Source of the DNA: Pseudomonas oryzihabitans | GTDB lineage: Bacteria > Pseudomonadota > Gammaproteobacteria > Pseudomonadales > Pseudomonadaceae | Direction of reading: 5' to 3' | DNA: 64,000 bases | Assembly (NCBI RefSeq): GCF_024652905.1 | Contig: NZ_CP102428.1 | Location: 4,572,001-4,636,000, forward strand | Shown: one piece after another, positions 1-64,000 of the stretch | How the letters are laid out: the number at the start of each line of letters is the position of its first letter | Position numbering within the stretch: position 1 is the stretch's first letter | Program-made: the position numbers and the translations under genes | The notes under the pieces: generated by a model | Seen by the model: only the letters and a program-made list of their open reading frames with translations | Told to the model about the DNA's origin: nothing | Databases searched by the model: none

Positions 1-1
1 G

Positions 2-316
2 GGCTTTTTGCAGCTGTGGCGCGACATCCTGCTGGACTCGGACTTTCGCGTCGGCTGCCCGGTGATGGCGGTGGCGGTGGAAGAGCCGGTGGACGAGATC
101 GCCCAGCGCGAGCTGGACGCGGCAGCGGGCATCTATCGCCGTTGGGAGGCGCGCTTGCAGGTGGCGTTGGTCGAGCATGGGCATTCGACCGAGGCAGCGA
201 CGGGGCTGGCCACGCTGCTGGTGGCGGCGGTGCAGGGGGTGATTCCGCTGTGTCGCGCCCAGCGCAGCATCGAACCCTTCGACCGGGTCGCCGAACGTCT
301 GGTGGCGCTGGTCTAG
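2..316 (+). CDS. TetR-family transcriptional regulator, C-terminal part (cut by the window edge)
   Basis: The frame is already open at the window edge and ends at the TAG at 314-316, so only the last ~105 codons are visible. The visible protein has the ligand-binding half of LmrA/YxaF-type TetR regulators: a GCPVMAVAVE segment, a W-E-A-R-L helix, a long alanine/leucine-rich helix, and a closing region with SIEPFDRVAERL. The DNA-binding domain must lie upstream. The TTG at 8-10 is an internal codon and not a likely start. Family membership is reasonably clear from the spacing of the GCPV and terminal helix motifs. The ligand and target genes cannot be inferred. Confidence 0.75.
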   Translation, partial: GFLQLWRDILLDSDFRVGCPVMAVAVEEPVDEIAQRELDAAAGIYRRWEARLQVALVEHGHSTEAATGLATLLVAAVQGVIPLCRAQRSIEPFDRVAERLVALV

Positions 317-376
317 CGGGAACGCCGCAGGGGCCGGGAGACTCCACCGAAGGCACTTCTTTTATCGGAGTACCTC

Positions 377-514
377 ATGAATCCCGAACCCGCGGACGAC
401 AAGCAGACCCCCCACGACTACGACGAATACGGCGACGTGCCGGATTCGGCGAACACCACCACCACCGAAGAGCGCGAGGACCAGGACGACAGTCCCTTGA
501 GTCCCAAGCGATAG
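377..514 (+). CDS. Small acidic hypothetical protein (45 aa)
   Basis: A 45-codon frame starts at ATG 377, with GGAG about 8 bases upstream, and ends at TAG 512-514. The product is very hydrophilic and acidic, rich in Asp, Glu, Pro and Thr, with a run of four Thr and a basic end (SPLSPKR). It has no hydrophobic segment, signal peptide or recognisable domain and looks intrinsically disordered. It sits 60 bases after the TetR-type gene on the same strand and could share its transcript. The coding call rests on the ribosome binding site and codon bias. Function unknown. Confidence 0.5.
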   Translation: MNPEPADDKQTPHDYDEYGDVPDSANTTTTEEREDQDDSPLSPKR

Positions 515-586
515 CTGATTCGGTGTTTGGCGCGTGGACAAGGCTGCCCCGTTGTCCACCCTACGGGGTGCCACGATGCCGGCCCC

Positions 587-1018
587 TTGTTGGGCTTCGC
601 TGCGCTCAGCGCCAACCTACGTCGAGTCTGGCGTAGGGTGGAAAACCGCATGGCGTTTTCCACGCGTCGCTGCGCTCGGCTAACGCCAAACCTAAAGGCT
701 ATCCACGGAGCTGCCCTCTCTCCCTCTGGGAGAGGGCTGGGGTGAGGGTGCTCACCCTTTGTTGGGCTTCGCTGCGCTCAGCGCCAACCTACGTTTAGTC
801 TGGCGTAGGGTGGAAAACCGTAGGGCGTTTTCCACGCATTGCTGCGCTCGGCTAACGCCAAACCTAAAGGCTATCCACGGAGCCGCCCCCCTCTCCCTCT
901 GGGAGAGGGTTAGGGTGAGGGCAGCCGCCCTCCGCTGGGCTTCGCTGCGCTCAGCGCCAACCTGCGTTTAGTCTGGCGTAGGGTGGAAAACTACGCAGCG
1001 TTTTCCACGTAGTGAGGT
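587..1018. repeat. Tandem array of ~172-bp intergenic repeats (about 2.5 copies)
   Basis: Units begin at 587, 759 and about 932 (the third is cut short near 1018), with a period of 172-173 bp. Each unit contains a TTGGGCTTCGCTGCGCTCA segment, a dyad made of GGTGGAAAAC and GTTTTCCAC, a GCTCGGCTAACGCC segment, and a CTCTCCCTCTGGGAGAGGG hairpin. An inverted relative of the GTGGACA/TGTCCAC dyad lies at 534-559, just before the array. Shorter relatives occur at 26544-26624 and 48691-48767. No open frame of convincing codon use crosses the array. It resembles the REP/BIME-like palindromic repeats scattered between Pseudomonas genes. Confidence 0.85.
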
Positions 1019-1071
1019 TCTCTGATTACTCCACGCGTGCTCTTCATCGGCATGACCATTTCCTCACCCCC

Positions 1072-1094
1072 CGTGCCCGTTCAAAACGGGCACG
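1072..1094. terminator. 10-bp perfect stem-loop after the FAH-family gene
   Basis: CGTGCCCGTT and AACGGGCACG form a perfect 10-bp stem with a 3-base loop, 28 bases beyond the stop codon of the minus-strand gene at 1123-1971. There is no U-run on either side, so it may act as an RNA 3'-end stabiliser or a factor-dependent terminator and not a classical intrinsic terminator. Confidence 0.45.
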
Positions 1095-1122
1095 GCGATG
1101 TCAACGCGGATGAAGGGAGCTT

Positions 1123-1971
1123 TCAGTCGGCGGCGACGGTGCGCTGGTGCTGCTCGCCCAGGCCCTGGATGCCCAGGCGCATTTCCTGGCCGGGCTTGAG
1201 GTACACCGACTGCGGCTTGACGCCCATGCCCACGCCCGGCGGGGTACCGGTGGAGATGACGTCACCCGGCTGCAGGCTCATGCAGCGGCTGAGGTAGGCA
1301 ATGATCTGGGCCACCGTGAAGATCATGGTGCGGGTGTTGCCGTTCTGGTAGCGGTGGCCGTCCACCTCCAGCCAGAGGTCGAGGTTCTGCGGGTCGGCCA
1401 CTTCGTCGGCGGTGACCAGCCAGGGGCCGAGCGGGCCAAAGGTGTCGAAGCCCTTGCCCTTGTCCCAGGTACCACCGCGCTCGATCTGCCACTCGCGCTC
1501 GGAGACGTCGTTGACCACGCAATAGCCGGCCACGTGATCCAGGGCATTGGCCTCGTCGATGTAGCGTCCGGCCTTGCCGATCACCACGCCCAGCTCCACT
1601 TCCCAGTCGGTCTTGGTCGAGTCGCGGGGGATCTGCACGGCGTCGTTGGGGCCGCAGATGGCGCTGGTCCACTTGTTGAACACCACCGGCTCCTTGGGCA
1701 CGTCCAGCCCGGATTCGGCGGCGTGATCGGCGTAGTTGAGGCCGATGCAGATGAACTTGCCGACCCGACCCACGCAAGGACCCAGGCGCGGTGAGCCGTC
1801 CACCAGCGGCAGACTGTTCGGGTCCAGCTGACGCAGCCGGGCCAGGGACTCGGCGCCGAGCGCCTCGCCAGCGAGATCGGCCACCTGGCCGGAGAGATCG
1901 CGAAGCCGGCCCTGGGCATCCAGCAGACCGGGTTTTTCCTGGCCCTGGGGGCCGTAGCGCAAGAGTTTCAT
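1123..1971 (-). CDS. Fumarylacetoacetate hydrolase (FAH) family protein
   Basis: The 282-residue product has the FAH fold: an N-terminal cap (residues 1-70) and the catalytic core with GKFICIGLNYADHAAE (from about residue 71), the metal-binding EVELGVVIGK segment near residue 130, and VISTGTPPGVGMG near residue 245. Family members cleave or hydrate C-C bonds in beta-diketo or 2-oxo acids with Mg2+. The length and pattern match the branch annotated as ureidoglycolate lyase-like or 2,4-diketo-3-deoxy-L-fuconate hydrolase. The SDR gene lies 44 bp upstream on the same strand, so the two form a likely operon, and that pairing is typical of non-phosphorylative L-fucose/L-rhamnose breakdown. The sugar-acid role is an inference. 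The ATG at 1971 follows AGGAGCTCCG, a good ribosome binding site. Confidence 0.85.
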   Translation of the reverse strand: MKLLRYGPQGQEKPGLLDAQGRLRDLSGQVADLAGEALGAESLARLRQLDPNSLPLVDGSPRLGPCVGRVGKFICIGLNYADHAAESGLDVPKEPVVFNKWTSAICGPNDAVQIPRDSTKTDWEVELGVVIGKAGRYIDEANALDHVAGYCVVNDVSEREWQIERGGTWDKGKGFDTFGPLGPWLVTADEVADPQNLDLWLEVDGHRYQNGNTRTMIFTVAQIIAYLSRCMSLQPGDVISTGTPPGVGMGVKPQSVYLKPGQEMRLGIQGLGEQHQRTVAAD

Positions 1972-2015
1972 CGGAGCTCCTATGAGGGGCGAAAGGGTAC
2001 AGACGAAAAGCGGCG

Positions 2016-2756
2016 TCAGACGCTCCAGCCACCATCGATCACCTGGGCGGTCCCGGTGACGAAGGCGGCGGCGTCGGACGCAAGATACAGGGCGAGGGCG
2101 GCGATCTCTTCCGGGCGGCCCACGCGACCCATCGGCTGGCGGGCGGCGAAGGCGGCCTGCACCTCGGCTTCGCTGCGGCCTTCACGGGCGGCCTGGTCGG
2201 CGATGCGCTGGTGCAGCGAGGGGGAATCCACGGTGCCGGGGCAGATGGCGTTGCAGCGGATGCCCTGGCCGACATAGTCGGCGGCCACCGACTTGGTCAG
2301 GCCGATCACTGCCGCCTTGCTGGCGCCATAGGCGCAACGATTGGCCACGCCCTTCAGGCTGGAGGCGATCGAAGCCATGTTGATGATGCAGCCGCCGCCC
2401 TGGGCCAGCATGCCGGGTAGCACGGCGCGGATCATCCGGTACATGGCGGTGGCGTTGAGTTCGAAGGAGAAGCGCCAAGCCTCTTCGTCGCAATCGAGGA
2501 TGCTGCCGGCATGGACGTAGCCGGCGCAGTTGAACAAGACGTCGAAGCTGCCCAGCTCGGCGACCAGAGCCGACACGGCCGCGGCATCGGTGACGTCGAG
2601 CACCCGGGTCTGCAGGCCATCCAGGCTGTCCAGGGCGGCGGCATTGATGTCAGTGGCGATGACCTCGGCACCGGCGCGATGGAAGGCGAGGGCGGTGGCC
2701 CGACCGATCCCCTGGCCGGCGGCGGTGACCAGAACGCGTTTGCCTGCATGACTCAT
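2016..2756 (-). CDS. SDR-family oxidoreductase (possibly 2-keto-3-deoxy-L-fuconate dehydrogenase)
   Basis: A 246-residue classical short-chain dehydrogenase. It has the N-terminal cofactor motif TAAGQGIGRATALAF (TGxxxGxG type), an NCAG-like FNCAGY, catalytic Ser in NMASIAS and YGASK with the Tyr-x-x-x-Lys pair, and the C-terminal ASDAAAFVTG substrate loop. A conserved Asp after beta-2 (VIATDIN) suggests NAD preference. The start at 2756 (MSHAGKRVLV) fits the family better than the longer frame beginning at 2804 and follows a GAGGT site. It lies 44 bp upstream of the FAH-family gene on the same strand, so the pair may act in sequence on a deoxy sugar acid. The substrate is inferred from that pairing only. 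Confidence 0.85.
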   Translation of the reverse strand: MSHAGKRVLVTAAGQGIGRATALAFHRAGAEVIATDINAAALDSLDGLQTRVLDVTDAAAVSALVAELGSFDVLFNCAGYVHAGSILDCDEEAWRFSFELNATAMYRMIRAVLPGMLAQGGGCIINMASIASSLKGVANRCAYGASKAAVIGLTKSVAADYVGQGIRCNAICPGTVDSPSLHQRIADQAAREGRSEAEVQAAFAARQPMGRVGRPEEIAALALYLASDAAAFVTGTAQVIDGGWSV

Positions 2757-3104
2757 GCGGGAGACCTCTTGGCTGGCTTTTGTTATGGATCGCCTGACCG
2801 CCAATGGTCATGGGTCAGGCCGTCGGTCGTATTGTTTAGACCCCGCCAGGTTCACAGGCAAGGATTTTTTCGCGACACAATGCGCGACCTGAACGAGGCG
2901 GCAGTACCCCTTTCGGTGATCGGAAAGGCCAGGTTCCAACGATAGATCGCTGTCCGACTCCGCGTCCTCACCGCCGCCAAGTAGCTGCCGGGCAGCTTCT
3001 CTTCCGACACCCATCTGTACGGACCTTTTCGCGGCTTGGCTGTGGCTGGTCCGGCCTGGGCTCCACCGGTGACAATCGGCTCTTTGTCCCCGGAGCCCGC
3101 CGCC
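2757..3104. other. Divergent intergenic region, no gene seen
   Basis: This 348-bp spacer separates the minus-strand SDR/FAH operon from the plus-strand PhzF-like gene and should hold promoters for both. A perfect 7-bp stem with one-base loop (AGCTGCC and GGCAGCT) is at 2983-2997. Open frames crossing it have poor codon bias and no recognisable domain. I could not match it to a known riboswitch. Confidence 0.5.
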
Positions 3105-3935
3105 ATGTCCCTCGTCTTTCATCAGGTTGATGTCTTCGCCCAACGCCTCCTGGAGGGCAATGCCCTGGCAGTGGTCTGCGGTGCCGATCAGCTTTCCACC
3201 GAACAGATGGCCGCCCTGGCGCGCTGGACCAATCTGTCGGAGACCACCTTTCTCCTCGAACCCACCGATCCAGCCGCGGACTACCGGGTGCGCATCTTCA
3301 CCCCGGTCCGCGAACTGCCCTTCGCCGGCCATCCGACCCTGGGCAGTTGCCATGTCTGGCTGCGCGAAGGCGGACGACCCAAGGGCATCGAGGTGATCCA
3401 GGAGTGCGGCGCCGGCCTGGTGCCCATCCGCGCCGCCGGGGACGAGCTGGCCTTCGCCGCGCCGCCACTGCTGCGGAGCGGGTCGGTGGCGCCCGAGGTG
3501 CTGGCGTGCATCGCCCGTGGCACCGGCCTTTCGCCCGAGCGCTTCCAGGCCAGCCAATGGGCCGACAATGGCCCCGGCTGGGTCGCCGTGCTCTTGGAAA
3601 GTCGCGAGGAGCTGCTGGCGATCCGCCCGGACTACGCGGCGCTGGAAGGCCTCAATGTCGGCCTGATCGCACCCTGGACGGGCAGCGCTGCCGAGGCGCA
3701 GTTCGAGGTACGTGCCCTGATGGGCGAGGAGTTCGCCGAAGATCCGGTCACCGGCAGCCTCAACGCCAGTCTGGCGCAGTGGCTGATCCCGGCGGGCCTG
3801 GCCCCGGAGCGCTACCTGGCCAGCCAGGGCACGGCCATGGGTCGCCGTGGTCGGGTGCGGGTGGCCCGCATCGCCGACCGCATCTGGGTGGGCGGCGCGG
3901 TGCAGGATTGCATCCGCGGCACCCTTACCCTCTAA
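3105..3935 (+). CDS. PhzF-family isomerase/epimerase-like protein
   Basis: A 276-residue protein with the two-half PhzF/DapF-like fold. The N-terminal half begins FHQVDVF and carries GNALAVV, LSETTFLLEP (the Glu corresponds to the PhzF catalytic acid) and RELPFAGHPTLGS. The C-terminal half has FAEDPVTGSLNASLAQWL and a closing QGTAMGRRGRV segment. All three family signatures are intact, so it is probably active. The ATG at 3105 is preferred over in-frame upstream starts because MSLVFHQVDVF matches the usual family N terminus. No phenazine genes are nearby, so a phenazine role is unlikely. These proteins are common stand-alone enzymes of unknown substrate. Confidence 0.88.
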   Translation: MSLVFHQVDVFAQRLLEGNALAVVCGADQLSTEQMAALARWTNLSETTFLLEPTDPAADYRVRIFTPVRELPFAGHPTLGSCHVWLREGGRPKGIEVIQECGAGLVPIRAAGDELAFAAPPLLRSGSVAPEVLACIARGTGLSPERFQASQWADNGPGWVAVLLESREELLAIRPDYAALEGLNVGLIAPWTGSAAEAQFEVRALMGEEFAEDPVTGSLNASLAQWLIPAGLAPERYLASQGTAMGRRGRVRVARIADRIWVGGAVQDCIRGTLTL

Positions 3936-3942
3936 CCGCGGA

Positions 3943-4110
3943 TCAGAGCCCGACCGAGCGTCCCTTGAAGCCGGCGGCATCGAAGTAGCGGGTGCTGCCG
4001 ACATTCTGGGTCTTGAGTCCGGCGACCAGGCCGCTCGCCGCCGGCGCAGCACGCCGCACCTGGTGGCTGGCCTTGACCCGCTTGTTGTCCTCCAGACTCT
4101 CGCCGAGCAC
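3943..4110 (-). CDS. Possible small protein or C-terminal gene remnant (55 aa)
   Basis: On the minus strand a frame from GTG 4110 to the TGA at 3943-3945 has the G/C-ending codon pattern of neighbouring genes and reads naturally (LEDNKRVKASHQVRR, then GLKTQNVGSTRYF). The same frame stays open upstream to beyond 4190 but loses coding character there. No strong ribosome binding site precedes the GTG. It could be a genuine small gene or, more likely, the surviving 3' end of a deleted gene. It ends 8 bases from the convergent PhzF-like stop codon. I do not recognise the family. Confidence 0.3.
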   Translation of the reverse strand: MLGESLEDNKRVKASHQVRRAAPAASGLVAGLKTQNVGSTRYFDAAGFKGRSVGL

Positions 4111-4286
4111 CCGACCAGTTGCCCCTTGGCTGGGATCTCCAGGGGCAGCAGGTGGGCCAGGGCTCTCTACGGAAGCGAAGACAGCAGATATATAACAAGA
4201 GACTGCTGAATCTTCATGATGATAGCCCCATGGCAGGGAGCGGCATCCTTTGTGCAGCGTTCCGGCCTCTTCCCAAGGAGCAACCC

Positions 4287-5069
4287 ATGGCCCACGCCTT
4301 CGAGAGTACCGACGCCACTGCCCATCAGCTTGATCTGAATACCCCAGCCATCCGCCAGGCGCGCATCGATCTTGCCGCCTGCTTTCGCATGGCCGCCCGC
4401 CTGGGGCTGGGCGAAGGCATCTGCAATCACTTTTCCTTCGTGGTGCCGGGCCACGACGAGCTCTTCTTGGTCAATCCCTATGGGCTGGCCTTCGCCGAGG
4501 TGACCGCCTCCTCGCTGCTGATCTGCGACTTCGACGGCGGCGTGGTCATGGGCGAAGGCGCGCCCGAAGCCACCGCCTTCCATATCCACGCCCAGCTGCA
4601 TCGGCTCAATCCGGGCGCACGGGCGGCCTTCCACACCCATATGCCCCACGCCACGGCGCTCTGCCTGCTGGAAGGCGACCCCTTCGTCTGGGCCGGGCAG
4701 ACCGCGCTGAAGTTCTATGACCGCCTGAGCGTGGACGAGGACTACAACGGCCTGGCGCTGGACGCGGCCGAGGGCGAGCGCATCGCCCGGGCGGCGGGTG
4801 ACGCGGCGGTGGTCATGCTGAAGAATCACGGACCCCTGGTGCTGGGGCCGAGCATCGCCGAGGCTTGGGACGATCTCTACTACCTGGAGCGCGCCGCCGA
4901 GGTGCAACTCAAGGCCATGGCCAGCGGCCGACCACTCAAACCGGTGGCGCCAGCCATCGCCCACGCCGCCTGCCAGCAGATGCTGCAGGGCAATGCCGAC
5001 AGCGCGCGCCTGCACCTGGACAGCGTGAAGCGTCAGCTCATGCGGTTGGAGCCGGATTATCGGGACTGA
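4287..5069 (+). CDS. Class II aldolase/adducin-family protein
   Basis: A 260-residue protein with the class II aldolase/adducin domain spanning most of its length. The motif GEGICNHFSFVVPG is near residue 43, the zinc-ligand pair is in FHTHMPHATALC near residue 115, and the third ligand is the His of LKNHGPLVLG near residue 180. Enzymes of this fold cleave phosphorylated or free sugar acids by retro-aldol reaction, or act as decarboxylases. Conservation of all metal ligands argues for activity, but the substrate is unknown. The ATG at 4287 follows AAGGAG at ideal spacing. An in-frame upstream extension to 4119 lacks family similarity and is not used. The gene stands alone between two minus-strand reading frames. 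Confidence 0.88.
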   Translation: MAHAFESTDATAHQLDLNTPAIRQARIDLAACFRMAARLGLGEGICNHFSFVVPGHDELFLVNPYGLAFAEVTASSLLICDFDGGVVMGEGAPEATAFHIHAQLHRLNPGARAAFHTHMPHATALCLLEGDPFVWAGQTALKFYDRLSVDEDYNGLALDAAEGERIARAAGDAAVVMLKNHGPLVLGPSIAEAWDDLYYLERAAEVQLKAMASGRPLKPVAPAIAHAACQQMLQGNADSARLHLDSVKRQLMRLEPDYRD

Positions 5070-5078
5070 GCGGGGCGG

Positions 5079-5360
5079 TCAGCCGCCGCGGAGGCGGCGC
5101 TGGGGCACGGCCTGAGGCTGAGGGGTAGAGCGGTCCAGGGAGTCGATTACGACACTGGGCAGCTGGGCATCCAGCTGCTCGACCAGGCGCTCGCGCAACT
5201 GGCGCTTGATCGTGCGGCTCAGGTCGAGCTGTCCATGATGATCCAGGGCCAGAAAGCCCTGCCGGAGCATCTCGATGGACAGGGACGGGGCCTCCGCGCC
5301 GAGGGGGCAGACATCGAAGGCGAGCGACGAGGCGGTGGCTGACGGCATCCTGGTGATCAT
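5079..5360 (-). CDS. Hypothetical protein (93 aa)
   Basis: The frame opens with ATG 5360 preceded by an excellent AGGAGG site, which supports both the gene and the start. The product has a middle region rich in charged residues (SRTIKRQLRERLVEQLDAQLP) likely to be helical and a Pro/Gln/Arg-rich tail. There is no signal peptide or transmembrane segment. It converges on the class II aldolase-like gene with 9 bases between stop codons. I recognise no family. The coding call is moderately secure because of the ribosome binding site and codon bias. Confidence 0.55.
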   Translation of the reverse strand: MITRMPSATASSLAFDVCPLGAEAPSLSIEMLRQGFLALDHHGQLDLSRTIKRQLRERLVEQLDAQLPSVVIDSLDRSTPQPQAVPQRRLRGG

Positions 5361-5462
5361 GGCTGTCCCTCCTGGACGAGAGCCTCATGATGCCAGGGCC
5401 GGCGAATGTCGCTGCAGTGGCAAAGCGCGGACCCGTGGACTGTTGCGCATTTTGTCGGCGCG

Positions 5463-5489
5463 AAAAAAAGCCCGGGATCCTCCCGGGCT
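5463..5489 (-). terminator. Rho-independent terminator (minus strand)
   Basis: AGCCCGGGA and TCCCGGGCT make a 9-bp stem with a 3-base loop, followed on the minus strand by seven U residues. It lies 85 bases past the stop codon of the mini-protein gene at 5574-5717 and closes the hybrid kinase/mini-protein transcript. Confidence 0.85.
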
Positions 5490-5573
5490 GAAAGCGCAGA
5501 TGTCAGCTTCTACGATGCCTTTCGGCACGAGGTATAGCTTGCCATCGTCCGGCTTATGGCTGGCTTAACGTGA

Positions 5574-5717
5574 TTAGCGAATCAACGAGGCCAGCAGGGC
5601 CATGCAGGCGATCAGGGTAAAGATCAGCAGCAGGTGAACCAGAGAGCGCTTGTCTATAGGCTTCTCGACAACAGAGGGCACTGAAAGAAGTGATGGCGAA
5701 TAGTAGCAAAAAGCCAT
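5574..5717 (-). CDS. Putative single-helix membrane mini-protein (47 aa)
   Basis: From ATG 5717 the frame encodes 47 residues: a short Ser/Tyr-rich start, a charged linker VVEKPIDKRS, and one strongly hydrophobic segment (LVHLLLIFTLIACMALL) followed by SLIR at the end. A shorter version from GTG 5681 gives 35 residues with the same helix. The likely topology is a single membrane span. The start lies 24 bases after the hybrid kinase stop codon on the same strand, and a clear terminator follows, so the two are probably co-transcribed. Neither start has a strong ribosome binding site. The gene is supported by position, hydrophobic pattern and terminator, not by any family I know. Confidence 0.5.
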   Translation of the reverse strand: MAFCYYSPSLLSVPSVVEKPIDKRSLVHLLLIFTLIACMALLASLIR

Positions 5718-5741
5718 TATTCGTAATCGCTCAGGCTGGGT

Positions 5742-7919
5742 TCAGCGTTCGTCGAGCAGTAACTGGATGCGTCGCTCCAGCGTATCCAGGGTGAAGGGCT
5801 TGGTCAGCACCCGCATGCCCGCCTCGAGATCCCCGGCACCTATGACATTGGCCTCGGCATAGCCGGTGATGAACAGCACTGGCAGCTGCGGCTGCAGGCC
5901 GCGCAAGGCATCGGCCAGCTGGCGACCGTTGAGCGCGCCAGGCAGGCCGACGTCGGTGACCAGCAGATCCAGATGGTGGTCGGGCGGGAGCAGCGCCAAG
6001 GCGGTGACGGCATCGGCCGCTTCCAGCACCCGGTAGCCCTGGGCGGTCATGGCGTCCACCAGCAGGGTACGGATGGTCGGTTCGTCGTCGACCACCAGGA
6101 TGGTCTCGCCCTGGCCGGGCAGGTTGGGTTCGGGCTCGGGATGGACCGGGGGGCTGATCACCGGCGCCAGGCCATGGCGCGGCAGATAGAGGTGTACCCA
6201 GGTGCCCGCGCCGGGGGCGGAGTCGATGCGGATCTCGCCCCCCGATTGCAGCACGAAACCATGCACCATGGAGAGCCCCAGTCCGGTGCCCTGGCCGAGG
6301 GGCTTGGTGGTAAAGAAGGGATCGAACACCCGGGCGAGGACCTCGTCGCTCATGCCGCTGCCGGTATCGCCCACGCTCAGGCGCACGAAGTCGCCCGGGG
6401 GCAGCGCCTGGTGCTCGGCCTGGGCTTCGTCGAGACACTCATTGCCCAGGACGATGCGGATGCGACCGCCGTCCGGCATGGCGTCGCGGGCATTGAGGCA
6501 GAGGTTGAGCAGGGCGTTTTCCAACTGGGAGGCGTCGATGTGGGTCAGCCACAGCTGGGGATCGGCTTCGCGCTCCAGGGCGATCTGCGGGCCGATGCTG
6601 CGCTGGATGAGGTCTTCCAGACCGATCACCAGTCGTTCCAGCGCCACCGGTTGCGGATCCAGAGTCTGGCGCCGGGAAAAGGCCAGCAGCCGGTGAGTCA
6701 GGGCGGCGGCGCGCTGGGCGGCGCTGCGGGCGGTGCCGATGTAGCGATCAAGGTCCTGCAACCGGCCCTGGCGCAGACGCAGGTCGAGCATCTCCAACGA
6801 GCCGAGGATGCCGGTCAGCAGGTTGTTGAAGTCATGGGCGATGCCGCCGGTGAGCTGGCCGACGGCCTCCATCTTCTGCGACTGGCGCAGGGCCTCTTCC
6901 ATGACCTGGATGCGCTGTTGTTCTTCAAGGCGCTCGGTCACGTCGTAGGCGAATTGATAGGCACCGATGGAGCGTCCTTCGGCATCGTGCAGCGGGCTGA
7001 ATTGCAGTTCGTAATGGCGCCGGCCCGGCCCTTCGCCCAGCGAGATGATCTCGCTGAAGGTCTCGCCGGCGAAGGCGCGGCGCCAGTGGGCGAGGATGCC
7101 GTCGCGCAATTCGGGCCGCTGCCTGAGGCTTTCGCTGAAGGAATCGCCGATGCGCGGCCGGACCCCGATTTCCTGCTCGAAGACATCGGCGCCGGAGCCG
7201 TTGATCGCCAGCCAGCGGAAATCGAAATCCAGCACCTGGATCAGGGCGGCGGCGCCGTCCACCACGTTGGCCAGGATGCGATTGGCCGCCAGGGCGGCCT
7301 GTACCCGTTCTTCGAGGGTCTCGTTGAGTTGCCGCAGGGCCGCTTCGGCCCGCTTGCGCGGGGTGATGTCCTGGAACAGCACCGCGACCTGCCGGCGACT
7401 GGCCGGCTCGATGCGAAAGGCGGTGACGTCCAGATAGCGGCCGGTGGCCACCAGCTCCTGCTCGAAGCGGATGGCTTCGCCGGTCCGCAGCACATGGCCG
7501 TAGCGATCGAGCCAGGCCTGGGCCTCGTCGCCGACCATGTCGCGCAGCTTCTGGCCGACCACGTCGGGGATGCCGGCATGGGCGGTATAGGCCGGGTTGG
7601 CCTCGACATGGACATAGTCGCTCAGCGGTCCATGGGGGCCGTCGATGAATTCGATGACGCAGAAGCCCTCGTCCATGGCATTGAACAGGAACTGGTAGCG
7701 CTCGCTGGCCAAGGTGACGGCGCCTTCCCGGGGCGCCGCGCACGTGTCCAGTTGCTGACGCAGGTGACGATTGCTCTGCTCCAGCTCGGCGAGGCGCGCC
7801 AGCAGGGAGGGGGTATCGGCGAAGGACACGGCAGGCTCGGCAGAAAAGATGAGGCGACGGCTTCGCTTCAAAGATGGGGCATTAGACGTCCGCGGGCGCG
7901 AAAGTGCCAGGCGCGTCAC
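5742..7919 (-). CDS. PAS-domain hybrid sensor histidine kinase/response regulator
   Basis: A 725-residue soluble hybrid kinase. In order: a short coiled coil (about residues 38-62), two PAS-like domains (roughly 70-190 and 215-340), a dimerisation/phosphoacceptor region with [13 protein letters not shown] (His about 362), an ATPase domain with [20 protein letters not shown] and [12 protein letters not shown], and a C-terminal receiver starting [11 protein letters not shown] with phospho-acceptor Asp about 656 (VTDVGLPG) and conserved Lys in LTKPF. There are no membrane segments, so the signal is probably cytoplasmic. The PAS ligand is unknown. The start could be GTG 7919 (GAAGGA upstream at short spacing) or GTG 7829. 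The domain content is the same either way. The partner regulator is not in the window. Confidence 0.88.
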
Positions 7920-8145
7920 AGATCCTTCGCCCTCATATTTCTCGCTTGCCCGCGCCCATTCGAGGCACAGGGAGGACAGAGTCGGGCAGGGTGTTTACCC
8001 CCAGACGAGAGGGTTGACCACTCTGCTTTGGGTGGATTGACACCTTTGAAAGTCACTCATACGATGTCATATGAATATCTGGTAACAGCTTTCCAACGAC
8101 CCCGGTTCACCCCGGTCAATAACAACAAGTCAGGAAGCCCATTCA

Positions 8146-9507
8146 ATGACTATCCAGGTCACTCCCGAGACGGAGTCCGCCCTGCGGCCGCAGGACACGC
8201 CCGTCGCCGCTACCTCACAAACCTCTCGTTTCACCCGCTATCGCTGGCTGATCTGCGCCCTGCTGTTCGTCGCCATCGGCATCAACTATATCGACCGCCA
8301 GATGATCGGCATCCTCAAGCCCACGCTGCAGGCGGACCTGGGCTGGACGGAGACCGACTACGCCAAGATCGTGTTCTGGTTCCAGTGTGCCTATGCCATC
8401 GGCTTCCTGACCTTTGGCCGCATCATCGACAAGGTCGGGGTGCGCATCGGCTACGCCCTGGCCTTCACCATCTGGACCATCGCCAGCATCGGCCACGGCA
8501 TCGCCCACACCGTCACCCACTTCGTGCTGGTGCGCTTCACCCTCGGCTTCGGCGAGTCCGGCAGCTTTCCGGCCAGCCTCAAGGCGGTCTCGGAATGGTT
8601 TCCGCAAAAGGAACGCGCCCAGGCCACCGGGTTGTTCAATGCCGGCACCGCCATGGGACCTATCATCACACCTTTGCTGGTGCCGGCCATCACCCTGGCC
8701 TGGGGCTGGCGTGCGGCCTTCATCTCCATCGGCCTGGTCACCGCCCTGTGGCTGATCGCCTGGCTGCTGATCTATCGCCGTCCCCATGAGCACCCCAAGG
8801 TGAGTCGCGAAGAGCTGGCCTACATCCAGGCCGACGACGGCTCCCCGGTATCGGCCAAGCCGGCCGTCGAGACCAAGATCTCCTGGTTCAAGCTGCTGAC
8901 CTTCCGTGAGACCTGGGCCTATGCCGCTGGCAAGTTCCTCACCGATCCGATCTGGTGGCTGTACCTGTTCTGGCTGCCGGACTTCCTCGGCAAGACCTAT
9001 GGCCTGAATCTGAAATCCTTCGGTCCGCCGCTGATCGCCATCTACATCCTCGCCGATATCGGCTCGGTGATGGGCGGCTGGGGCTCCTCCAAGCAGATGA
9101 AGCTCGGTCGCAGCGCCAACCTGGCGCGCAAGACCACCATGCTGCTCTGCGCCCTGGCGGTCATCCCCATCGTCACTGCCCAATTCGTCTCCAGCCTGTG
9201 GCTGGTGGTGGGCATCATCGGCCTCGCCGCCGCGGCCCACCAGGCCTGGTCGGCCAACCTGATGACCCTGCCGTCGGATCTCTTCCCCAAGGAAGCCGTG
9301 GCCTCGGTGATCGGCATCGGCGGTACCGCCGGCGCCATCGGCGGCATGCTGATGACCACCTACAACGGCTACATCCTGGAGATCTTCAAGTCCTACCAGC
9401 CGATCTTCATCGTGGCCGGCAGCGCCTACCTGGTGGCCATCGTGGTCATCCATGTGCTCACGCCGCGCCTCAAGCCGGTGCCGCTGGAGCGCATCTCGGT
9501 AGACTGA
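8146..9507 (+). CDS. MFS transporter of the anion:cation symporter type (hexuronate/phthalate-like)
   Basis: A 453-residue protein with twelve predicted membrane segments. The first segment ends INYIDRQMIGILKPTLQADLGW, the usual opening of ExuT-like carriers. The loop 2-3 signature is GRIIDKVGVRIGYAL, and loop 4 has RFTLGFGESGSFPASLKAVSEWFP. Members import sugar acids, aromatic acids or other small organic anions with protons. The substrate is unknown, though nearby sugar-acid-type enzymes make a sugar acid plausible. The ATG at 8146 follows AGGAAG. The gene is monocistronic: a strong terminator follows and the upstream gene is divergent. Confidence 0.88.
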   Translation: MTIQVTPETESALRPQDTPVAATSQTSRFTRYRWLICALLFVAIGINYIDRQMIGILKPTLQADLGWTETDYAKIVFWFQCAYAIGFLTFGRIIDKVGVRIGYALAFTIWTIASIGHGIAHTVTHFVLVRFTLGFGESGSFPASLKAVSEWFPQKERAQATGLFNAGTAMGPIITPLLVPAITLAWGWRAAFISIGLVTALWLIAWLLIYRRPHEHPKVSREELAYIQADDGSPVSAKPAVETKISWFKLLTFRETWAYAAGKFLTDPIWWLYLFWLPDFLGKTYGLNLKSFGPPLIAIYILADIGSVMGGWGSSKQMKLGRSANLARKTTMLLCALAVIPIVTAQFVSSLWLVVGIIGLAAAAHQAWSANLMTLPSDLFPKEAVASVIGIGGTAGAIGGMLMTTYNGYILEIFKSYQPIFIVAGSAYLVAIVVIHVLTPRLKPVPLERISVD

Positions 9508-9530
9508 TCGTTAGCGTCCGAGGCACACAC

Positions 9531-9560
9531 AGCCGCCGGGTCATCCCCGGCGGCTTTTTT
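9531..9560 (+). terminator. Rho-independent terminator after the MFS gene
   Basis: AGCCGCCGG pairs with CCGGCGGCT (9-bp G+C-rich stem, small loop), followed by a run of six T. It is 24 bases past the MFS stop codon. Confidence 0.9.
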
Positions 9561-9661
9561 CATGCCGGTGGCTGTCCGGATCGCGCAGGGCGCTGTCCTG
9601 CTCGCGAGCGCAGCGGCCAGGGTGGCCGGTCAGACTCTGGGGCCTAGCCCTGGAGTCTCCC

Positions 9662-10726
9662 ATGCTCAAGCAACCCCAGACCAAGTACCAAGCCTTCGCC
9701 GCGCCCCACCTGCCCGATCGCCAATGGCCGGGCCGTCAACTGACCGAGGCGCCGCGCTGGTGCTCCACCGATCTGCGCGACGGTAACCAGGCGCTGATCG
9801 AGCCCATGGGACTGGAACGCAAGCGGCGCTTCTTCGCCTTGCTGCTGGCAGTGGGTTACCGGGAAATCGAGGTGGCCTTTCCGGCTGCGTCCCAAACCGA
9901 TTTCGCCTTCGTGCGCGAACTGGTCACGGCGGACGGGCTGCCGGACGATCTCTGGCTGCAGGTGATGACGCCAGCGCGCCACGAGCTGATCGACCGCACC
10001 TTCGCGGCCCTGGTGGGCGTACCCCGGGCCATCGTGCATCTCTACAACGCCACCGCGCCGCTGTTCCGCCGGGTGGTGTTCGACCAGGATCGCGCCGCCA
10101 CCCTGGCCATGGCGGTCGCCGGGACCCAACGCGTGCGCGCCCGGTGCGATGCCCAGCCGGAAACGGCCTGGACCTACCAGTATTCACCGGAGACCTTCTG
10201 TTTCACCGAGGCGGACTTCGCCCTGGAGATCTGCCAGGCGGTCCGCGAGGCCTGGCAACCGTCGGCGGAGCGCCCGCTGATCCTCAATCTGCCGGCGACG
10301 GTGGAGGTGGCCACCCCCAACGTCTATGCCGATCAGATCGAGGGTTTCATCCGCGGCCTGGGGCCGGCGCCCCATGTGACCATCAGCGTCCATCCACACA
10401 ATGACCGGGGCACCGGGGTCGCCTGCGCCGAACTGGCCCAGCTGGCCGGGGCGACGCGGGTGGAAGGCTGCCTGTTCGGCAATGGCGAGCGCACCGGCAA
10501 CGTGGACCTGGTGACCCTGGCGCTGAATCTCTACAGCCAGGGCATCGCGCCGGGGATCGACTTCTCCCGCCTGGAAGAGGTGGCCAGCGTGGTGGAAGCC
10601 TGCAACCAGCTGACGATCCACCCGCGCCATCCCTATGGCGGTCGTCTGGCCCTGGCTGCCCGCTCGGCGCAGCGCGCGGCCCTGGGGCTCATCGATCCAG
10701 CCGAGCTGGGCCGGGTGGCGGGCTAG
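9662..10726 (+). CDS. 2-isopropylmalate synthase-like enzyme lacking the regulatory domain
   Basis: A 354-residue DRE-TIM metallolyase domain. It keeps the LeuA catalytic signatures: [17 protein letters not shown] near residue 34, a metal-binding [16 protein letters not shown] segment near residue 243, and [15 protein letters not shown]. Typical Pseudomonas LeuA is about 550 residues, with a linker and a C-terminal leucine-binding domain. Here the protein ends soon after HPRHPYGG with a compressed tail ([10 protein letters not shown]), so the allosteric domain is missing. It may be a feedback-free isopropylmalate synthase paralogue or an enzyme using another 2-oxo acid. The ATG at 9662 follows GGAG. 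The last 38 bases overlap the convergent AraC-family gene. Confidence 0.82.
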
Positions 10727-11501
10727 GGACGACGGGCAGTCCCGTCTGGCCCCGATAGGCCGAGGGCGACACGCCCAGCACCTGGCGGAAGCGGGTGGCG
10801 AAGGCGCTGGGACTGGCATAGCCGTGATCCAGGGCCACGTCGACGATGGCATGGCCGGCGGCCAGCGAGGTGAGACTGGAATCCAGTCGCGCCCGCTGCA
10901 GCCACTGGCCAAAGCTCAGGCCGGTCTCCTTGAGAAACAGCCGGCTCAGGGTGCGTTCGCTGACCGCCAGCCGCGTGGCGGCCCGGGTCAGCGTCCAGCG
11001 CTCGCCCGGGTACTGGCGCAGGTGGCGACAGAGGTCGGCGAGCGTGGCATCCACCGGCCAGGGCAGGTGCAGGCCGGCGGTGGGCGAGCCCTGCAACTCG
11101 TCGAGCATCAGCTGCAGGATATGCCAGGCGCGACCCTCGGCCGGTCGGTCGACCGGCAGGGGCAGGGCGGCCAGGATGAGTTCGCGCAGCAGCGGCGAGA
11201 CGGCGATCAGCTGGCAGCGCGTCGGCAGCTCGGCGCGCACCCCGGGATCGACGAACAGGGTGCGCACCTCGACCCGGCCCAGCAGGTGCAGGTCGTGCTC
11301 TTCGCCGGCGGGCACCCAGACCCCCCGCCCGGGCGGCACCACCCAGCGGCCCTGGGCGGTGTTGACGATGACCACGCCGCAGAGCGCATGGATCAGCTGC
11401 GCCTGGCGATGGCTATGGGGCGGCACCCGTTCGCCATGGGCGTAGTCCTGGGCCACGGCGTGCAGGCCGTTGCATGAGCTGAAGTCGATGAGCCTGGTCA
11501 T
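10689..11501 (-). CDS. AraC-family transcriptional regulator (cupin sensor type)
   Basis: A 270-residue regulator. The N-terminal half is a cupin-like ligand domain ([16 protein letters not shown] and [18 protein letters not shown]). The C-terminal half has two helix-turn-helix units, with [24 protein letters not shown] and the second unit in [32 protein letters not shown]. Its ATG shares one base with the TGA of the upstream MarR-family gene, so the pair is likely translationally coupled. The target could be the facing exporter at 12074-13288 or the LeuA-like gene it overlaps at the 3' end. The ligand is unknown. Confidence 0.88.
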
Positions 11502-11995
11502 CAGCAGAGTGCGCGACCGGCCAGCCACTTGCCCAGCAGGGCATCCAGCTGCTGCTGCTCGGCCTCGCTGAGGGTGGCCAAGGCGCGGCGTTCGTTGTCG
11601 ACGTGGGCGGCCATCAGCCCGTCGATCAGGGCGAAGCCCGCAGGGGTGAGCGCCACCAGGGTGCTGCGGCGGTCCTTGGGATTCTTGCGGCGCTCGATCA
11701 GGCCGGCACGCTCCAGGCGATCGAGGCGATTAGTCATGCCGCCCGAGGAGATCATGGCCGATTCATAGAGCACCGTCGGACTCAGGGCATAGGGCTCGCC
11801 GGCGCGCCTCAGGGTCGCCAGGACGTCGAATTCGCCATAGTGCAGCCGGTGTTCGTCGAAGAAGGGCTGCAGGACATCGCGACTGAGCACCTGGGCCACC
11901 TCGCCCAGCCGACCCACCAGGCGCATGGGCAGGGGATCCAGGTCGGGGCGCTCGCGGTGCCACTGGTCCACGGCGAATTCGGCGCGATCGGCCAT
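11501..11995 (-). CDS. MarR-family transcriptional regulator
   Basis: A 164-residue winged-helix regulator. The recognition region reads LSPTVLYESAMISSGGMTNRLDRLERAGLIERR, followed by the wing NPKDRRSTLVALTPAGFALID and a C-terminal dimerisation helix. Members usually repress divergent exporter or enzyme genes and release DNA on binding aromatic or toxic compounds. The gene is divergent from a CynX/NimT-type exporter, with only 78 bp between starts and a TATCTT/AAGATA palindrome in the gap, so autorepression together with exporter control is likely. It overlaps the AraC-family gene by one base. Confidence 0.9.
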   Translation of the reverse strand: MADRAEFAVDQWHRERPDLDPLPMRLVGRLGEVAQVLSRDVLQPFFDEHRLHYGEFDVLATLRRAGEPYALSPTVLYESAMISSGGMTNRLDRLERAGLIERRKNPKDRRSTLVALTPAGFALIDGLMAAHVDNERRALATLSEAEQQQLDALLGKWLAGRALC

Positions 11996-12013
11996 CGGCT
12001 TACCTCGGGAATA

Positions 12014-12031
12014 TATCTTGATGTTAAGATA
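12014..12031. promoter_or_regulatory. Putative MarR operator in a divergent promoter
   Basis: TATCTTGATGTTAAGATA has perfect 6-bp outer arms (TATCTT and AAGATA) and sits 18 bases from the MarR start and 42 bases from the exporter start. The size and A+T-rich symmetry fit MarR-family operators. Binding by this MarR is inferred. Confidence 0.6.
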
Positions 12032-12073
12032 CTTCTCGTCAAGAGAAATACCGCGTCACTTTGGAGATTGTCC

Positions 12074-13288
12074 ATGCTTTCCGCGTCATCATCATCCCCG
12101 ACCACGCCCGCACCGCGCCAGGATGCTTTCCTCGCCGTGCTCTTGGTGCTGCTGGTCGGCCTCAATCTACGGCCCATCCTAGCCGCCATCGGTCCGCTGC
12201 TGGATGGCATTCAGGCTGCGACCGGCCTGGAAGGCAGTGGCGCCGGGGCGCTGACCACCCTGCCCATCGCCGCCATGGGGTTCTGCGCCCTGGGTGGCGC
12301 GCGCTTGCAGGTCTGGCTCGGTGAGCGCCGCGGCATCGCCCTCGGCCTGCTGCTGCTGGCCCTGGCCAATGCCTTGCGCTGGGAAGAGCCGAGCGGCCTG
12401 GGGCTGATCCTCACCGCCGCCCTGGGCGGTGTCGGCATCGCCCTGGTACAGGCGCTGATCCCGGCCTATATCCGCCGCTGCCATCCGCAGCGCACCAGCA
12501 CCCTGATGGGGCTCTACACCACCGGCATCATGGGCGGCGCGGCCGTGGCGGCGGCCACCGCGGCACCCCTGGCCGAGCAGTGGGGCTGGGCCCAGGGCCT
12601 GGCGCTCTGGACCCTGCCGGTGCTGCTGGCGCTCGGCGTCTGGCTGGCCCTGGCCCGTCCGGATGCGCCGGCGCAGGATGCTGCACCTCGCGCACAACCC
12701 TGGCGTCAGCGCCAGGCCTGGCTGTTGCTGGCCTTCTTCGGCATCGGCACCGCGGCCTACACCCTGGTGCTGGCCTGGTTGCCGCCGTACTACACCGGCC
12801 TCGGCTGGCAAGCCGCCGACAGCGGGCTGTTGCTGGGCGGCGTGAGCCTGGCCGAGGTCAGCGCCGGTCTCTTGCTGTCGGCGACCATCGCCCGGCTGCG
12901 CAATCGCCGGCCGCTGGTGCTGGGCGTGCTCGGCGTGGTGCTGGTGGGGCTGCTGTGCCTGGCGCTGGCACCGCTGCAACTGGCGGTGCCCACCGCCATC
13001 CTGCTCGGTCTGGGCATCGGCGCGCTGTTTCCGCTGTCCTTGATCCTGGCGATGGACCAGGTGCGCGATCCCACCGAAGCCGGGGCCCTGCTCGGCTTCG
13101 TCCAGGGCGGTGGCTACCTGATCGCTAGCCTGGCGCCGCTGGCCGCCGGCATCCTGCGCGACTACCTGGACAGCCTGGCCAACGCCTGGCTGCTGATGGC
13201 GGTGGGCGTGGTGCTGCTGATGGGCCTCGGTCTGCGTCTGACCCGACCCGCGCGGCCGGTCTTGGCGCGCGGTTGCCAGCAGGCCTAG
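12074..13288 (+). CDS. CynX/NimT-family MFS transporter
   Basis: A 404-residue carrier with about twelve membrane helices. The first helix contains LLVGLNLRPILAAIGPLLDGIQ, the hallmark of the CynX/NimT branch, followed by GAGALTTLPIAAMGFCALGG. A signature AYIRRCHPQRTSTLMGLYTTGIMGGAAVA lies before helix 5. CynX exports or imports cyanate, and NimT relatives have been linked to 2-nitroimidazole uptake or export. The substrate here is unknown. The ATG at 12074 was chosen because upstream in-frame sequence runs antisense through the MarR gene. Control by the divergent MarR/AraC pair is likely. Confidence 0.88.
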   Translation: MLSASSSSPTTPAPRQDAFLAVLLVLLVGLNLRPILAAIGPLLDGIQAATGLEGSGAGALTTLPIAAMGFCALGGARLQVWLGERRGIALGLLLLALANALRWEEPSGLGLILTAALGGVGIALVQALIPAYIRRCHPQRTSTLMGLYTTGIMGGAAVAAATAAPLAEQWGWAQGLALWTLPVLLALGVWLALARPDAPAQDAAPRAQPWRQRQAWLLLAFFGIGTAAYTLVLAWLPPYYTGLGWQAADSGLLLGGVSLAEVSAGLLLSATIARLRNRRPLVLGVLGVVLVGLLCLALAPLQLAVPTAILLGLGIGALFPLSLILAMDQVRDPTEAGALLGFVQGGGYLIASLAPLAAGILRDYLDSLANAWLLMAVGVVLLMGLGLRLTRPARPVLARGCQQA

Positions 13289-13298
13289 CCGTGTAAAC

Positions 13299-14660
13299 CT
13301 AGCCCGCGCGCGGCAGGCGCAACTCCACCCGGAGGCCGCCCCGGGCGCGATTGCTGAAGCTCAGGGCACCGCCCAGCCGGCGGGCGATGGTCTCGACGAT
13401 GGCCAGCCCAAGCCCGGCGCCCTGGGGATTGCCGGCACTGTAGAAGCGATCGCACAGCCGCGTGAGCTCGGCCTCGTCCACCCCGGGGCCGCGATCCTCC
13501 ACCCGCAGCAACACGCCGTTGTCCTGGCTGGCCTCGATGCCGACCTCCACCGCACTGCCGGCAGGGGCGAAGGCCAGGGCGTTGGTGACCAGATTCTGCA
13601 GGGCGATGGCGATGGCATCCGGATCGCCCAGCACCGGTGGTCCGGCCTGGGCCGCCAGCACCAGTTCCACCTGATGCTTGAGTGCCAGGGGCGTCAATTC
13701 CGCCAGCTCTTCGCGCACCAGGGGTTCCAGGTCCAGCGCCTGGACCTGGGCGGCGCCGGGTTCCAGCCGCGCCAGGGTCAGCAACTGGCTGGCCAGACGG
13801 GTGGCTCGACCGACGCCCTGGCGCAGATAGCCCAGGGCTTCCTCGCGTTCTTCCGCCGTCTCGGCGTGCTGGGCGTTCTGCGCATGCAGATCGAGGATCG
13901 CCAGGGGGGTACGCAATTCATGGGCGGCGTCGGCGATGAAGCGGCGCTCGCGCTCGAGCAGGGCGCGCAACTGGGCGAGCTGGTGATCCAGGGCGCCACG
14001 CATGGGCTGCAACTCCGGCGGCAACGGTCCGGCCGGCAGCGGCGCCAGGCTGTGGGGGTCGCGCTCGCGCAGCTTGCGGGCGAAGTGCTGCAGCGGGCGC
14101 AGGCCCCAGCCCAGCAGCAACCAGAGCACCCCGACCAGCAGCGGCAGGCCCACCAGGGTCGGCCAGAGGGTATGGCTGACGATGCGCTGGATCAGGTCCT
14201 GGCGCAGGTCTTCGCGCTCGCCGACCCAGATGCGCAGGCCGCCATTGGCGGTACGCACCAGCATTCCGCACCATTCGCGACCGTTGTCGAACACCTCGTG
14301 CAGCCCCTCGGGCGGCACCTCGGCCAACCGCGGCGCCTGGCCGGACCGGGCCAACAACTGGCCGTCCGCGCTCCAGATCTGGAAGGTCAGCTGATTCTCG
14401 TAGGGGTGCGCTGGTACGCTGCCGGGAACGGGTTGCATGGCCCGGTCGAACACCCGGATCAGCTCCGGCCAGCGATCCGCCGCCGGCGTACCGGCCTGCA
14501 GCAGGCCTTCCAGCAGGCGCGCGCCCTGGACCAGCTGGGCGTCGTAGATGCCCTCGATCTCGCGATGGCTGTCGCGCAGGGCCAGCAGCGCGAGGGCCAG
14601 ACTGCCGGCCAGCACCAGGGCCAGGGTGGGGGCGAGGATGCGGGTACGGATGGCGATCAT
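13299..14660 (-). CDS. Sensor histidine kinase (QseC/PmrB type)
   Basis: A 453-residue membrane kinase. Helix 1 is at about residues 8-28, a periplasmic sensor of ~140 residues follows, and helix 2 is near 168-190. After it come a short HAMP-like linker, a phosphoacceptor box RRFIADAAHELRTPLAILD, and an ATPase domain with ALQNLVTNALAFAP, VEDRGPGVDEAEL and GAGLGLAIVETIARRLGG. The gene overlaps the upstream response regulator by 4 bp (ATGA), a translationally coupled two-component operon. The layout matches QseBC/PmrAB systems, which respond to metals, cationic peptides or quorum-type signals. The actual signal here is unknown. Confidence 0.9.
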   Translation of the reverse strand: MIAIRTRILAPTLALVLAGSLALALLALRDSHREIEGIYDAQLVQGARLLEGLLQAGTPAADRWPELIRVFDRAMQPVPGSVPAHPYENQLTFQIWSADGQLLARSGQAPRLAEVPPEGLHEVFDNGREWCGMLVRTANGGLRIWVGEREDLRQDLIQRIVSHTLWPTLVGLPLLVGVLWLLLGWGLRPLQHFARKLRERDPHSLAPLPAGPLPPELQPMRGALDHQLAQLRALLERERRFIADAAHELRTPLAILDLHAQNAQHAETAEEREEALGYLRQGVGRATRLASQLLTLARLEPGAAQVQALDLEPLVREELAELTPLALKHQVELVLAAQAGPPVLGDPDAIAIALQNLVTNALAFAPAGSAVEVGIEASQDNGVLLRVEDRGPGVDEAELTRLCDRFYSAGNPQGAGLGLAIVETIARRLGGALSFSNRARGGLRVELRLPRAG

Positions 14661-15322
14661 GGCTGACGCTCCAGCAGATAGCCCACCCCGCGCACGGTGC
14701 GGATCAAGCCGCTGTCGAGCTTCTTGCGCAGGTTGTGGATGAGCACTTCCAGGGTGTTGCCCGAGGCCGCTTCCTGCCAGCCATAGAGCGCATTGCTCAG
14801 CCGCTCGCGGGTGATGACTGCGCCCGGTCGCAACAGCAGCTGGTGCAGCAGTTGATACTCCATGGGGGTCACCATCACCTCGGCGCCGCGATAGTGCACT
14901 GCCTGGCTGGCCGGATCGAGGCTGATGCCAGCGTGCTCCAGCAGCGGTTGCGCCCGGCCACAGCTGCGGCGGATCAGGGCCCGCAGGCGCGCCTTGAGTT
15001 CGTCCAGGTCGCAGGGCTTGACCAGATAGTCGTCGGCGCCGGCATCCAGGCCCTGGATACGATCGGCCTTGGCATCGCGGGAGGTGAGTACCAGCACCGG
15101 CACCTGGCCGTCGGGTCGGCTGCGCAGGCGGCGCAGCAGATCGAGGCCGTCCAGCCGTGGCAGACCCAGGTCCAGCAGCACCAGGTCGAAGCGCTCGGAC
15201 GCCAGGGCGTGCTCGGCGGCCAGGCCGTCGGCCACCCAGTCCAGGGTATAGCCCTCGCCGCGCAGGGCCATGCGGATGCCCTGGGCCAGGGCCGCATCGT
15301 CTTCCACCAGCAGTACCCGCAC
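14657..15322 (-). CDS. OmpR-family response regulator (QseB/PmrA type)
   Basis: A 221-residue regulator. The receiver has the acidic pair in LLVEDDAALAQG, phospho-acceptor Asp in VLLDLGLPRLDG, conserved Thr in VLTSRDAK and Lys in DDYLVKPCDL. The winged-helix output domain carries LTPMEYQLL-like VTPMEYQLL, RLSNALYGWQ and VLIHNLRKKLDSGLIRTVRGVGYLL. GTG 15322 is chosen as the start because it follows AGGAAG at proper spacing and gives the normal length. The longer ATG frame to 15376 adds residues foreign to the family. It is first in the operon with the sensor kinase. Confidence 0.92.
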   Translation of the reverse strand: MRVLLVEDDAALAQGIRMALRGEGYTLDWVADGLAAEHALASERFDLVLLDLGLPRLDGLDLLRRLRSRPDGQVPVLVLTSRDAKADRIQGLDAGADDYLVKPCDLDELKARLRALIRRSCGRAQPLLEHAGISLDPASQAVHYRGAEVMVTPMEYQLLHQLLLRPGAVITRERLSNALYGWQEAASGNTLEVLIHNLRKKLDSGLIRTVRGVGYLLERQP

Positions 15323-15360
15323 GCCTGTCTTCCTCGCTCTGCCATGCCGCCAGCCCGTCA

Positions 15361-15633
15361 TCATCGCCGCGAACACCGGGCGCCGGCGAGGGCGACTGTT
15401 ACCGGGCGTTGCATGCCGGGGCTGGTCTGAACAGTCGCCGAGCGAAGATCAGGCGAGGCGCAACGACCAACGGGAGTAACAACCAATGGCTGGCCCGAAG
15501 GGTGAGCCCAGCGAATCACATCCATGATGAAACGGATCGGCCTCGCGCGCGAAGTTACGAGTGGTAAATGAGCATTCCGACCCAGCGGATTTTTAACGCA
15601 GCCTGGGCTGGCGCAGGCACTGTTCAGACAAGC
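15361..15633. other. Intergenic stretch with hairpins, no convincing gene
   Basis: Between the response regulator and the CDF gene the DNA is rich in short dyads, for example GCTGG-CCCGAAGGG-(T)GAG-CCCAGC at about 15489-15512 and CCCAGCGG/CAGCCTGGG near 15582-15607. A 54-codon minus-strand frame (15361-15525) exists but has an odd composition and no ribosome binding site. The stretch looks like a conserved non-coding or repetitive element and not a protein gene. Confidence 0.35.
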
Positions 15634-16596
15634 CTAGGCGCAGTGCCCGTCGAGGGTGCCGGGCGGATCCACCTGCACCGTCACGTGCTGCAGTCCATGG
15701 CGACTGCGCAGCAGCTCGCCCACCAGGGTCGGCAGACGCAGGGGGTCGCTGCCCGGCGCCGGGGTGATGTGCAGGGTGGCGATGCGGGTTTCGTCGGTCA
15801 GCGTCCAGACGTGCAGATGACCAACCTCGGCCACCTCCGGCAGGGCACGGACCGCCGCCGTGGCACCGGCCGTGTCGAATTCCCTTGGCGCGGCCTGCAA
15901 CAGCACCGCGCCGGCATCGCGCACCAGGGTCCAGGCCGATTTGACGATGAGCAGGGCGACCAGGATCGACAGCGCCGGATCCAGCCAGGTCCAGCCGGTC
16001 CAGAGGATGCCCAGGGCGGCGACGATGGCGCCCACCGAACCCAGCAGGTCGCCGGCCACGTGGAGCAGCGCGCCGCGCAGATTGCTGTCGTCCTTGTGCC
16101 CGCCGTTCAGCACCAGGAAGCCGACGATATTGACCACCAGACCGATCACCGCCACCACCAGCATGGGGCCGGACAGCACCTCGGTGGGCTCGCGCAGCCG
16201 TATGATGGCTTCCCAGCCGATCCACAGGACCAGCAGCAACAGCGCGACGCCATTGGTCAGGGCGGCGAGGATGCGTACCCGGTGGAAGCCATAGGTGAAG
16301 CGGGCATTGGCCGCCTTGGCCGCCACGCGGTAGGCCACCAGGGCCAGCAGCAGGGCGGCGGCATCCGAGACCATGTGCCCGGAATCGGCGATCAGCGCCA
16401 GGGAGCCGGACCACCAGCCGCCCACGGCCTGGACGATGGCGTAGCCAAAGGTCAGGACGAAGACCAGCTTGAGCTTGCGCTCGTTGGCGGCGGTGACCCG
16501 CGGGGCATGGGCGTGACCATGGCCGTGATCGTGGCCATGCTGGTGATCGTGATCGTGATCGTGATCGTGATCGTGGTGCGGGGTGGAGCCACTCAT
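15634..16596 (-). CDS. Cation diffusion facilitator (Zn/Cd/Co exporter, CzcD/ZitB type)
   Basis: A 320-residue CDF transporter. It starts with an extreme His/Asp/Gly-rich tail (about residues 6-30), a presumed metal-binding segment. Six membrane helices follow, with the transport-site motif SLALIADSGHMVSDAAAL in helix 2 and HVAGDLLGSV in helix 5, and the C-terminal cytoplasmic domain ends in VTVQVDPPG. Family members expel Zn2+, Cd2+ or Co2+ using the proton gradient. A MerR-type operator with its -35 hexamer lies upstream, so induction by a Zn/Cd-sensing regulator is likely, but no merR gene is adjacent. Part of the His tail is coded by a perfect hexanucleotide repeat. Confidence 0.92.
   Translation of the reverse strand: MSGSTPHHDHDHDHDHDHQHGHDHGHGHAHAPRVTAANERKLKLVFVLTFGYAIVQAVGGWWSGSLALIADSGHMVSDAAALLLALVAYRVAAKAANARFTYGFHRVRILAALTNGVALLLLVLWIGWEAIIRLREPTEVLSGPMLVVAVIGLVVNIVGFLVLNGGHKDDSNLRGALLHVAGDLLGSVGAIVAALGILWTGWTWLDPALSILVALLIVKSAWTLVRDAGAVLLQAAPREFDTAGATAAVRALPEVAEVGHLHVWTLTDETRIATLHITPAPGSDPLRLPTLVGELLRSRHGLQHVTVQVDPPGTLDGHCA
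16543..16572 (-). repeat. Perfect hexanucleotide repeat (5 copies) inside the CDF gene
   Basis: Five consecutive identical GTGATC units (plus strand) encode alternating Asp-His in the N-terminal tail of the CDF exporter. Copy-number change would add or remove Asp-His pairs without breaking the frame. Confidence 0.9.
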
Positions 16597-16658
16597 CTAC
16601 AGGTCTCCGAAGGGTTGAGGAGGCAGCGGGCAATAGCCTTTCTGTGACCATCCTGAAG

Positions 16659-16680
16659 CCTGAAGTGACTTCAGGGTCAA
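16659..16680 (-). promoter_or_regulatory. MerR-type metal-responsive promoter/operator upstream of the CDF gene
   Basis: On the minus strand TTGACC (16680-16675) is followed directly by the dyad CCTGAAG-TCA-CTTCAGG, with a weak -10 about 19 bases further on. The stretched spacer and the dyad beginning inside the -35 box are the arrangement of MerR-family promoters (ZntR, CadR, PbrR). It is 63-79 bases upstream of the CDF start. Confidence 0.6.
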
Positions 16681-16839
16681 GCCGGCCGCCTACCGGCTGA
16701 CCGCCTGGTCATCTGTTACCGCGCATGAGCCACTAAGACTTCATTAAGGTTCGCCCCTCAGGGTAGCGGCTTCCTGTCATTGGAGCCCGCTCATGGCCGC
16801 TCGCCTTCGCTTCCCCTTGCGCTTGCGCAGGGCCCCCTG

Positions 16840-18513
16840 ATGCTGCTCGCGACGTTTTCCCGCCCCCGCGCCACGGGTTGGCGGCACTGGCGCAATCTGC
16901 TGGCCTTGAGCAGCTTGAGTTGCCTGCTGTTGCTGGCCGACGACTTCCTGCAGCAAGGCTTCACCCCCAACAACCGCGCCGAGCTGGAGGCGGGCTATGT
17001 CGCCGCGCTCTGGGTGTTCAGCCTGGCGCTCTGGTTGAGCCATTTGCCACGCCTGGCAGTGGCCATCCTGCTGGGGTTCGCGCTGATGCAGCTGCTGCAG
17101 CTGGGCAACCTCAGCTTTTTCGGCGAGCCGCTCAGCGCCATCGATATCCAGGCTTTACTGGGCGACACCGCCGAGGTGCGCCACACACTCTGGCTCAGCC
17201 TCCCCGAGCACTGGCCAGTGCTCCTCTGCGTGGGCCTGCCCTATGGGCTGCTGATCGCCTTGCATCTCTACCTTCCGAGCCGGGTGCCGCTGCCGGCCAG
17301 TCGCTGGGCGCTGCTGTTGATCGCCGCGGTGCTGCTGTCCAAACCCTATCGCGCCACCTATCGCAACCTCGATGCCTTCGTGCCCAGCCCCAGTCGCAGC
17401 GGCCTGCACAACAGCCTCAATGCCTTTTCCGCCTGGGCGGTGCGCCTGGCCGGGCGTGACGACGTCGTCCTGCCGCCCACCGCCTATGCGCCCTATGGGC
17501 TGGCCCAGGTGCCCAGCACCGCGCGACACGTCTGGCTAGTGGTGGCCGATTCCCTGCGCAGCGATCGGCTGGGCGCCTTTGGTTACGAACGCAATACCAC
17601 CCCTAAGCTTTCGGCCTACCTGGCGGACAATCCCCAGGCGCTGATCCGGCCCGGGGTAGCGGCAGGGGTGGCCACCGACGTCAGTCTGCCCTATCTATTG
17701 AATCCCATCCGCGAGCCGGGCCAGGACCAGCGGTTGCGCAGCGGCGAGATCAATCTGTTTCGCTTCGCTCAGGCCGCCGGCTTTCGCACCCATTGGCTGT
17801 CGTCCCAGGAATCCAAGTTGCTGGCGCACCTGGGCAGTCGCCATCTGGACGTTTCCATCACCCGCGAGGACCATCCGCTGCGCTTTCTGCAGCGCCAGGA
17901 TCGCGCCCTGCTGGAGATCCTCGACGAACAGCAGTGGGCGCCACGCAATTTCGTGGTGCTCAACCTGCGCACCGCGCACCTGCCCTATGCGCAGAACTAT
18001 CGGCACGAGCCCACGTCCGCGCCCTGGCCGGACAGCGGCGCCGAGGGCCAGGCCAATGCCTACGACAATTCCCTGCACTACCTGGATGGCCTGCTCGCCG
18101 AGATTCTCGCCGACTTCGATCGTCTGGACGGCGAGCGCTATCTGATCATCACCGGCGATCATGGCCAGCGGCTGGGGGAGGGGGGGCACTGGGGCCACAA
18201 CGACCTGGTGCCCGAGGTCAGCGATGTCCCAATGATCGTGGTGGCGCGCGATGCCCCGACCGAGGCCCTGGCCGAGCTGCAGGACGAGCGCTGGATCAGT
18301 CACTACGAAGCCGGCAGCTGGCTGGCGGAGCGCCTGGGTACCCGCATCGACAATCCCAATCGCCGCCCGGGCGAGTACTTCGTCCATGGCAAGCTCCTGT
18401 TCAGCGATAACTTCGTGCAGCGCGTCTGCGAATCGCCCACCGGCCTGGTGCACCAGGCGCCGCAGCAACTGAGTAAGTTGCTGCTGGACACCTCGGCGGC
18501 GCCCTGCGGTTAG
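16840..18513 (+). CDS. Membrane sulfatase/phosphoethanolamine-transferase-family protein
   Basis: A 557-residue protein. The N-terminal third (about residues 15-180) contains four or five membrane helices. The rest is a periplasmic alkaline-phosphatase-fold domain with VVADSLRSDRLGAFGYERNT near residue 235, LRTAHLPYAQNY near residue 375 and the metal-ligand motif ITGDHGQRLGEGGHWGHND near residue 440. The layout recalls EptA/CptA and LtaS/MdoB proteins, which transfer phosphoethanolamine or phosphoglycerol to envelope glycans. The exact donor and acceptor are unknown. The start at ATG 16840 leads straight into the cytoplasmic arginine-rich leader. TTG 16780 is an in-frame alternative. Confidence 0.8.
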   Translation: MLLATFSRPRATGWRHWRNLLALSSLSCLLLLADDFLQQGFTPNNRAELEAGYVAALWVFSLALWLSHLPRLAVAILLGFALMQLLQLGNLSFFGEPLSAIDIQALLGDTAEVRHTLWLSLPEHWPVLLCVGLPYGLLIALHLYLPSRVPLPASRWALLLIAAVLLSKPYRATYRNLDAFVPSPSRSGLHNSLNAFSAWAVRLAGRDDVVLPPTAYAPYGLAQVPSTARHVWLVVADSLRSDRLGAFGYERNTTPKLSAYLADNPQALIRPGVAAGVATDVSLPYLLNPIREPGQDQRLRSGEINLFRFAQAAGFRTHWLSSQESKLLAHLGSRHLDVSITREDHPLRFLQRQDRALLEILDEQQWAPRNFVVLNLRTAHLPYAQNYRHEPTSAPWPDSGAEGQANAYDNSLHYLDGLLAEILADFDRLDGERYLIITGDHGQRLGEGGHWGHNDLVPEVSDVPMIVVARDAPTEALAELQDERWISHYEAGSWLAERLGTRIDNPNRRPGEYFVHGKLLFSDNFVQRVCESPTGLVHQAPQQLSKLLLDTSAAPCG

Positions 18514-18592
18514 TGCCGTTGCCGTCTTACCCTCGGCAACGGGGCACCGCTACACTGCCGGCGCCTTTTCACCTCAGTAGCAGGACCTCCTC

Positions 18593-19135
18593 ATGTCTTC
18601 CGCCTCTCCTGTTTCCCGCTATGCGCGCAGCGCCCGCTTGCTGCACTGGCTCATGGCCCTGCTGGTGCTGCTGGCCTATGTGCTGATCACCAACCGCGGC
18701 CAGTTCGAGCGGGGTTCCCTGGAGCGCCAGTGGGTGGTGCTCAGTCATTTCTGGGTCGGTCTGCTGGTCCTGGCGCTGGTCCTGCCGCGACTGCTGGTGC
18801 GCCATCGCCATCCGGTGCCGCCCATCACGCCGCCGCTGGCTGCGGGGCTCGCGCAGGTGAGCCGACTGACCCACTATGCCCTCTATGCCTTTCTGCTGGC
18901 CCAGCCGCTGCTCGGGCTGTTCACCGTCTGGCTGACCATCGGCGCGGTGAAGATTCCTTCCAGCACCTGGGCCTTGCCTTCGCCCTTTCCCGTGGATCCG
19001 GAACTGGCCAAGTCGCTCAAGGGCGTGCACCTCTGGCTCGGCCAGGCCTTCTACTGGGTAATCGGCCTGCACGTGCTGGCCGCGCTCTGGCATCACCTGG
19101 TGCGCAAGGACGACACCCTGAGACGCATGCTCTAG
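18593..19135 (+). CDS. Cytochrome b561
   Basis: A 180-residue four-helix membrane protein of the bacterial b561 family. Heme-ligand histidines are expected in ARLLHWLMALL (helix 1), VLSHFWVGLLVL (helix 2) and the last helix pair GVHLWLGQAFYWVIGLHVLAALWHH. These proteins carry electrons in the inner membrane, with superoxide oxidation shown for E. coli CybB. The family role is known, but the electron partners here are not. The ATG at 18593 has a GGAC/CTCC region upstream and matches the normal family N terminus. It converges on the next gene with a 4-bp overlap. Confidence 0.9.
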   Translation: MSSASPVSRYARSARLLHWLMALLVLLAYVLITNRGQFERGSLERQWVVLSHFWVGLLVLALVLPRLLVRHRHPVPPITPPLAAGLAQVSRLTHYALYAFLLAQPLLGLFTVWLTIGAVKIPSSTWALPSPFPVDPELAKSLKGVHLWLGQAFYWVIGLHVLAALWHHLVRKDDTLRRML

Positions 19136-19968
19136 CGCGGATCGAGGGCGATGATGCGGTCGCGCCCGCCTTCGGCCAGCAGGTAGCCGTCGCCTCGCGG
19201 CAGCAGCGCCTGGGGTGCGCGCAGGAAGGTCAGGATGGCGCGCGGGGCTGACTGGCGATCCCAGAGCAGCAGGCGGGCGCGGTGGGTGGAGTCTTCGCTG
19301 ATCCACAGGCCGCGATGGTCGCAGAGCAGAAAGCTCGGTTCGCGCAGATCGCTCAGCGCCGGCGGATCACGGCCATCGTCGCTCAGCTGGCGCACCAGGC
19401 CACGGGATTTCTCGGTATAGAAGGCACTGCCATCCGGGCAGCGGGTAAAGGACTCCGCCTCGTCCAGGTGGTCGCGCAGCACGGTCAGGCTGCCATCGGC
19501 GGCGTCGTAGCGCAGCAGGCGTCCCTCGCCCTTGCGGTCTTCCACCGCATAGAGGCGCTTGCCTTCGGCCCAGAGGCCCTGGGCGTTGATGCCGATGAAC
19601 AGATCACGACTGCCAGTGGCGTCGAACCAGCGGATCGGATGGGTGCCGCCTTCCTGGCTGTAGGCGAAACCCTCTTGGTAGGGCACCAAGCCATCGGGCT
19701 TGTACAGGCCCGCGCTGAGCACGCTGCGCCGGCCCTGGGCATCGATGCGCAGCAGGCGACCCTTGCCGTCCTTGAGTTCTTCCGCGGTGAGCAGGGCGTC
19801 GCCCTGCCAGGCCAGGGCGCTGGCCTTGGCGATATCGGCATGGGCCACTTCGTAGCGCCAGCCAGGCGCGGCCTGGGCCGGCCAGAAGCGTTGCCAGGCG
19901 AGAAAGCCCAAGGCTGCCAGTAGCAGGGCGACCAGGACGAGGAGGGCGCTACGCCACAGCGGGGCCAT
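19132..19968 (-). CDS. Membrane-anchored beta-propeller-like hypothetical protein
   Basis: A 278-residue protein with an N-terminal hydrophobic anchor (about residues 6-24, LLVLVALLLAALGFLAW) and a periplasmic body. The body is made of repeating beta-strand units with recurring DG/G-R-L-L/Y motifs (GRLLRIDAQG, GRLLRYDAADGS, GLVRQLSDDGRD, GYLLAEGGRDRIIALD), consistent with a six-bladed SMP-30/NHL-like propeller. No catalytic motif is obvious. Its ATG overlaps the mntP stop codon by one base on the same strand, so it is the second gene of the mntP transcript and may come under the manganese riboswitch. Confidence 0.65.
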   Translation of the reverse strand: MAPLWRSALLVLVALLLAALGFLAWQRFWPAQAAPGWRYEVAHADIAKASALAWQGDALLTAEELKDGKGRLLRIDAQGRRSVLSAGLYKPDGLVPYQEGFAYSQEGGTHPIRWFDATGSRDLFIGINAQGLWAEGKRLYAVEDRKGEGRLLRYDAADGSLTVLRDHLDEAESFTRCPDGSAFYTEKSRGLVRQLSDDGRDPPALSDLREPSFLLCDHRGLWISEDSTHRARLLLWDRQSAPRAILTFLRAPQALLPRGDGYLLAEGGRDRIIALDPR

Positions 19969-20540
19969 CAGGCGGCGACAGCGGCCAGGTGTTCATGGAG
20001 GATGGCCGCGCCGATCACGATCAGCACCACGCCGCCGAGCATCTCCGCGCGCTTGCCCACAAGATTGCCCATCACCCGGCCCAGCATCACCCCGGTGGTG
20101 ACCATGACCATGGTGGCGAGCCCGATGGCCAGGGCGGCGGTAATGATGTTGACGTCGATGAAGGCCAGGCCCACGCCCACGGCGAGGGCGTCGATGCTGG
20201 TGGCCACGGCGGTCAGGGCGAGCAGCAGGAAGGAGTGCTGGCGGGGCTTCTCGGCTTCGGCTTCGGGCGCGCCGAAGCCGGCCCAGATCATGCGCAGGCC
20301 AAGCACGGTGAGCAGGGTGAAGGCGATCCAGTGATCCCAGGGCTGGACGTACTGCGCGGCGGTCAGGCCGATGGCCCAGCCGATCACCGGGGTGATGGCT
20401 TCGATGACGCCAAAGATGGCGCCGGTGCGCAGGGCTTCACGCAGGCAGGGCTTGTGCAGGCTGGCACCCTTGCCGACGGCGGCGGCAAAGGCATCGGTGG
20501 ACATGGCGAAGGCCAGGAACATCAGGGAAGCGGGGTTCAT
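19968..20540 (-). CDS. mntP: Manganese efflux pump MntP
   Basis: A 190-residue, six-helix membrane protein. It has the duplicated MntP signature: [18 protein letters not shown] in helix 1 and [18 protein letters not shown] in helix 4, with the conserved Asp residues that bind Mn2+. It exports excess Mn2+. ATG 20540 is used because [18 protein letters not shown] is the standard N terminus. The longer frame to 20681 would be read through the leader RNA. The leader carries a clear yybP-ykoY manganese riboswitch, which independently supports the function. Confidence 0.95.
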
Positions 20541-20603
20541 CGTCACAGCGCCGACCGGGCTCGATCCACAAGACACCCCCGCACGCCCGGCATGGCGCGG
20601 TGA

Positions 20604-20712
20604 TGCCTCTGGTCTCGCCAACCCTGACCGGCTGTCCTGACCACGGCGGTTGCCGAGTATGTTGATCAGAACGCTTTCCACCGCAGTGGAAGCAGGCTAC
20701 TCCCCAAAGAGG
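20604..20712 (-). ncRNA. yybP-ykoY manganese riboswitch in the mntP leader
   Basis: Read on the minus strand, the leader contains the conserved blocks in order: GGGGAGTAGC, then CAACATACTCGG, then GGCGAGACC, with paired segments between them. These are the core L1 and L3 loop blocks of the Mn2+-sensing yybP-ykoY class, which is commonly found upstream of mntP. It lies 64 bases before the mntP start. Mn2+ binding would raise mntP expression. Confidence 0.88.
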
Positions 20713-21096
20713 CCGCCACCTTACCCATCCGGATAGAGAAAGTCTATCTTGTAGATAGTTCTAATATATATAGCCTTGGCTAAATTCCTGCTGCCAATTC
20801 GATCGCGCGGATGCGCCGGGAGGCCTGCAAGGCCCGCCATAACTGGATCGCGGCCACAGCATAGGCTGCCGGGACGACCGCGGGCGGCGGACAGGCGTGT
20901 CGTCTGGTGACCGCCGGAGGTCGCCGGTGGAAGCCGACCAGAAGGTAGGCGGCCTCTTTGCCATCCGCAGCCTAGGGCGGATGAGTCCGAGCGGTCTGCT
21001 GCAAGGCCTGGGTGCGGACACCTTCGCTTGCCAACGCAGGAGCTGTCGCCGCCGCTCTCAATGATGGCGCTCTGCCGTCCCCGTTTCGTCATGCCG
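20713..21096. other. Intergenic stretch between mntP leader and Pho box, no gene seen
   Basis: Minus-strand open frames crossing this stretch are rich in Arg, Pro and Ser with unbiased codons and look like chance. An A+T-rich patch (AGTCTATCTTGTAGATAGTTCTAATATATA, split by dyad AACTATC/GATAGTT) at about 20741-20770 could hold the mntP promoter. Nothing else is recognisable. Confidence 0.4.
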
Positions 21097-21114
21097 CTGA
21101 CACTTAATTGTCAC
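21097..21114 (+). promoter_or_regulatory. Pho box upstream of pstS
   Basis: CTGACAC-TTAA-TTGTCAC consists of two 7-bp half-sites spaced by 4 bp, close to the PhoB-binding consensus (CTGTCAC type repeats). It lies 49 bases before the pstS start, where PhoB would replace a -35 element under phosphate starvation. Confidence 0.75.
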
Positions 21115-21162
21115 ATTTCGGCAATAGCCTAGCGCCAGCCCTCACTAGGTAATGGAGCCACC

Positions 21163-22176
21163 ATGAAACGCACGTTCAGCCTCTCTCTGTTGTTGTCGGC
21201 CTTTTGCCTGAGCACCGCCGCTCACGCCGTGGATGTCACAGGCGCCGGCTCGAGCTTCGTCTTCCCCGTTCTGTCGAAGTGGTCGCAAGGCTTCAGCGAG
21301 AAGACTGGCAACCGTATCAACTACCAGTCCATTGGCTCCGGCGGCGGCATTGCCCAGATCAAGGCCGGCACCGTGGACTTCGGCGCCACCGACGCCCCCA
21401 TGAGCACCGACGACCTGCAGAAGGGTGGCCTGGGCCAGTTCCCGACCATCATTGGCGGCATCGTTCCGGTCGTCAACGTGGAAGGCATCGAGCCCGGCAA
21501 GCTGAAGCTCGACGGCCCGACCATGGCCAAGATCTTCATGGGTGAGATCAAGACCTGGAACGACCCGGCCATCGCCGCGCTGAACCCCGGCCTGAAGCTG
21601 CCTGAGGGCGCCATCACCGTGGTGCGTCGTTCCGACGGCTCGGGTACCTCCTACAACTTCACCAACTACCTGGCCAAGGTCAGCCCGGAGTGGAAGGAGA
21701 AGTTCAACTTCGGCACCACTGTCAACTGGCCGGTTGGTGTGGGTGGCAAGGGTAACGAGGGTATCGCCGCCTACGTGAAGCAGATCAAGGGCTCCATCGG
21801 CTACGTCGAGTACGCCTATGCGCTGACCAACAAGATGTCCCATGTGCAGCTGAAGAACGCCGCCGGCAACTTCGTGCAGCCCGACGCCAAGAGCTTCCAG
21901 GCCGCCGCCGCCACCGCCGACTGGAAGAGCGCCAAGGACTTCAACCTGCTGATGACCAACGCCCCGGGCGCCGATGCCTGGCCGATCACCGCCACCACCT
22001 GGATCGTGATGTACAAGGAACCCAAGAACGAAGAGCGCAGCAAGGTCGCCTTCGACTTCTTCAAGTGGTCCCTGGAGCATGGCCAGAAGGATGCCGCGGC
22101 CCTGGATTACGTCCCGGTCCCGGATGCCCTGGTCAAGCAGATCGAAGGCTACTGGGCGTCCGACTTCAAGAAGTAA
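21163..22176 (+). CDS. pstS: Phosphate ABC transporter substrate-binding protein PstS
   Basis: A 337-residue periplasmic protein with a signal peptide (residues 1-22, cleavage after STAAHA). Phosphate-binding loops are present: TGAGSSFVFPV near residue 26, GSGGGIAQIKAGTVDFGATDAPM, and RRSDGSGTSYNFTNYL near residue 155. It captures inorganic phosphate for the PstCAB importer. It is the first gene of a pstSCAB cluster under a Pho box. A stem-loop after the stop codon could reduce read-through so that PstS is made in excess over the membrane parts. Confidence 0.96.
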   Translation: MKRTFSLSLLLSAFCLSTAAHAVDVTGAGSSFVFPVLSKWSQGFSEKTGNRINYQSIGSGGGIAQIKAGTVDFGATDAPMSTDDLQKGGLGQFPTIIGGIVPVVNVEGIEPGKLKLDGPTMAKIFMGEIKTWNDPAIAALNPGLKLPEGAITVVRRSDGSGTSYNFTNYLAKVSPEWKEKFNFGTTVNWPVGVGGKGNEGIAAYVKQIKGSIGYVEYAYALTNKMSHVQLKNAAGNFVQPDAKSFQAAAATADWKSAKDFNLLMTNAPGADAWPITATTWIVMYKEPKNEERSKVAFDFFKWSLEHGQKDAAALDYVPVPDALVKQIEGYWASDFKK

Positions 22177-22190
22177 ACACGCCTGTCCCG

Positions 22191-22222
22191 CCGCCTGGAT
22201 CCCCTGGGGTCCAGGCGGTTTC
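22191..22222 (+). terminator. Stem-loop between pstS and pstC (attenuating terminator)
   Basis: CCGCCTGGATCC pairs with GGGTCCAGGCGG with a short loop, followed by TTT then C/G. The stem is strong but the T-run is short, as expected for a partial terminator or mRNA stabiliser between a highly expressed binding protein and its permease genes. Confidence 0.6.
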
Positions 22223-22252
22223 GCGCGTCCTTCCAGGTAGACGGAAAGCTCC

Positions 22253-23227
22253 ATGACCGACCAGACCCTGCCCCTCTCCGCCGCTCAGGAACAGCGCATC
22301 CGCCGGGATACCCGCGCCGATGTCTGGTTCCGGCGGCTCCTGTTTTCCGCCGCGCTGCTGGTACTGCTGGTACTGGTCGGCGCCGCCGCGTCCACCCTCT
22401 GGGGCGGTCGCCACGCCTTCATGACCTTTGGCCTGGACTTCATCACCTCGGCCGAATGGGATGTCGGGGCCGAGAAGTTCGGCGCCCTGGTGCCCATCTA
22501 CGGCACCCTGATGACCTCCTTCATCGCCCTGCTGCTGGCCGTGCCTACCGCCTTCGGCATCGCCCTGTTCCTCTCCGAGATCGCCCCTACCTGGCTGCGC
22601 GGTCCGGTGGCCACGGCGGTGGAACTGCTGGCCGGTATCCCTTCGATCATCTACGGCATGTGGGGCCTGTTCGTCTTCGGCCCCTTCATGGCCGCGCACA
22701 TCTCGCCCTTCATCAACGACTACCTCGGCGCCATCCCGGTGATCGGCGTGCTGTTCCAGGGACCGCCGCTGGGCATCGGCATGCTGACCGCCGGCATCAT
22801 CCTGGCGATCATGATCCTGCCCTTCATCACCTCGGTGATGTACGAGGTTTTCCGCAGCGTGCCGGCCCAGCTCAAGGAATCGGCCTATGCGCTGGGGTCC
22901 ACCACCTGGGAAGTCTGCTGGGACATCGTGCTGCCCTACACCCGCTCGGCGGTGGTCGGCGGCGCCTTCCTCGGCCTGGGTCGCGCCCTGGGCGAGACCA
23001 TGGCGGTGACCTTCGTGCTGGGCAACGCCCACCAGTTCTCCCTCTCGCTGATGATGCCGAGCAGTTCCATCGCCTCGGTGATCGCCAACGAATTCAACGA
23101 GGCCTACACCGATCTGCACCGCTCTTCGCTGATCGCCCTGGGCTTTTTGCTGTTCGTGGTGACCTTCTTCGTGCTGCTGGCGGCACGGCTGATGCTGACG
23201 CAACTGTCGCGCAAGGCAGGTAACTGA
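22253..23227 (+). CDS. pstC: Phosphate ABC transporter permease PstC
   Basis: A 324-residue inner-membrane protein with about six to seven helices. The first helix follows a cytoplasmic lead with RRDTRADVWFRRLL. The permease EAA-type loop reads VPAQLKESAYALGSTTWEVCWDIVLP near residue 205, and GAFLGLGRALGETMAVTFVLGN is the family-typical following segment. It forms the phosphate channel with PstA. Its ATG at 22253 is 76 bases after pstS, and the stop overlaps the pstA start by one base. Confidence 0.95.
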   Translation: MTDQTLPLSAAQEQRIRRDTRADVWFRRLLFSAALLVLLVLVGAAASTLWGGRHAFMTFGLDFITSAEWDVGAEKFGALVPIYGTLMTSFIALLLAVPTAFGIALFLSEIAPTWLRGPVATAVELLAGIPSIIYGMWGLFVFGPFMAAHISPFINDYLGAIPVIGVLFQGPPLGIGMLTAGIILAIMILPFITSVMYEVFRSVPAQLKESAYALGSTTWEVCWDIVLPYTRSAVVGGAFLGLGRALGETMAVTFVLGNAHQFSLSLMMPSSSIASVIANEFNEAYTDLHRSSLIALGFLLFVVTFFVLLAARLMLTQLSRKAGN

Positions 23228-24102
23228 TGCACATCGACGCCTATCTCTATCGCAAGCGGCGGATCAAGAACGGCATCGCGCTGATCTTTGGCAGCGCCGC
23301 CGCCGTGCTCGGCCTGGGTTTCCTGGCCTGGATCCTTGGCACCACCCTGATCAAGGGCGTCAGCGCCCTGAGCCCGGCCATCTTCGTCGAGATGACGCCG
23401 CCACCCGGCGCCGCCGACGGCGGTCTGGCCAACGCCCTGTTCGGCAGCGTGCTGATCACCCTGCTGGCGACCGCCATCGGTGCACCCATCGGCATCCTCG
23501 CCGGCCTCTGGCTGGCCGAATACGCCCGCCACTCCAAACTCGGCCTGGTGGTGCGTTTCGTCAACGACATCCTCTTGTCGGCGCCGTCCATCGTCATCGG
23601 CCTGTTCATCTACACCGCCGTGGTGGTGACGCTGAACCAGTACTCCGGTGGCAGCCTGGGCTTTTCCGGCTTTGCCGGCTCCCTGGCGCTGGCCATGCTG
23701 GTGGTGCCGGTGGTGACCCGTACCACCGACGAGATGATGCAGCTGCAGCCGCCGGCCATGCGCGAAGCGGCCCTGGCCCTGGGCATCCCCCAGTGGAAGG
23801 TGACCCTGCAGATCCTGCTGCGTGCCTCCCGCGCCGGCGTGGTGACCGGGGTGCTGCTGTCGATCGCCCGCATCACCGGCGAGACCGCACCGCTGCTGTT
23901 CACCGCCTTCGGCAACCAGTACTGGAACGCCGACGTGCTCAAGCCCATGGCTACCGTGCCGGTGACCATCTTCCAGTTCGCCATGAGTCCGTTCGAGAAC
24001 TGGCAGCACCTGGCCTGGGCCGGCGCCCTGCTGCTGACGCTGTTCGTGCTGTTCCTGAACCTCTCCTCTCGCTTCTTCTTTCGTAACCGGGATTCCAAGT
24101 GA
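23227..24102 (+). CDS. pstA: Phosphate ABC transporter permease PstA
   Basis: A 291-residue permease with six membrane helices. Its EAA loop is [29 protein letters not shown] near residue 178, followed by [28 protein letters not shown]. It starts [15 protein letters not shown] after a short cytoplasmic lead, as in other PstA proteins. It shares one base with pstC upstream and overlaps the pstB frame by 4 bp if the GTG start is used, so PstC, PstA and PstB should be translationally coupled. Confidence 0.95.
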
Positions 24103-24872
24103 CTACCATGCAGACGCAGATACCGGAACTGCAGGCGCGCGACGTCGGCTTCCGTTACAAGGGCCACCAGGCGCTCAAGTCGATCAACCTGGACATCGCG
24201 GCCAAGCAGATCACCGCCATCATCGGCCCGTCCGGATGCGGCAAGTCCACGCTGCTGCGCATCTTCAACCGCATCTACTCGGAATACCCGGGGCTGGAAG
24301 CGACCGGCGAGATCCTCATGGACGGGGAGAACATCCTCGATCCGAAGTACTCGCTGAGTCGCCTGCGCAGCACCATCGGCATGGTGTTCCAAAAGCCGGT
24401 ACCGTTCCCCATGTCCATCGCCGACAACGTCGCCTATGGCATTCGCCACCACGAGCGCCTGTCCCGGGTGGAGCTGCAGGATCGGGTCGAGCAGGCCCTG
24501 CGTGGCGCGGCGCTGTGGGATGAGGTCAAGGACAAGCTCAATCAGAGCGCCCTGGGGCTCTCCGGCGGTCAGCAGCAGCGCCTGTGCATCGCCCGTACCA
24601 TCGCCCTGCGTCCGCGGGTGCTGCTGCTGGACGAGCCGACCTCGGCCCTGGACCCCATCTCCACCGCGCGCATCGAGCAACTCCTGGCCGAACTCAAGCA
24701 GGAGTTCACCGTGGTCATCGTCACCCACAACATGCAGCAGGCGGCGCGTTGCTCCGACGTCACCGCCTTCATGTACCTGGGCGAGCTGATCGAAGTGGAC
24801 AAGACCGACAAGATCTTCACCAAGCCGGACAAGAAGCAGACCGAGGACTACATCACCGGTCGCTTCGGCTGA
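24099..24872 (+). CDS. pstB: Phosphate ABC transporter ATP-binding protein PstB
   Basis: A 257-residue ABC ATPase. Walker A is [17 protein letters not shown] near residue 45, followed by the PstB-specific stretch [21 protein letters not shown]. The signature is [19 protein letters not shown], Walker B is [13 protein letters not shown], and the switch histidine is in [16 protein letters not shown] 24099 overlaps the pstA stop and sits at good spacing from a CCGGGA site. ATG 24108 is an alternative three codons in. The operon closes with a terminator and has no phoU, which often follows pstB in other genomes. Confidence 0.95.
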
Positions 24873-24903
24873 AAATCTCGCCGGATCTCGCCAGATCTCG
24901 CAA

Positions 24904-24928
24904 GGCCACTCCCTGGAGTGGCCTTTTT
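24904..24928 (+). terminator. Rho-independent terminator after pstB
   Basis: GGCCACTC and GAGTGGCC pair around a 4-base loop and are followed by five T. It lies 32 bases past the pstB stop codon. Confidence 0.88.
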
Positions 24929-25172
24929 CATGGGCGGCTGAAAAGCGGCGAGCCAGGGCCTCTAGTCGTCCTCATCCTTCCCGGTCCGCAGCGGAGCCGT
25001 TCGGAGCGGATGAATCTTTGGTTAAATTTTGCTTTAGATTCAGTGACTTGAATTAAAACCTTTATGTTCCTGCAAGCAAAACGACATCTCTTCTGCCGAG
25101 ACTGACCCAGCTTTGTGACGGGCTGCACCGCCAGCCACTACCACCTGGATTGTCTTGAAAGGAGATCTGCCG

Positions 25173-26459
25173 ATGTCTGTTAACCCTTATCGATTCACGG
25201 CGCTGTTCTCGGGCTTGCTCCTGGCCACCTGCTCGGCCACCGCGAGTGCCGCTGTCGATGAGAAACTGCTCGACATGCTCAAGGCCAATGGCTCCATCAC
25301 CCCGGCCCAATACAGCGAATTGCGCGGCGACCTGCAGCAGGAGCAGCAGGCGCGTGCCGCCCAGGTCGCTCAGCAGCAGAAGACCTCCGACTTCGAGAAG
25401 AAGCTGGCCTGGGCCGCCAAGACCCAGATCAAGGGCGACGTGCGGGTGCGCCACGAGAGCATCGACATCAGCGGCGAGCCGGACAACGGCCGCGACCGTG
25501 ACCGCCAGCGTATCCGCGCGCGGCTGGGTGCCTATAGCGAGATCAATCCGCAGGTGAACACTGGCATCCGCATCGCCACCGGCGGTGGCGACGACGCCCG
25601 CTCCACCAACCAGGATCTGAACAACTACTTCAACAAGAAGCAGCTCTGGCTGGATCAGGCCTACATCGACTACCACCCCACGGCAGTGCCGAATCTGCAC
25701 CTGGTGGGCGGCAAGATGGGCCAGCAGTGGGTCAGCACCGGCGACGTCATCTGGGACGCCGACATCAATCCCGAAGGCCTGGCCGGCACCTACAAGTACG
25801 ACCTAGGCGGCGGCGCCGAGCTGTTCGGCAGCACGGGCTACTATGTGCTCAAGGACAACGTCGACGGCGAAGGCTATGAATTCAAGCATGACCTGCGCCT
25901 CTACGCCGGTCAGCTGGGCAGCCGCTTCAACCTGGGCGATGCCGCCAAGCTGATGGTGGGCGGCAGCGTCTATGCCTACGACAAGGAGCAGGACAGCGCC
26001 TGCCCGACCACTGGTTCGGTTACCGCGCCCTGCGCCCTGGCGGTCAATGGCAACACCACCGACCGCTTCCAGCTCTACGAGGGCTTCGCCCAGTTGGACC
26101 TGACCAAGCTGTGGGTGCCGCTGTCCTTCTATGGCCAGTACGTGGTCAACGACAAGGCCGACGACGGCGAGGACACCGCCTGGCTGCTGGGCGCCAAGAC
26201 CAAGCTGATGCAGCGGGTCGGGCTGGAATACAACTACCGCGATGTCCAGCGCAACGCCGTGGTGGGTGCCTTCACCGATTCCGACTTCGGCAACGGCTCC
26301 ACCGGCGCCCGCGGCCATAAGCTCAAGCTCGGCTATGAGATCGATAAGAACTTCGGTGTGGGCCTGACCTACTTCCTCGCCGAGTCCGATACCGCCAGCC
26401 GCTTCCGCCGCGATGCGGACGTCAAGACCCTGCAGCTGGACCTGGAAGCCAAGTTCTAA
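25173..26459 (+). CDS. Putative outer-membrane porin (Porin_5-like family)
   Basis: A 428-residue protein with a signal peptide (cleavage about residue 26 after ATASA). A periplasmic coiled-coil lead follows (DEKLLDMLKANGSITPAQYS and a Gln-rich stretch), then a beta-barrel of alternating strands ending in Phe (LDLEAKF), the normal outer-membrane insertion signal. The barrel start IKGDVRVRHESIDI and RDRQRIRARLGAYSEI match the putative-porin family common in Pseudomonas. Its position after pstSCAB hints at phosphate or another anion, but a terminator lies between and I see no Pho box, so that link is weak. ATG 25173 follows AAAGGAG. Confidence 0.85.
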   Translation: MSVNPYRFTALFSGLLLATCSATASAAVDEKLLDMLKANGSITPAQYSELRGDLQQEQQARAAQVAQQQKTSDFEKKLAWAAKTQIKGDVRVRHESIDISGEPDNGRDRDRQRIRARLGAYSEINPQVNTGIRIATGGGDDARSTNQDLNNYFNKKQLWLDQAYIDYHPTAVPNLHLVGGKMGQQWVSTGDVIWDADINPEGLAGTYKYDLGGGAELFGSTGYYVLKDNVDGEGYEFKHDLRLYAGQLGSRFNLGDAAKLMVGGSVYAYDKEQDSACPTTGSVTAPCALAVNGNTTDRFQLYEGFAQLDLTKLWVPLSFYGQYVVNDKADDGEDTAWLLGAKTKLMQRVGLEYNYRDVQRNAVVGAFTDSDFGNGSTGARGHKLKLGYEIDKNFGVGLTYFLAESDTASRFRRDADVKTLQLDLEAKF

Positions 26460-26485
26460 CCACGGCCCTAGGTCGTGCTCCTCTT

Positions 26486-26511
26486 GAACCGCCCTCGGGC
26501 GGTTCTTTTTT
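26486..26511 (+). terminator. Rho-independent terminator after the porin gene
   Basis: GAACCGCCC pairs with GGGCGGTTC around a short loop, followed by a run of six T. It lies 26 bases past the porin stop codon. Confidence 0.92.
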
Positions 26512-26543
26512 GCCTGCTCGGTGGAGAGGCTCGCCTGAAAAAT

Positions 26544-26624
26544 GTTGGGCTTCGCTGCGCTCAACCCAACCTACGTTGGAGTCGCTTTGCCCCCTCTCCC
26601 TCTGGGAGAGGGCTGGGGTGAGGG
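26544..26624. repeat. Dispersed copy of the intergenic repeat family
   Basis: This copy has TTGGGCTTCGCTGCGCTCA, CCAACCTACGTTGGAGTCG and the CTCTCCCTCTGGGAGAGGG hairpin seen in the 587-1018 array, but lacks the GGTGGAAAAC middle section. It lies between convergent genes. Confidence 0.75.
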
Positions 26625-26637
26625 AAGCTCCCGCCCA

Positions 26638-26928
26638 CTACCGCTCGACCCTGATCTCCACCAGCTTGCCATCGATGAACTTGAGGTGGCGGGAGGCGCC
26701 GTTCTCCGGGCCATAGGTCCAGAACTGGGTCTCGGCCGCATTGAACTTGGGCACGTTGTTGTTGCGCAGGGCAGGGGGATTGACCTTGCGCTCGGCCGGG
26801 GCGCCGCAGGCGGCCAGGACCTGCTCGACGCTGTCGCCTTCTTCGACGAGATTCTGCCCGCAGCGCAGGCTGGCCTGGGCCAGCAGGGGCAAGAGCAGGG
26901 CAGTCAGCAGCAGGTGACGAGCGCGCAT
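26638..26928 (-). CDS. DUF2845-family small exported protein
   Basis: A 96-residue protein with a signal peptide (MRARHLLLTALLLPLLAQA, cleavage near residue 19). The mature part begins SLRCGQNLVEEGDSVEQVLAACGAP, contains FWTYGPENG and closes HLKFIDGKLVEIRVER. This matches the short periplasmic DUF2845 proteins, which resemble half of a SmpA/OmlA fold. The two Cys (in LRCG and AACG) may form a disulfide. Function unknown. It is encoded after the glycosylase gene on the same strand with a 41-bp spacer. Confidence 0.78.
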   Translation of the reverse strand: MRARHLLLTALLLPLLAQASLRCGQNLVEEGDSVEQVLAACGAPAERKVNPPALRNNNVPKFNAAETQFWTYGPENGASRHLKFIDGKLVEIRVER

Positions 26929-26969
26929 GGGAACTCCGAGAGGTTGTGGCAGAGGCCGTTGCCTTCAGC

Positions 26970-27551
26970 CTAGCCGTTATCGCTGGCGTGGGGCGCTTTG
27001 GCAAAGCCGCGACTCAAATAACGCGAGCTGGCCAGACCGAAACGCCAGGGCACCTCGCGCGCGCGACTGATGCCGATGCGCGGGCCTGCGATCACCGCCA
27101 CCGCGGCGGTCGCCGGCTCCAGCAGAAAGGGCGGCTCCGCCAGCGACAGGCCGTCGTGACTGCCATCAATGCCCAATGCCTGGCACAGCCGGCCGGGACC
27201 GGCGCAGAGCAGGCGATCGGCCAGCCCGCCTCGGCGTTCGCGCATCACCTCCAGCCCCCACAGCGGCTCCAGAGCGCGGATCAGCACCCCCGCGCCATGG
27301 CCAGCCTCACGGCAGACCAGGTTGAAGCACCAATGGATACCATAGGAGCGATAGACATAGGCATGCCCGGGCGGACCGAACATGGCCTTGTTGCGCGGCG
27401 TAGGGCCGGCAAAGCTGTGAGAGGCCGGATCTTCGCCGTCGTAGGCTTCGGTTTCGACGATCAGGCCGCCCACACCTTCGAGCCTGAGCGTGGCGCCGAT
27501 CAGTTGCCGGGCGACCTCGTCCACCGGGCGGGTGAAATCCAGGTCGCTCAC
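26970..27551 (-). CDS. mpg: DNA-3-methyladenine glycosylase (AAG/MPG type)
   Basis: A 193-residue AAG-family base-excision repair enzyme. The family motifs are VARQLIGATLRLEG, IVETEAYDGEDPASHSFAG (Glu is the catalytic water activator), RNKAMFGPPGHAYVYRSYGIHWCFNLV and LCAGPGRLCQALGI. It removes alkylated and deaminated purines from DNA. Slightly short of the usual 200-220 residues but with all catalytic elements. The ATG overlaps the end of the upstream GH15 gene by 4 bp, so they are translationally coupled. Confidence 0.92.
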   Translation of the reverse strand: MSDLDFTRPVDEVARQLIGATLRLEGVGGLIVETEAYDGEDPASHSFAGPTPRNKAMFGPPGHAYVYRSYGIHWCFNLVCREAGHGAGVLIRALEPLWGLEVMRERRGGLADRLLCAGPGRLCQALGIDGSHDGLSLAEPPFLLEPATAAVAVIAGPRIGISRAREVPWRFGLASSRYLSRGFAKAPHASDNG

Positions 27552-29347
27552 GCCTCGGGCTCCGGCTCTTCCAGGATCAGCGCCGCATGCACCATGGCCA
27601 GGTGGCTCAGGCCCTGAGGGAAGTTGCCCAGGGCCGCGCCGTCACGGGGATCGCGCATCTCGGTCATCAGGCCGACGCCATTGAGACTGGCGGCCAGGAC
27701 CTCGCGCATCAGCTCGCGCGCCTGGTCCACCTCGCCCAGCACGGCATGGGCCTCGACCATCCAGTAGGAGCAGGCCAGGAAGGCACCTTCTTCCTGCTCG
27801 GCACCGCTATAGCGATAGACCAGAGGTCCATGGGCCAACTCGCGGCGGATGGCCGCCAGGGTGCTGACCGAGCGCTCACCGCCGTCGAAGCCGAAACGGA
27901 TGCCGAGTAACAGCCCGGCGTCCAGGCGCTCGGTACCGGCATAGAAGGTGTAGGCCTGCTTGCGCTCGCTCCAGCAATGTTCGTTGACCCAGTCGCGGAT
28001 GCGGTCGCGCTCGCGCTCCCAGCGACCGCACATGGCGTCGGGGATATGGCCGTCGCGGGCCAGGGTCACGGCGCGATCCAGGGCGAACCAGCAGCCCAGC
28101 TTGGACAGGGTGTAGTGGCGCTCTTCAGGCAATTCCCACATCCCGGCATCCGTCTGCCGCCAGCCATCGGCGCAGAGGTTTGCCAGATCGGTGAGCAGGC
28201 TGGCGGTGGCGAAATCCAGCACATGGCCCTTGCTGGCATAGAGGCGGAAGGTCTCCAGCAGATCGCCATAGAGACTCAGCTGACACTGGGCGCTGGCGCG
28301 ATTGCCGACACGTACCGGCTGGGAGTCGCGATAGCCGGGTACGGGGATGGTGCGCTCTTCCGGTGCCAGTTCGCCTTCCAGGGTGAAGCAGGTGTGCAGG
28401 CGATTGCCGTGGCGGCGGATGACGTTCTGAATCCAGGCCAGGGCCGCCTGGGCCTCGCCAAGGGCGCCCAGACGCAGGAAGGCCTTGATGGTAAAGACCG
28501 CATCGCGCACCCAGGCATAGCGGTATTCGTAGTTCTTGTCGCCGTCGATGCGTTCCGGCAGCGAGGTGGTGGCGGCGGCGACGATGGCACCGGTGGGCGA
28601 GTAGAGCAGCAGCTTGAGCGCCAATGCCGAGCGCTTCACCTCGCTGAGGAATTCGCCCTGATAGGCAAAGCCCTGGGCCCATTCACGCCAGGCCTGATCG
28701 CTGCGGTCGATGCGCTGGTCCACTTCGTCCAGGGACGGCACCACGAGGGGTTCGTTTTCGGTCGCGGTCAAGGCCAGGACACTGCGTTGCCCGGCCTCCA
28801 GTACCAGTCGCGCCACCAGCCGGCGATCGTCGCATTCGAGTATTTCCAGCCGTTCGCAATAACGCAGGGTGGCCATCACACCGTCGACATGCATGACCTC
28901 GCCATTGGGCGTGCTGCGCATCCAGGGCGAGACGGTCTGGCCCTGGGTGCCCGGCACCAGCTCGATACGCAATTCGACCCGTCCGGAGAGGCCTTCGACG
29001 CGACGACCCAGTTCGCACCAGGGCAGGCGTCCGGCCGAGCCGCTGTTGAGCGATTCGGTGAGGCGCACGCTGCCCTCGGCGGTGTGAAAGCAGGTTTCCA
29101 GGACGTTGCTGTCTTCGCGGTAGGCCCGCTCCACGCGATAGTGGGCGACCGGGGCGATCGAAAAGAAACCGCCCGCTGGGGCGTCCAGCAGGCGGTCGAA
29201 CAGCGGTGCGGAATCCATGTTGGGGACGCACCACCAATCCAGCGAGCCATCCGGCGCCACCAGGGCGACCGAACGGCCATCGGAGAGGGCGGCGTAGCCC
29301 GCCAGGGGCGCGTAGCCGTCCTGGCGAGCGGGGTCGAAGGCCGCCAC
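27548..29347 (-). CDS. Glycoside hydrolase family 15 protein (glucoamylase/trehalase-like)
   Basis: A 599-residue cytosolic protein with no signal peptide. The N-terminal domain carries ALSDGRSVALVAPDGSLDWWCVPNMDSAPLFDRLLD. The (alpha/alpha)6 barrel has YEYRYAWVRDAVFTIKAFLRLG, a hallmark of bacterial GH15 proteins, and later WELPEERHYTLSKLGCWFALDRAV with the likely catalytic Glu, plus EEGAFLACSYWMVEAHAVLG. Related enzymes hydrolyse trehalose or alpha-glucans inside the cell. The substrate is unproven. It is in a run of minus-strand genes with the SDR upstream (5 bp away) and mpg downstream. Confidence 0.88.
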   Translation of the reverse strand: MAAFDPARQDGYAPLAGYAALSDGRSVALVAPDGSLDWWCVPNMDSAPLFDRLLDAPAGGFFSIAPVAHYRVERAYREDSNVLETCFHTAEGSVRLTESLNSGSAGRLPWCELGRRVEGLSGRVELRIELVPGTQGQTVSPWMRSTPNGEVMHVDGVMATLRYCERLEILECDDRRLVARLVLEAGQRSVLALTATENEPLVVPSLDEVDQRIDRSDQAWREWAQGFAYQGEFLSEVKRSALALKLLLYSPTGAIVAAATTSLPERIDGDKNYEYRYAWVRDAVFTIKAFLRLGALGEAQAALAWIQNVIRRHGNRLHTCFTLEGELAPEERTIPVPGYRDSQPVRVGNRASAQCQLSLYGDLLETFRLYASKGHVLDFATASLLTDLANLCADGWRQTDAGMWELPEERHYTLSKLGCWFALDRAVTLARDGHIPDAMCGRWERERDRIRDWVNEHCWSERKQAYTFYAGTERLDAGLLLGIRFGFDGGERSVSTLAAIRRELAHGPLVYRYSGAEQEEGAFLACSYWMVEAHAVLGEVDQARELMREVLAASLNGVGLMTEMRDPRDGAALGNFPQGLSHLAMVHAALILEEPEPEA

Positions 29348-29352
29348 GGCCG

Positions 29353-30246
29353 TCAGCCCATGCCTCCGGTAGCGCCATAGACCTCACCGGTCACATAGCT
29401 CGACTCCTGGGACGCCAGCAGCACATAGATGGGCGCCAGCTCCGCCGGCTGGCCGGGGCGCTTGAACACCGTCTCGCCGCCGAAGGTGGGGATCTTTTCC
29501 TGGGGCTGGCCGCCGCTGGGCTGCAGCGGGGTCCAGAAGGGGCCGGGGGCCACGGCGTTGACGCGGATGCCCTTGCTGGCGACCTGCTTGGCCAGCGCCT
29601 TGGTGAAGTTGGTGATGGCCGCCTTGGTCGAGGCGTAGTCCAGCAGGAACTCCGAGGGCTGGGTGGCCTGGATCGAGGTGGTGTTGATGATGGCGGCACC
29701 GGCCGGCAGGTGCGGCAGCGCGGCCTTGCATAGCCAGAACAGGGCGTAGACGTTGGTCTTGTAGGTAGCGTCGAACTGCTCGGTGGTCAGCTCGGCGATG
29801 TCCTGCACGGCGGTCTGCTTGCCAGCCACATTGACCAGGATGTCGAGGCCGCCCAGGGCCTCCTTGGCCTTGCTCACCAGTTGGGTGCAGAAGGCTTCGT
29901 CCTTCAGGTCACCGGGAACGCAGATGGCCTTACGACCCTCGGCTTCCACCAGCTTGACCACTTCCTGGGCGTCGGCCTCTTCCTCGGGCAGGTAGTTGAG
30001 CACCAGGTCGGCACCTTCCCGGGCATAGGCGATGGCGGTGGCCCGACCGATCCCCGAGTCCGCCCCGGTGATCAGCGCCTTGCGCCCGGCCAGACGACCG
30101 AACCCCTGGTAGCTGGTCTCGCCATGGTCGGGGCGGGGCTGCATGACCTGCGCCAGGCCCGGGGCTTCCTGGGGCTGCTTGGGAAATTCCGGCTGGGGAT
30201 ACTGGGTAAGGGGGTTTTGCATGCGGTATTGGTTGTCGCTGGACAT
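29353..30246 (-). CDS. SDR-family oxidoreductase, stress-protein type (YghA/YhdF-like)
   Basis: A 297-residue extended-lead SDR. The first 50 residues form a Pro/Gln-rich tail seen in general stress protein 39-like enzymes ([16 protein letters not shown]), followed by [25 protein letters not shown] (NAD(P)-binding), NVAGKQTA, catalytic Ser in [10 protein letters not shown] and YASTKAA with Tyr and Lys, and [22 protein letters not shown]. The natural substrate is uncertain (aldehyde or sugar alcohol). Five bases separate it from the GH15 gene downstream, and both look like an osmotic or general stress cluster. The ATG at 30246 is preceded by AGGAGA. Confidence 0.9.
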
Positions 30247-30421
30247 GACATCTCCTGAAGGGGGCCGAAAGGCGCCCGTTTGGCATCTTTTCGATGACGT
30301 TCAAGGAAATGGAGCAACAACTCGCGGGAGAGGTTCCCACTGATAGGTGATGGATGTCTCGGCTCGGACGGCTTTATCAACCTGCCTTTAAAGGCTGCGC
30401 CGATTTCGGAGCCGCCTCGAT

Positions 30422-30688
30422 TCAGACGTCGAGTGGCTCCAGACGCAAGGCGACACCAGTCCGCTGCAGGGTGAGGATATCCGCCTCGCGGCAACCGATC
30501 AGGTGGCCTTCGGCGGTACGCAGCTGATCGTCTTCGAGCTGGGCATAGGACTGCGGTTGCTTTCCATCGCCGGCGACCATGATGTACAGCTGCCCACGCA
30601 GCAACTGACCCGCCAGACGTCCGTCGTCCAGGCCGATCAGGCGATAGCTGCGGCGGGCATCGTAGGTAAAGCGCATGGGAGCATCCAT
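30422..30688 (-). CDS. Hypothetical protein (88 aa)
   Basis: An 88-residue soluble protein with a predicted all-beta pattern: MRFTYDARRSYRLIGLDDGRL, then QLYIMVAGDGKQPQSYAQLEDDQLRTAEGHLIG, and the end GVALRLEPLDV. No signal peptide or metal-binding motif is visible. The start could be ATG 30688 or the fifth codon (ATG 30676). Codon use fits the genome. It stands alone between the SDR and chemoreceptor genes. I do not recognise a family. Confidence 0.6.
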   Translation of the reverse strand: MDAPMRFTYDARRSYRLIGLDDGRLAGQLLRGQLYIMVAGDGKQPQSYAQLEDDQLRTAEGHLIGCREADILTLQRTGVALRLEPLDV

Positions 30689-30841
30689 TCAGGGGGTTCA
30701 GATCAGAGCCGCGCTGGCGGGCAATGTTCAATTCCCCGTCCCAGGGTATTGAACCGGGAGGGCTACCGCTGCGCTTGCGGCCTGCCGCTCACCGGGGTGA
30801 GGGCAGGTCGTCCGCTGGTCGGAAGTTTCCTGGATGACCGA

Positions 30842-32482
30842 TCAATAACGGAATTGCGCGACCAGGCCCTGGAAGGAATTGGCCAGTCGCGACAGCTCCT
30901 GACTGGACGCGGCGGTCTGCTGGGCACCGGTGGCGGTCTGGGTGGACAGGTCCTGGATATTGACCAGATTGCGGTCCACTTCGCGGGCCACCTGAGCCTG
31001 CTCCTCGGCGGCGCTGGCGATCACCAGGTTGCGCTCCTCGATCTGGGCGACCCCGGTGGTGATGCGGTTCAGGGCTTCGCCGGCACGGTTGGCGCGCTCC
31101 TGGGTATCCCCTGCCAGGGACTGGCTCTTGTGCATGGCGCTCACGGCTTCTTCGGCACTGCTGCGCACGGCGCTCATCATCCGTTCGATTTCGCCGGTGG
31201 ACCCCTGGGTGCGATGGGCCAGGGCGCGAACTTCGTCCGCCACCACGGCGAAGCCACGACCCTGCTCGCCGGCGCGGGCCGCTTCGATGGCGGCGTTGAG
31301 CGCCAGCAGATTGGTCTGCTCGGCGATGCCACGAATCACTTCCAGCACCTTGCCGATCTCGCGTACCTGGCCTTCCAGGGTCTGCACCTTCTCGGTGGAG
31401 TCGGTGATCTCGCGGGTCATCACTGCCATGGCCTGGGCGGCCTGCTGCACCTGTTCGCGACCCTGTTGGGCTTCGCGACTGGTGTCCTGAGAGGCGGTGG
31501 AGGTGGAAGCGGCATTGCGCGCCACCTCTTCCACGGCAGCGGTCATCTGGTTGACCGCAGTGGCGGCCTGCTGCACCTCGTCGTGCTGGCGAACCTGGCC
31601 ACGGGAGGTCTCCTCGGTCACGGCGTGCAGCTCTTCGGCGGCCGCGGCGAGTTGGCTGGAGGCGCCGGCCATGCGCTGCACGGTGTCTTTCAGGCTGGCC
31701 TGCATGCCACCCAGGGCTTGCAGCAGCTGGCCGGCTTCATCACGCCGGGAGCTCTGGATCGTCTGGGTCAGATCGCCCTGGGCGACCCGTTCGGCACTGG
31801 AGACGGCCTGGCGGATCGGCATGACGATCATCCGCGTGATGACGAAGCCCAGCGTCAGGGCGCATAGCGTGGCCAGCAGCAGCCCCAGGCAGAGTACCCA
31901 GAAGGCCTGCTTGTAGGCAGCGTGGGCAGCGTCACCGGCCTCGGCACTCTGGCGCTTGTTGGATTGCATCATAATCTTGAACGAGGCCATGGTCTTGCGG
32001 TAGGTGGGTTGCACCTGCTCGTTCAACAGCTTGGCGGCACCGGTTACATCCTTGGCCGCAAGGCGTGCCAGGATGGCGTCGGTACCCGCGACATAGCTCT
32101 TCCAGTCCTGCTCGAAGGCATCACCGGCCTGCTTTTCATCGGCCTGCCGCGGCGTGGCGCGATAGGCGGCGAAGGGCTTCTCCGCATCGGCCTGATTGTC
32201 ACGCATTGAGGTGATGACGGCCTGTTGGTCGCTTTGCGGTGCTTCGCCGTAGGCCATGGACAGCACGCGGAAGAGATCGCGATTGTGGCCGATGACATTG
32301 CTCTTGGCATCGTTGAGCAGGGTGATGGAGAGCAGCGTGTCGTTCAACACGTTATCCAGCTGGGCGTTGACGCTTCTGATGCCACTCAGGCCGACGGCGC
32401 CGATGCCCAGGGTGATGGCCGTGCACAGGCCAAAGGCCACGGCGAGTTTCTTCGCCAGCGCCAGATTGTTGAACCAGACCAT
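30842..32482 (-). CDS. Methyl-accepting chemotaxis protein (4-helix-bundle sensor)
   Basis: A 546-residue chemoreceptor. Helix 1 is at about residues 10-30, a periplasmic four-helix-bundle sensor spans roughly 35-185 (including [12 protein letters not shown]-type helix contacts), and helix 2 is about 190-212. HAMP follows ([22 protein letters not shown]) and then a long signalling coiled coil with the conserved tip [35 protein letters not shown]-type region near residue 390. There is no obvious CheR pentapeptide at the C terminus. The ligand is unknown. 4HB sensors in Pseudomonas often bind organic acids or amino acids. Confidence 0.93.
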
Positions 32483-32602
32483 GGAGCCTTCCTTTCTGCG
32501 AGGTGGGTTTCAGCCAAGTTGCGCTGGATACCTTCGCTATCGGCACCTGCTGTCCGACCTTTAGGTGAGCAGGTCAGGCTTCGCGATCGTTCGAAATCGC
32601 TT

Positions 32603-33544
32603 TCAGCCGCGTCCATAGAGTCGATCGAGCAGCTGGTTGGCCACGAGCGCATCCGCCAGGGTGGCCAGTTCCGGACGTGGTTTTCCGAGTAACTGATCGA
32701 ATACCGCCTGGGCCCCCTGAGGCACGCCGGGGTCGACGCCCTCGGCCAACGTCTGGCGATTTCCCTTAGCGTCGTGCAGTACCAGCCGCCTCGCGGAGAG
32801 CGCCAGGGTTCCCTCGTTGCCGTCCAGGCGAACGGCCAATCGCGGACCGCGCAGGGTGGCGCTGGCGCGCAGCTGGACTGGCAGGTCGCCGGCCCGGAGC
32901 AGCGCCTCGCCGCTGTGATCCAGCGGCCAGCGGGCATCGCGCTCCAGGCGGCAGTACTCGACCGTCAGGGCTTCACCAGTCAGCCAGGCGCTGAAATCCA
33001 GCAGATGCACCGCCAGGTCACCAAAGGCGCCATAGCCCATGCGCGTCTCGTCCAGATGCGCGGGCCAATCGCTCAGCCAGCCCTCCAGCAACCCGGGGTG
33101 CCCGGCGGTGAGCGACAGGTGGCTGAGGCTGCCGATGGCCCCGTCCCGCGCCAGCTGGCGCAGCTGCCGCAGGGCCGGATCGGTACGCAGATAGAAGCCG
33201 CTGAAGCAGGAACGTCCGGCCAGTTGCGCCGCCAGCGCCGTCGCGCGTTCAGCCGAGACGGCCAGGGGCTTTTCCACGAACAGGTGCCGGGCGCGCGGGA
33301 GCAGGGCGCTCACCGCCGCTTCGTGATCCTCGATGGCGGTGGTGACGAAGGCCAGATCCACCTCGGGCAACTGGGCGAAATCGTCCAGTACCGGCAGGCC
33401 ATGGGGGGCGGCAAGGCGCCGGGCGCGGGCGGGATCGCGTTCGCTGGCCACGGCCACCACCCGCACGCGCGGATCGGCCAGGCTGGTGTCCAGGTAGTCC
33501 TGAGCGTGGATCTGTTCGCAACCGACGATGGCGACGCTGAGCAT
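32603..33544 (-). CDS. Gfo/Idh/MocA-family oxidoreductase
   Basis: A 313-residue NAD(P)-dependent dehydrogenase-like protein. The Rossmann start is VAIVGCEQIHAQDYLDT, with the fold's VEKPLAVS motif (Lys-Pro pair contacting the cofactor) near residue 92. The C-terminal domain has GYGAFGDLAVHLLDFSAWLTG with the family-typical Asp and His. Family members oxidise sugar or inositol derivatives. The substrate is unknown. The ATG at 33544 has an AGAGGA ribosome binding site buried in the terminator stem of the upstream gene. Confidence 0.85.
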   Translation of the reverse strand: MLSVAIVGCEQIHAQDYLDTSLADPRVRVVAVASERDPARARRLAAPHGLPVLDDFAQLPEVDLAFVTTAIEDHEAAVSALLPRARHLFVEKPLAVSAERATALAAQLAGRSCFSGFYLRTDPALRQLRQLARDGAIGSLSHLSLTAGHPGLLEGWLSDWPAHLDETRMGYGAFGDLAVHLLDFSAWLTGEALTVEYCRLERDARWPLDHSGEALLRAGDLPVQLRASATLRGPRLAVRLDGNEGTLALSARRLVLHDAKGNRQTLAEGVDPGVPQGAQAVFDQLLGKPRPELATLADALVANQLLDRLYGRG

Positions 33545-33545
33545 G

Positions 33546-33585
33546 AAAAAGGGTCCTCTAACGGTGGTCGTACCGTTATGGACCC
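33546..33585 (-). terminator. Rho-independent terminator overlapping the ribosome binding site of the next gene
   Basis: On the minus strand GGGTCC-A-TAACGGT pairs with ACCGTTA-GA-GGACCC, a 13-bp interrupted stem with a 6-base loop, followed by five T. It terminates the 33611-34684 transcript. The AGAGGA ribosome binding site of the gene starting at 33544 lies in its 3' arm, and the start codon is one base after the T-run. Confidence 0.75.
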
Positions 33586-33610
33586 CAGGTGCGCCGTTAG
33601 GCTTCGTCGA

Positions 33611-34684
33611 TCAGACCGGCTGGTAGGCCTTGCCGAAGCGGTTGGCCAGGAAGGCGTCCATGTCCACCTGCTCCTGGGCGATGAAGCCGCGCTGTGGCAG
33701 CTTGCCTTCGCGGAACAGATCCAGGGCGGTGCAGATGCCAGCGGCGGTGGTGATCTGGATGGCGCTGGTCAGGCGGCCATCACGCTCGGCGGCGAAGATC
33801 TTGCGGCTGAACACCTCCTGCACCAGCTTGCCGCCGCGCATCCCGCTGACGGTGACGAACACCAGCACCACGTCCTGCATGGTGGTGGGCACGGCGCCGC
33901 GCAGGATGTTCTTGAGTTGCTCCTGGTCACCGGCCAGACGCAGGTCTTCCAGCAGGAACTTCATCAGGTCGCGGTGACCCGGATAGCGCACGGTCTTGTA
34001 GTCCAGGGTTTCCACCTGGCCCTGCAGGGTCTCGCAGAGGGTGCCCAGGCCGCCCGAGGTGTTGAAGGCCTCGTATTCCACGCCGTCCAGGGAAAAGTGC
34101 TCCAGGCCTTCCAGCGGCTGCACCAGTTGCAGTTCGCCGTTGCGCACCGCTTCGCAGGGGTGGCAGTACTCGTTGACCAGGCCGTCGACACTCCAGGTCA
34201 GGTTGTACTTCAGGGCATTGGTGGGAAATTCCGGCAGGGCGCCGACGCGCATCTTCACCTCGCGCACACTGTCGAAACGCTTGGCCAGGGAGTGGGCGGC
34301 GATACCGATGAAGCCAGGCGCCAGACCGCACTGGGGCATGAAGGCATTGCTCGCGCCCTCGGCCAGCTGGCGGATGGTCTTGGTCGCCTTGACGTCTTCG
34401 GTCAGGTCGAAGTAGTGGGTGTTGGTGGCCTTGGCCGCCTGGGCGACGGGAATCGCCAGGTGGTAGGGCAGGGCGTTGAGCACCACGTCCTGGTCGTCCA
34501 GGGCCGCGGTCAGGGCGCTGGCGTCGGACGTGTCCAGGGTGCGGGTCTGCACGCCCAGGGCCGCGATGGCCGCCAGGGCACGTTCGTCACGATCCGCCAC
34601 CGTCACCCGGTAGTCGCCACTGGCGTGCAGCAATTGCGAAATGGTGTAGCCGATGTGGCCGGCGCCGAGCAGGGTGACGTTCAT
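33611..34684 (-). CDS. Saccharopine dehydrogenase family protein
   Basis: A 357-residue protein. The Rossmann start is VTLLGAGHIGYTISQLLHASG, followed by VLNALPYHLAIPVAQAAKATNTHYFDL and APGFIGIAAHSLAKRFD. This is the pattern of the saccharopine reductase/lysine 6-dehydrogenase and carboxynorspermidine-synthase relatives. It probably makes or breaks a C-N bond between an amine and an oxo acid. The substrate is unknown. The gene is monocistronic, with its own terminator. A perfect 7-bp palindrome lies about 95 bp upstream. Confidence 0.85.
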   Translation of the reverse strand: MNVTLLGAGHIGYTISQLLHASGDYRVTVADRDERALAAIAALGVQTRTLDTSDASALTAALDDQDVVLNALPYHLAIPVAQAAKATNTHYFDLTEDVKATKTIRQLAEGASNAFMPQCGLAPGFIGIAAHSLAKRFDSVREVKMRVGALPEFPTNALKYNLTWSVDGLVNEYCHPCEAVRNGELQLVQPLEGLEHFSLDGVEYEAFNTSGGLGTLCETLQGQVETLDYKTVRYPGHRDLMKFLLEDLRLAGDQEQLKNILRGAVPTTMQDVVLVFVTVSGMRGGKLVQEVFSRKIFAAERDGRLTSAIQITTAAGICTALDLFREGKLPQRGFIAQEQVDMDAFLANRFGKAYQPV

Positions 34685-34778
34685 GGCGGATCCTCCGTGG
34701 TTGAGGCTCCAGCTTAAAAAGCGGCGCTGCCAGATGTGAGCGTCAGAGCGTCGAAGTGTCGTCCCTTATTTGACGAAA

Positions 34779-34795
34779 CGTCGAGTACCTCGACG
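34779..34795. promoter_or_regulatory. Perfect 7-bp inverted repeat in a divergent promoter region
   Basis: CGTCGAG-TAC-CTCGACG is a perfect dyad lying between the saccharopine-dehydrogenase-like gene and the plus-strand DUF4214 gene. A looser relative (GCGTCGAAG) lies upstream at about 34748. It could be an operator, but no cognate regulator is adjacent. Confidence 0.35.
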
Positions 34796-34959
34796 ATTCG
34801 ACCAGGACCTTCTTTTCATCCGTCCTGTTGCTTATCGCTCTAGGCGAAAGGCTGTCGATCCCACCACAGGAATCCGGACACAGGTCTGCACCACTTGGCG
34901 ACGCCTTCTATAAGCCAGTAGTCGGCCACGGTGGGTGGCCGCTTCAAGGAGGAAAGACC

Positions 34960-36297
34960 ATGGTCGTGGACAATGCAGCGCGGGTGAACGCCTGCTATTG
35001 GGGGGTGTTGGGCCGTGCCCCGGACGCGGAAGGCTTCCGTTTCTGGGTCGCCAAACTGGACGAGGGCCTGGGCAATGAGCAACTCGTCCGCCTGTTCCTC
35101 AACGGCGCCGAGCGCCTGCAGGCGCAACCGGCCGAGGAGAGCGCCAGCGCCTTCATCGACGGCTGCTATGGCGACCTGCTCGGACGCAACGCCGATGCCG
35201 ACGGCAAGGCCTTCTGGCTGGGCCGACTGGAGACCCTGGGCAGTACCCAGCAGGACGCCAGGGCAGCGGTCATCGTCGAGATGATCGATTATCTGAGCCG
35301 CCCGGATGGCCAGAGCGCCGACCAGCAGCTGTTCCAGACGCGGCTCGAACAATGGCAGCCGCTCACGCCGGGCCTGGCCCTGCACGAAGACACCGGGGTG
35401 TCGGCCACTGACGGCATCACCCGCAACGGCCAGGTGGACGTGACCCTGCCGGAAGGGGTGAAGGAGTGGCGTTACAGCCTGGATGGAGGGCAGAGCTGGA
35501 CCGTGGCGAGCGCCGGCAGTGATACCTTGCAACTAGGCGCGGGCTACTACCAGGCAGGTCAGCTGCAGGTTAGTTATCTTGCTGGCGACGGTAACGGCCG
35601 AACCTTGACGAACGAAGCTCAATGGAAGGTCGACCCCCAGGGCGCGCAACTCTATCTGTTCACCACCCGTGGCCCCACCACTGAGAACCTATTGCAGTTC
35701 CGCTTCTTCGACGATGGCGACATCGAGCAGTGGCGTAGTTCCAGCGATGGCGGTCAGACCTGGCAGCAGGGGGAGGGAGGCTGGCCCGCACCCAAGCTGG
35801 AGCCGGGCTTCTATGCGCAGGGCTCGATCCTGGTGGAGACCACCGATACCGCCGGCAATGTCGCGGTGACGGCCCTGTCGCGTGACCTCGAGGTTCTGCC
35901 CGCCGACCTCACGCCGCCGCTGTTGATCGGTATCGATCAGCAGTCCTACTACAGCCCTGGTGCTGATGATCACATCAATCTGTTGTTTGATAGCTCCATC
36001 TATCGTGGGACACGGGATCTCTACTCGGAAGCCTATCCGACGCCTGTGAAGGTGGACCCGACGCTATTGGAGAAGGCCTTCCTACTCGATGTCACCACAG
36101 GCACGAAGATTGGCTTCGAGCTCGCTACCACGGTGCGTCATCTGACCAACTTGGTAGACATCCGCTTGGCGACTGACCTAGAGCAAGGGCACCAGTACAG
36201 CGTCTATCTGCCGGAGGCTTTCGTCTACGACGCCTACAACAATCCCATCGACGAATTGACCCTGCTGGGCGCCAACAACACCTTCATCGCCGTCTGA
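34960..36297 (+). CDS. DUF4214-domain protein with Ig-like repeats, probably secreted
   Basis: A 445-residue acidic protein. Residues about 5-110 contain two DUF4214 units with recurring Y-x-G-V/L-L-G-R-x-x-D-A-D/E-G motifs (YWGVLGRAPDAEGFRFWV, YGDLLGRNADADGKAFWL), seen in S-layer and type I secreted proteins. The rest reads as at least two Ig-like repeats (EWRYSLDGGQSW, QWRSSSDGGQTWQQ) and a C-terminal beta domain with YSVYLPEAFVYDA. No N-terminal signal peptide and no GGxGxDxxx nonapeptides are present, so the export route is unclear. ATG 34960 follows a strong AAGGAGG. Function unknown. Confidence 0.7.
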   Translation: MVVDNAARVNACYWGVLGRAPDAEGFRFWVAKLDEGLGNEQLVRLFLNGAERLQAQPAEESASAFIDGCYGDLLGRNADADGKAFWLGRLETLGSTQQDARAAVIVEMIDYLSRPDGQSADQQLFQTRLEQWQPLTPGLALHEDTGVSATDGITRNGQVDVTLPEGVKEWRYSLDGGQSWTVASAGSDTLQLGAGYYQAGQLQVSYLAGDGNGRTLTNEAQWKVDPQGAQLYLFTTRGPTTENLLQFRFFDDGDIEQWRSSSDGGQTWQQGEGGWPAPKLEPGFYAQGSILVETTDTAGNVAVTALSRDLEVLPADLTPPLLIGIDQQSYYSPGADDHINLLFDSSIYRGTRDLYSEAYPTPVKVDPTLLEKAFLLDVTTGTKIGFELATTVRHLTNLVDIRLATDLEQGHQYSVYLPEAFVYDAYNNPIDELTLLGANNTFIAV

Positions 36298-36330
36298 TCG
36301 GGCAGTCGGGGTCTCCTGCAGTGGCCCCTT

Positions 36331-37494
36331 CTACCCCGGTACCACCCGCAACAGCTGGCCGTCCTCCCCATCGGTCAGCAGCCAGAGATTACCGTCCGGT
36401 CCGCTGCGCACGTCTCTCAAACGCTGGTCCAGCTCTTGGAACAAGAGCTCCTGCTCGCCAGGCACGCCGTTCACCAGCGGTATCCGCCGCACCGACTTTT
36501 CCCGCAGTGCCGCCACGAACAGGCTGCCGCGCCAGGCGGGAAAGCCCTGGCCGTCGTACCAGGTCAGGCCGGCGGGTGCGATGGAGGGTGTCCACTCCAG
36601 CAGCGGCGGGGTGATACCTGGCAATTCACGAAAGGGCGTGATGCGCGCGCCGGTATAGTCCACACCACCGGTGGTCAGCGGCCAGCCATAGTTGGCCCCG
36701 GCGCGGATCAGGTTGAGTTCGTCGCCGCCCTTGGAACCGTGTTCGTGCTCGTACAGCGCCTGGCGCTCGGCCACCCACACCAGGCCCTGGGGATTGCGAT
36801 GGCCGAGGCTGTAGATCTCCGGCAGGGCGCCGGGTCGCTTGACGAAGGGGTTGTCCGCCGGCACCTGGCCGTCCCGAGTGATGCGCACGATCTTGCCCAG
36901 ATGGGTATCCAGCCGCTGGGCGTCGGTGCGCTCGACGTTGCCGTCGCCCAGGGCGATGGCCAGGGTGCCGTCGCCGAGCAGGGCCATCCGCGCCCCGAAG
37001 TGCTGGCCGAACGCCTTGGCCGGCTGGCTGGTGAACAGCGGCTGGACGTCCTGCAGGCGTCCGCCGTTCAGCCGCGCGCGCACCACCCTGAGGTGATTGG
37101 CCTGGCGCGTGCCTGACGCATAGGAGAGATAGATCAGCTGATTACGGGCGAAATCTGGATCCGGCATGACCTCGAACAGACCGGCCTGGCCTTCGGTACA
37201 GAGCTCGGGCAGTCCGCTCACGGCCTCCGCCTGCAGGCTGAGCCGGCCCTGGCCATCCGGCACCAGCAGCCGCAAACGCCCGGCACCCTCGGTCAACAGC
37301 GCCCGGCCATCGGGCAGAAAGGCGAGCGACCAAGGCCGCTCGAGTCCGGTCGCTACCGTCTCGATCCGGTAAGCGGGCGCCGCCGTAGCCAACGGGCTTC
37401 CCAGCACAACGGTTAGCAACACAAACCAGACCCCACGCCGGGAAGCTTTACGTGACGGCCGAGGTCTACCGCAGGCATCCGCTGTCGTTACCAT
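36331..37494 (-). CDS. PQQ-dependent sugar dehydrogenase (soluble-GDH/YliI type)
   Basis: A 387-residue exported protein. After a basic lead (about residues 1-25) comes a hydrophobic signal segment (WFVLLTVVLGSPLATA, cleavage about residue 40), then a six-bladed propeller starting YRIETVATGLERPWSLAFLPDGRALLTE. It carries catalytic His in AFGQHFGARMALLGDGTLAIALGD, RNPQGLVW, and HGSKGGDELNLIRAGANYGWPLTTGGVDYTG, all features of the aldose sugar dehydrogenase family. PQQ is needed, but no pqq genes are in the window. ATG 37494 is chosen because it follows AGAGGTAG and avoids overlap with the divergent gene at 37523. Confidence 0.88.
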   Translation of the reverse strand: MVTTADACGRPRPSRKASRRGVWFVLLTVVLGSPLATAAPAYRIETVATGLERPWSLAFLPDGRALLTEGAGRLRLLVPDGQGRLSLQAEAVSGLPELCTEGQAGLFEVMPDPDFARNQLIYLSYASGTRQANHLRVVRARLNGGRLQDVQPLFTSQPAKAFGQHFGARMALLGDGTLAIALGDGNVERTDAQRLDTHLGKIVRITRDGQVPADNPFVKRPGALPEIYSLGHRNPQGLVWVAERQALYEHEHGSKGGDELNLIRAGANYGWPLTTGGVDYTGARITPFRELPGITPPLLEWTPSIAPAGLTWYDGQGFPAWRGSLFVAALREKSVRRIPLVNGVPGEQELLFQELDQRLRDVRSGPDGNLWLLTDGEDGQLLRVVPG

Positions 37495-37522
37495 CACTAC
37501 CTCTCTTCGAGACTGATCGATC

Positions 37523-38008
37523 ATGTCCAAACCGCTCTGGCGCGCCTTGTTCAGACCCCGCCCGCTACTGGCGTTCGCCGCCGCCCTGTTGCTGGCCACC
37601 GCCTGGGGCAGCCTGGTGCAGACCCAGTACAACTTGGCCGCGCTGCAGGGCTTGGGACAGTCGATAGACGCCACCACCCGTTGGCAGACGTCGCTACAGG
37701 ATCTGCTGGGCTTCGGACCCGTCTACGCCGCCATCGTGCTCGCCGCTTGGTTACCAGCCTTTGCCGCCGCCTTTTGGCTCGGCCGTCGCAAGGGCGCCTA
37801 TCTAGCCTGCGTGGTGCCGCTAGCCACCAGTGTCAGCCTGATCGCCGCCATTCGCCTGATCGATGCCTTCGCCCCCATGCCGGTGCTCATCTACGCCACC
37901 CGTACCCTGGATGGCCTGCTGGCAATGGCCGTGGGCGGCCTGGTGGGAGGCTTGCTGTTCATCTGGCTGGTCCGACCAAAAGCCGACCGAGCAGGGGACC
38001 TGCGCTAG
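37523..38008 (+). CDS. Hypothetical membrane protein (four helices)
   Basis: A 161-residue protein with four hydrophobic segments: LLAFAAALLLATAWGSLV near residue 17, VYAAIVLAAWLPAFAAAFWL near 68, ACVVPLATSVSLIAAIRLI near 95 and LLAMAVGGLVGGLLFIWLV near 132. The N terminus is basic (KPLWRALFRPRP), consistent with an inside start. It starts 28 bases from the divergent PQQ-type dehydrogenase, so the two share a short promoter region. Family unknown. Confidence 0.68.
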   Translation: MSKPLWRALFRPRPLLAFAAALLLATAWGSLVQTQYNLAALQGLGQSIDATTRWQTSLQDLLGFGPVYAAIVLAAWLPAFAAAFWLGRRKGAYLACVVPLATSVSLIAAIRLIDAFAPMPVLIYATRTLDGLLAMAVGGLVGGLLFIWLVRPKADRAGDLR

Positions 38009-38019
38009 GGGGAAAGCGC

Positions 38020-38337
38020 TCAGGACGACGTCAGCTTCATTAGCACCAGACCACTGACGATCAGCGCCGCGGCCAGGATGCGCAGCGGACTTGCCGCCTC
38101 GCCTAGCACCAGGATGCCGATCATGAAGGCGCCCACCGCGCCGATACCGGTCCAGATGGTATAGGCGGTACCCAACGGCAGACTGCGCATGGAGATCGAC
38201 AGCAGCGCCACGCTGGCCACCATGGCGACCCCGGTGATGATTGTCGGCGTGAGGCGAGTGAAGCCCGCGGATTGCTTCATATAGAACGCCCAGACCACCT
38301 CGAGCAGTCCTGCACAGACCAGATAGAACCAAGCCAA
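38020..38337 (-). CDS. sugE: SugE/Gdx-type SMR transporter (guanidinium exporter)
   Basis: A 105-residue, four-helix SMR protein. It keeps the essential Glu13 in AGLLEVVWAFYMKQS and the Gdx-type patterns ALLSISMRSLPLGTAYTIWTGIGAVGAF and GILVLGEAASPLRILAAALIVSGLVLMKL. Gdx proteins export guanidinium as a proton antiport dimer. A guanidine-II riboswitch directly upstream strongly supports that assignment over general quaternary-ammonium export. The start is TTG 38337, chosen because it follows a perfect AGGAGG at normal spacing and gives the standard MAWFYL-type N terminus. Confidence 0.94.
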   Translation of the reverse strand: MAWFYLVCAGLLEVVWAFYMKQSAGFTRLTPTIITGVAMVASVALLSISMRSLPLGTAYTIWTGIGAVGAFMIGILVLGEAASPLRILAAALIVSGLVLMKLTSS

Positions 38338-38355
38338 GGACGGCCTCCTGTGAAA

Positions 38356-38404
38356 CCGGGCCGTCCCGGAACGCTGCCCACCGATCGCCGGGGTCGTCCC
38401 CTGG
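38356..38404 (-). ncRNA. Guanidine-II riboswitch (mini-ykkC) upstream of sugE
   Basis: Read on the minus strand there are two small G+C hairpins with ACGR loops: GGGG-ACGA-CCCC (38401-38390) and CCGGG-ACGG-CCCGG (38369-38356), spaced by about 20 bases. The second stands just before the AGGAGG of sugE. Twin ACGR-loop hairpins define the mini-ykkC class, which senses guanidine and controls emrE/sugE-type exporters. Ligand-bound kissing hairpins would free the ribosome binding site. Confidence 0.88.
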
Positions 38405-38504
38405 GCTGGAAGAGAAGGGCGGCAAGGGTCCTTACCGCCTGATCGGTCCCGCTATCCTAGCCGTTCGAGCGGCGGTCTTTCGACCCGTCCTGGCTAGGCA
38501 GAGA

Positions 38505-38900
38505 TCACTGTGCCGGACGTGGCTGGCAGATCTGCGCGGCGATCCCGTCGAGTTCCCGATCGAAACTGGCCCGCTCGGCCGCGCTGAGAAAGCCTTGCTG
38601 GCTAACGAAGGCATCGGTCTGGCTGCGCACTGCGGCGATGCGTTCGCTTAAGGTCGTCGCCTCTTCCTGACTGATCCGCCGCGCCTTGCGCGCCGTGCTC
38701 ACATCCGCCAGCAGCACATTGGCCCGCATCGAGACATGCGCCTGCCGCGGATCCGTGATTGATCCGCCCAGTTCTCCGGGCACGGCGCGTTGCTCTTGGA
38801 GATTGCAGCTCGGCAGGCCGAGATCGTCCTGCCGAACCGGCTCTCGGGTACAGCCGCCCAGGGCGAGGGGCAGCAGCAGCAGGGGAATCAGGGATTTCAT
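38505..38900 (-). CDS. Putative lipoprotein (131 aa)
   Basis: From ATG 38900 (preceded by GAGGAGA) the product begins with a lipoprotein signal peptide, MKSLIPLLLLPLALGGC, with the lipobox ending LGGC at residue 17. The mature part is a hydrophilic helical domain with a second Cys in LPSCNLQEQ, the stretch ISQEEATTLSERIAAVRSQTDAFVSQQG, and a third Cys near the end (AAQICQPRP). An upstream in-frame Met at 38990 would bury the signal peptide and is rejected. No known family is recognised. The envelope location is well supported. Confidence 0.68.
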   Translation of the reverse strand: MKSLIPLLLLPLALGGCTREPVRQDDLGLPSCNLQEQRAVPGELGGSITDPRQAHVSMRANVLLADVSTARKARRISQEEATTLSERIAAVRSQTDAFVSQQGFLSAAERASFDRELDGIAAQICQPRPAQ

Positions 38901-39012
38901 GCGGGTCTCCTCGGGAGTGCCGTGGTGGAAACCTTGAGAGCTCGGGGCGGGCGCTTCGTTCAAGAAGGGCTCTGCGCCGGGCATTTGCAAAATCCTTGCG
39001 GCGACCCTGTTC

Positions 39013-39243
39013 CTAGTCGTCCCGCCGCGCCTGTCGTTCCAGCGCCGCCAGCTGCAGCCGCGCCCCGTCGGCCACTGGCCCTCTGCCGACCGCAGTGCTC
39101 TGCAGGAGCGACAGATTGAGGGAATGCGCCGCTGCCTCTATCCCCGGGCACATGGCATGGCCGGCCTGGGCCAGGGCGGTGTCTTCGGTCAGCAGCGGAG
39201 CGGCGAGAAAGAGGGTGACCGAGCTGGTCAGAAGGTATTTCAT
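39013..39243 (-). CDS. Small exported protein (76 aa)
   Basis: From ATG 39243 the protein has a signal-peptide-like start (MKYLLTSSVTLFLAAPLLTE), with likely cleavage near residue 27 (ALA-QA), and a 50-residue mature part with one Cys (HAMCPG) and an Ala/Leu-rich helix. The next gene upstream is on the far side of the tRNA-derived repeat. It is unrecognised. Codon bias and the signal peptide support it modestly. Confidence 0.5.
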   Translation of the reverse strand: MKYLLTSSVTLFLAAPLLTEDTALAQAGHAMCPGIEAAAHSLNLSLLQSTAVGRGPVADGARLQLAALERQARRDD

Positions 39244-39433
39244 GAGGCGTCCTTGCGAGGTGATCACCAGGGTATCGGCATCCGGCCGGCTGGTTGGAGC
39301 GGTTCTAAGGGGCAGAGCTTAGACCAGGATCGCGCGAGGGATGGTGATAATGGTCAGATAATTTTCGCCGGTAATCTGGCTACGTCCCTTTCATGAGCGC
39401 TCTTCGCGTCTTGGGAAAGCCTAAGAGACCGCC

Positions 39434-39541
39434 AGAAACAACAAAGCCCGCGCGATGGCGGGCTTTGCTGAGGTTCACGCGACGGTGAACGGGAGATGGC
39501 GCACTCGGCGGGATTCGAACCCACGACCCCTGCCTTCGGAG
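39434..39541. repeat. Left direct repeat of the tRNA-Arg island (attL-like)
   Basis: This 108-bp segment matches 46753-46859 with about one substitution and one single-base indel. It contains a copy of the tRNA terminator hairpin (39443-39466) and the last 45 bases of the tRNA-Arg gene (39497-39541). Identity stops at 39541, inside the anticodon arm, so this is a partial tRNA copy and marks the far end of the insertion. Confidence 0.88.
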
Positions 39542-39571
39542 TCCTAAAAGTCAATGTTTAGAAACAACACG

Positions 39572-39641
39572 TTAGCGGAAATTAGCTTTCTGATCAAAGA
39601 GTTAAGTTAGCTTGCGTTAGCTCGATTTCGCCGTGATTAGC
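39572..39641 (+). repeat. Five phased TTAGC repeats beside the left end of the island
   Basis: TTAGC occurs at 39572, 39582, 39607, 39617 and 39637, all in the same orientation with spacings of 10, 25, 10 and 20 bp. They lie about 30-100 bp from the left tRNA repeat, where integrase arm-type or excisionase sites would be found. A TGTGGCA direct repeat follows at about 39653-39668. Confidence 0.5.
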
Positions 39642-39938
39642 GGGCCGAGTGTGGCAAATTTGTGGCATAGCTTGCCAGCGGATGTCTTCGAGACGTTTGG
39701 CTCATCACTAGGAGTGTCTAGCGCCTCGCCAACTGAGTCGATAGGGATTTCCACGGAAATCCAACATTTTCTAGCTCGCGGACTATCTGGGCGTAGCTAC
39801 CCTATCCTGCGCGGAGACACGCTTTTCTATCGCCCGGCCAGTGGTAGCGCTAGGAAGCGAGAAGGCACGGGTAAGGTCTAATCGTTTGATTCATCCAAGC
39901 TAAACTAGCGTTTTTGCTAGCAATTCTTGGAGCTCCTC

Positions 39939-41915
39939 GTGAACACGGAAAACCATTCTCAGACGGCCGCTTTTCTCTGGTCGATTGCCGACCTGCTACG
40001 TGGTGACTTCAAGCAGTCCCAGTACGGCCGCATCATCCTGCCGTTCACGCTGCTGCGGCGGATGGAATGCGTACTGGCGCCAACCAAGGAAAATGTTATC
40101 AAGCAGACCTTCACACAGGAGGGGCGTCCCGACGCCGTGCGCGAGATGATCCTGCTGCGCACAGCCGGCCAGCAATTCTTTAATGCGTCGCCGCTCACCC
40201 TCGCCACGCTGTCCGACACCCAGACCGCCGCCGACTTGATGAGCTACGTGCAGGCCTTCAGCAAAGATGCTCGCGAGATCTTCGAACACTTCCACTTTGA
40301 AGATTTTGTTCAGCAGCTGGCTAGTGCCAACCTGCTGTACCAGGTGGTGCAGCGTTTCGCTGCCACTGATCTGAGCCCCGAGCGCATTAGCAACTTCGGC
40401 ATGGGCATCATTTTCGAAGAGCTGATCCGTAAATTCGCTGAAAGCTCCAACGAAACCGCCGGAGAGCACTTCACCCCGCGCGATATCGTGCACCTCACTA
40501 CCTCACTGGTGATCACCGGGCAGGATGGCAAGCTTGCGCCCAACAGCATCGTCACCATTTACGACCCGACCGCGGGCACCGGCGGTTTCCTCTCCGAAGG
40601 TGACGAATACATACAGTCCATTAGCGATAAGGTCAGCGTGTCTCTGCACGGCCAAGAGCTCAACCCTGAGTCCTACGCCATCTGCAAAGCGGACATGCTG
40701 ATCAAGGGCCAAGACGTCACTAGCATCAAGCTCGGCAACACCTTGTCCAACGACCAGCTTGCTGACAAGCGCTTTGACTTCATGCTCAGTAACCCGCCAT
40801 TCGGCGTGGAGTGGAAGAAGGTTCAGAAGCAGATCACTGACGAATATACGGAGAAGGGTTTCGACGGCCGCTTCGGGCCAGGTCTGCCACGCGTGTCCGA
40901 TGGCTCGCTGTTGTTCCTCCTGCACCTGGTCAGCAAGATGCGTGACCCGCGCGAAGGTGGCTCGCGCATCGGCATCATCCTCAACGGCTCGCCGCTGTTT
41001 ACCGGCGGCGCGGGTTCTGGTGAGTCGGAGATTCGCCGCTACCTACTGCAGAACGATCTGGTCGAAGCCATCGTCGCGCTGCCCACCGACATGTTCTACA
41101 ACACCGGCATCGCCACCTATGTATGGATACTCAGCAACCACAAGGCTGCTGCGCGCCAGGGCAAGGTGCAGTTGATCGACGGCAGCCAGCACTACACCAA
41201 AATGCGTAAGTCGCTGGGCAGCAAGCGTCAGTACATCACCGAAGATCACATCAGCGAGCTGGTGCGCCTGTATGGCAGCTTCGAGCAAACAGCACAGAGC
41301 AAAATCTTCCCTAGTGAAGCCTTTGGCTACCGGCGCATCACCGTCGAGCGCCCGCTGCGCCTTAACTTCCAGACCAGTGCTGAGCGCATCGCTAAGGTGC
41401 TGGAAGAAAAAGCCCTGCAAAAACTAGACAGCTCCGCCCAGCAGCAGCTGCTGGCTGCCTTGCAAACGATCAACGCAGGCGTGCTGCACCGCAACCGCGA
41501 GCAGTTCAGCAAGTTGCTGAAAAAGGCCCTTACCGCGCACAGCGTCAGCCTCAGCGCACCTGAGTTGAAAGCCCTGATGGGTGCCCTGAGTGAGCGCGAC
41601 CCTGAGGCGGATATCTGCATGACCAAAGGCCAGCCGGAAGCCGATTCTGGCCTGCGTGACAACGAGAACGTGCCGCTGGGCGAGTCGGTGTACGACTATT
41701 TCCAGCGTGAGGTCATCCCTCATGTGCCGGATGCCTGGATCGACGGGAGCAAGACCGACGCCTTGGATGGCGAGGTCGGTATTGTCGGCTTCGAGGTCCC
41801 TTTTAACCGCCACTTCTACGTGTTTCAGCCACCGCGCCCGCTGGCCACGATTGATAGTGACCTGAAGGCCTGCACCGATCGGATCAAGCAGATGATTGAT
41901 GAGTTGTCGGCATGA
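39939..41915 (+). CDS. hsdM: Type I restriction-modification system DNA methyltransferase HsdM
   Basis: A 658-residue N6-adenine methyltransferase. The N-terminal helical HsdM domain begins [21 protein letters not shown]. The SAM-binding motif is DPTAGTGGF near residue 209, and the catalytic motif NPPF is near residue 285 ([11 protein letters not shown]). A C-terminal coiled-coil tail contacts HsdS. With HsdS it methylates the recognition sequence. GTG 39939 is chosen because GGAG sits 8 bases upstream. The TTG at 39927 is also in frame. The stop overlaps the hsdS start in ATGA. A short ACTAGC/GCTAG dyad lies just upstream of the gene. Confidence 0.95.
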
Positions 41916-43312
41916 AAAATCTGTCGGGAGCAAATTTGAACAATGGCGCAGCCGTTGGCCCCCAGGGCGAGGGCAGGGAAAACTCCAGTAGTTTCCCACG
42001 CTATCTGGCGTACAAAGACTCGGGTGCTGAGTGGCTCGGGGAAGTACCGGAGCATTGGGGGGTAAGTCCATTGAAGTGGCTGGCTGAGCAGGTCACTGAT
42101 AAAGCGACAACATCAAATTTTCAGGTTGGGCTAGAGAACATTGAAGGATGGACTGGGTGTTTTATCGAAACTGATACGGAGTTTGCCGGTGACGGAATAG
42201 CATTTCGACAAAAAGACATTCTGTTTGGGAAGCTGAGGCCTTACCTGGCAAAGGTTTGGTTGGCAGATAAGTCGGGACAGGCTGTCGGTGATTTTTTCGT
42301 GCTCCGCCCACGTGCGATTAATAGTGAGTTTATTCATAAGTACATTTTGATGCCAACTGTGATTGAGGGCCTTAATGCATCAACCATTGGTGCCAAAATG
42401 CCGCGCGTCGGCTGGGAGGACATGGCAGCCCTTGCAGTGACAATCCCGCCACATAAAGAACAAACCCAAATCGCCCGCTTCCTCGACCACGAAACCGCCC
42501 GCATCGACGCGCTGATCGAAGAGCAGCAGCGCCTGATCGAACTGCTCAAGGAAAAGCGCAAGGTCGTGATCTCCCACGCCGTCACCAAAGGGCTAGAGCC
42601 GACGGTGCCGATGAAGGACTCCGGCGTGGAGTGGCTAGGCGAGGTGCCGGCGCATTGGGAGGTCCGGAAACTTTCAACGATCACTAATAAGATTACGAAT
42701 GGTTTTGTCGGGCCTACTAGAGACATTTTGGTCGACGAAGGTATTCGCTACTTACAGTCCCTTCATATCAAGGGAAATAGAATTAAATTTGATGTGCCGT
42801 ACTACGTCCGCGAGGCGTGGAGTCTTGACCACAAGAAGTCGATTCTTGAGTCGGGTGACGTTCTAATTGTTCAGACTGGGGATATTGGGCAAGTGGCGGT
42901 CGTAACCGATGAGTTTGCTGGTTGTAACTGCCATGCGCTTATTGTCTGCTCTCCAGTAAGGGATTCGATTAGTGGTGAATGGCTTTCTTGGGTTCTCAAT
43001 ACGAATTATGGTCGCCAGAGTTTGCTTTCTATTCAGACGGGTGCACTTCACCCTCATCTTAACTGTGGAAATGTGAAGGATCTCTATATCCCTGTACCAC
43101 CACTTGCCGAGCAGGAAGATATTTGCAAGTTCGTCGAAGGTAGTTTGGGTTGCTTCGATTCTTTGATAAGTGAGTCTGAGTCTGCCGGGCTGCTGCTTCG
43201 TGAGCGCCGCTCCGCCCTAATCTCCGCCGCTGTCACCGGCAAAATCGACGTACGTGGCTGGCAGCCACCGACCCACGCGCAATCCCCTGAATTAGCCCAA
43301 GAGGTGGTGTAA
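41912..43312 (+). CDS. hsdS: Type I restriction-modification specificity subunit HsdS
   Basis: A 466-residue specificity subunit with two target-recognition domains in tandem. A near-identical lead DSGxEWLGEVPxHWxV occurs at about residue 36 and again near 236. The coding copies (42011 and 42611) are exactly 600 bp apart. The central conserved helix [20 protein letters not shown] sits near residue 190 and a C-terminal counterpart [20 protein letters not shown] is at the end. The two variable TRDs are clearly A+T-richer than the conserved parts, as expected for domains exchanged between strains. Specificity cannot be read from sequence. It overlaps hsdM by 4 bp and hsdR by 1 bp. Confidence 0.94.
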
Positions 43313-46300
43313 TGGCGGACAGCAAGGAAGCTCAGTTTCAATTCGACATTATCGATGCCCTGGCCGCCCAAGGCTGGCTAGTCGGCACCGCCAGTGGCTA
43401 TGACCAGCGCACGGCGCTGTATACCGAAGATGTACTGGGTTACTTCAAGGTGGCTTGGCCTGAACGTTGGGACAAGTTCGCTAAGGCCAATCCGAATAAC
43501 CCAGACGATGTACTGGTACAAAAATTGGTGCGGGAGCTGGAGCAGTGCGGCACCCTGGATGTGCTGCGCCATGGCTTCAAGCTGCCAGCAGTTAAGGTTG
43601 AGCTGTGCAGCTTCCAGCCTGACCACGGCATGAACCCGGATACCCTCAAGCGCTACCAGTGCAACCGCCTGCGCGTGGTGCCGGAGGTGTCTTACTCGCC
43701 GCATTCGCGTGATGCGGGTGGCGGCGGGCAGAGCTATAACCCACGGCTGGATCTGGTGCTATTCGTCAATGGCATCCCCACCGCCACGCTGGAGCTGAAA
43801 AGCGAGTTCAAGCAGAGTGTGGAAAACGCCAAGCGTCAGTACCGCTACGACCGCCCGGTGAAAGACCCGCTGACCCGCAAGCCCGAGCCTCTGCTAACCT
43901 TTAAACGCGGGGCGCTGGTGCATTTTGCGGTGGGCCAGAACGAGGTGGCTATGACCACCAAACTGGACGGCAAGGACACCTTCTTTCTGCCGTTCAACCT
44001 TGGCAGCGCGGAAGGCGGCGCAGGCAACCCGCCGCCGCCCGACGACAGCCAGTACGCCACCGGCTACTTGTGGCATCAATTGTTCCAGCCGGATGCCTGG
44101 CTCAAGGTGCTCGGACGCTTCCTGCACCTGGACAAGAAGACCAGCGAGGGTTTTGACGGTACGCTCACCACCAAAGAGACGATGATCTTTCCACGCTACC
44201 ATCAGTGGAATGTGGTCAACCGGCTAATCGAAACCACTCACACTGAAGGACCGGGCAAGCGATATCTGATTCAGCACAGCGCAGGTTCTGGTAAGTCCAA
44301 CTCTATTGCCTGGACCGCCCACCAGCTTGCCTCTATGTACAACGATGACGGCCAACGGCTGTTCAGTTCGGTGATCGTGGTCACCGACCGCACGGTGCTG
44401 GATAGTCAGCTGCAGAACACCATCTACCAGTTCGAGCACGCTCAAGGTGTGGTGAGGCCAATTACCCGCGACGTTGGCAACCAGAGTAAGTCTGAACAAC
44501 TGGCGGAGGCGCTGGCTGAGCAGACGCGCATCATCATCGTCACCATCCAGACGTTCCCGGCGCTGTTCGACGCGCTAGAAAAGTATCCAAAGCTGGCCTC
44601 AGGGCGCTATGCGGTGATCGCTGACGAAGCGCATTCCTCGCAGACAGGCTCCTCGGCTAGCAAACTGAAACAGATCCTCGCCAGCGATGCGCTCGAAGCT
44701 GAAGAGATTAGCGCTGAAGACCTGCTCGACGCTGCCGTGCAGGCGCGCAAGCCAAACGAGCGCATCAGCTATTACGCTTTTACCGCCACGCCCAAGGCTA
44801 AAACCTTGGAGCTGTTTGGTCGGGTGCCTGACCCCACGTTGCCACCGAGTGCTAGCAATAAGCCCGAGGCGTTCCATCTGTATTCAATGCGTCAAGCCAT
44901 TGAGGAGGGCTTCATTCTCGATGTGCTGCAGAACTACACCACTTACAGTACCGCCTGGAAGATCGCCCACCCCGATGGTGAAGACGACGAGGTGGACTCG
45001 AAGAAAGCGCGCATGAAGCTGGCACGCTGGGTGCGGCTGCATCCCTACAATATTGACAAGAGAGTCGAGATCATCGTTGAGCATTTCCGCGCCAATATCC
45101 TTCATTTGCTCAACGGTCAGGCCAAAGCAATGGTAGTCACCAGCAGTCGTCAGGAGGCGGTGCGGTACCAACTGGCAGTTAAAGAGTATGTACAGCGGAT
45201 GGGGTATGCCGATGTGCATCCACTGGTGGCCTTCTCGGGTAGCGTGCTGCCTGATGACGTGATTCCAGAGGAGGTAACCGAGACTAGCAACCTGCTCAAC
45301 GCTGGCCTAAATGGCCGCGACCTAGCCAAGGCCTTCGACACTCAAGATTTCAATGTCATGATCGTTGCCAACAAGTACCAGACTGGCTTTGACCAGCCCA
45401 AGCTGTGCGCCATGTACGTTGATAAGAAGCTACAGGGCGTGGACTGCGTACAGACGCTATCGCGCCTTAATCGAACCTTCCCTGCGAAGCAGACCTTCAT
45501 CCTCGACTTTTTCAACGAGCCGCAGGACATTCTCGATGCTTTCTTGCCTTACTACACCAAGGCCGAGCTGAGCGATGTCACTGACCCGCAGATCATCTAT
45601 GACCTGCAGAAAAGACTGGATGCTGAAGGGATCTATCACTGGCAAGAGGTCGAGGCGTTTGCCCTGGCGTTCTTCGACCCGAAAGCGGCCGCTAGCAAGC
45701 TCAGCTATTACTGTCAGCCGGCGAAGGAACGCTTTGCCAAGCGTTACGCCTTCAGCGTCGAGTCGCGCCAGCAAGCACTGGATTACAAGCGTACCGCTGA
45801 GGCCAATGGCGATAGCGCCGGTTTGAAGAAAGCTGAGCATGCTCTCAGGGAGGCCGGCGAGCAGGTGGATCAGCTCGACCTCTTCCGAAAGAACCTGCAA
45901 AGCTTTGTGCGCCTGTATGAATTCCTCTCGCAAATTGTCCCGTACGAAGACCGTGAGCTAGAGCAGCTTTGTGTCTTTGCTAAGCACCTGTATCCGTTGC
46001 TTCGAGTAGATCGGCTTGAGCGGGACGATGTAGATCTAGGCGAGCTGGAGTTGACCCACTATCGGCTAAGCAAACGTGCAGAACAGATGCTTCAGCTGAG
46101 TGCTGATAACGGTGAGTACAAGCTGCAACCAGCGAGTGAGGTAGGCAGCGGCAAGCCTCACGATCCAGAAAAGAAGCGCCTATCGGAGATCGTTAAGGCG
46201 CTAAACGATATCTTCGGAGCTGAGGTGAGTGACGATGATCAACTGCACTTTTTAACCGGCATTGCAAAGCGAATTAGTCGGCAAGAAGATGTGATGGCTC

Positions 46301-46503
46301 AGGTTAACAATCACTCGACCGAGCAGGTTATGCATGGCCTTTTCCCCAAACGGGTATTGGACACGGTGCTGGACTCCATTACTGATCATGAAAAGCTCTC
46401 GTTGGAAGTTTTAGATAGTGAAAAAAAGACGAGAGCGTTCGCATTGACGATTTTGAAAATGCTGAAAACGCTTGGAGCAAGCGCTCCTGATCAGAGCTTG
46501 TAG
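43312..46503 (+). CDS. hsdR: Type I restriction endonuclease subunit HsdR
   Basis: A 1063-residue translocase-nuclease. The N-terminal PD-(D/E)xK nuclease has Asp in YNPRLDLVLFVNG and Glu-x-Lys in TATLELKSEF near residues 146-163. The SF2 motor has Walker A in HSAGSGKSNSIAW near residue 322, DEAH box DEAHSSQTGSSASKL near residue 438, TATPK in FTATPKAKT, and late motifs VANKYQTGFDQPKL and QTLSRLNRTFPAKQTFILDF. The C-terminal helical domain docks to the methylase. The frame is intact, so the system appears functional. It overlaps hsdS by one base (TAATG). Confidence 0.95.
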   Translation: MADSKEAQFQFDIIDALAAQGWLVGTASGYDQRTALYTEDVLGYFKVAWPERWDKFAKANPNNPDDVLVQKLVRELEQCGTLDVLRHGFKLPAVKVELCSFQPDHGMNPDTLKRYQCNRLRVVPEVSYSPHSRDAGGGGQSYNPRLDLVLFVNGIPTATLELKSEFKQSVENAKRQYRYDRPVKDPLTRKPEPLLTFKRGALVHFAVGQNEVAMTTKLDGKDTFFLPFNLGSAEGGAGNPPPPDDSQYATGYLWHQLFQPDAWLKVLGRFLHLDKKTSEGFDGTLTTKETMIFPRYHQWNVVNRLIETTHTEGPGKRYLIQHSAGSGKSNSIAWTAHQLASMYNDDGQRLFSSVIVVTDRTVLDSQLQNTIYQFEHAQGVVRPITRDVGNQSKSEQLAEALAEQTRIIIVTIQTFPALFDALEKYPKLASGRYAVIADEAHSSQTGSSASKLKQILASDALEAEEISAEDLLDAAVQARKPNERISYYAFTATPKAKTLELFGRVPDPTLPPSASNKPEAFHLYSMRQAIEEGFILDVLQNYTTYSTAWKIAHPDGEDDEVDSKKARMKLARWVRLHPYNIDKRVEIIVEHFRANILHLLNGQAKAMVVTSSRQEAVRYQLAVKEYVQRMGYADVHPLVAFSGSVLPDDVIPEEVTETSNLLNAGLNGRDLAKAFDTQDFNVMIVANKYQTGFDQPKLCAMYVDKKLQGVDCVQTLSRLNRTFPAKQTFILDFFNEPQDILDAFLPYYTKAELSDVTDPQIIYDLQKRLDAEGIYHWQEVEAFALAFFDPKAAASKLSYYCQPAKERFAKRYAFSVESRQQALDYKRTAEANGDSAGLKKAEHALREAGEQVDQLDLFRKNLQSFVRLYEFLSQIVPYEDRELEQLCVFAKHLYPLLRVDRLERDDVDLGELELTHYRLSKRAEQMLQLSADNGEYKLQPASEVGSGKPHDPEKKRLSEIVKALNDIFGAEVSDDDQLHFLTGIAKRISRQEDVMAQVNNHSTEQVMHGLFPKRVLDTVLDSITDHEKLSLEVLDSEKKTRAFALTILKMLKTLGASAPDQSL

Positions 46504-46752
46504 GAATAGACAGGGCTTTCTCGAGGCGACTTTAGTGGTTTGAGCTCTGCTAGGCCGCCTTGAAGCAGCTGCGAGGATTTCCTTCGTCTGCCGCAAAAGC
46601 CTGCTGCATCCTATTCTTCCTGCTCATAGGGGTTCGGTTTGTTAATCAATCGAATCCTGATGTTGAGCCGTCAGTGCTGATCGCACTCCGCCCACTTTTT
46701 CCTAAATCATGTGGCTAAGCGCGTGATGACTCGGCAGTAGGAATAGACCGCT

Positions 46753-46859
46753 AGAAACAACAAAGCCCGCTCGATGGCGGGCTTTGCTGAGGTTCACGCG
46801 ACGGTGAACGGAGATGGCGCACTCGGCGGGATTCGAACCCACGACCCCTGCCTTCGGAG
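46753..46859. repeat. Right direct repeat of the tRNA-Arg island (attR-like)
   Basis: This segment matches 39434-39541 except for one base change and a one-base deletion. It merges into the intact tRNA-Arg gene at 46815, so the functional tRNA is on this side. Confidence 0.88.
46762..46785 (-). terminator. Terminator downstream of tRNA-Arg
   Basis: AAAGCCCGC pairs with GCGGGCTTT, followed on the minus strand by a T-rich GTTGTTTC. It lies 30 bases past the tRNA 3' end, and the same hairpin is duplicated at 39443-39466. Confidence 0.75.
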
Positions 46860-46891
46860 GGCAGTACTCTATCCAGCTGAGCTACGAGTGC
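46815..46891 (-). tRNA. tRNA-Arg, anticodon CCG
   Basis: On the minus strand the 77-base gene starts GCACTCG, ends CGAGTGC-GCCA (CCA encoded) and folds into the full cloverleaf. The acceptor stem is 7 bp, the D-arm starts TAGCTCAGCTGGATAGAGTA, the anticodon arm is CTGCC-CTCCGAA-GGCAG (anticodon CCG at the middle of the loop), and the T-arm holds GGGTTCGAATCCC. It reads Arg CGG codons. It is a common integration site in Pseudomonas, and here its 3' half is duplicated at 39497-39541 on the other side of the island. Confidence 0.97.
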
Positions 46892-47064
46892 AACGATTCG
46901 GCGACGCTGAATCGGTCGCCATCATACTCACCTTGCCTCCGACCGTCCATGCCCGGATGCACGATGTTGTTGATTTTGAACGACTGTTTCGCGGGGCTCG
47001 GCAAGGGCTGGATAAACAAGGAGGAGGGCCGCGCGAAAACCGCTCCGGCGCTCTTGCGCGGGGG

Positions 47065-47159
47065 TTCAATATTCTCCTAGGATGCGTTCAATATTTCGAA
47101 CGCCCAGGGCGGTTCGGACATTGCTCGAGCGGGCACTGAACGCTGGCGATGCCAGCGTT
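47065..47159 (+). promoter_or_regulatory. Upstream region of gabD with direct and inverted repeats
   Basis: TTCAATATT occurs at 47065 and 47087 (22 bp apart, two helical turns), the second overlapping a GCGTTC/GAACGC dyad. A 9-bp perfect stem AACGCTGGC-GAT-GCCAGCGTT follows at 47139-47159. These could be activator sites and a stem-loop in the gabD leader. The regulator is unknown. Confidence 0.35.
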
Positions 47160-47233
47160 TCCAGGCCTGATCCTATCGCAGGCGCAGGGGTGTCATACCC
47201 TTGCTTCCGGCCCTTTCAGCCAAGGAGACCGTA

Positions 47234-48682
47234 ATGCAGCTCAAAGACGCTTCCCTGTTTCGCCAGCAAGCCTATGTCGACGGCGCCTGGATCGACGCCG
47301 ACAGCGGTGCCACCGTCAAGGTGGACAACCCGGCCACCGGCGAGACCCTGGGCACCATCCCCAAGCTCGGCCGCGCCGAGACTAAGCGTGCCATCGACGC
47401 TGCCAACCGCGCCCTGCCGGCTTGGCGTGCGCTGACCGCCAAGGAACGCTCGGCCAAGCTGCGGCGCTGGTACGAGTTGATGATCGAGAACCAGGACGAC
47501 CTGGGCCGGCTGATGACCCTGGAGCAGGGCAAGCCGCTGGCCGAGGCCAAGGGCGAGATCGTCTACGCCGCCTCCTTCATCGAGTGGTTCGCCGAAGAAG
47601 CCAAGCGTATCTATGGCGACACCATTCCCGGCCACCAGGCCGACAAGCGCATCCTGGTGATCAAGCAGCCCATCGGTGTCACCGCCGCCATCACGCCGTG
47701 GAATTTCCCCACCGCGATGATCACCCGCAAGGCCGGTCCGGCCCTGGCCGCCGGTTGCACCATGGTGATCAAGCCCGCCAGCCAGACCCCCTATTCGGCG
47801 CTGGCGCTGGTCGAACTGGCCGAGCGCGCCGGCATTCCCAAGGGTGTGTTGAGCGTGGTCACCGGCTCCGCCGCCGAGATCGGCGCCGAGCTGACCGAAA
47901 GCCCCATCGTGCGCAAGATCTCCTTTACCGGCTCCACCGAGATCGGTGCCAAGCTGATGGAGCAGAGCGCGCCCACCATCAAGAAGCTGTCGCTGGAGCT
48001 GGGCGGCAACGCGCCCTTCATCGTTTTCGACGACGCTGACCTGGACAAGGCCGTGGAAGGCGCCATTGCCTCCAAGTACCGCAACGCCGGCCAGACCTGC
48101 GTCTGCGTCAACCGTCTCTATATCCAGGACGGCGTGTACGACGCCTTCGCCGAGAAATTCAAGGCAGCGGTGGCCAAGCTCAAGGTCGGCAACGGCCTGG
48201 AGGAGGGCGTGACCATTGGCCCGCTGATCGACGCCAAGGCCGCGGCCAAGGTCAAGGAACACATCGACGACGCCGTGAGCCAGGGCGCCAAGGTCATCGC
48301 TGGCGGCAAGGCCCACGCCAACGGTGGTAGCTATTTCGAGCCGACCATCCTCGCCGACGTGCCCAAGAGCGCCAAGGTGTCCAAGGAGGAGACCTTCGGC
48401 CCGCTGGCGCCGCTGTTCCGCTTCAAGGACGAGGCCGAGGTCATCGAGCTGGCCAACGACACCGAGTTCGGCCTGGCCTCCTACTTCTATGCCCGCGACC
48501 TGTCCCGCGTGTTCCGCGTGGCCGAGGCGCTGGAGTACGGCATGGTCGGCATCAACACCGGCCTGATCTCCAATGAGGTGGCGCCCTTCGGTGGCGTCAA
48601 GGCCTCGGGCCTGGGCCGCGAGGGCTCCAAGTACGGTATCGAGGACTACCTCGAGATCAAGTACCTCTGCCTGGGGATCTGA
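47234..48682 (+). CDS. gabD: NADP-dependent succinate-semialdehyde dehydrogenase GabD
   Basis: A 482-residue aldehyde dehydrogenase. Catalytic motifs are VTAAITPWNFPTAM (Asn), KISFTGSTEIG (cofactor loop), LSLELGGNAPFIVFDDAD (Glu) and NAGQTCVCVNRLYIQ (Cys nucleophile). The start region LFRQQAYVDGAWIDADSG and ending SKYGIEDYLEIKYLCLGI are typical for GabD. It converts succinate semialdehyde to succinate with NADP. gabT lies 222 bp downstream on the same strand, with an intergenic repeat between. Together they form the GABA shunt output. ATG 47234 follows AAGGAGA. Confidence 0.95.
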   Translation: MQLKDASLFRQQAYVDGAWIDADSGATVKVDNPATGETLGTIPKLGRAETKRAIDAANRALPAWRALTAKERSAKLRRWYELMIENQDDLGRLMTLEQGKPLAEAKGEIVYAASFIEWFAEEAKRIYGDTIPGHQADKRILVIKQPIGVTAAITPWNFPTAMITRKAGPALAAGCTMVIKPASQTPYSALALVELAERAGIPKGVLSVVTGSAAEIGAELTESPIVRKISFTGSTEIGAKLMEQSAPTIKKLSLELGGNAPFIVFDDADLDKAVEGAIASKYRNAGQTCVCVNRLYIQDGVYDAFAEKFKAAVAKLKVGNGLEEGVTIGPLIDAKAAAKVKEHIDDAVSQGAKVIAGGKAHANGGSYFEPTILADVPKSAKVSKEETFGPLAPLFRFKDEAEVIELANDTEFGLASYFYARDLSRVFRVAEALEYGMVGINTGLISNEVAPFGGVKASGLGREGSKYGIEDYLEIKYLCLGI

Positions 48683-48690
48683 TCCCGTTC

Positions 48691-48767
48691 GTTGGGCTTC
48701 GCGGAGCTCAGCCCAACCTACGGTCGAGGTAGGTTGGGTTGAGACGGCTTCACCGTCGAAGCCCAAC
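48691..48767. repeat. Palindromic intergenic repeat between gabD and gabT
   Basis: GTTGGGCTTCG at the left end and CGAAGCCCAAC at the right end are perfect inverted repeats, with a second dyad (CCCAACCTAC/GTAGGTTGGG) inside. It shares the GTTGGGCTTCG...CTCAG core with the 587-1018 array. The folded RNA could stabilise gabD mRNA or separate gabT expression. Confidence 0.75.
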
Positions 48768-48904
48768 AGCCCCTCAGCCTGATCCAAAGTTTTTCCCGGC
48801 GCGGACGCCGGGCCGTTGGCAGTCGATCATCGTATGCTGCCCGGAATCCGGTCCGCGCCTTTCCCGTAGCCGGCCGCCACGATGAGCGGCCATCGAGGAC
48901 TGCA

Positions 48905-50185
48905 ATGAGCCACACCAACGATTCCCTGATGCACCGCCGCAGCGCCGCCGTCGCCCGTGGCGTCGGCCAGACCCACCCGATCTTCGTCGCCCGTGCGGAG
49001 AACGCCAAGGTCTGGGACGTCGAGGGCAACGAGTTCCTGGACTTCGCCGGCGGCATCGCCGTGCTCAACACCGGCCACCTGCATCCGCGTGTGGTGGCGG
49101 CCGTGCAGGAGCAGCTGACCAAGGTCTCCCATACCTGCTTCCAGGTACTGGCCTACGAGCCCTATGTCGAGGTCTGCGAAAAGCTCAACGAACTGGTGCC
49201 GGGCAACTTCCCGAAAAAGACCGCGCTGTTCAACTCCGGCTCCGAAGCCGTGGAGAACGCCGTCAAGATCGCCCGCGCCGCCACCCAGCGCGCCGGGGTC
49301 ATCGCCTTCTCCAGCGCCTATCACGGCCGCACCATGATGACCCTGTCGCTGACCGGCAAGGTCGCGCCCTATTCGGCCGGCATGGGCCTGATGCCCGGCG
49401 GCGTCTATCGCGCGCTCTATCCCTGCGAACTGCACGGCATCAGCGTCGATGACGCCATCGCCAGCGTCGAGCGCATCTTCAAGAACGATGCGGCCCCTGG
49501 CGACATAGCGGCCATCATCCTCGAGCCGGTGCAGGGCGAGGGCGGTTTCTATGCCGCGCCCAAGGAATTCATGCAGCGCCTGCGCAAGCTGTGCGACACC
49601 CACGGCATCCTGCTGATCGCCGATGAAGTCCAGTCCGGCGCCGGTCGTACCGGGACCTTCTTCGCCATGGAGCAGATGGGCGTCGACGCCGACCTGGTGA
49701 CCTTCGCCAAATCCATCGCCGGTGGCTTCCCGCTGTCGGGCGTGACCGGTCGGGCCACGGTGATGGATGCGGTCACCCCCGGTGGCCTGGGTGGCACCTA
49801 CGCCGGCAGCCCCATCGCCTGCGCCGCGGCCCTGGCGGTGATCGAGACCTTCGAGGAAGAGAAGCTGCTGGACCGCTCCAAGGCCGTGGGCGAGCGTCTC
49901 ACCGCCGGCCTGCGCGAACTGGCCACCAAGCACGCGCAGATCTGCGACGTCCGGGGTCTGGGCGCCATGATCGCCATGGAGCTGGGCAAGGGTGGCGATA
50001 TCGAGCAGCCCGACGCCGAGCTGACCAGCCAGATCGTGGTCCGCGCACGCCAGAAGGGCCTGATCCTGCTCAGCTGCGGCAGCTACGGCAATGTGCTGCG
50101 CATCCTCGTCCCCCTGACCGCCAGCGACGAAGAGCTGGATCGCGGCTTGGCTATTATCGGCGAGTGTTTTGCCGAATTGGCCTGA
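48905..50185 (+). CDS. gabT: 4-aminobutyrate transaminase GabT
   Basis: A 426-residue PLP enzyme. It has AENAKVWDVEGNEFLDFAGGIAVLNTGHLHP, the PLP pocket NSGSEAVENAVKIAR and AYHGRTMMTLSLTGK, the Asp of IADEVQSGAGRTG contacting PLP nitrogen, and Schiff-base Lys in VTFAKSIAGGFPLSG. It transfers the amino group of GABA to 2-oxoglutarate, feeding GabD. The start at 48905 gives the standard MSHTNDSLMHRRSAAVARGVGQ opening. A strong terminator follows. Length is normal. Confidence 0.95.
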   Translation: MSHTNDSLMHRRSAAVARGVGQTHPIFVARAENAKVWDVEGNEFLDFAGGIAVLNTGHLHPRVVAAVQEQLTKVSHTCFQVLAYEPYVEVCEKLNELVPGNFPKKTALFNSGSEAVENAVKIARAATQRAGVIAFSSAYHGRTMMTLSLTGKVAPYSAGMGLMPGGVYRALYPCELHGISVDDAIASVERIFKNDAAPGDIAAIILEPVQGEGGFYAAPKEFMQRLRKLCDTHGILLIADEVQSGAGRTGTFFAMEQMGVDADLVTFAKSIAGGFPLSGVTGRATVMDAVTPGGLGGTYAGSPIACAAALAVIETFEEEKLLDRSKAVGERLTAGLRELATKHAQICDVRGLGAMIAMELGKGGDIEQPDAELTSQIVVRARQKGLILLSCGSYGNVLRILVPLTASDEELDRGLAIIGECFAELA

Positions 50186-50194
50186 GTCCTGATC

Positions 50195-50221
50195 AAACCG
50201 CCCTCCACGAGGGCGGTTTTT
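50195..50221 (+). terminator. Rho-independent terminator after gabT
   Basis: AAACCGCCCTC pairs with GAGGGCGGTTT around a short loop and is followed by T residues. It begins 10 bases past the gabT stop codon. Confidence 0.92.
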
Positions 50222-50298
50222 CTGTGACGCGCTTGGCACAAAGTCCGCTTTGACGCATCATTCGCCGCTTCGCTTTCCTCAAGCAGGAGTGGGTTGGG

Positions 50299-51495
50299 AT
50301 GCCGCCCCTGATACTCATCGTCGACGCCAATCCCTGGACCCGTGACCTGCTCAAGTCCCTGGTGCTGGCCGTGCGGGCCGATGCCCTGGTTCACGAGTAT
50401 GGCCATGGCTATCAGGCCCTCGCCGAACTGGATCGACACAAGAGATGCACGCTGATCATCGTCGAGCGGCCAGCCGACTGCGACGGGCTCGACCTGCTGC
50501 GCCGCATCCGCCAGCGCGGCGCCCAGCCGCTGCAGCCAGTGATCCTCCTGTCCGATCAGGCCGATACCGCCTATGTGCGCGCCGCCCTGCGGCTGGCACC
50601 CACGGCCTATCTGGTCAAACCCTATGCGGCTGAAGAGGTATTGCGCCGCTTGCGCAGTCTGATGCCACCGGCGGATGACGAGGCTCAGGCGGCGAGGGCT
50701 GCGGTCCTGGGTTCGCTGGATGACCATCTGCAGCGCATGGCCGCCGAGATCGATGCGGTGCCGCTGTTCACCGACCTGCCCGCCATCATCCAGCGCTGCC
50801 GCGACAGCGCCAGCTGCAGTCTGGGCGAGCTGGAAACCGAGTTCGGCCAGGATCCGCTGGTCACGGCGACCCTGATCGCTGCAGCCAACAGCGCCTCCCA
50901 GCGCGTCGGGCAGTCCTGCCAGACCCTCAGCCAGGCCCTACCGCGCCTGGGCGTCGGCTTTACCCTCAATCTGGTATTGGGCCTGAGTCTGCGACGGGCG
51001 ACGCGTCTGACCGACCCGCTGCTGGCCACGCGCGCCGAAGGCTATCTGCACCTGGCCCAACGTGCCGCCGACTGCGCGCGTCTGCTGGCGCTGCGCTATG
51101 CGCGCGAAGACGCCGAGCGCTGCTATACCGCCGGTCTGCTCCATCGGCTGGGTGAGCTGGCCGTATTGCAAGGTGTGCAACGCTGGTGCGACGGGGGCGG
51201 CGTTCTCGAGGAGGCAGCGCTGGAGCGCGCTCTGCTGAGCTACAGCCTGGAGTTCTCCGCGGAATTGCAGCGGCACTGGCGGCTGCCGCTGGAGTTGCGC
51301 GAACTGGTGACCGCGGTACACAGCCTGCACGGCGTACTGCCCAAGCCATCGCTGATCCTGCACCTGGCGGCGCAGGCGGCGAATCCTGCTCCGGGCGAAT
51401 CCCTCGAGGCCCTGCTCGAGCACAAGGCCGGGCGCATGCTCGGGCTGGAAGCCGCGGTCTGGCAGCTGGCGGTCACCCAGCTCAAGTTGGGCTAG
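50299..51495 (+). CDS. Receiver-like/HDOD-domain protein with an altered phosphorylation site
   Basis: A 398-residue protein. Residues 1-120 form a CheY-like receiver fold ([37 protein letters not shown]). The acidic pair is reduced (Asp9 followed by Ala), and the phospho-acceptor position holds Glu56 instead of Asp, while Lys107 is kept. A pseudo-receiver or constitutively active form is likely. Residues about 150-390 are an HDOD domain, with [36 protein letters not shown] and [19 protein letters not shown] proteins act as scaffolds in signalling and motility. It converges on a chemoreceptor gene with a 4-bp stop overlap. Confidence 0.82.
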
Positions 51496-53045
51496 CGCGC
51501 GGTGTCGGGGCGATAGCCGAGGCGCAGTCCACCCCAGTGCCGACCTTTCACCAGGATCGGCACCGAGAGGTCGTGCATCACCTCGCCGGTGTCCCTCATA
51601 TAGGTCTGCAACAGCAGGCGGCGCTGATGACTGCCGCAGCGCTTGCCAGTGCGATCGCTGAAGAGTCGCTTGCTGCGACTGCGCGCCGTATCCACCGCCA
51701 CATCGCCGGTGGGCGCCTGGGCGAAAGCGCGGTTGTGGGTGGGCACATAGCCCTCAGGCGTACAGGCGATGGCGAAGACCAGGCCGGGATGCTGGTCCAG
51801 CAGCGGCTCCTGGATCGCCGGTAGCACGCCATCGGTGTAGCTGTCGAAGCGGGTGCGGTACTTGGCCGGCTGGCTGCCGGGCACGGGCTGGTACTGGCGG
51901 TCGAAGAGGGCGTCCTGGGTGATGCGTCCGGCGGCCAGGTCTTCCTCGAAGCGCCTGCCGATGGCATCCGCGCCCTGGCGTGCCAGTTCGAAGATGCGCT
52001 GGTGATAGCTGTCCAGGCCGACCTCGGCCAGGCGTTCGCTGCTGGCTTCGGCCATGTCCACCAATTCATCTGCGGCGCCGCTGAGCCGGCTGGTCTGACG
52101 CTCGCTGTCGGCGAGATCGCTGTGCACCTGCTCCACCGCCTGGGCCAGGCTTTCCAATTGGGCGAGATTGGCCGAGGTGCCCTGGGCGATGTCCGCCGCC
52201 TGGCGCTCGGCGGTCTGCGCCAGCTGGGCGATCTCCTGGAGGCCTTCGCCCGTGCGTTCGACCTGGCGTACGCCATCTTCCAGCGCCTGGGCCAGTTCCT
52301 GGATCTGCGCCACCACGGCCTCGGTCTGCTGGCCGATATCGGCGACGATCACGCCCACCTCGCCGGTCGCGCTGGAGGTCCGCGCCGCCAGGCCACGGAC
52401 CTCGTCGGCCACCACGGCGAAGCCGCGGCCGTGCTCGCCGGCCCGGGCGGCTTCGATGGCGGCATTGAGCGCCAGCAGGTTGGTCTGGCTGGCGATGGCC
52501 TGGATGACCTCGGTGACCTGCTGGATCTTGTCGGTGCGGGCGCTCAGACCCGCGATCAATTCCCGACTTTGGCGGGCATGCTCGCTGAGCGCGCGGATGG
52601 CGGTGATCGCCGAGTTCAGGGCTTCCCGGCCGGCCTCGCTGCGCTGGTGCACCTGCTGCGCCACCGCCAAGGCCTGGCGGGCGCTGCCGGCGCTGTCGTG
52701 CTCGGTCTGGGTAAGGGACGTGGCGCTGCTGGAAATCTGTGCGGCCGTGCTGGCTTGAGATTGCACCCGGGCCGCCAGTTGCTGGGCGGCGAAGGCCACC
52801 CCGGCGATGGCCACGGCGTTGCGCGCCGTGCTGCGCGAAAGATCGCTGGTCAGCTCGTCGAAGGACTGGGGCGGGGCCGGCGGCGCGACAGGTTTGCGCA
52901 GCAGCAGTAGCCAAGGCCAGAGGGCTGCCACGAGAACCAGTCCCAGGCCGGCGGTGGAGGGCAGCGCCAGCCCCTGCCAGAGCAGCAGCGCAGCCACGAG
53001 GATGGCCAGGTGAAGCAACAGCACGACGGGCCAGCGCCTGGGCAT
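51492..53045 (-). CDS. Methyl-accepting chemotaxis-type protein with C-terminal sensor-like region
   Basis: A 517-residue protein. Two closely spaced N-terminal helices (about residues 6-22 and 33-48) with almost no periplasmic loop are followed, without HAMP, by the MCP signalling coil with [18 protein letters not shown] and [15 protein letters not shown] near residue 195. After the signalling domain comes an extra ~170-residue C-terminal region with [30 protein letters not shown] and [29 protein letters not shown], which is a recurring sensor-like (Cache/PAS-like) tail in some MCPs. It probably senses a cytoplasmic signal. It is convergent with the HDOD gene. Confidence 0.88.
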
Positions 53046-53186
53046 GCGACCTCCTTGTGATTCGGCTCGATCGATTACGAAATGTGACGTGGTCAGCTTC
53101 GTCGATCATGGAGCCAGCTTTCCGGAGGTTGCAACCGCTGTCTGATCCAGGCGGCTACGACTTTGGTCTTAGCCGCCTGCTGCAGC

Positions 53187-54155
53187 TCAGGGCGTACGCG
53201 GCAGGAAATGCAGCGGCGCACCGCGTTGCAGGCCAGCCAACGCCGGGTGGTCCTTGACCAGTTCCACCTCGATCACCTCGGTCTGCTCCGGCACCCTCAG
53301 GGTCACCCGGGTGATGGCGCCCAGCGGGCGAATGTCGCGCACTTCGGCGGCGTGATAACCCGGCCGTGGCTCGCGCTCCAACTCCACCTCGTGCGGACGG
53401 AACAGCACCTCCTGCTCACCCAGGGCCAGGCGGTTGGAGTCACCCAGGAAGTGGTAGACGAAGTCGCTCGCGGGTTGCTCATAGACCTCGCCGGGCGAGC
53501 CGACCTGCTCGATCTGCCCCTTGTTCATCACCACGATGCGGTCGGCCACTTCCATGGCCTCTTCCTGGTCATGGGTGACGAACACCGAGGTCAGGTGGAT
53601 CTCCTCGTGCAGCCGTGCCAACCAGCGGCGCAACTCCTTGCGCACCTTGGCATCCAGGGCGCCGAAGGGTTCGTCGAGCAGCAGGATCTTGGGCTCCACC
53701 GCCAGCGCGCGAGCCAGGGCGATGCGCTGGCGCTGACCGCCGGAAAGTTGCTCGGGATAGCGGTCGGCCAGCCAGTCGAGCTGCACCATGTTCAGCAGTT
53801 CGTGCACCTTGCTGGCAATCTGCGCCTCGCTCGGCCGCTCCCGGCGCGGCTTCATGCGCAGGCCGAAGGCCACGTTGTCGAACACCGTCATGTGGCGGAA
53901 CAGCGCGTAATGCTGGAAGACGAAGCCGACGTTGCGATCGCGCACGTCACGTCCGGAGACGTCTTCGCCGTGGAAGCCGATGTTGCCGGTGTCCGGTGCT
54001 TCCAGGCCGGCGATGATGCGCAGCAGGGTGGTCTTGCCGCAGCCGGAGGGGCCGAGCAGGGCGACCAGTTCGCCGCTCTCGATGTGCAGGTTGATGTCCT
54101 TGAGCGCCTGGAAGGCGCCAAACCTCTTGTTGATATCCTGGATCTCGATACTCAT
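53187..54155 (-). CDS. cysA: Sulfate/thiosulfate ABC transporter ATP-binding protein CysA
   Basis: A 322-residue ATPase. Walker A is [20 protein letters not shown] near residue 33, the signature is [16 protein letters not shown], Walker B is [12 protein letters not shown], and the switch His is in [15 protein letters not shown]-terminal TOBE-like domain (about 235-322) has [20 protein letters not shown]. It drives CysTW import of sulfate or thiosulfate. It is last in the oscA-sbp-cysT-cysW-cysA run and starts 6 bp after cysW. Slightly shorter than E. coli CysA (365). Confidence 0.95.
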
Positions 54156-54161
54156 GGCGCC

Positions 54162-55028
54162 TTATTCCTCGTCACGGTGCTGCAGTTGGTGGCTCAGGCG
54201 ACTCTCGCTCCACTGCCGCAGCAGCAGGATCACCAGGGCCATCATCAGCAGCAGGATCGCCACGCTGAAGGCGGCGACGATGTTGTATTCGTTGTAGAGA
54301 ATCTCGATGTGCAGCGGCAGGGTATTGGTCAGGCCGCGGATGTGGCCGGAGACCACCGACACCGCGCCGAACTCGCCCATGGCCCGCGCGGTGCAGAGCA
54401 CCACGCCATAGATCAGCGCCCATTTCACGTTGGGCAGGGTCACGTGCCAGAACAGTTGCCAGCCACTGGCGCCCAGCAGCCGTGCGGCTTCTTCTTCCTG
54501 GGTGCCCTGTTCCTGCATCAGCGGGATCAGTTCGCGGGCCACATAGGGAAAGGTGACGAAGATCGTCGCCAGTACGATGCCGGGCACGGCGAAGACGATC
54601 TGCACGTTCACGCTCTGCAGATAGGGGCCCATCAGCCCCTGGGCGCCGAACAGCAGCACATAGATGAGACCGGCGATCACCGGCGAGACCGAGAAGGGCA
54701 GATCGATCAGGGTGATCAGCAGGCTCTTGCCGGTGAACTCGAACTTGGTGACGCACCAGGCCGCCGCCAGGCCGAAGGCCAGGTTCAGGGGGACCGAGAT
54801 GGCGGTGGCGAACAGCGTCAGCTTGAGGGCCGAGATCGCGTCCGGTTCGCTGATGGCGTCCCAGAAGGCGCCGATGCCATTGGCCAGGCCTTGGCTCAGT
54901 ACCATGTACAGCGGCAGCACCAGGATCAGCAGGAAGATCAGCCAGGCGCTGGCGATCAGCGCGATGGCCACCGGCGTGCGCTGCTTGTTGGCGCGCGCAT
55001 CCGCCTTGGTCGACGTCATGAGGCTCAT
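54162..55028 (-). CDS. cysW: Sulfate ABC transporter permease CysW
   Basis: A 288-residue inner-membrane permease with six helices. The opening [36 protein letters not shown] is typical for CysW. The EAA loop reads [34 protein letters not shown] near residue 165, followed by [37 protein letters not shown]. It forms the sulfate channel with CysT. It is separated from cysT by 9 bp and from cysA by 6 bp on the same strand. Confidence 0.95.
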
Positions 55029-55037
55029 GCGGACTCC

Positions 55038-55850
55038 TTAGATGTTGGGCTGGATGCGGCGCTGCAGGATGTTGATCAGCAGCAGCATGACAAAGGACAC
55101 CAGCAGCATGAACACGCCGATGCCAGTGGCGCCGGTGTAGTCGTACTGGTCCAGCTTGGAGACGATGAGCAGCGGCAGGATCTCGGTCTTGAACGGAATG
55201 TTGCCGGCGATGAACACCACCGAGCCGTACTCGCCCACGCCGCGGGCGAAGGCCAGGGCGAAACCGGTCAGCCAGGCCGGCAGCAGGGTTGGCACCAGCA
55301 CGTAGCGGAACACCTGCCAGGGGCGCGCGCCCAGGCAGGTGGCGGCTTCCTCGATTTCCTTGGGAATGTCCGCCAGTACCGGCTGCAGGGTGCGCACCAC
55401 GAAGGGGAGGGTGACGAAGATCAGCGCCAGGGTGATGCCGATCGGGGTATAGGCGATCTTGAAGGGAAACAGCGAACCTATCATGCCGTTGGGCGCATAG
55501 AGCGCGGTCAGGGCGATGCCGGCCACCGCGGTGGGCAGGGCGAAGGGCAGGTCGACCATGGCATCGATCAGCTTGCGCCCAGGGAATTCGTAGCGCACCA
55601 GCACCCAGGCCAGCAGGGTGCCGAGGATGCCGTTGACGAAGGCGGCGAGCAGGGCGGTGCCAAAGGACAGCTGCAGCGCGGCCAACACCTGGCGACCGGT
55701 GATCAGCGACCAGAATTGCCCTAGGCTCAGCTGGCTGGCATGGAGAAACATGGCGCCCAGCGGGATCAGCACGATCAGCGCGAGGTAGGTCAGGGAGAAG
55801 CCCAGGGTCAACCCGAAGCCGGGTATGACCGGGGAGAGACGGCGAGACAT
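55038..55850 (-). CDS. cysT: Sulfate ABC transporter permease CysT
   Basis: A 270-residue permease with six helices. It starts [32 protein letters not shown], and its EAA-type loop is [32 protein letters not shown] near residue 170. [22 protein letters not shown] is the family signature. ATG 55850 (MSRRLSP) is chosen because the longer frame to 55994 runs into the sbp end. A 106-bp gap to sbp could hold a processing or attenuating element. Confidence 0.94.
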
Positions 55851-55956
55851 GAGGCGTCCTTCTGCAAGGCGCCCCGGCGATGCATTCGCCAGGGCGCAGA
55901 GGGGTGGAACGATACCTGTTCCGGGCCGGTCAGCGTGAGCCGTCCCGGCTGCGGTG

Positions 55957-56958
55957 CTACTTGTTGATGTCGGCGAAGATCTTGTCGAACACACCGCCGT
56001 CGGCGAAGTACTTGGGTTGCGCCGCTTTCCAGCCGCCGAATTCCTGGTCGATGGTCACCAGCTTGACCGGCTTGAACTGATCCTTGAATTCCGCCGCCAC
56101 CTTGGCATCGCGAGGACGATAGAAGTTCTGCGCGGCGATGCGCTGACCCTCGGGGCTGTAGAGATACTGCAGATAGGCCTCGGCCTGCTTGCGGGTACCC
56201 TTCTTGTCGACCACCTTGTCCACCACGGCTACGGGCGGCTCGGCCAGGATCGACAACGACGGGGTGACGATCTCCAACTGGTCGCCGCCTTCTTCCTTCA
56301 GGGACAGATAGGCTTCGTTTTCCCAGGCGATCAGCACATCACCCAATTGGCGCTGCACGAAGCTGATGGTGGCGCCGCGGGCGCCGGTGTCCAGCACCGG
56401 GGCGTGGCGATAGAGCTCGGTGACGAATTTCAGCGCCTCGGCATCGCTGCCGTACTTGGCCTTGGCATAGGCCCAGGCGGCGAGGAAGTTCCAGCGGGCA
56501 CCGCCGGAGGTCTTGGGATTGGGCGTGATGACCTGGACGTCTTTCTTCACCAGATCGTCCCAATCCTTGATGCCCTTGGGATTGCCCTTGCGTACCAGGA
56601 AGACGATGGTCGAGGTGTAGGGGGTGCTGTTGTCCGCCAGGCGCTTCTGCCAGTTGGGGTCGACCAGTTGCTGGTGCAGGTTGAGGGCATCGATGTCGCC
56701 GGACAGCGCCAGGGTCACCACGTCGGCCTGCAGGCCATCGATCACCGAGCGCGCCTGCTTGCCGGAGCCGCCATGGGAATTCTTGATGCTCACGTCTTCG
56801 CCGGTTTCGGCCTTCCAGTGCTTGGCGAAGGCCGCGTTGTACTGCTGATAGAGCTCGCGGGTCGGGTCGTAGGACACGTTGAGCAATTCAACGGCGTGGA
56901 CCTGGGTGGCGAACAGGGCACCGGCCAGCGCGGCCAGAGCGAAACGGCGAATCGACAT
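55957..56958 (-). CDS. sbp: Sulfate-binding periplasmic protein Sbp
   Basis: A 333-residue binding protein. The signal peptide [22 protein letters not shown] is cleaved about residue 22, and the mature part starts [26 protein letters not shown]. Sulfate-contact segments include [29 protein letters not shown] and [19 protein letters not shown]. It delivers sulfate to CysTWA. It is 77 bp downstream of oscA and 106 bp upstream of cysT. Sulfur-limitation control through CysB is expected from the family but no site was read. Confidence 0.95.
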
Positions 56959-57035
56959 GAAAAGACTCCTTGACGTGAGAAAGCCGGACACCGTCTGGCG
57001 GGCACCGTGCCCGCTCGTCCGCTGACCTCGAGAAT

Positions 57036-57221
57036 TCAATGCTTGTTGGCTTGGCCGCTCTGGGGCCGGAATTTTTCCTTGCGCTCGATCTGCACCACCT
57101 GACCGTTGTGCACGGTGATCTCGATGGCGCCGAATCTCAGCCCGCGCAAAGCCTGCTGAATATCGCGGAGCAGTGCGGTTTCGTCCTGGTTTTCCAGGCT
57201 GCGGAACGGAACGGAACTCAT
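57036..57221 (-). CDS. oscA: Sulfur-starvation response protein OscA
   Basis: A 61-residue protein of the OscA/YezD (DUF2292) family. Its core reads [37 protein letters not shown]. In Pseudomonas it is needed for use of organosulfur compounds and is induced by sulfate limitation. It heads the sbp-cysTWA run, the usual Pseudomonas order. ATG 57221 ([14 protein letters not shown]) is preferred over the longer frame to 57266 because of family length. The tail is Lys/Gln-rich and variable. Confidence 0.9.
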
Positions 57222-57471
57222 GGATGGCGTCCTCGTGTGCAGAGGTGGGCGAAAGAGTGGCGCCATCTTAGGGGGCTGATCTTTATTTCTTAAAATTGCT
57301 AATAATGCTTTGTTTATTCGTTTTTAGAATTAACACTCTGTGAAGGACACGTTGTGTAGCAAAAGGGAGGGCTGGATTTATCACCCACCCTGGCAATAAT
57401 GCGCGAACGCCTGTTCACTGAACTTTAGTTGACAGTTGCACTACACAACCCGCGCGAGGTCCTTTGCGTCC
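57222..57471. promoter_or_regulatory. A+T-rich divergent promoter region between oscA and the desaturase gene
   Basis: The 250-bp gap contains an unusually A+T-rich block at about 57281-57335 for this genome and must hold both promoters. I could not identify a specific operator, and nothing else was recognised. Confidence 0.4.
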
Positions 57472-58665
57472 ATGAGTTACAACGGCCTGCTCGACCTGTC
57501 GGTCTGGCAACTGGTGGTGGTCACCCTGCTGCTGACCCACCTGACCATTGTCAGCGTCACCGTCTACCTGCATCGCTACTCCGCCCACCGCTCGCTGGAA
57601 TTGCATCCCGCGCTCAAACACGCCTTCCGCTTCTGGCTGTGGCTGACCACGGCGATGAATACCCGTGAATGGACCGCCATTCACCGCAAGCACCACGCCA
57701 AATGCGAAACCGAAGAGGACCCGCACAGTCCGGTGCACAAGGGCCTCGCCACCGTGGTCCGGCGCGGCGCCGAGCTTTACAAGGCCGAGGCGAACAACGC
57801 CGATACCCTGCGCATCTATGGCAAGAACTGCCCGGATGATTGGATCGAGCGCAAGCTCTACTCCAATCCCCGCACCCGCAACCTGGGTGTGGTGCTGTTG
57901 CTGCTGATCGACGTCGCCCTGTTCGGCGCCCTGGGCCTCACCGTCTGGGCCGTGCAGATGGTCTGGATTCCCTTCTGGGCTGCTGGCGTGGTCAATGGCC
58001 TGGGCCATGCCGTGGGCTATCGCAACTTCGAATGCCGCGATGCCGCCACCAACCTCATCCCCTGGGGCATCGTCATCGGTGGCGAAGAGTTGCACAACAA
58101 CCACCATACCTATCCCAACTCGGCCAAGCTCTCGGTCAAGCGCTGGGAGTTCGACATGGGCTGGGCCTGGATCAAGCTGTTCACCTGGCTGCGCCTGGCC
58201 AAGGTCAATCGCGTCGCCCCCATCGCCCATCGCATCGAAGGCAAGGGTCAGCTGGATATGGATACCGCCATGGCCATCCTCAACAACCGCTTCCAGATCA
58301 TGGCCCAGTATCGCAAGCAGGTGATCGGGCCACTGCTGCGGCAGGAGCGAGGCAGTGCCACGCCCTCCCAGCGCCCGCTGTTCCGTCGTGCCCGGGGGCT
58401 GCTGGCCCGCGAGACCAGTCTGCTCAAGGCTCGCCATCAGGTGCGCATCGACGAACTGCTCGAGCACAGTCAGGCGCTGAAGCTGATCTACGAAAAGCGC
58501 CTGGCGCTGCAGCAGATCTGGGCGCGGACCAGCGCCAACGGCCACGACATGCTGGCCGCGACCCGGCAGTGGATCGGCGAAGCCGAAGCGAGCGGCATTC
58601 AGTCCCTGCGCGAATTCGCCGAACAGCTGAAAACCTATTCCCTGCGGCCGGCCGGAACTGCTTGA
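57472..58665 (+). CDS. Fatty acid desaturase (acyl-CoA delta-9 type, DesB-like)
   Basis: A 397-residue membrane desaturase. The histidine boxes are in order: HRYSAHRSLELH near residue 38, HRKHHAKCETEEDPHSP near residue 72, and ELHNNHHTYPNSAKLS near residue 207. Together they bind the di-iron site. There are four membrane segments in two pairs and a long C-terminal helical tail. Length and box spacing match Pseudomonas DesB/DesC-type acyl-CoA desaturases that make monounsaturated fatty acids. No DesT-type repressor gene is adjacent. ATG 57472 is chosen because MSYNGLLDLSVWQL is the normal start and GAGGT precedes it. Confidence 0.92.
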   Translation: MSYNGLLDLSVWQLVVVTLLLTHLTIVSVTVYLHRYSAHRSLELHPALKHAFRFWLWLTTAMNTREWTAIHRKHHAKCETEEDPHSPVHKGLATVVRRGAELYKAEANNADTLRIYGKNCPDDWIERKLYSNPRTRNLGVVLLLLIDVALFGALGLTVWAVQMVWIPFWAAGVVNGLGHAVGYRNFECRDAATNLIPWGIVIGGEELHNNHHTYPNSAKLSVKRWEFDMGWAWIKLFTWLRLAKVNRVAPIAHRIEGKGQLDMDTAMAILNNRFQIMAQYRKQVIGPLLRQERGSATPSQRPLFRRARGLLARETSLLKARHQVRIDELLEHSQALKLIYEKRLALQQIWARTSANGHDMLAATRQWIGEAEASGIQSLREFAEQLKTYSLRPAGTA

Positions 58666-58680
58666 GAAAGGCTTCACAAA

Positions 58681-58701
58681 AGCCCACCGAAGCGGTGGGC
58701 T
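58681..58701. terminator. Stem-loop after the desaturase gene
   Basis: AGCCCACCG and CGGTGGGCT pair perfectly (9 bp, 3-base loop), 15 bases past the desaturase stop codon. The plus-strand side lacks a T-run, so termination would be weak or factor-assisted. Confidence 0.55.
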
Positions 58702-58778
58702 GCTCTATGCGGGGATTGAACCAGGCTGGTTTCAGCTGTCTCTAACTCCCTCAGGACCCCGCGTAGGCGCATGTGTAT

Positions 58779-59756
58779 ATGGATGAACAACCCTCTCTGT
58801 CTGCTCTTCCCACTCCGGAAGAGAATCTGCTGGCTCTCCTGCATTCGCGGGCCGAGACAGATCGCCTGCGTGACCGGGAGCAGCTGTTCAGCGCGCTGCT
58901 GGAAAGCGTCAATGCCGTCCTCTGGGCCCTGGACTGGCGCACTCGCCAGATCATCTATGTCAGCCCCGCCTACGAACAGATCTTCGGCCGCTCCCAGTCG
59001 CTGGTACTGACCGACTACAGCACCTGGCTTAATAATATCTACCCGGACGACCTCGAATACGCCCAGCGCACCTTGGAACAGGTGATAGAGCAAGGCGCCA
59101 TAGAGTCGCGCGAATACCGCATCATCCGCGCCGATGGCGAAATCCGCTGGCTCAGCGACAAGTGCTTTGTCAGTCAACGCAGCGAGGCGGGCATGCCGCT
59201 CCTGGTGGTGGGCATCGCCGAAGACATCACCGACAAGAAGCGTATGGAGGAGGAGCTGCAGCGGCTCGCCACCACCGACGTCTTGACCCGCAGCAGCAAT
59301 CGTCGGCACTTCTTCGAAAGTGCCCAGCGCGCCTTCGAATTCGCTCAGAACGAAGGCGAGCCGCTGGCCTTCCTACTGCTCGACATTGATGACTTCAAGA
59401 AGATCAATGATCGCTTCGGCCACCAGATGGGCGACCAAGTGTTACAGCGTGTTGCCGAGTGCGGGGTCCAGACCACTCGTCGAGGCGATCTGTTCGGCCG
59501 CATCGGCGGCGAGGAATTCGCCCTCTTGTTGCCAGGTTGCGACAGCGACCTCGCACTGCAGATCGGGGGCCGACTACAGCGCGCCGTGCGCCAATTGGCC
59601 GTACCCACCGCCGAGGGGCCGCTGAAGGTCACCATCAGTCAGGGTGTCACCGTCCTGCGTGAGGGCGATGAGTCCCTCGACACTCTTTATGTACGGGCCG
59701 ACGAGGCCATGTACAAGGCCAAGCGCCAGGGCAAGGATCAAGTCGTCCAAGGCTGA
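58779..59756 (+). CDS. PAS-GGDEF diguanylate cyclase
   Basis: A 325-residue soluble protein. The PAS domain is at about residues 35-150 (LLESVNAVLWALDWRTRQIIYVSPAYEQIFGRS, ending VVGIAEDITDKKRMEEEL). The GGDEF domain covers about 160-320, with LLLDIDDFKKINDRFGHQMGDQVL and signature GGEEF near residue 245. An inhibitory-site motif RRGD stands five residues before it. The domain looks active, so it should make cyclic-di-GMP in response to a PAS signal. It may start at GTG 58773 or ATG 58779. No EAL domain is present. The gene stands alone. Confidence 0.9.
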   Translation: MDEQPSLSALPTPEENLLALLHSRAETDRLRDREQLFSALLESVNAVLWALDWRTRQIIYVSPAYEQIFGRSQSLVLTDYSTWLNNIYPDDLEYAQRTLEQVIEQGAIESREYRIIRADGEIRWLSDKCFVSQRSEAGMPLLVVGIAEDITDKKRMEEELQRLATTDVLTRSSNRRHFFESAQRAFEFAQNEGEPLAFLLLDIDDFKKINDRFGHQMGDQVLQRVAECGVQTTRRGDLFGRIGGEEFALLLPGCDSDLALQIGGRLQRAVRQLAVPTAEGPLKVTISQGVTVLREGDESLDTLYVRADEAMYKAKRQGKDQVVQG

Positions 59757-60560
59757 AGCCCTTGGCAGACGTTCCAGAGCCGTACCTCCAGGTCTGGCTC
59801 TCGGATACCAGCGTGCCAGTTCCGATCATGCCTAGCCTAGCCTGGTCCTCGGTGCCCGGTAGCTTCATCCTCTCCCCAGTCAGCTGGCATGGACTCCTTT
59901 CTTCCCCCTCTTGCCCCGGCAGCCTGACGCTATCCACAGCTGTTTGTGGAAGCCGGCAAGTTGGCACCCGCTGAATGGAAAGTCTGTTTCCAAGCCGCTA
60001 ACGCGTCGTAACCACTGTGATGCGAGATGTCAGGTTTCACGCGGCGGACGAGGCGTGTCATGTGCTGGGCGAGTCGGCCCTGGAAGCCGTAGCAAAAAAT
60101 TACAAGTCCTTGAAGAGCGCAGGGAATTTCTCTGGATCCAGCATTCGATGACGGACTGCAAGGGTTTTCCAATGCCTTGAAAAGCCCGTCCTAGAGCGGA
60201 AAGTCGCAGGCTATGAGCTGGCCTTTTTTCAGGGAAAGGCCAGCCTTTCCGGTGCGGTATGCGGGGAAGGTTCCCTACAGCCATGACCGACCAGTCTAAG
60301 GGGAAGACCACAGAGCGGGTTTTCAACGAGGTATCGCTAGACGAAATGCTTTTTTGCAATTAGCTTTCGCAACGTGGAAGACGGTGGCAGGGGACCTGTG
60401 CTTGAAGTCGCAAATTAAAAGTCGACCAAGCCCGGGATAATTCTCCAAATTGAAACAAAAGCCCTCTAGCTTTCCCTTCCGCACGGCCCGTCGGGCATAC
60501 CACCAGCAGACGCTGACACCTCTGGTGGCTGCATAACAACGATTCACCCCTGGAGCACAC
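59757..60560. other. 800-bp intergenic region without a clear gene
   Basis: The codons are unbiased and no known domain appears on either strand. The best short frame is 60020-60151 on the plus strand (43 codons, MRDVRFHAADEACHVL...), but it has no good ribosome binding site. A CTGGCC/GGCCAG dyad around 60219-60245 and several A-runs (60095-60100, 60351-60356) occur. The promoter of the OprD-type gene should be near the right end. Confidence 0.5.
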
Positions 60561-61940
60561 ATGGTCAAGAAGCCACTGGTGGTCGCGGTCTCCGCGGCCT
60601 GTCTGAACCTGTCCCTCATTGCCGCCGCCAACGCTGCCGGCTTTATTGAGGACAGCAAAGCAACCCTGAGCCTGCGCAACTTCTACGAGAATCTCGATAA
60701 CCGCAATGGCACCGCCAACCCGTCGACCAACCGGGAATGGGGTCAGGGCTTCCTGCTCAATTATCAGTCCGGCTTCACTCAAGGCACCGTTGGCTTCGGT
60801 GTCGACGCGATCGGCATGCTGGGTCTGCGTCTGGATGGCGGCGGCCGTGCCGGCAAGACCGACGGCTCCAATCAGCCGGGCACCATGTTCCCGCGTGAAA
60901 CCGACGGCAGCTCCGTCGACGAATTCAGCACCGTTGGCGCTACTGCCAAGATGAAGATCTCCCAGACCGAATTGCGCTACGGCACCCTGATGCCCAAGCT
61001 GCCGGTCATCACCTTCAACGATGGTCGTATCCTGCCGCAGACCTTCCTGGGCGGTCAGGTGACCTCCAAGGAAATCAAGGACGTGACTCTGACTGCCGGT
61101 CAGATCGAACACGTCAAGGGCCGTGCTTCCAGCAACTACGAAGAAATGTCCATCGCGGGCTCCAACAGTGGTTCCACCGCGCGTGACAGCAACCAGTTCC
61201 GTTTCGCCGGTGCCGACTACAAGGTCACCAAGGACCTGACGCTGCAGTACTACTTCGGTCAGCTGGAAGATTTCTACAGCCAGCATTTCCTGGGTCTGAC
61301 CCACAGCGTCAAGCTGGGTGAAGGTACCTTCAAGACCGATCTGCGCTACTTCGACAGCAACGGCGATGGCGCTAACAAGAATGCCGACACCCAAGGCGCG
61401 CTCTATGCGTCCAGCGGTTACTACGGCCGCACCGCCACTGGCGCCGTTACCCGTGGCGAAGTGGACAACCGTCTGTACAGCGCCCTGTTCACCTACTCGA
61501 TCAAGGGCCATACCTTTGGCGCTGGCTACCAGGGTAGCAATGGCAACAGCGACTTCCCCTTCCTGAACCAGGGTGATGGCGCTTCCGCCTACATCATCAC
61601 CGACCTGCAGATCAACAAGTTCGCCCGCTCCGGTGAAGACACCTGGCAAGCTCGCTACTCCTATGACTTCGGTCAGCTGGGTATGAAGGGTCTGACTGCC
61701 GGTATCATTTACCAGTACGGCGATAACATCCGCACCCGCAATGGCGACTACATGGAGTGGGAACGCGATCTGACGCTGAGCTACGTGGTCCCGGAAGGCC
61801 AGCTGAAAGGTCTGGGCTTCACCTGGCGTAACGCTTCGCTGCGCTCCGACCTGCCGGCAGCCAGCACCCAGGGCGTTCCGGGTCAGCGCGATCAGGACGA
61901 AAACCGCTTCATCGTCAGCTACACCCTGCCGCTGCTTTAA
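60561..61940 (+). CDS. OprD-family outer-membrane porin
   Basis: A 459-residue porin. The signal peptide MVKKPLVVAVSAACLNLSL continues to IAAANA (cleavage about residue 27), and the mature start is AGFIEDSKATLSLRNFYENLDNRN. An 18-strand OprD-type barrel follows, with typical segments NYQSGFTQGTVGFGVDAIGMLGLRLDGG, TAKMKISQTELRYGTLMPKLPVI and YFGQLEDFYSQHFLGL, ending LPLL. OprD porins take up basic amino acids, small organic acids or, in OprD itself, carbapenems. The actual substrate is unknown. A neighbouring aguA and polyamine-type synthetase make amines a possibility. The codon choice is strongly optimised, suggesting high expression. Confidence 0.92.
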   Translation: MVKKPLVVAVSAACLNLSLIAAANAAGFIEDSKATLSLRNFYENLDNRNGTANPSTNREWGQGFLLNYQSGFTQGTVGFGVDAIGMLGLRLDGGGRAGKTDGSNQPGTMFPRETDGSSVDEFSTVGATAKMKISQTELRYGTLMPKLPVITFNDGRILPQTFLGGQVTSKEIKDVTLTAGQIEHVKGRASSNYEEMSIAGSNSGSTARDSNQFRFAGADYKVTKDLTLQYYFGQLEDFYSQHFLGLTHSVKLGEGTFKTDLRYFDSNGDGANKNADTQGALYASSGYYGRTATGAVTRGEVDNRLYSALFTYSIKGHTFGAGYQGSNGNSDFPFLNQGDGASAYIITDLQINKFARSGEDTWQARYSYDFGQLGMKGLTAGIIYQYGDNIRTRNGDYMEWERDLTLSYVVPEGQLKGLGFTWRNASLRSDLPAASTQGVPGQRDQDENRFIVSYTLPLL

Positions 61941-61956
61941 GCCGCGCTCAGGTCAG

Positions 61957-61986
61957 AAAAAAGCCCGTCGAAAGACGGGCTTTTTT
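61957..61986. terminator. Bidirectional terminator between oprD-like and aguA genes
   Basis: AAAAAAGCCCGTC and GACGGGCTTTTTT pair with a short loop, giving T-runs in both directions. It serves the convergent genes ending at 61940 and 62002. Confidence 0.92.
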
Positions 61987-62001
61987 CGTTTCCGCCGGAA
62001 A

Positions 62002-63099
62002 TCAGCGGCCGGTCGGCTGCTGCTGGGTGATGCAGTGGATGTTGCCACCGCCCAGCAGGATCTCGCGTCCGGGGACCTGGATCACCTGGTGCTCCGGGAA
62101 GCAGGCCTGCAGGGTACGCAGGGCCTCGGCATCCTCGGGGACGCCAAAGGTCGGCGCTATGATGCCGCCGTTGACGATCAGGAAATTGACGTAGGAGGCG
62201 GCCAGACGCTCGCCAGCCCGGCGCGGCTGGGTACCCAGGCAGGCGTCTACGTCGCGGCATTCTTCCTCGCTGGCGAACAGCGGACCTGGGGTAACAATGC
62301 GGTGCACTTTGAGGGTGCGGCCGCGGGCATCGGTTTCACGCTCCAGCACGGCCAGGGCCTCGCGGCACCGGCCGTAGTTGGGATCAGCCTGGTCGTCGCA
62401 CCAGCTCAGCAGCACCTCGCCCGGGCGCACGTAGCAGCAGAAGTTATCCACGTGGCCGTTGGTCTCGTCATTGTAGAGACCGTGGGGCAGCCAGATGACC
62501 TTGTCCACCGCCAGGTAGTCGCTCAAGTAACGCTCGATCTGCGCACGATCCAGGTGTGGATTGCGGTTGGCGTTGAGCAGGCATTCCTCGGTGGTGATCA
62601 GGGTGCCTTCGCCGTCGACATGGATGGAGCCGCCTTCGAGGACGAAGTCCGGGGTGCGATAGCCCGGCAGATTCTCGATCGCCAGGATCTTGCCCGCTAC
62701 CTGGTCGTCGCGCTGCCAGGGAAAGTAGAGACCACCGTCCAGGCCGCCCCAGGCATTGAAGCTCCAGTCCACACCGCGCACGCCGCCCTGGTCGTCGCTG
62801 ACGAAGGTCGGGCCGGTATCGCGGCACCAGGCGTCGTCATTGCTGATTTCCACCACCCGGATGTTCGGATGCTGCAGGCGGGCGCGGGCATTTTCGTACT
62901 GCTGCGCCGAGGCACCGATGGTGACCGGCTCGAAGCGGGCGATGGCCTGGGCCACGGCGGTGAAGGCCGCCTGGGCAGGCTTGCCGCCCAGGCGCCAGTT
63001 GTCCGGTCGCTCGGGCCAGACCATCCAGATCTGGCGCTGGTCGGCCCATTCGGCCGGCATGTGGAAGCCATCGGCACGCGGCGTGGTGAGGGTGGTCAT
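62002..63099 (-). CDS. aguA: Agmatine deiminase AguA
   Basis: A 365-residue pentein-fold deiminase. Motifs are [26 protein letters not shown] at the start, [15 protein letters not shown] near residue 92, [30 protein letters not shown] near residue 151, [17 protein letters not shown] near residue 201, and the catalytic Cys of [13 protein letters not shown] about residue 356. It converts agmatine to N-carbamoylputrescine, the arginine-decarboxylase route to putrescine. Downstream of the partial synthetase gene and convergent with the OprD-type porin. No aguB is in the window. Confidence 0.95.
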
Positions 63100-63238
63100 G
63101 GCGAAGCTCTCCGTCCAGAGTCGTCGTGGGTGATAAAGGGAAAGATCGGCAGGGCGCCACGAGCGTGATTACGCGCAGGGCTCCGGCGGTACTGCAGCGC
63201 ACCTGCCGACCGGTGCAGGACCGGTCGGCAGGCGGTGC

Positions 63239-64000
63239 TTACACGGTGTGCAGGTACCAGTTGTACTCGAGGTCGGAGATGGAGTGCTCGAACTCCTCCA
63301 GCTCGTGCTCCTTGCAGGCGACGAAGATGTCGATGTACTTCGGATCGATGTACTCCGCCATCACCGAGCTGTCGTCCAGGTAGCGCAAGGCATCGCGCAG
63401 GTTGTTCGGCAGGCTCTGCTCGTGCTGCTCGTAGGAGTTGCCCTCGGTGACCGGGCCGGGCTCGATCTGCCGGGTCAGGCCGTGGTGTACCCCGGCCAGG
63501 ACGCCGGCTAGCAGCAGGTAGGGGTTGGCGTCGGCGCCAGCCACTCGATGCTCGATGCGGTGTGCCTCCGGCGTACCGGTGGGGACGCGCAGGGCGGTGG
63601 TGCGGTTGTCCAGGCCCCAGCTCGGGGCATTGGGCACGAAGAACTGCGAGCCGAAGCGCCGATAGCTGTTCACGTTGGGACAGAGAAAGGCCATGCAGGC
63701 GGGTAGGGTCTCGAGCACACCGCCGATGGCATGACGCAATGCGGCGTTCTGCTCGGGATCCTCGCCGGCGAAGATGTTGCGACCTTCCTTGTCCAGCAGG
63801 GAGATGTGCACGTGCAGACCATTGCCCGCCTGGCCCGGATAGGGCTTGGCCATGAAGGTGGTGTCCATCTCATGGTCGTAGGCGACGTTCTTGATCAGGC
63901 GCTTGAGCAGTACGGCGTAGTCGCAGGCCTTGATCGGATCGGCGACGTGATTGAGGTTGACCTCGAATTGCGCTGGCGCCGATTCGGCGACGATGGCGTC
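63239..64000 (-). CDS. Glutamine synthetase family protein, C-terminal part (probably gamma-glutamylputrescine synthetase)
   Basis: The frame is open to the window end, so only the last ~253 residues are seen. They hold the glutamine-synthetase catalytic core: FEVNLNHVADPIKACDYAVLLKRLIKNVAYDHEM, then FMAKPYPGQAGNGLHVHISLLDKEG (ATP/glutamate site), RRFGSQFFVPNAPSWGLDNRTTALRVPTGT, and RIEHRVAGADANPYLLLAGVLAGVHHGL. It ends with EHSISDLEYNWYLHTV. This closing differs from GlnA and matches the PuuA/SpuB-type gamma-glutamyl-polyamine ligases of Pseudomonas. It and aguA are on the same strand with 139 bp between, fitting agmatine/putrescine catabolism to GABA. Confidence 0.88.
   Translation of the reverse strand, partial: DAIVAESAPAQFEVNLNHVADPIKACDYAVLLKRLIKNVAYDHEMDTTFMAKPYPGQAGNGLHVHISLLDKEGRNIFAGEDPEQNAALRHAIGGVLETLPACMAFLCPNVNSYRRFGSQFFVPNAPSWGLDNRTTALRVPTGTPEAHRIEHRVAGADANPYLLLAGVLAGVHHGLTRQIEPGPVTEGNSYEQHEQSLPNNLRDALRYLDDSSVMAEYIDPKYIDIFVACKEHELEEFEHSISDLEYNWYLHTV

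Follow-up and report, generated by a model that had tools for sequence, protein, structure and literature searches.

The window, by which we mean the whole 64-kb (64,000-nucleotide) stretch of Pseudomonas oryzihabitans DNA analysed here, contains a single tRNA gene according to ARAGORN, an intact tRNA-Arg(CCG) at positions 46815-46891 on the minus strand. This tRNA borders an island enclosed by two directly repeated sequences, a left copy of 119 bp (39423-39541, minus strand) and a right copy of 118 bp (46742-46859, minus strand), which align with 115 of 118 bases identical and one 1-nt gap. The identity stops at the tRNA anticodon (CTTCGGAG), and the repeat comprises approximately 45 nt of the tRNA 3' half and 73 bp of downstream sequence including the terminator. 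The left copy, an attL core, is a 3' fragment of tRNA-Arg(CCG) reaching to the anticodon together with the 73-bp terminator region, and it runs on from the left flank as seen in congeners with an empty site. In our alignments the right copy consists of a native-type downstream terminator and tRNA 3' half, which replace the right arm of the island family described below.

The hsdMSR operon

The only recognised genes between the repeats are those of a Type I restriction-modification operon on the plus strand, with the M, S and R subunits all present in full. The modification subunit hsdM (39927-41915) is 662 aa long from its first TTG, and its true start may be further in (PF02384 and PF12161; MTase_I PDLC03029, 940 bits in PADLOC). 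It is followed by the specificity subunit hsdS (41912-43312), with PF01420 in two stretches, and by the restriction subunit hsdR (43312-46503), with helicase and HSDR_N domains (PF18766, PF04851, PF22679 and PF04313). Each gene was identified by both Pfam and PADLOC, the hsdM/hsdS and hsdS/hsdR joints both overlap, and all three reading frames are open throughout. By homology, the operon would be expected to methylate the DNA of its host and to cut incoming DNA that lacks the modification. Compared with Type I systems in general, with which the island shares complete hsdM, hsdS and hsdR, the genes are nothing unusual, and only their setting is of interest. The GC content of the island is 0.552, compared with a mean of 0.658 (sd 0.020, minimum 0.610) for 141 overlapping 7.2-kb windows outside it.

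Search for an integrase

No recombinase gene was found between the repeat copies. The genome has six PF00589 matches, none of them in the window, from which even the closest is over 100 kb away; two of these loci lie with a tRNA (tRNA-Lys and tRNA-Phe) and none with tRNA-Arg, 1.5 kb having been scanned on each side. When ten integrases of the island family were compared with the window by tblastn, nothing was found at E<=1. A search of the two stretches 39542-39926 and 46504-46741 revealed no integrase remnant: the hits spanned 6 to 31 residues with E values of 0.66 or worse, all within 39542-39926. The family integrase was not found elsewhere in this genome by a search that did find it in other genomes, which served as positive controls (at least 85% identity in 26 of the 31 genomes searched). 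The idea that this genome holds a family integrase able to act on the island in trans was therefore rejected.

These results agree with a preliminary description of this DNA, which had reported an intact, overlapping Type I operon, a foreign composition (the island GC falls below the minimum of the outside windows), an intact tRNA on one side, no recombinase between the repeats, and direct repeats of 107-108 bp, slightly shorter than those measured here. It had allowed for an integrase pseudogene in 39542-39938, which is rejected by the translations and by tblastn; the stretch 39542-39926 holds an attachment arm and the hsdM leader.

The two ends of the island

The left end carries an attP-type arm (39542-39668; TCCTAAAAGTC...), with five TTAGC motifs, that is conserved at the far end of a family of islands. 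Thirty other Pseudomonadaceae genomes have a matching arm next to this tRNA, which gives 31 arm-bearing genomes in all. The window's arm is 80-82.5% identical to the five best arms over 126-132 bp; against the closest, 104 of 127 positions match without gaps, compared with 52 of 127 at the next-best position in the window. It is also the arm with the lowest mean identity among the 31 (0.79, versus 0.85-0.93 for the others), and on this divergence the island may be an old side branch. Within the arm lies a 20-bp arm-type site (TGTGGCAAATTTGTGGCA..., 39648-39667) that is found again at the integrase end of islands with an integrase, eight of which have an exact second copy.

The right end is different. 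Where other members have core genes, integrase and right arm, the window has 238 bp (46504-46741) with no match among the loci compared or in 197 other genomes of the family Pseudomonadaceae. The 12-mer GTAGGAATAGAC occurs at 46500 and at 46737, and an abrupt joint near 46741/46742 leads into the native-type flank of the right copy. A tRNA-proximal arm (GTGTGGCAAATTTGTGGCAAAAACGACTTTCAGG) is present in 9 of 10 aligned integrase-bearing islands, the exception being G307 with its truncated integrase, and is absent from the window. The window's island thus shares with the family the junction at the tRNA-Arg(CCG) anticodon and the far-end arm, and lacks the tRNA-proximal arm and the family integrase (about 368 aa) beside the tRNA.

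The island family and the empty sites

Among the 31 arm-bearing genomes, a full-length tyrosine integrase of one family is present in 25, in each case ending within about 105 bp of the tRNA-Arg 3'-end match. Two have truncated forms (G319 at the C end, G307 = G436 at the N end) and four have none (the window, G422, G424 and G157 = G427). Integrase-bearing members that were read whole have variable cargo, often including defence genes, at the arm end and core genes plus integrase at the tRNA end; the window's restriction genes adjoin the arm, the place of this variable cargo. Of 25 other islands that were read completely or for the most part, 14 have an HsdM relative (tblastn E <= 1e-10, 23-40% identity). 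The preliminary description had proposed comparing this tRNA across relatives for islands with an integrase and for empty sites, and both exist. Five of 12 congeners (G002, G003, G008, G009 and G011) have an empty site in which one att copy joins both flanks, the left flank aligning only partly in G002 and G011. G004, G006 and G010 are likewise without insert, and G007 has a Type I restriction-modification insert at the same tRNA without a left att copy.

Three further islands lack an integrase. G157, G422 and G424 gave no PF00589 match on their end-bearing contigs, except for one weak hit far outside in G157, and they have a right end in common that the window lacks (G157 and G422 are 93.6% identical over 172 bp at the tRNA, G422 and G424 87% over 3.1 kb spanning the right end), so the integrase-less forms are not all independent. 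Two P. endophytica islands, G424 without and G425 with an integrase, share three cargo stretches totalling 18.7 kb at 99.5-99.9%, and the same cargo therefore occurs with and without the integrase end; arm and tRNA of G424 are on different contigs, which we take to be the two ends of one island. At the same tRNA, G035 has an unrelated Wadjet-type island, also without integrase.

The closest relatives of hsdMSR, in G025 and G028 (84-88% aa identity for HsdM and HsdR), are in genomes without an arm-bearing junction. We found neither an integrase-bearing island with this hsdMSR cargo nor the same cargo at the tRNA-Arg(CCG) site of other genomes, and among the 13 genomes of the genus the window's was the only arm-bearing junction seen, which leaves the genus without an observed integrase-bearing member. 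Other routes are open to the cargo, since a relative of the island (74% query cover at 82.5%) is on plasmid record CP113227.1. That is the best of 800 matching plasmid records, none of which covers 80% of the island. The arm pattern had no exact match in viral_contigs, and all 393 matches to the family integrase in phage records are less than 60% identical. A plasmid or phage as the vehicle was rejected on these grounds. A P. luteola record in the plasmid collection has an integrase 93.8% identical to that of the family.

Origin of the island

It is nearly certain that the island derives from the tRNA-Arg(CCG) family with the TCCTAAAAG arm, whose members occur in Pseudomonas and in genera related to it. 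We consider it, with a probability of about 0.68, a minimised derivative that entered by integrase action and later lost its integrase end in place, and it is best read as a stripped member of the family without integrase, core genes and right arm. Of the two origins offered in the preliminary description, integrase loss fits best, because the far arm was kept while 25 of the 31 arm-bearing genomes hold a full-length integrase, and we infer that the integrase was lost here rather than never received; movement in trans did not fare as well (below). In this reading the family integrase recombined the island attP, at the anticodon loop, with the 3' half of the tRNA, and the arm observed at the left junction would date from this step. 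A later recombination would then have removed core genes, integrase and right arm, all absent today, between hsdR and the tRNA flank. The native-type right flank could stem from a deletion within an island that already had this flank in its attP, or from an illegitimate joint with DNA bearing an empty site or with a mis-excised circle. The remnant operon would be inherited with the chromosome; recombination between the 118-bp repeats could delete it, whereas excision by an integrase of its own kind is probably no longer open to it.

For loss in place we counted the 30 arm matches, the integrase census, the search of this genome that found no family integrase, the shared layout, the HsdM relatives, the G424/G425 cargo, the five empty sites and the low GC. 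Against it we counted that this hsdMSR was found in no island with an integrase, the location of the cargo relatives elsewhere, the lack of an integrase remnant marking the deletion, the most diverged arm, the extra step needed for the native-type right flank, the 13 genomes of the genus without an integrase-bearing member, and the separate contigs of the two G424 ends.

Arrival without an integrase is the alternative that survives best, and we consider it unlikely. A donor fragment with arm and hsdMSR would have joined by homologous recombination in the tRNA region and by illegitimate joining at the other end, in a lineage that never held the integrase. The native-type right flank and the abrupt joint fit one homologous and one illegitimate end, the G007 insert lacks a left att copy, and no integrase-bearing member was seen in the genus. 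Such homology-facilitated illegitimate recombination is on record in other bacteria, and the part of PMC3240628 consulted mentions it in three species with natural competence and in conjugation of E. coli. However, a donor island of the same family is still needed, and the long repeat alone is no indicator, since G423, G426 and G144, with full-length integrases, also show flank similarity over 87-91 bp (83-86%, versus 97% in the window).

A further and rather improbable reading makes tRNA-Arg(CCG) a docking point, at which arm-plus-cargo defence units would persist without an integrase. Homologous recombination with islands that have an integrase would renew these units or carry them from one species to another, and a pool of defence genes would thereby circulate partly without an integrase of its own. 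The G424/G425 cargo, the right end common to three islands and the G035 island fit this in outline.

Movement in trans, in which the island would be a functional non-autonomous element and a same-family integrase from another island or phage-borne DNA would act on its arm and core, is disfavoured and very unlikely, because the tRNA-proximal arm is missing and a search of the genome did not reveal the family integrase. The left arm with its five TTAGC motifs and the core are kept, and three other arm-bearing islands lack an integrase and share a right end, but the window has neither that right end nor the right arm that members with an integrase carry, its left arm has diverged more than any other, and its cargo was not found at this site elsewhere. 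Nothing was found in favour of the repeats being due to chance or to an unrelated duplication; unrelated duplications found without the island were what the preliminary description had named as a possible refutation. This reading is effectively eliminated by the length and identity of the repeat (118 bp, 97%), by its limits at the tRNA anticodon on one side and an arm specific to the family on the other, and by five congeners with an empty site.

Comparison with known elements

The tmRNA islands I23, I44 and I55 of Pseudomonas (Zhao et al. 2025, PMC12595487) are described, in the sections of that paper available to us, as lying at the tmRNA 3' end with direct repeats and as carrying a tyrosine integrase, often alpA, and phage-defence cargo. 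Those relatives of the window's island that have an integrase agree with these as far as compared (integrase, excisionase/regulator PHROG match, defence cargo). The window's island itself differs in being at tRNA-Arg(CCG) rather than tmRNA, in its repeat and arm, and in having no integrase or other core gene; relative to the I55 type, it has neither the tmRNA site with a 14-bp repeat nor the tyrosine integrase. A cis-mobilizable element (CIME) lacks integration and transfer genes and is still flanked by att sequences, in the portion of PMC5704250 consulted. Elements of this type can be mobilised in cis once they have undergone accretion with an active element. Like a CIME the window's island keeps attL and has no integration or transfer genes, but unlike a CIME, which keeps attL and attR, its right side has only the core without the family arm, and no parent ICE or IME is known for it. 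The parts seen of two further papers treat the PAPI/PAGI/LESGI hotspots of P. aeruginosa (PMC12629846) and the ssrA islands of Dehalococcoides (PMC3146451), and none of the titles and abstract beginnings covered by the literature searches mentions a Pseudomonas island of this kind at tRNA-Arg(CCG).

The findings suggest a route from mobile defence island to fixed chromosomal immunity, in which the integrase end disappears while the defence genes remain with one fossil arm. With this arm, islands without an integrase can be placed in their parent family by sequence alone, which helps to trace the vehicles of 'orphan' defence genes. Movement of the minimal form in trans, if it did occur, would point to a small and easily overlooked class of defence cassette.

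Island structure at the tRNA-Arg(CCG) gene

The island lies at the sole tRNA gene in the window (G000:C1:4572001-4636000), tRNA-Arg(CCG) (46815-46891, minus strand), and is bounded by direct repeats, as the preliminary description had proposed. The repeats lie at 39423-39541 and 46742-46859, each made up of the 3' half of this tRNA and 73 bp of downstream sequence. These two att copies are identical at 115 of 118 aligned bases with a single 1-nt gap, and they cease to match at the anticodon. Between them, Pfam and PADLOC identify hsdM, hsdS and hsdR as the recognised genes; all three are open throughout and overlap by a few bases, confirming the intact type I operon described earlier, and the deviant composition also held up (island GC 0.552 versus 0.658, sd 0.020, in 141 windows outside the island). 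Two copies of the 12-mer GTAGGAATAGAC occur, one overlapping the hsdR stop (window 46500) and one where the right repeat begins (46737); this pair, at the hsdR end and the joint, may be a scar, or chance. The gabD-like gene adjoining the tRNA (window 47244-48200) has a second copy with 96% DNA identity in the same genome (G000:C1:1230084-1231040), and 96% second matches occur in the congeners G002 and G003 too.

A comparison with related genomes for empty sites had been proposed, and such sites were found: among the genomes searched are 12 congeners, and in five of them (G002, G003, G008, G009 and G011) the two flanks meet at a single att copy. G004, G006 and G010 have no insert and differ in the near left flank, and G001, G005 and G012 were not scored because their left flank is too diverged. 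The remaining congener, G007, has an insert of ~9.4 kb at the same tRNA (L087:2004-11400), which we read as a different type I restriction locus; the left att copy is absent, and no PF00589 integrase was found within that stretch. In another genus, the G035 genome also carries an island at tRNA-Arg(CCG), 7.3 kb long (L088:426-7817, G035:C5), with JetC and JetD detected by PADLOC and genes that we read as a four-gene Wadjet operon; its contig gave no PF00589 match, and its junction is without the TCCTAAAAG arm.

A family of islands defined by the left arm

Across 398 genomes of the taxonomic family we looked for junctions at which the tRNA 3' end runs into a base absent from the tRNA; islands with G as the next base, such as that of G035, escape this pattern. 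This junction is present in 15 genomes, the window's own counted, and in 14 of them the same ~127-bp arm, which begins TCC(T/C)AAAA and is TTAGC-rich, continues from it; the exception is G152, whose insert looks prophage-like. When the arm pattern was run against genome_contigs, 26 records matched, one titled Stutzerimonas and the rest Pseudomonas. Nine are genomes already in the junction search, leaving 31 different arm-bearing genomes. The arm in the window (39542-39668) matches its closest relative at 104 of 127 positions, versus 52 at the next-best place in the window. No other of the 31 arms has diverged as far: its mean identity is 0.79, versus 0.85-0.93 in the others. The left junction, through this common arm, thus allows the window's island to be assigned to a family.

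Using one 368-aa family integrase (L124) as query, we obtained matches of at least 85% identity in 23 of the 26 genome_contigs genomes, one of which (G436, the same as G307) lacks 34 residues at the N end. This query finds nothing in G422, G424 and G000, and in G427 (the same as G157) the sole match is distant (31%) and on another contig. The other four genomes were G372, G333 and G144, each with a 368-aa integrase, and G319, in which it is cut at the C end, at about residue 280 (L120:10030-10872), and the right arm is retained. Over the 31 genomes, 25 integrases are full-length, two are truncated and four genomes have none. In all 25 genomes with a full-length integrase, this gene is no more than ~105 bp from a tRNA-Arg 3'-end match, the distance for G438 and G442 being read in G254 and G303. 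A PF00589 search of the contiguous G422 and G157 islands, and of the two contigs with the G424 island ends, found nothing, the middle of the G424 island being unplaced. A 93.8% identical family integrase, adjoined by a second, shorter integrase gene, occurs on a 586-kb Pseudomonas luteola record labelled plasmid (L178, NZ_CP044084.1).

PHROGs places the family integrase among integrase families, a 206-aa core protein among replication initiators and a 101-aa core protein in an excisionase/regulator family; the last, which we take to be AlpA-like, has no Pfam match. We ran PADLOC at a cut-off of 1e-10 on 18 cargo proteins from nine of the 31 islands, and eight of the nine had at least one matching protein: type I subunits occur in G333, G419, G423 and G426, G254 has Gabija plus a type II methyltransferase, and the matches in G162, G144 and G439 are weaker or partial. 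No match was obtained for the sole G157 protein tested (1690 aa) or for a 1084-aa protein, one of five from G254. An HsdM relative is present in 14 of the 25 other islands read whole or mostly, and the G421 island genes are, in our reading, mainly metabolic-looking. Defence cargo is therefore frequent in the family, not universal.

The missing integrase end

In integrase-bearing islands a second arm, GTGTGGCAAATTTGTGGCAAAAACGACTTTCAGG..., precedes the tRNA, ahead of the integrase start. Nine of ten aligned integrase-bearing islands have this arm, and G307, G157 and the window lack it; in the window the right end consists of 238 bp, with no relatives in 197 other genomes, followed by native-type tRNA-downstream sequence. 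An integrase pseudogene had been considered possible in 39542-39938; neither gap beside hsdMSR holds any integrase trace. Similarity between left and right flanks exceeds 80 bp in five of the 24 family islands measured (97% in the window and G307, 83-86% in G423, G426 and G144) and ends within 19 bp in the other 19; G425 and G424 were not measurable and G152 was left out of the count. A long repeat is thus unusual, yet not restricted to integrase-less islands.

The integrase-less island of P. endophytica (G424) and the integrase-bearing one of Pseudomonas sp. Choline-02u-1 (G425) have in common three stretches of 5.3-7.5 kb, 18.7 kb in all, that are 99.5-99.9% identical (L159, L161, L175 and L176), so the same cargo exists with and without the integrase end. 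The G424 right end, which encodes a 373-aa protein with no Pfam match, has its counterpart in P. psychrophila G422 (87% over 3.1 kb), and G157 has 172 bp (93.6%) in common with the same right end (L126, L156 and L160 for G157, G422 and G424). Three of the four integrase-less islands thus have a common right end that is absent in the window, which argues against independent decay of all four.

The absence of the integrase end in the window's island is observed, and the arm suggests that the family integrase would have integrated the island at the anticodon loop. The integrase end would then have been lost in place, perhaps by internal deletion within an island whose attP already had a native-type flank, or through an illegitimate joint with DNA bearing an empty site or with a mis-excised circle.

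Relation to known elements

Zhao et al. 2025 (PMC12595487) describe Pseudomonas tmRNA islands that encode phage defence, a tyrosine integrase and, in many cases, alpA, demonstrate transfer of one of them by a jumbo phage, and state that tRNA genes are the target of many such islands. As far as tested, the integrase-bearing relatives of the window's island are of the same type. A CIME, as defined in PMC5704250, lacks integration and transfer genes and retains attL and attR; the window's island differs from it at attR, which it does not retain. The window's island is therefore a reduced form of an already described island type. Fixed in the chromosome, its hsdMSR operon should today behave as an ordinary type I restriction system.
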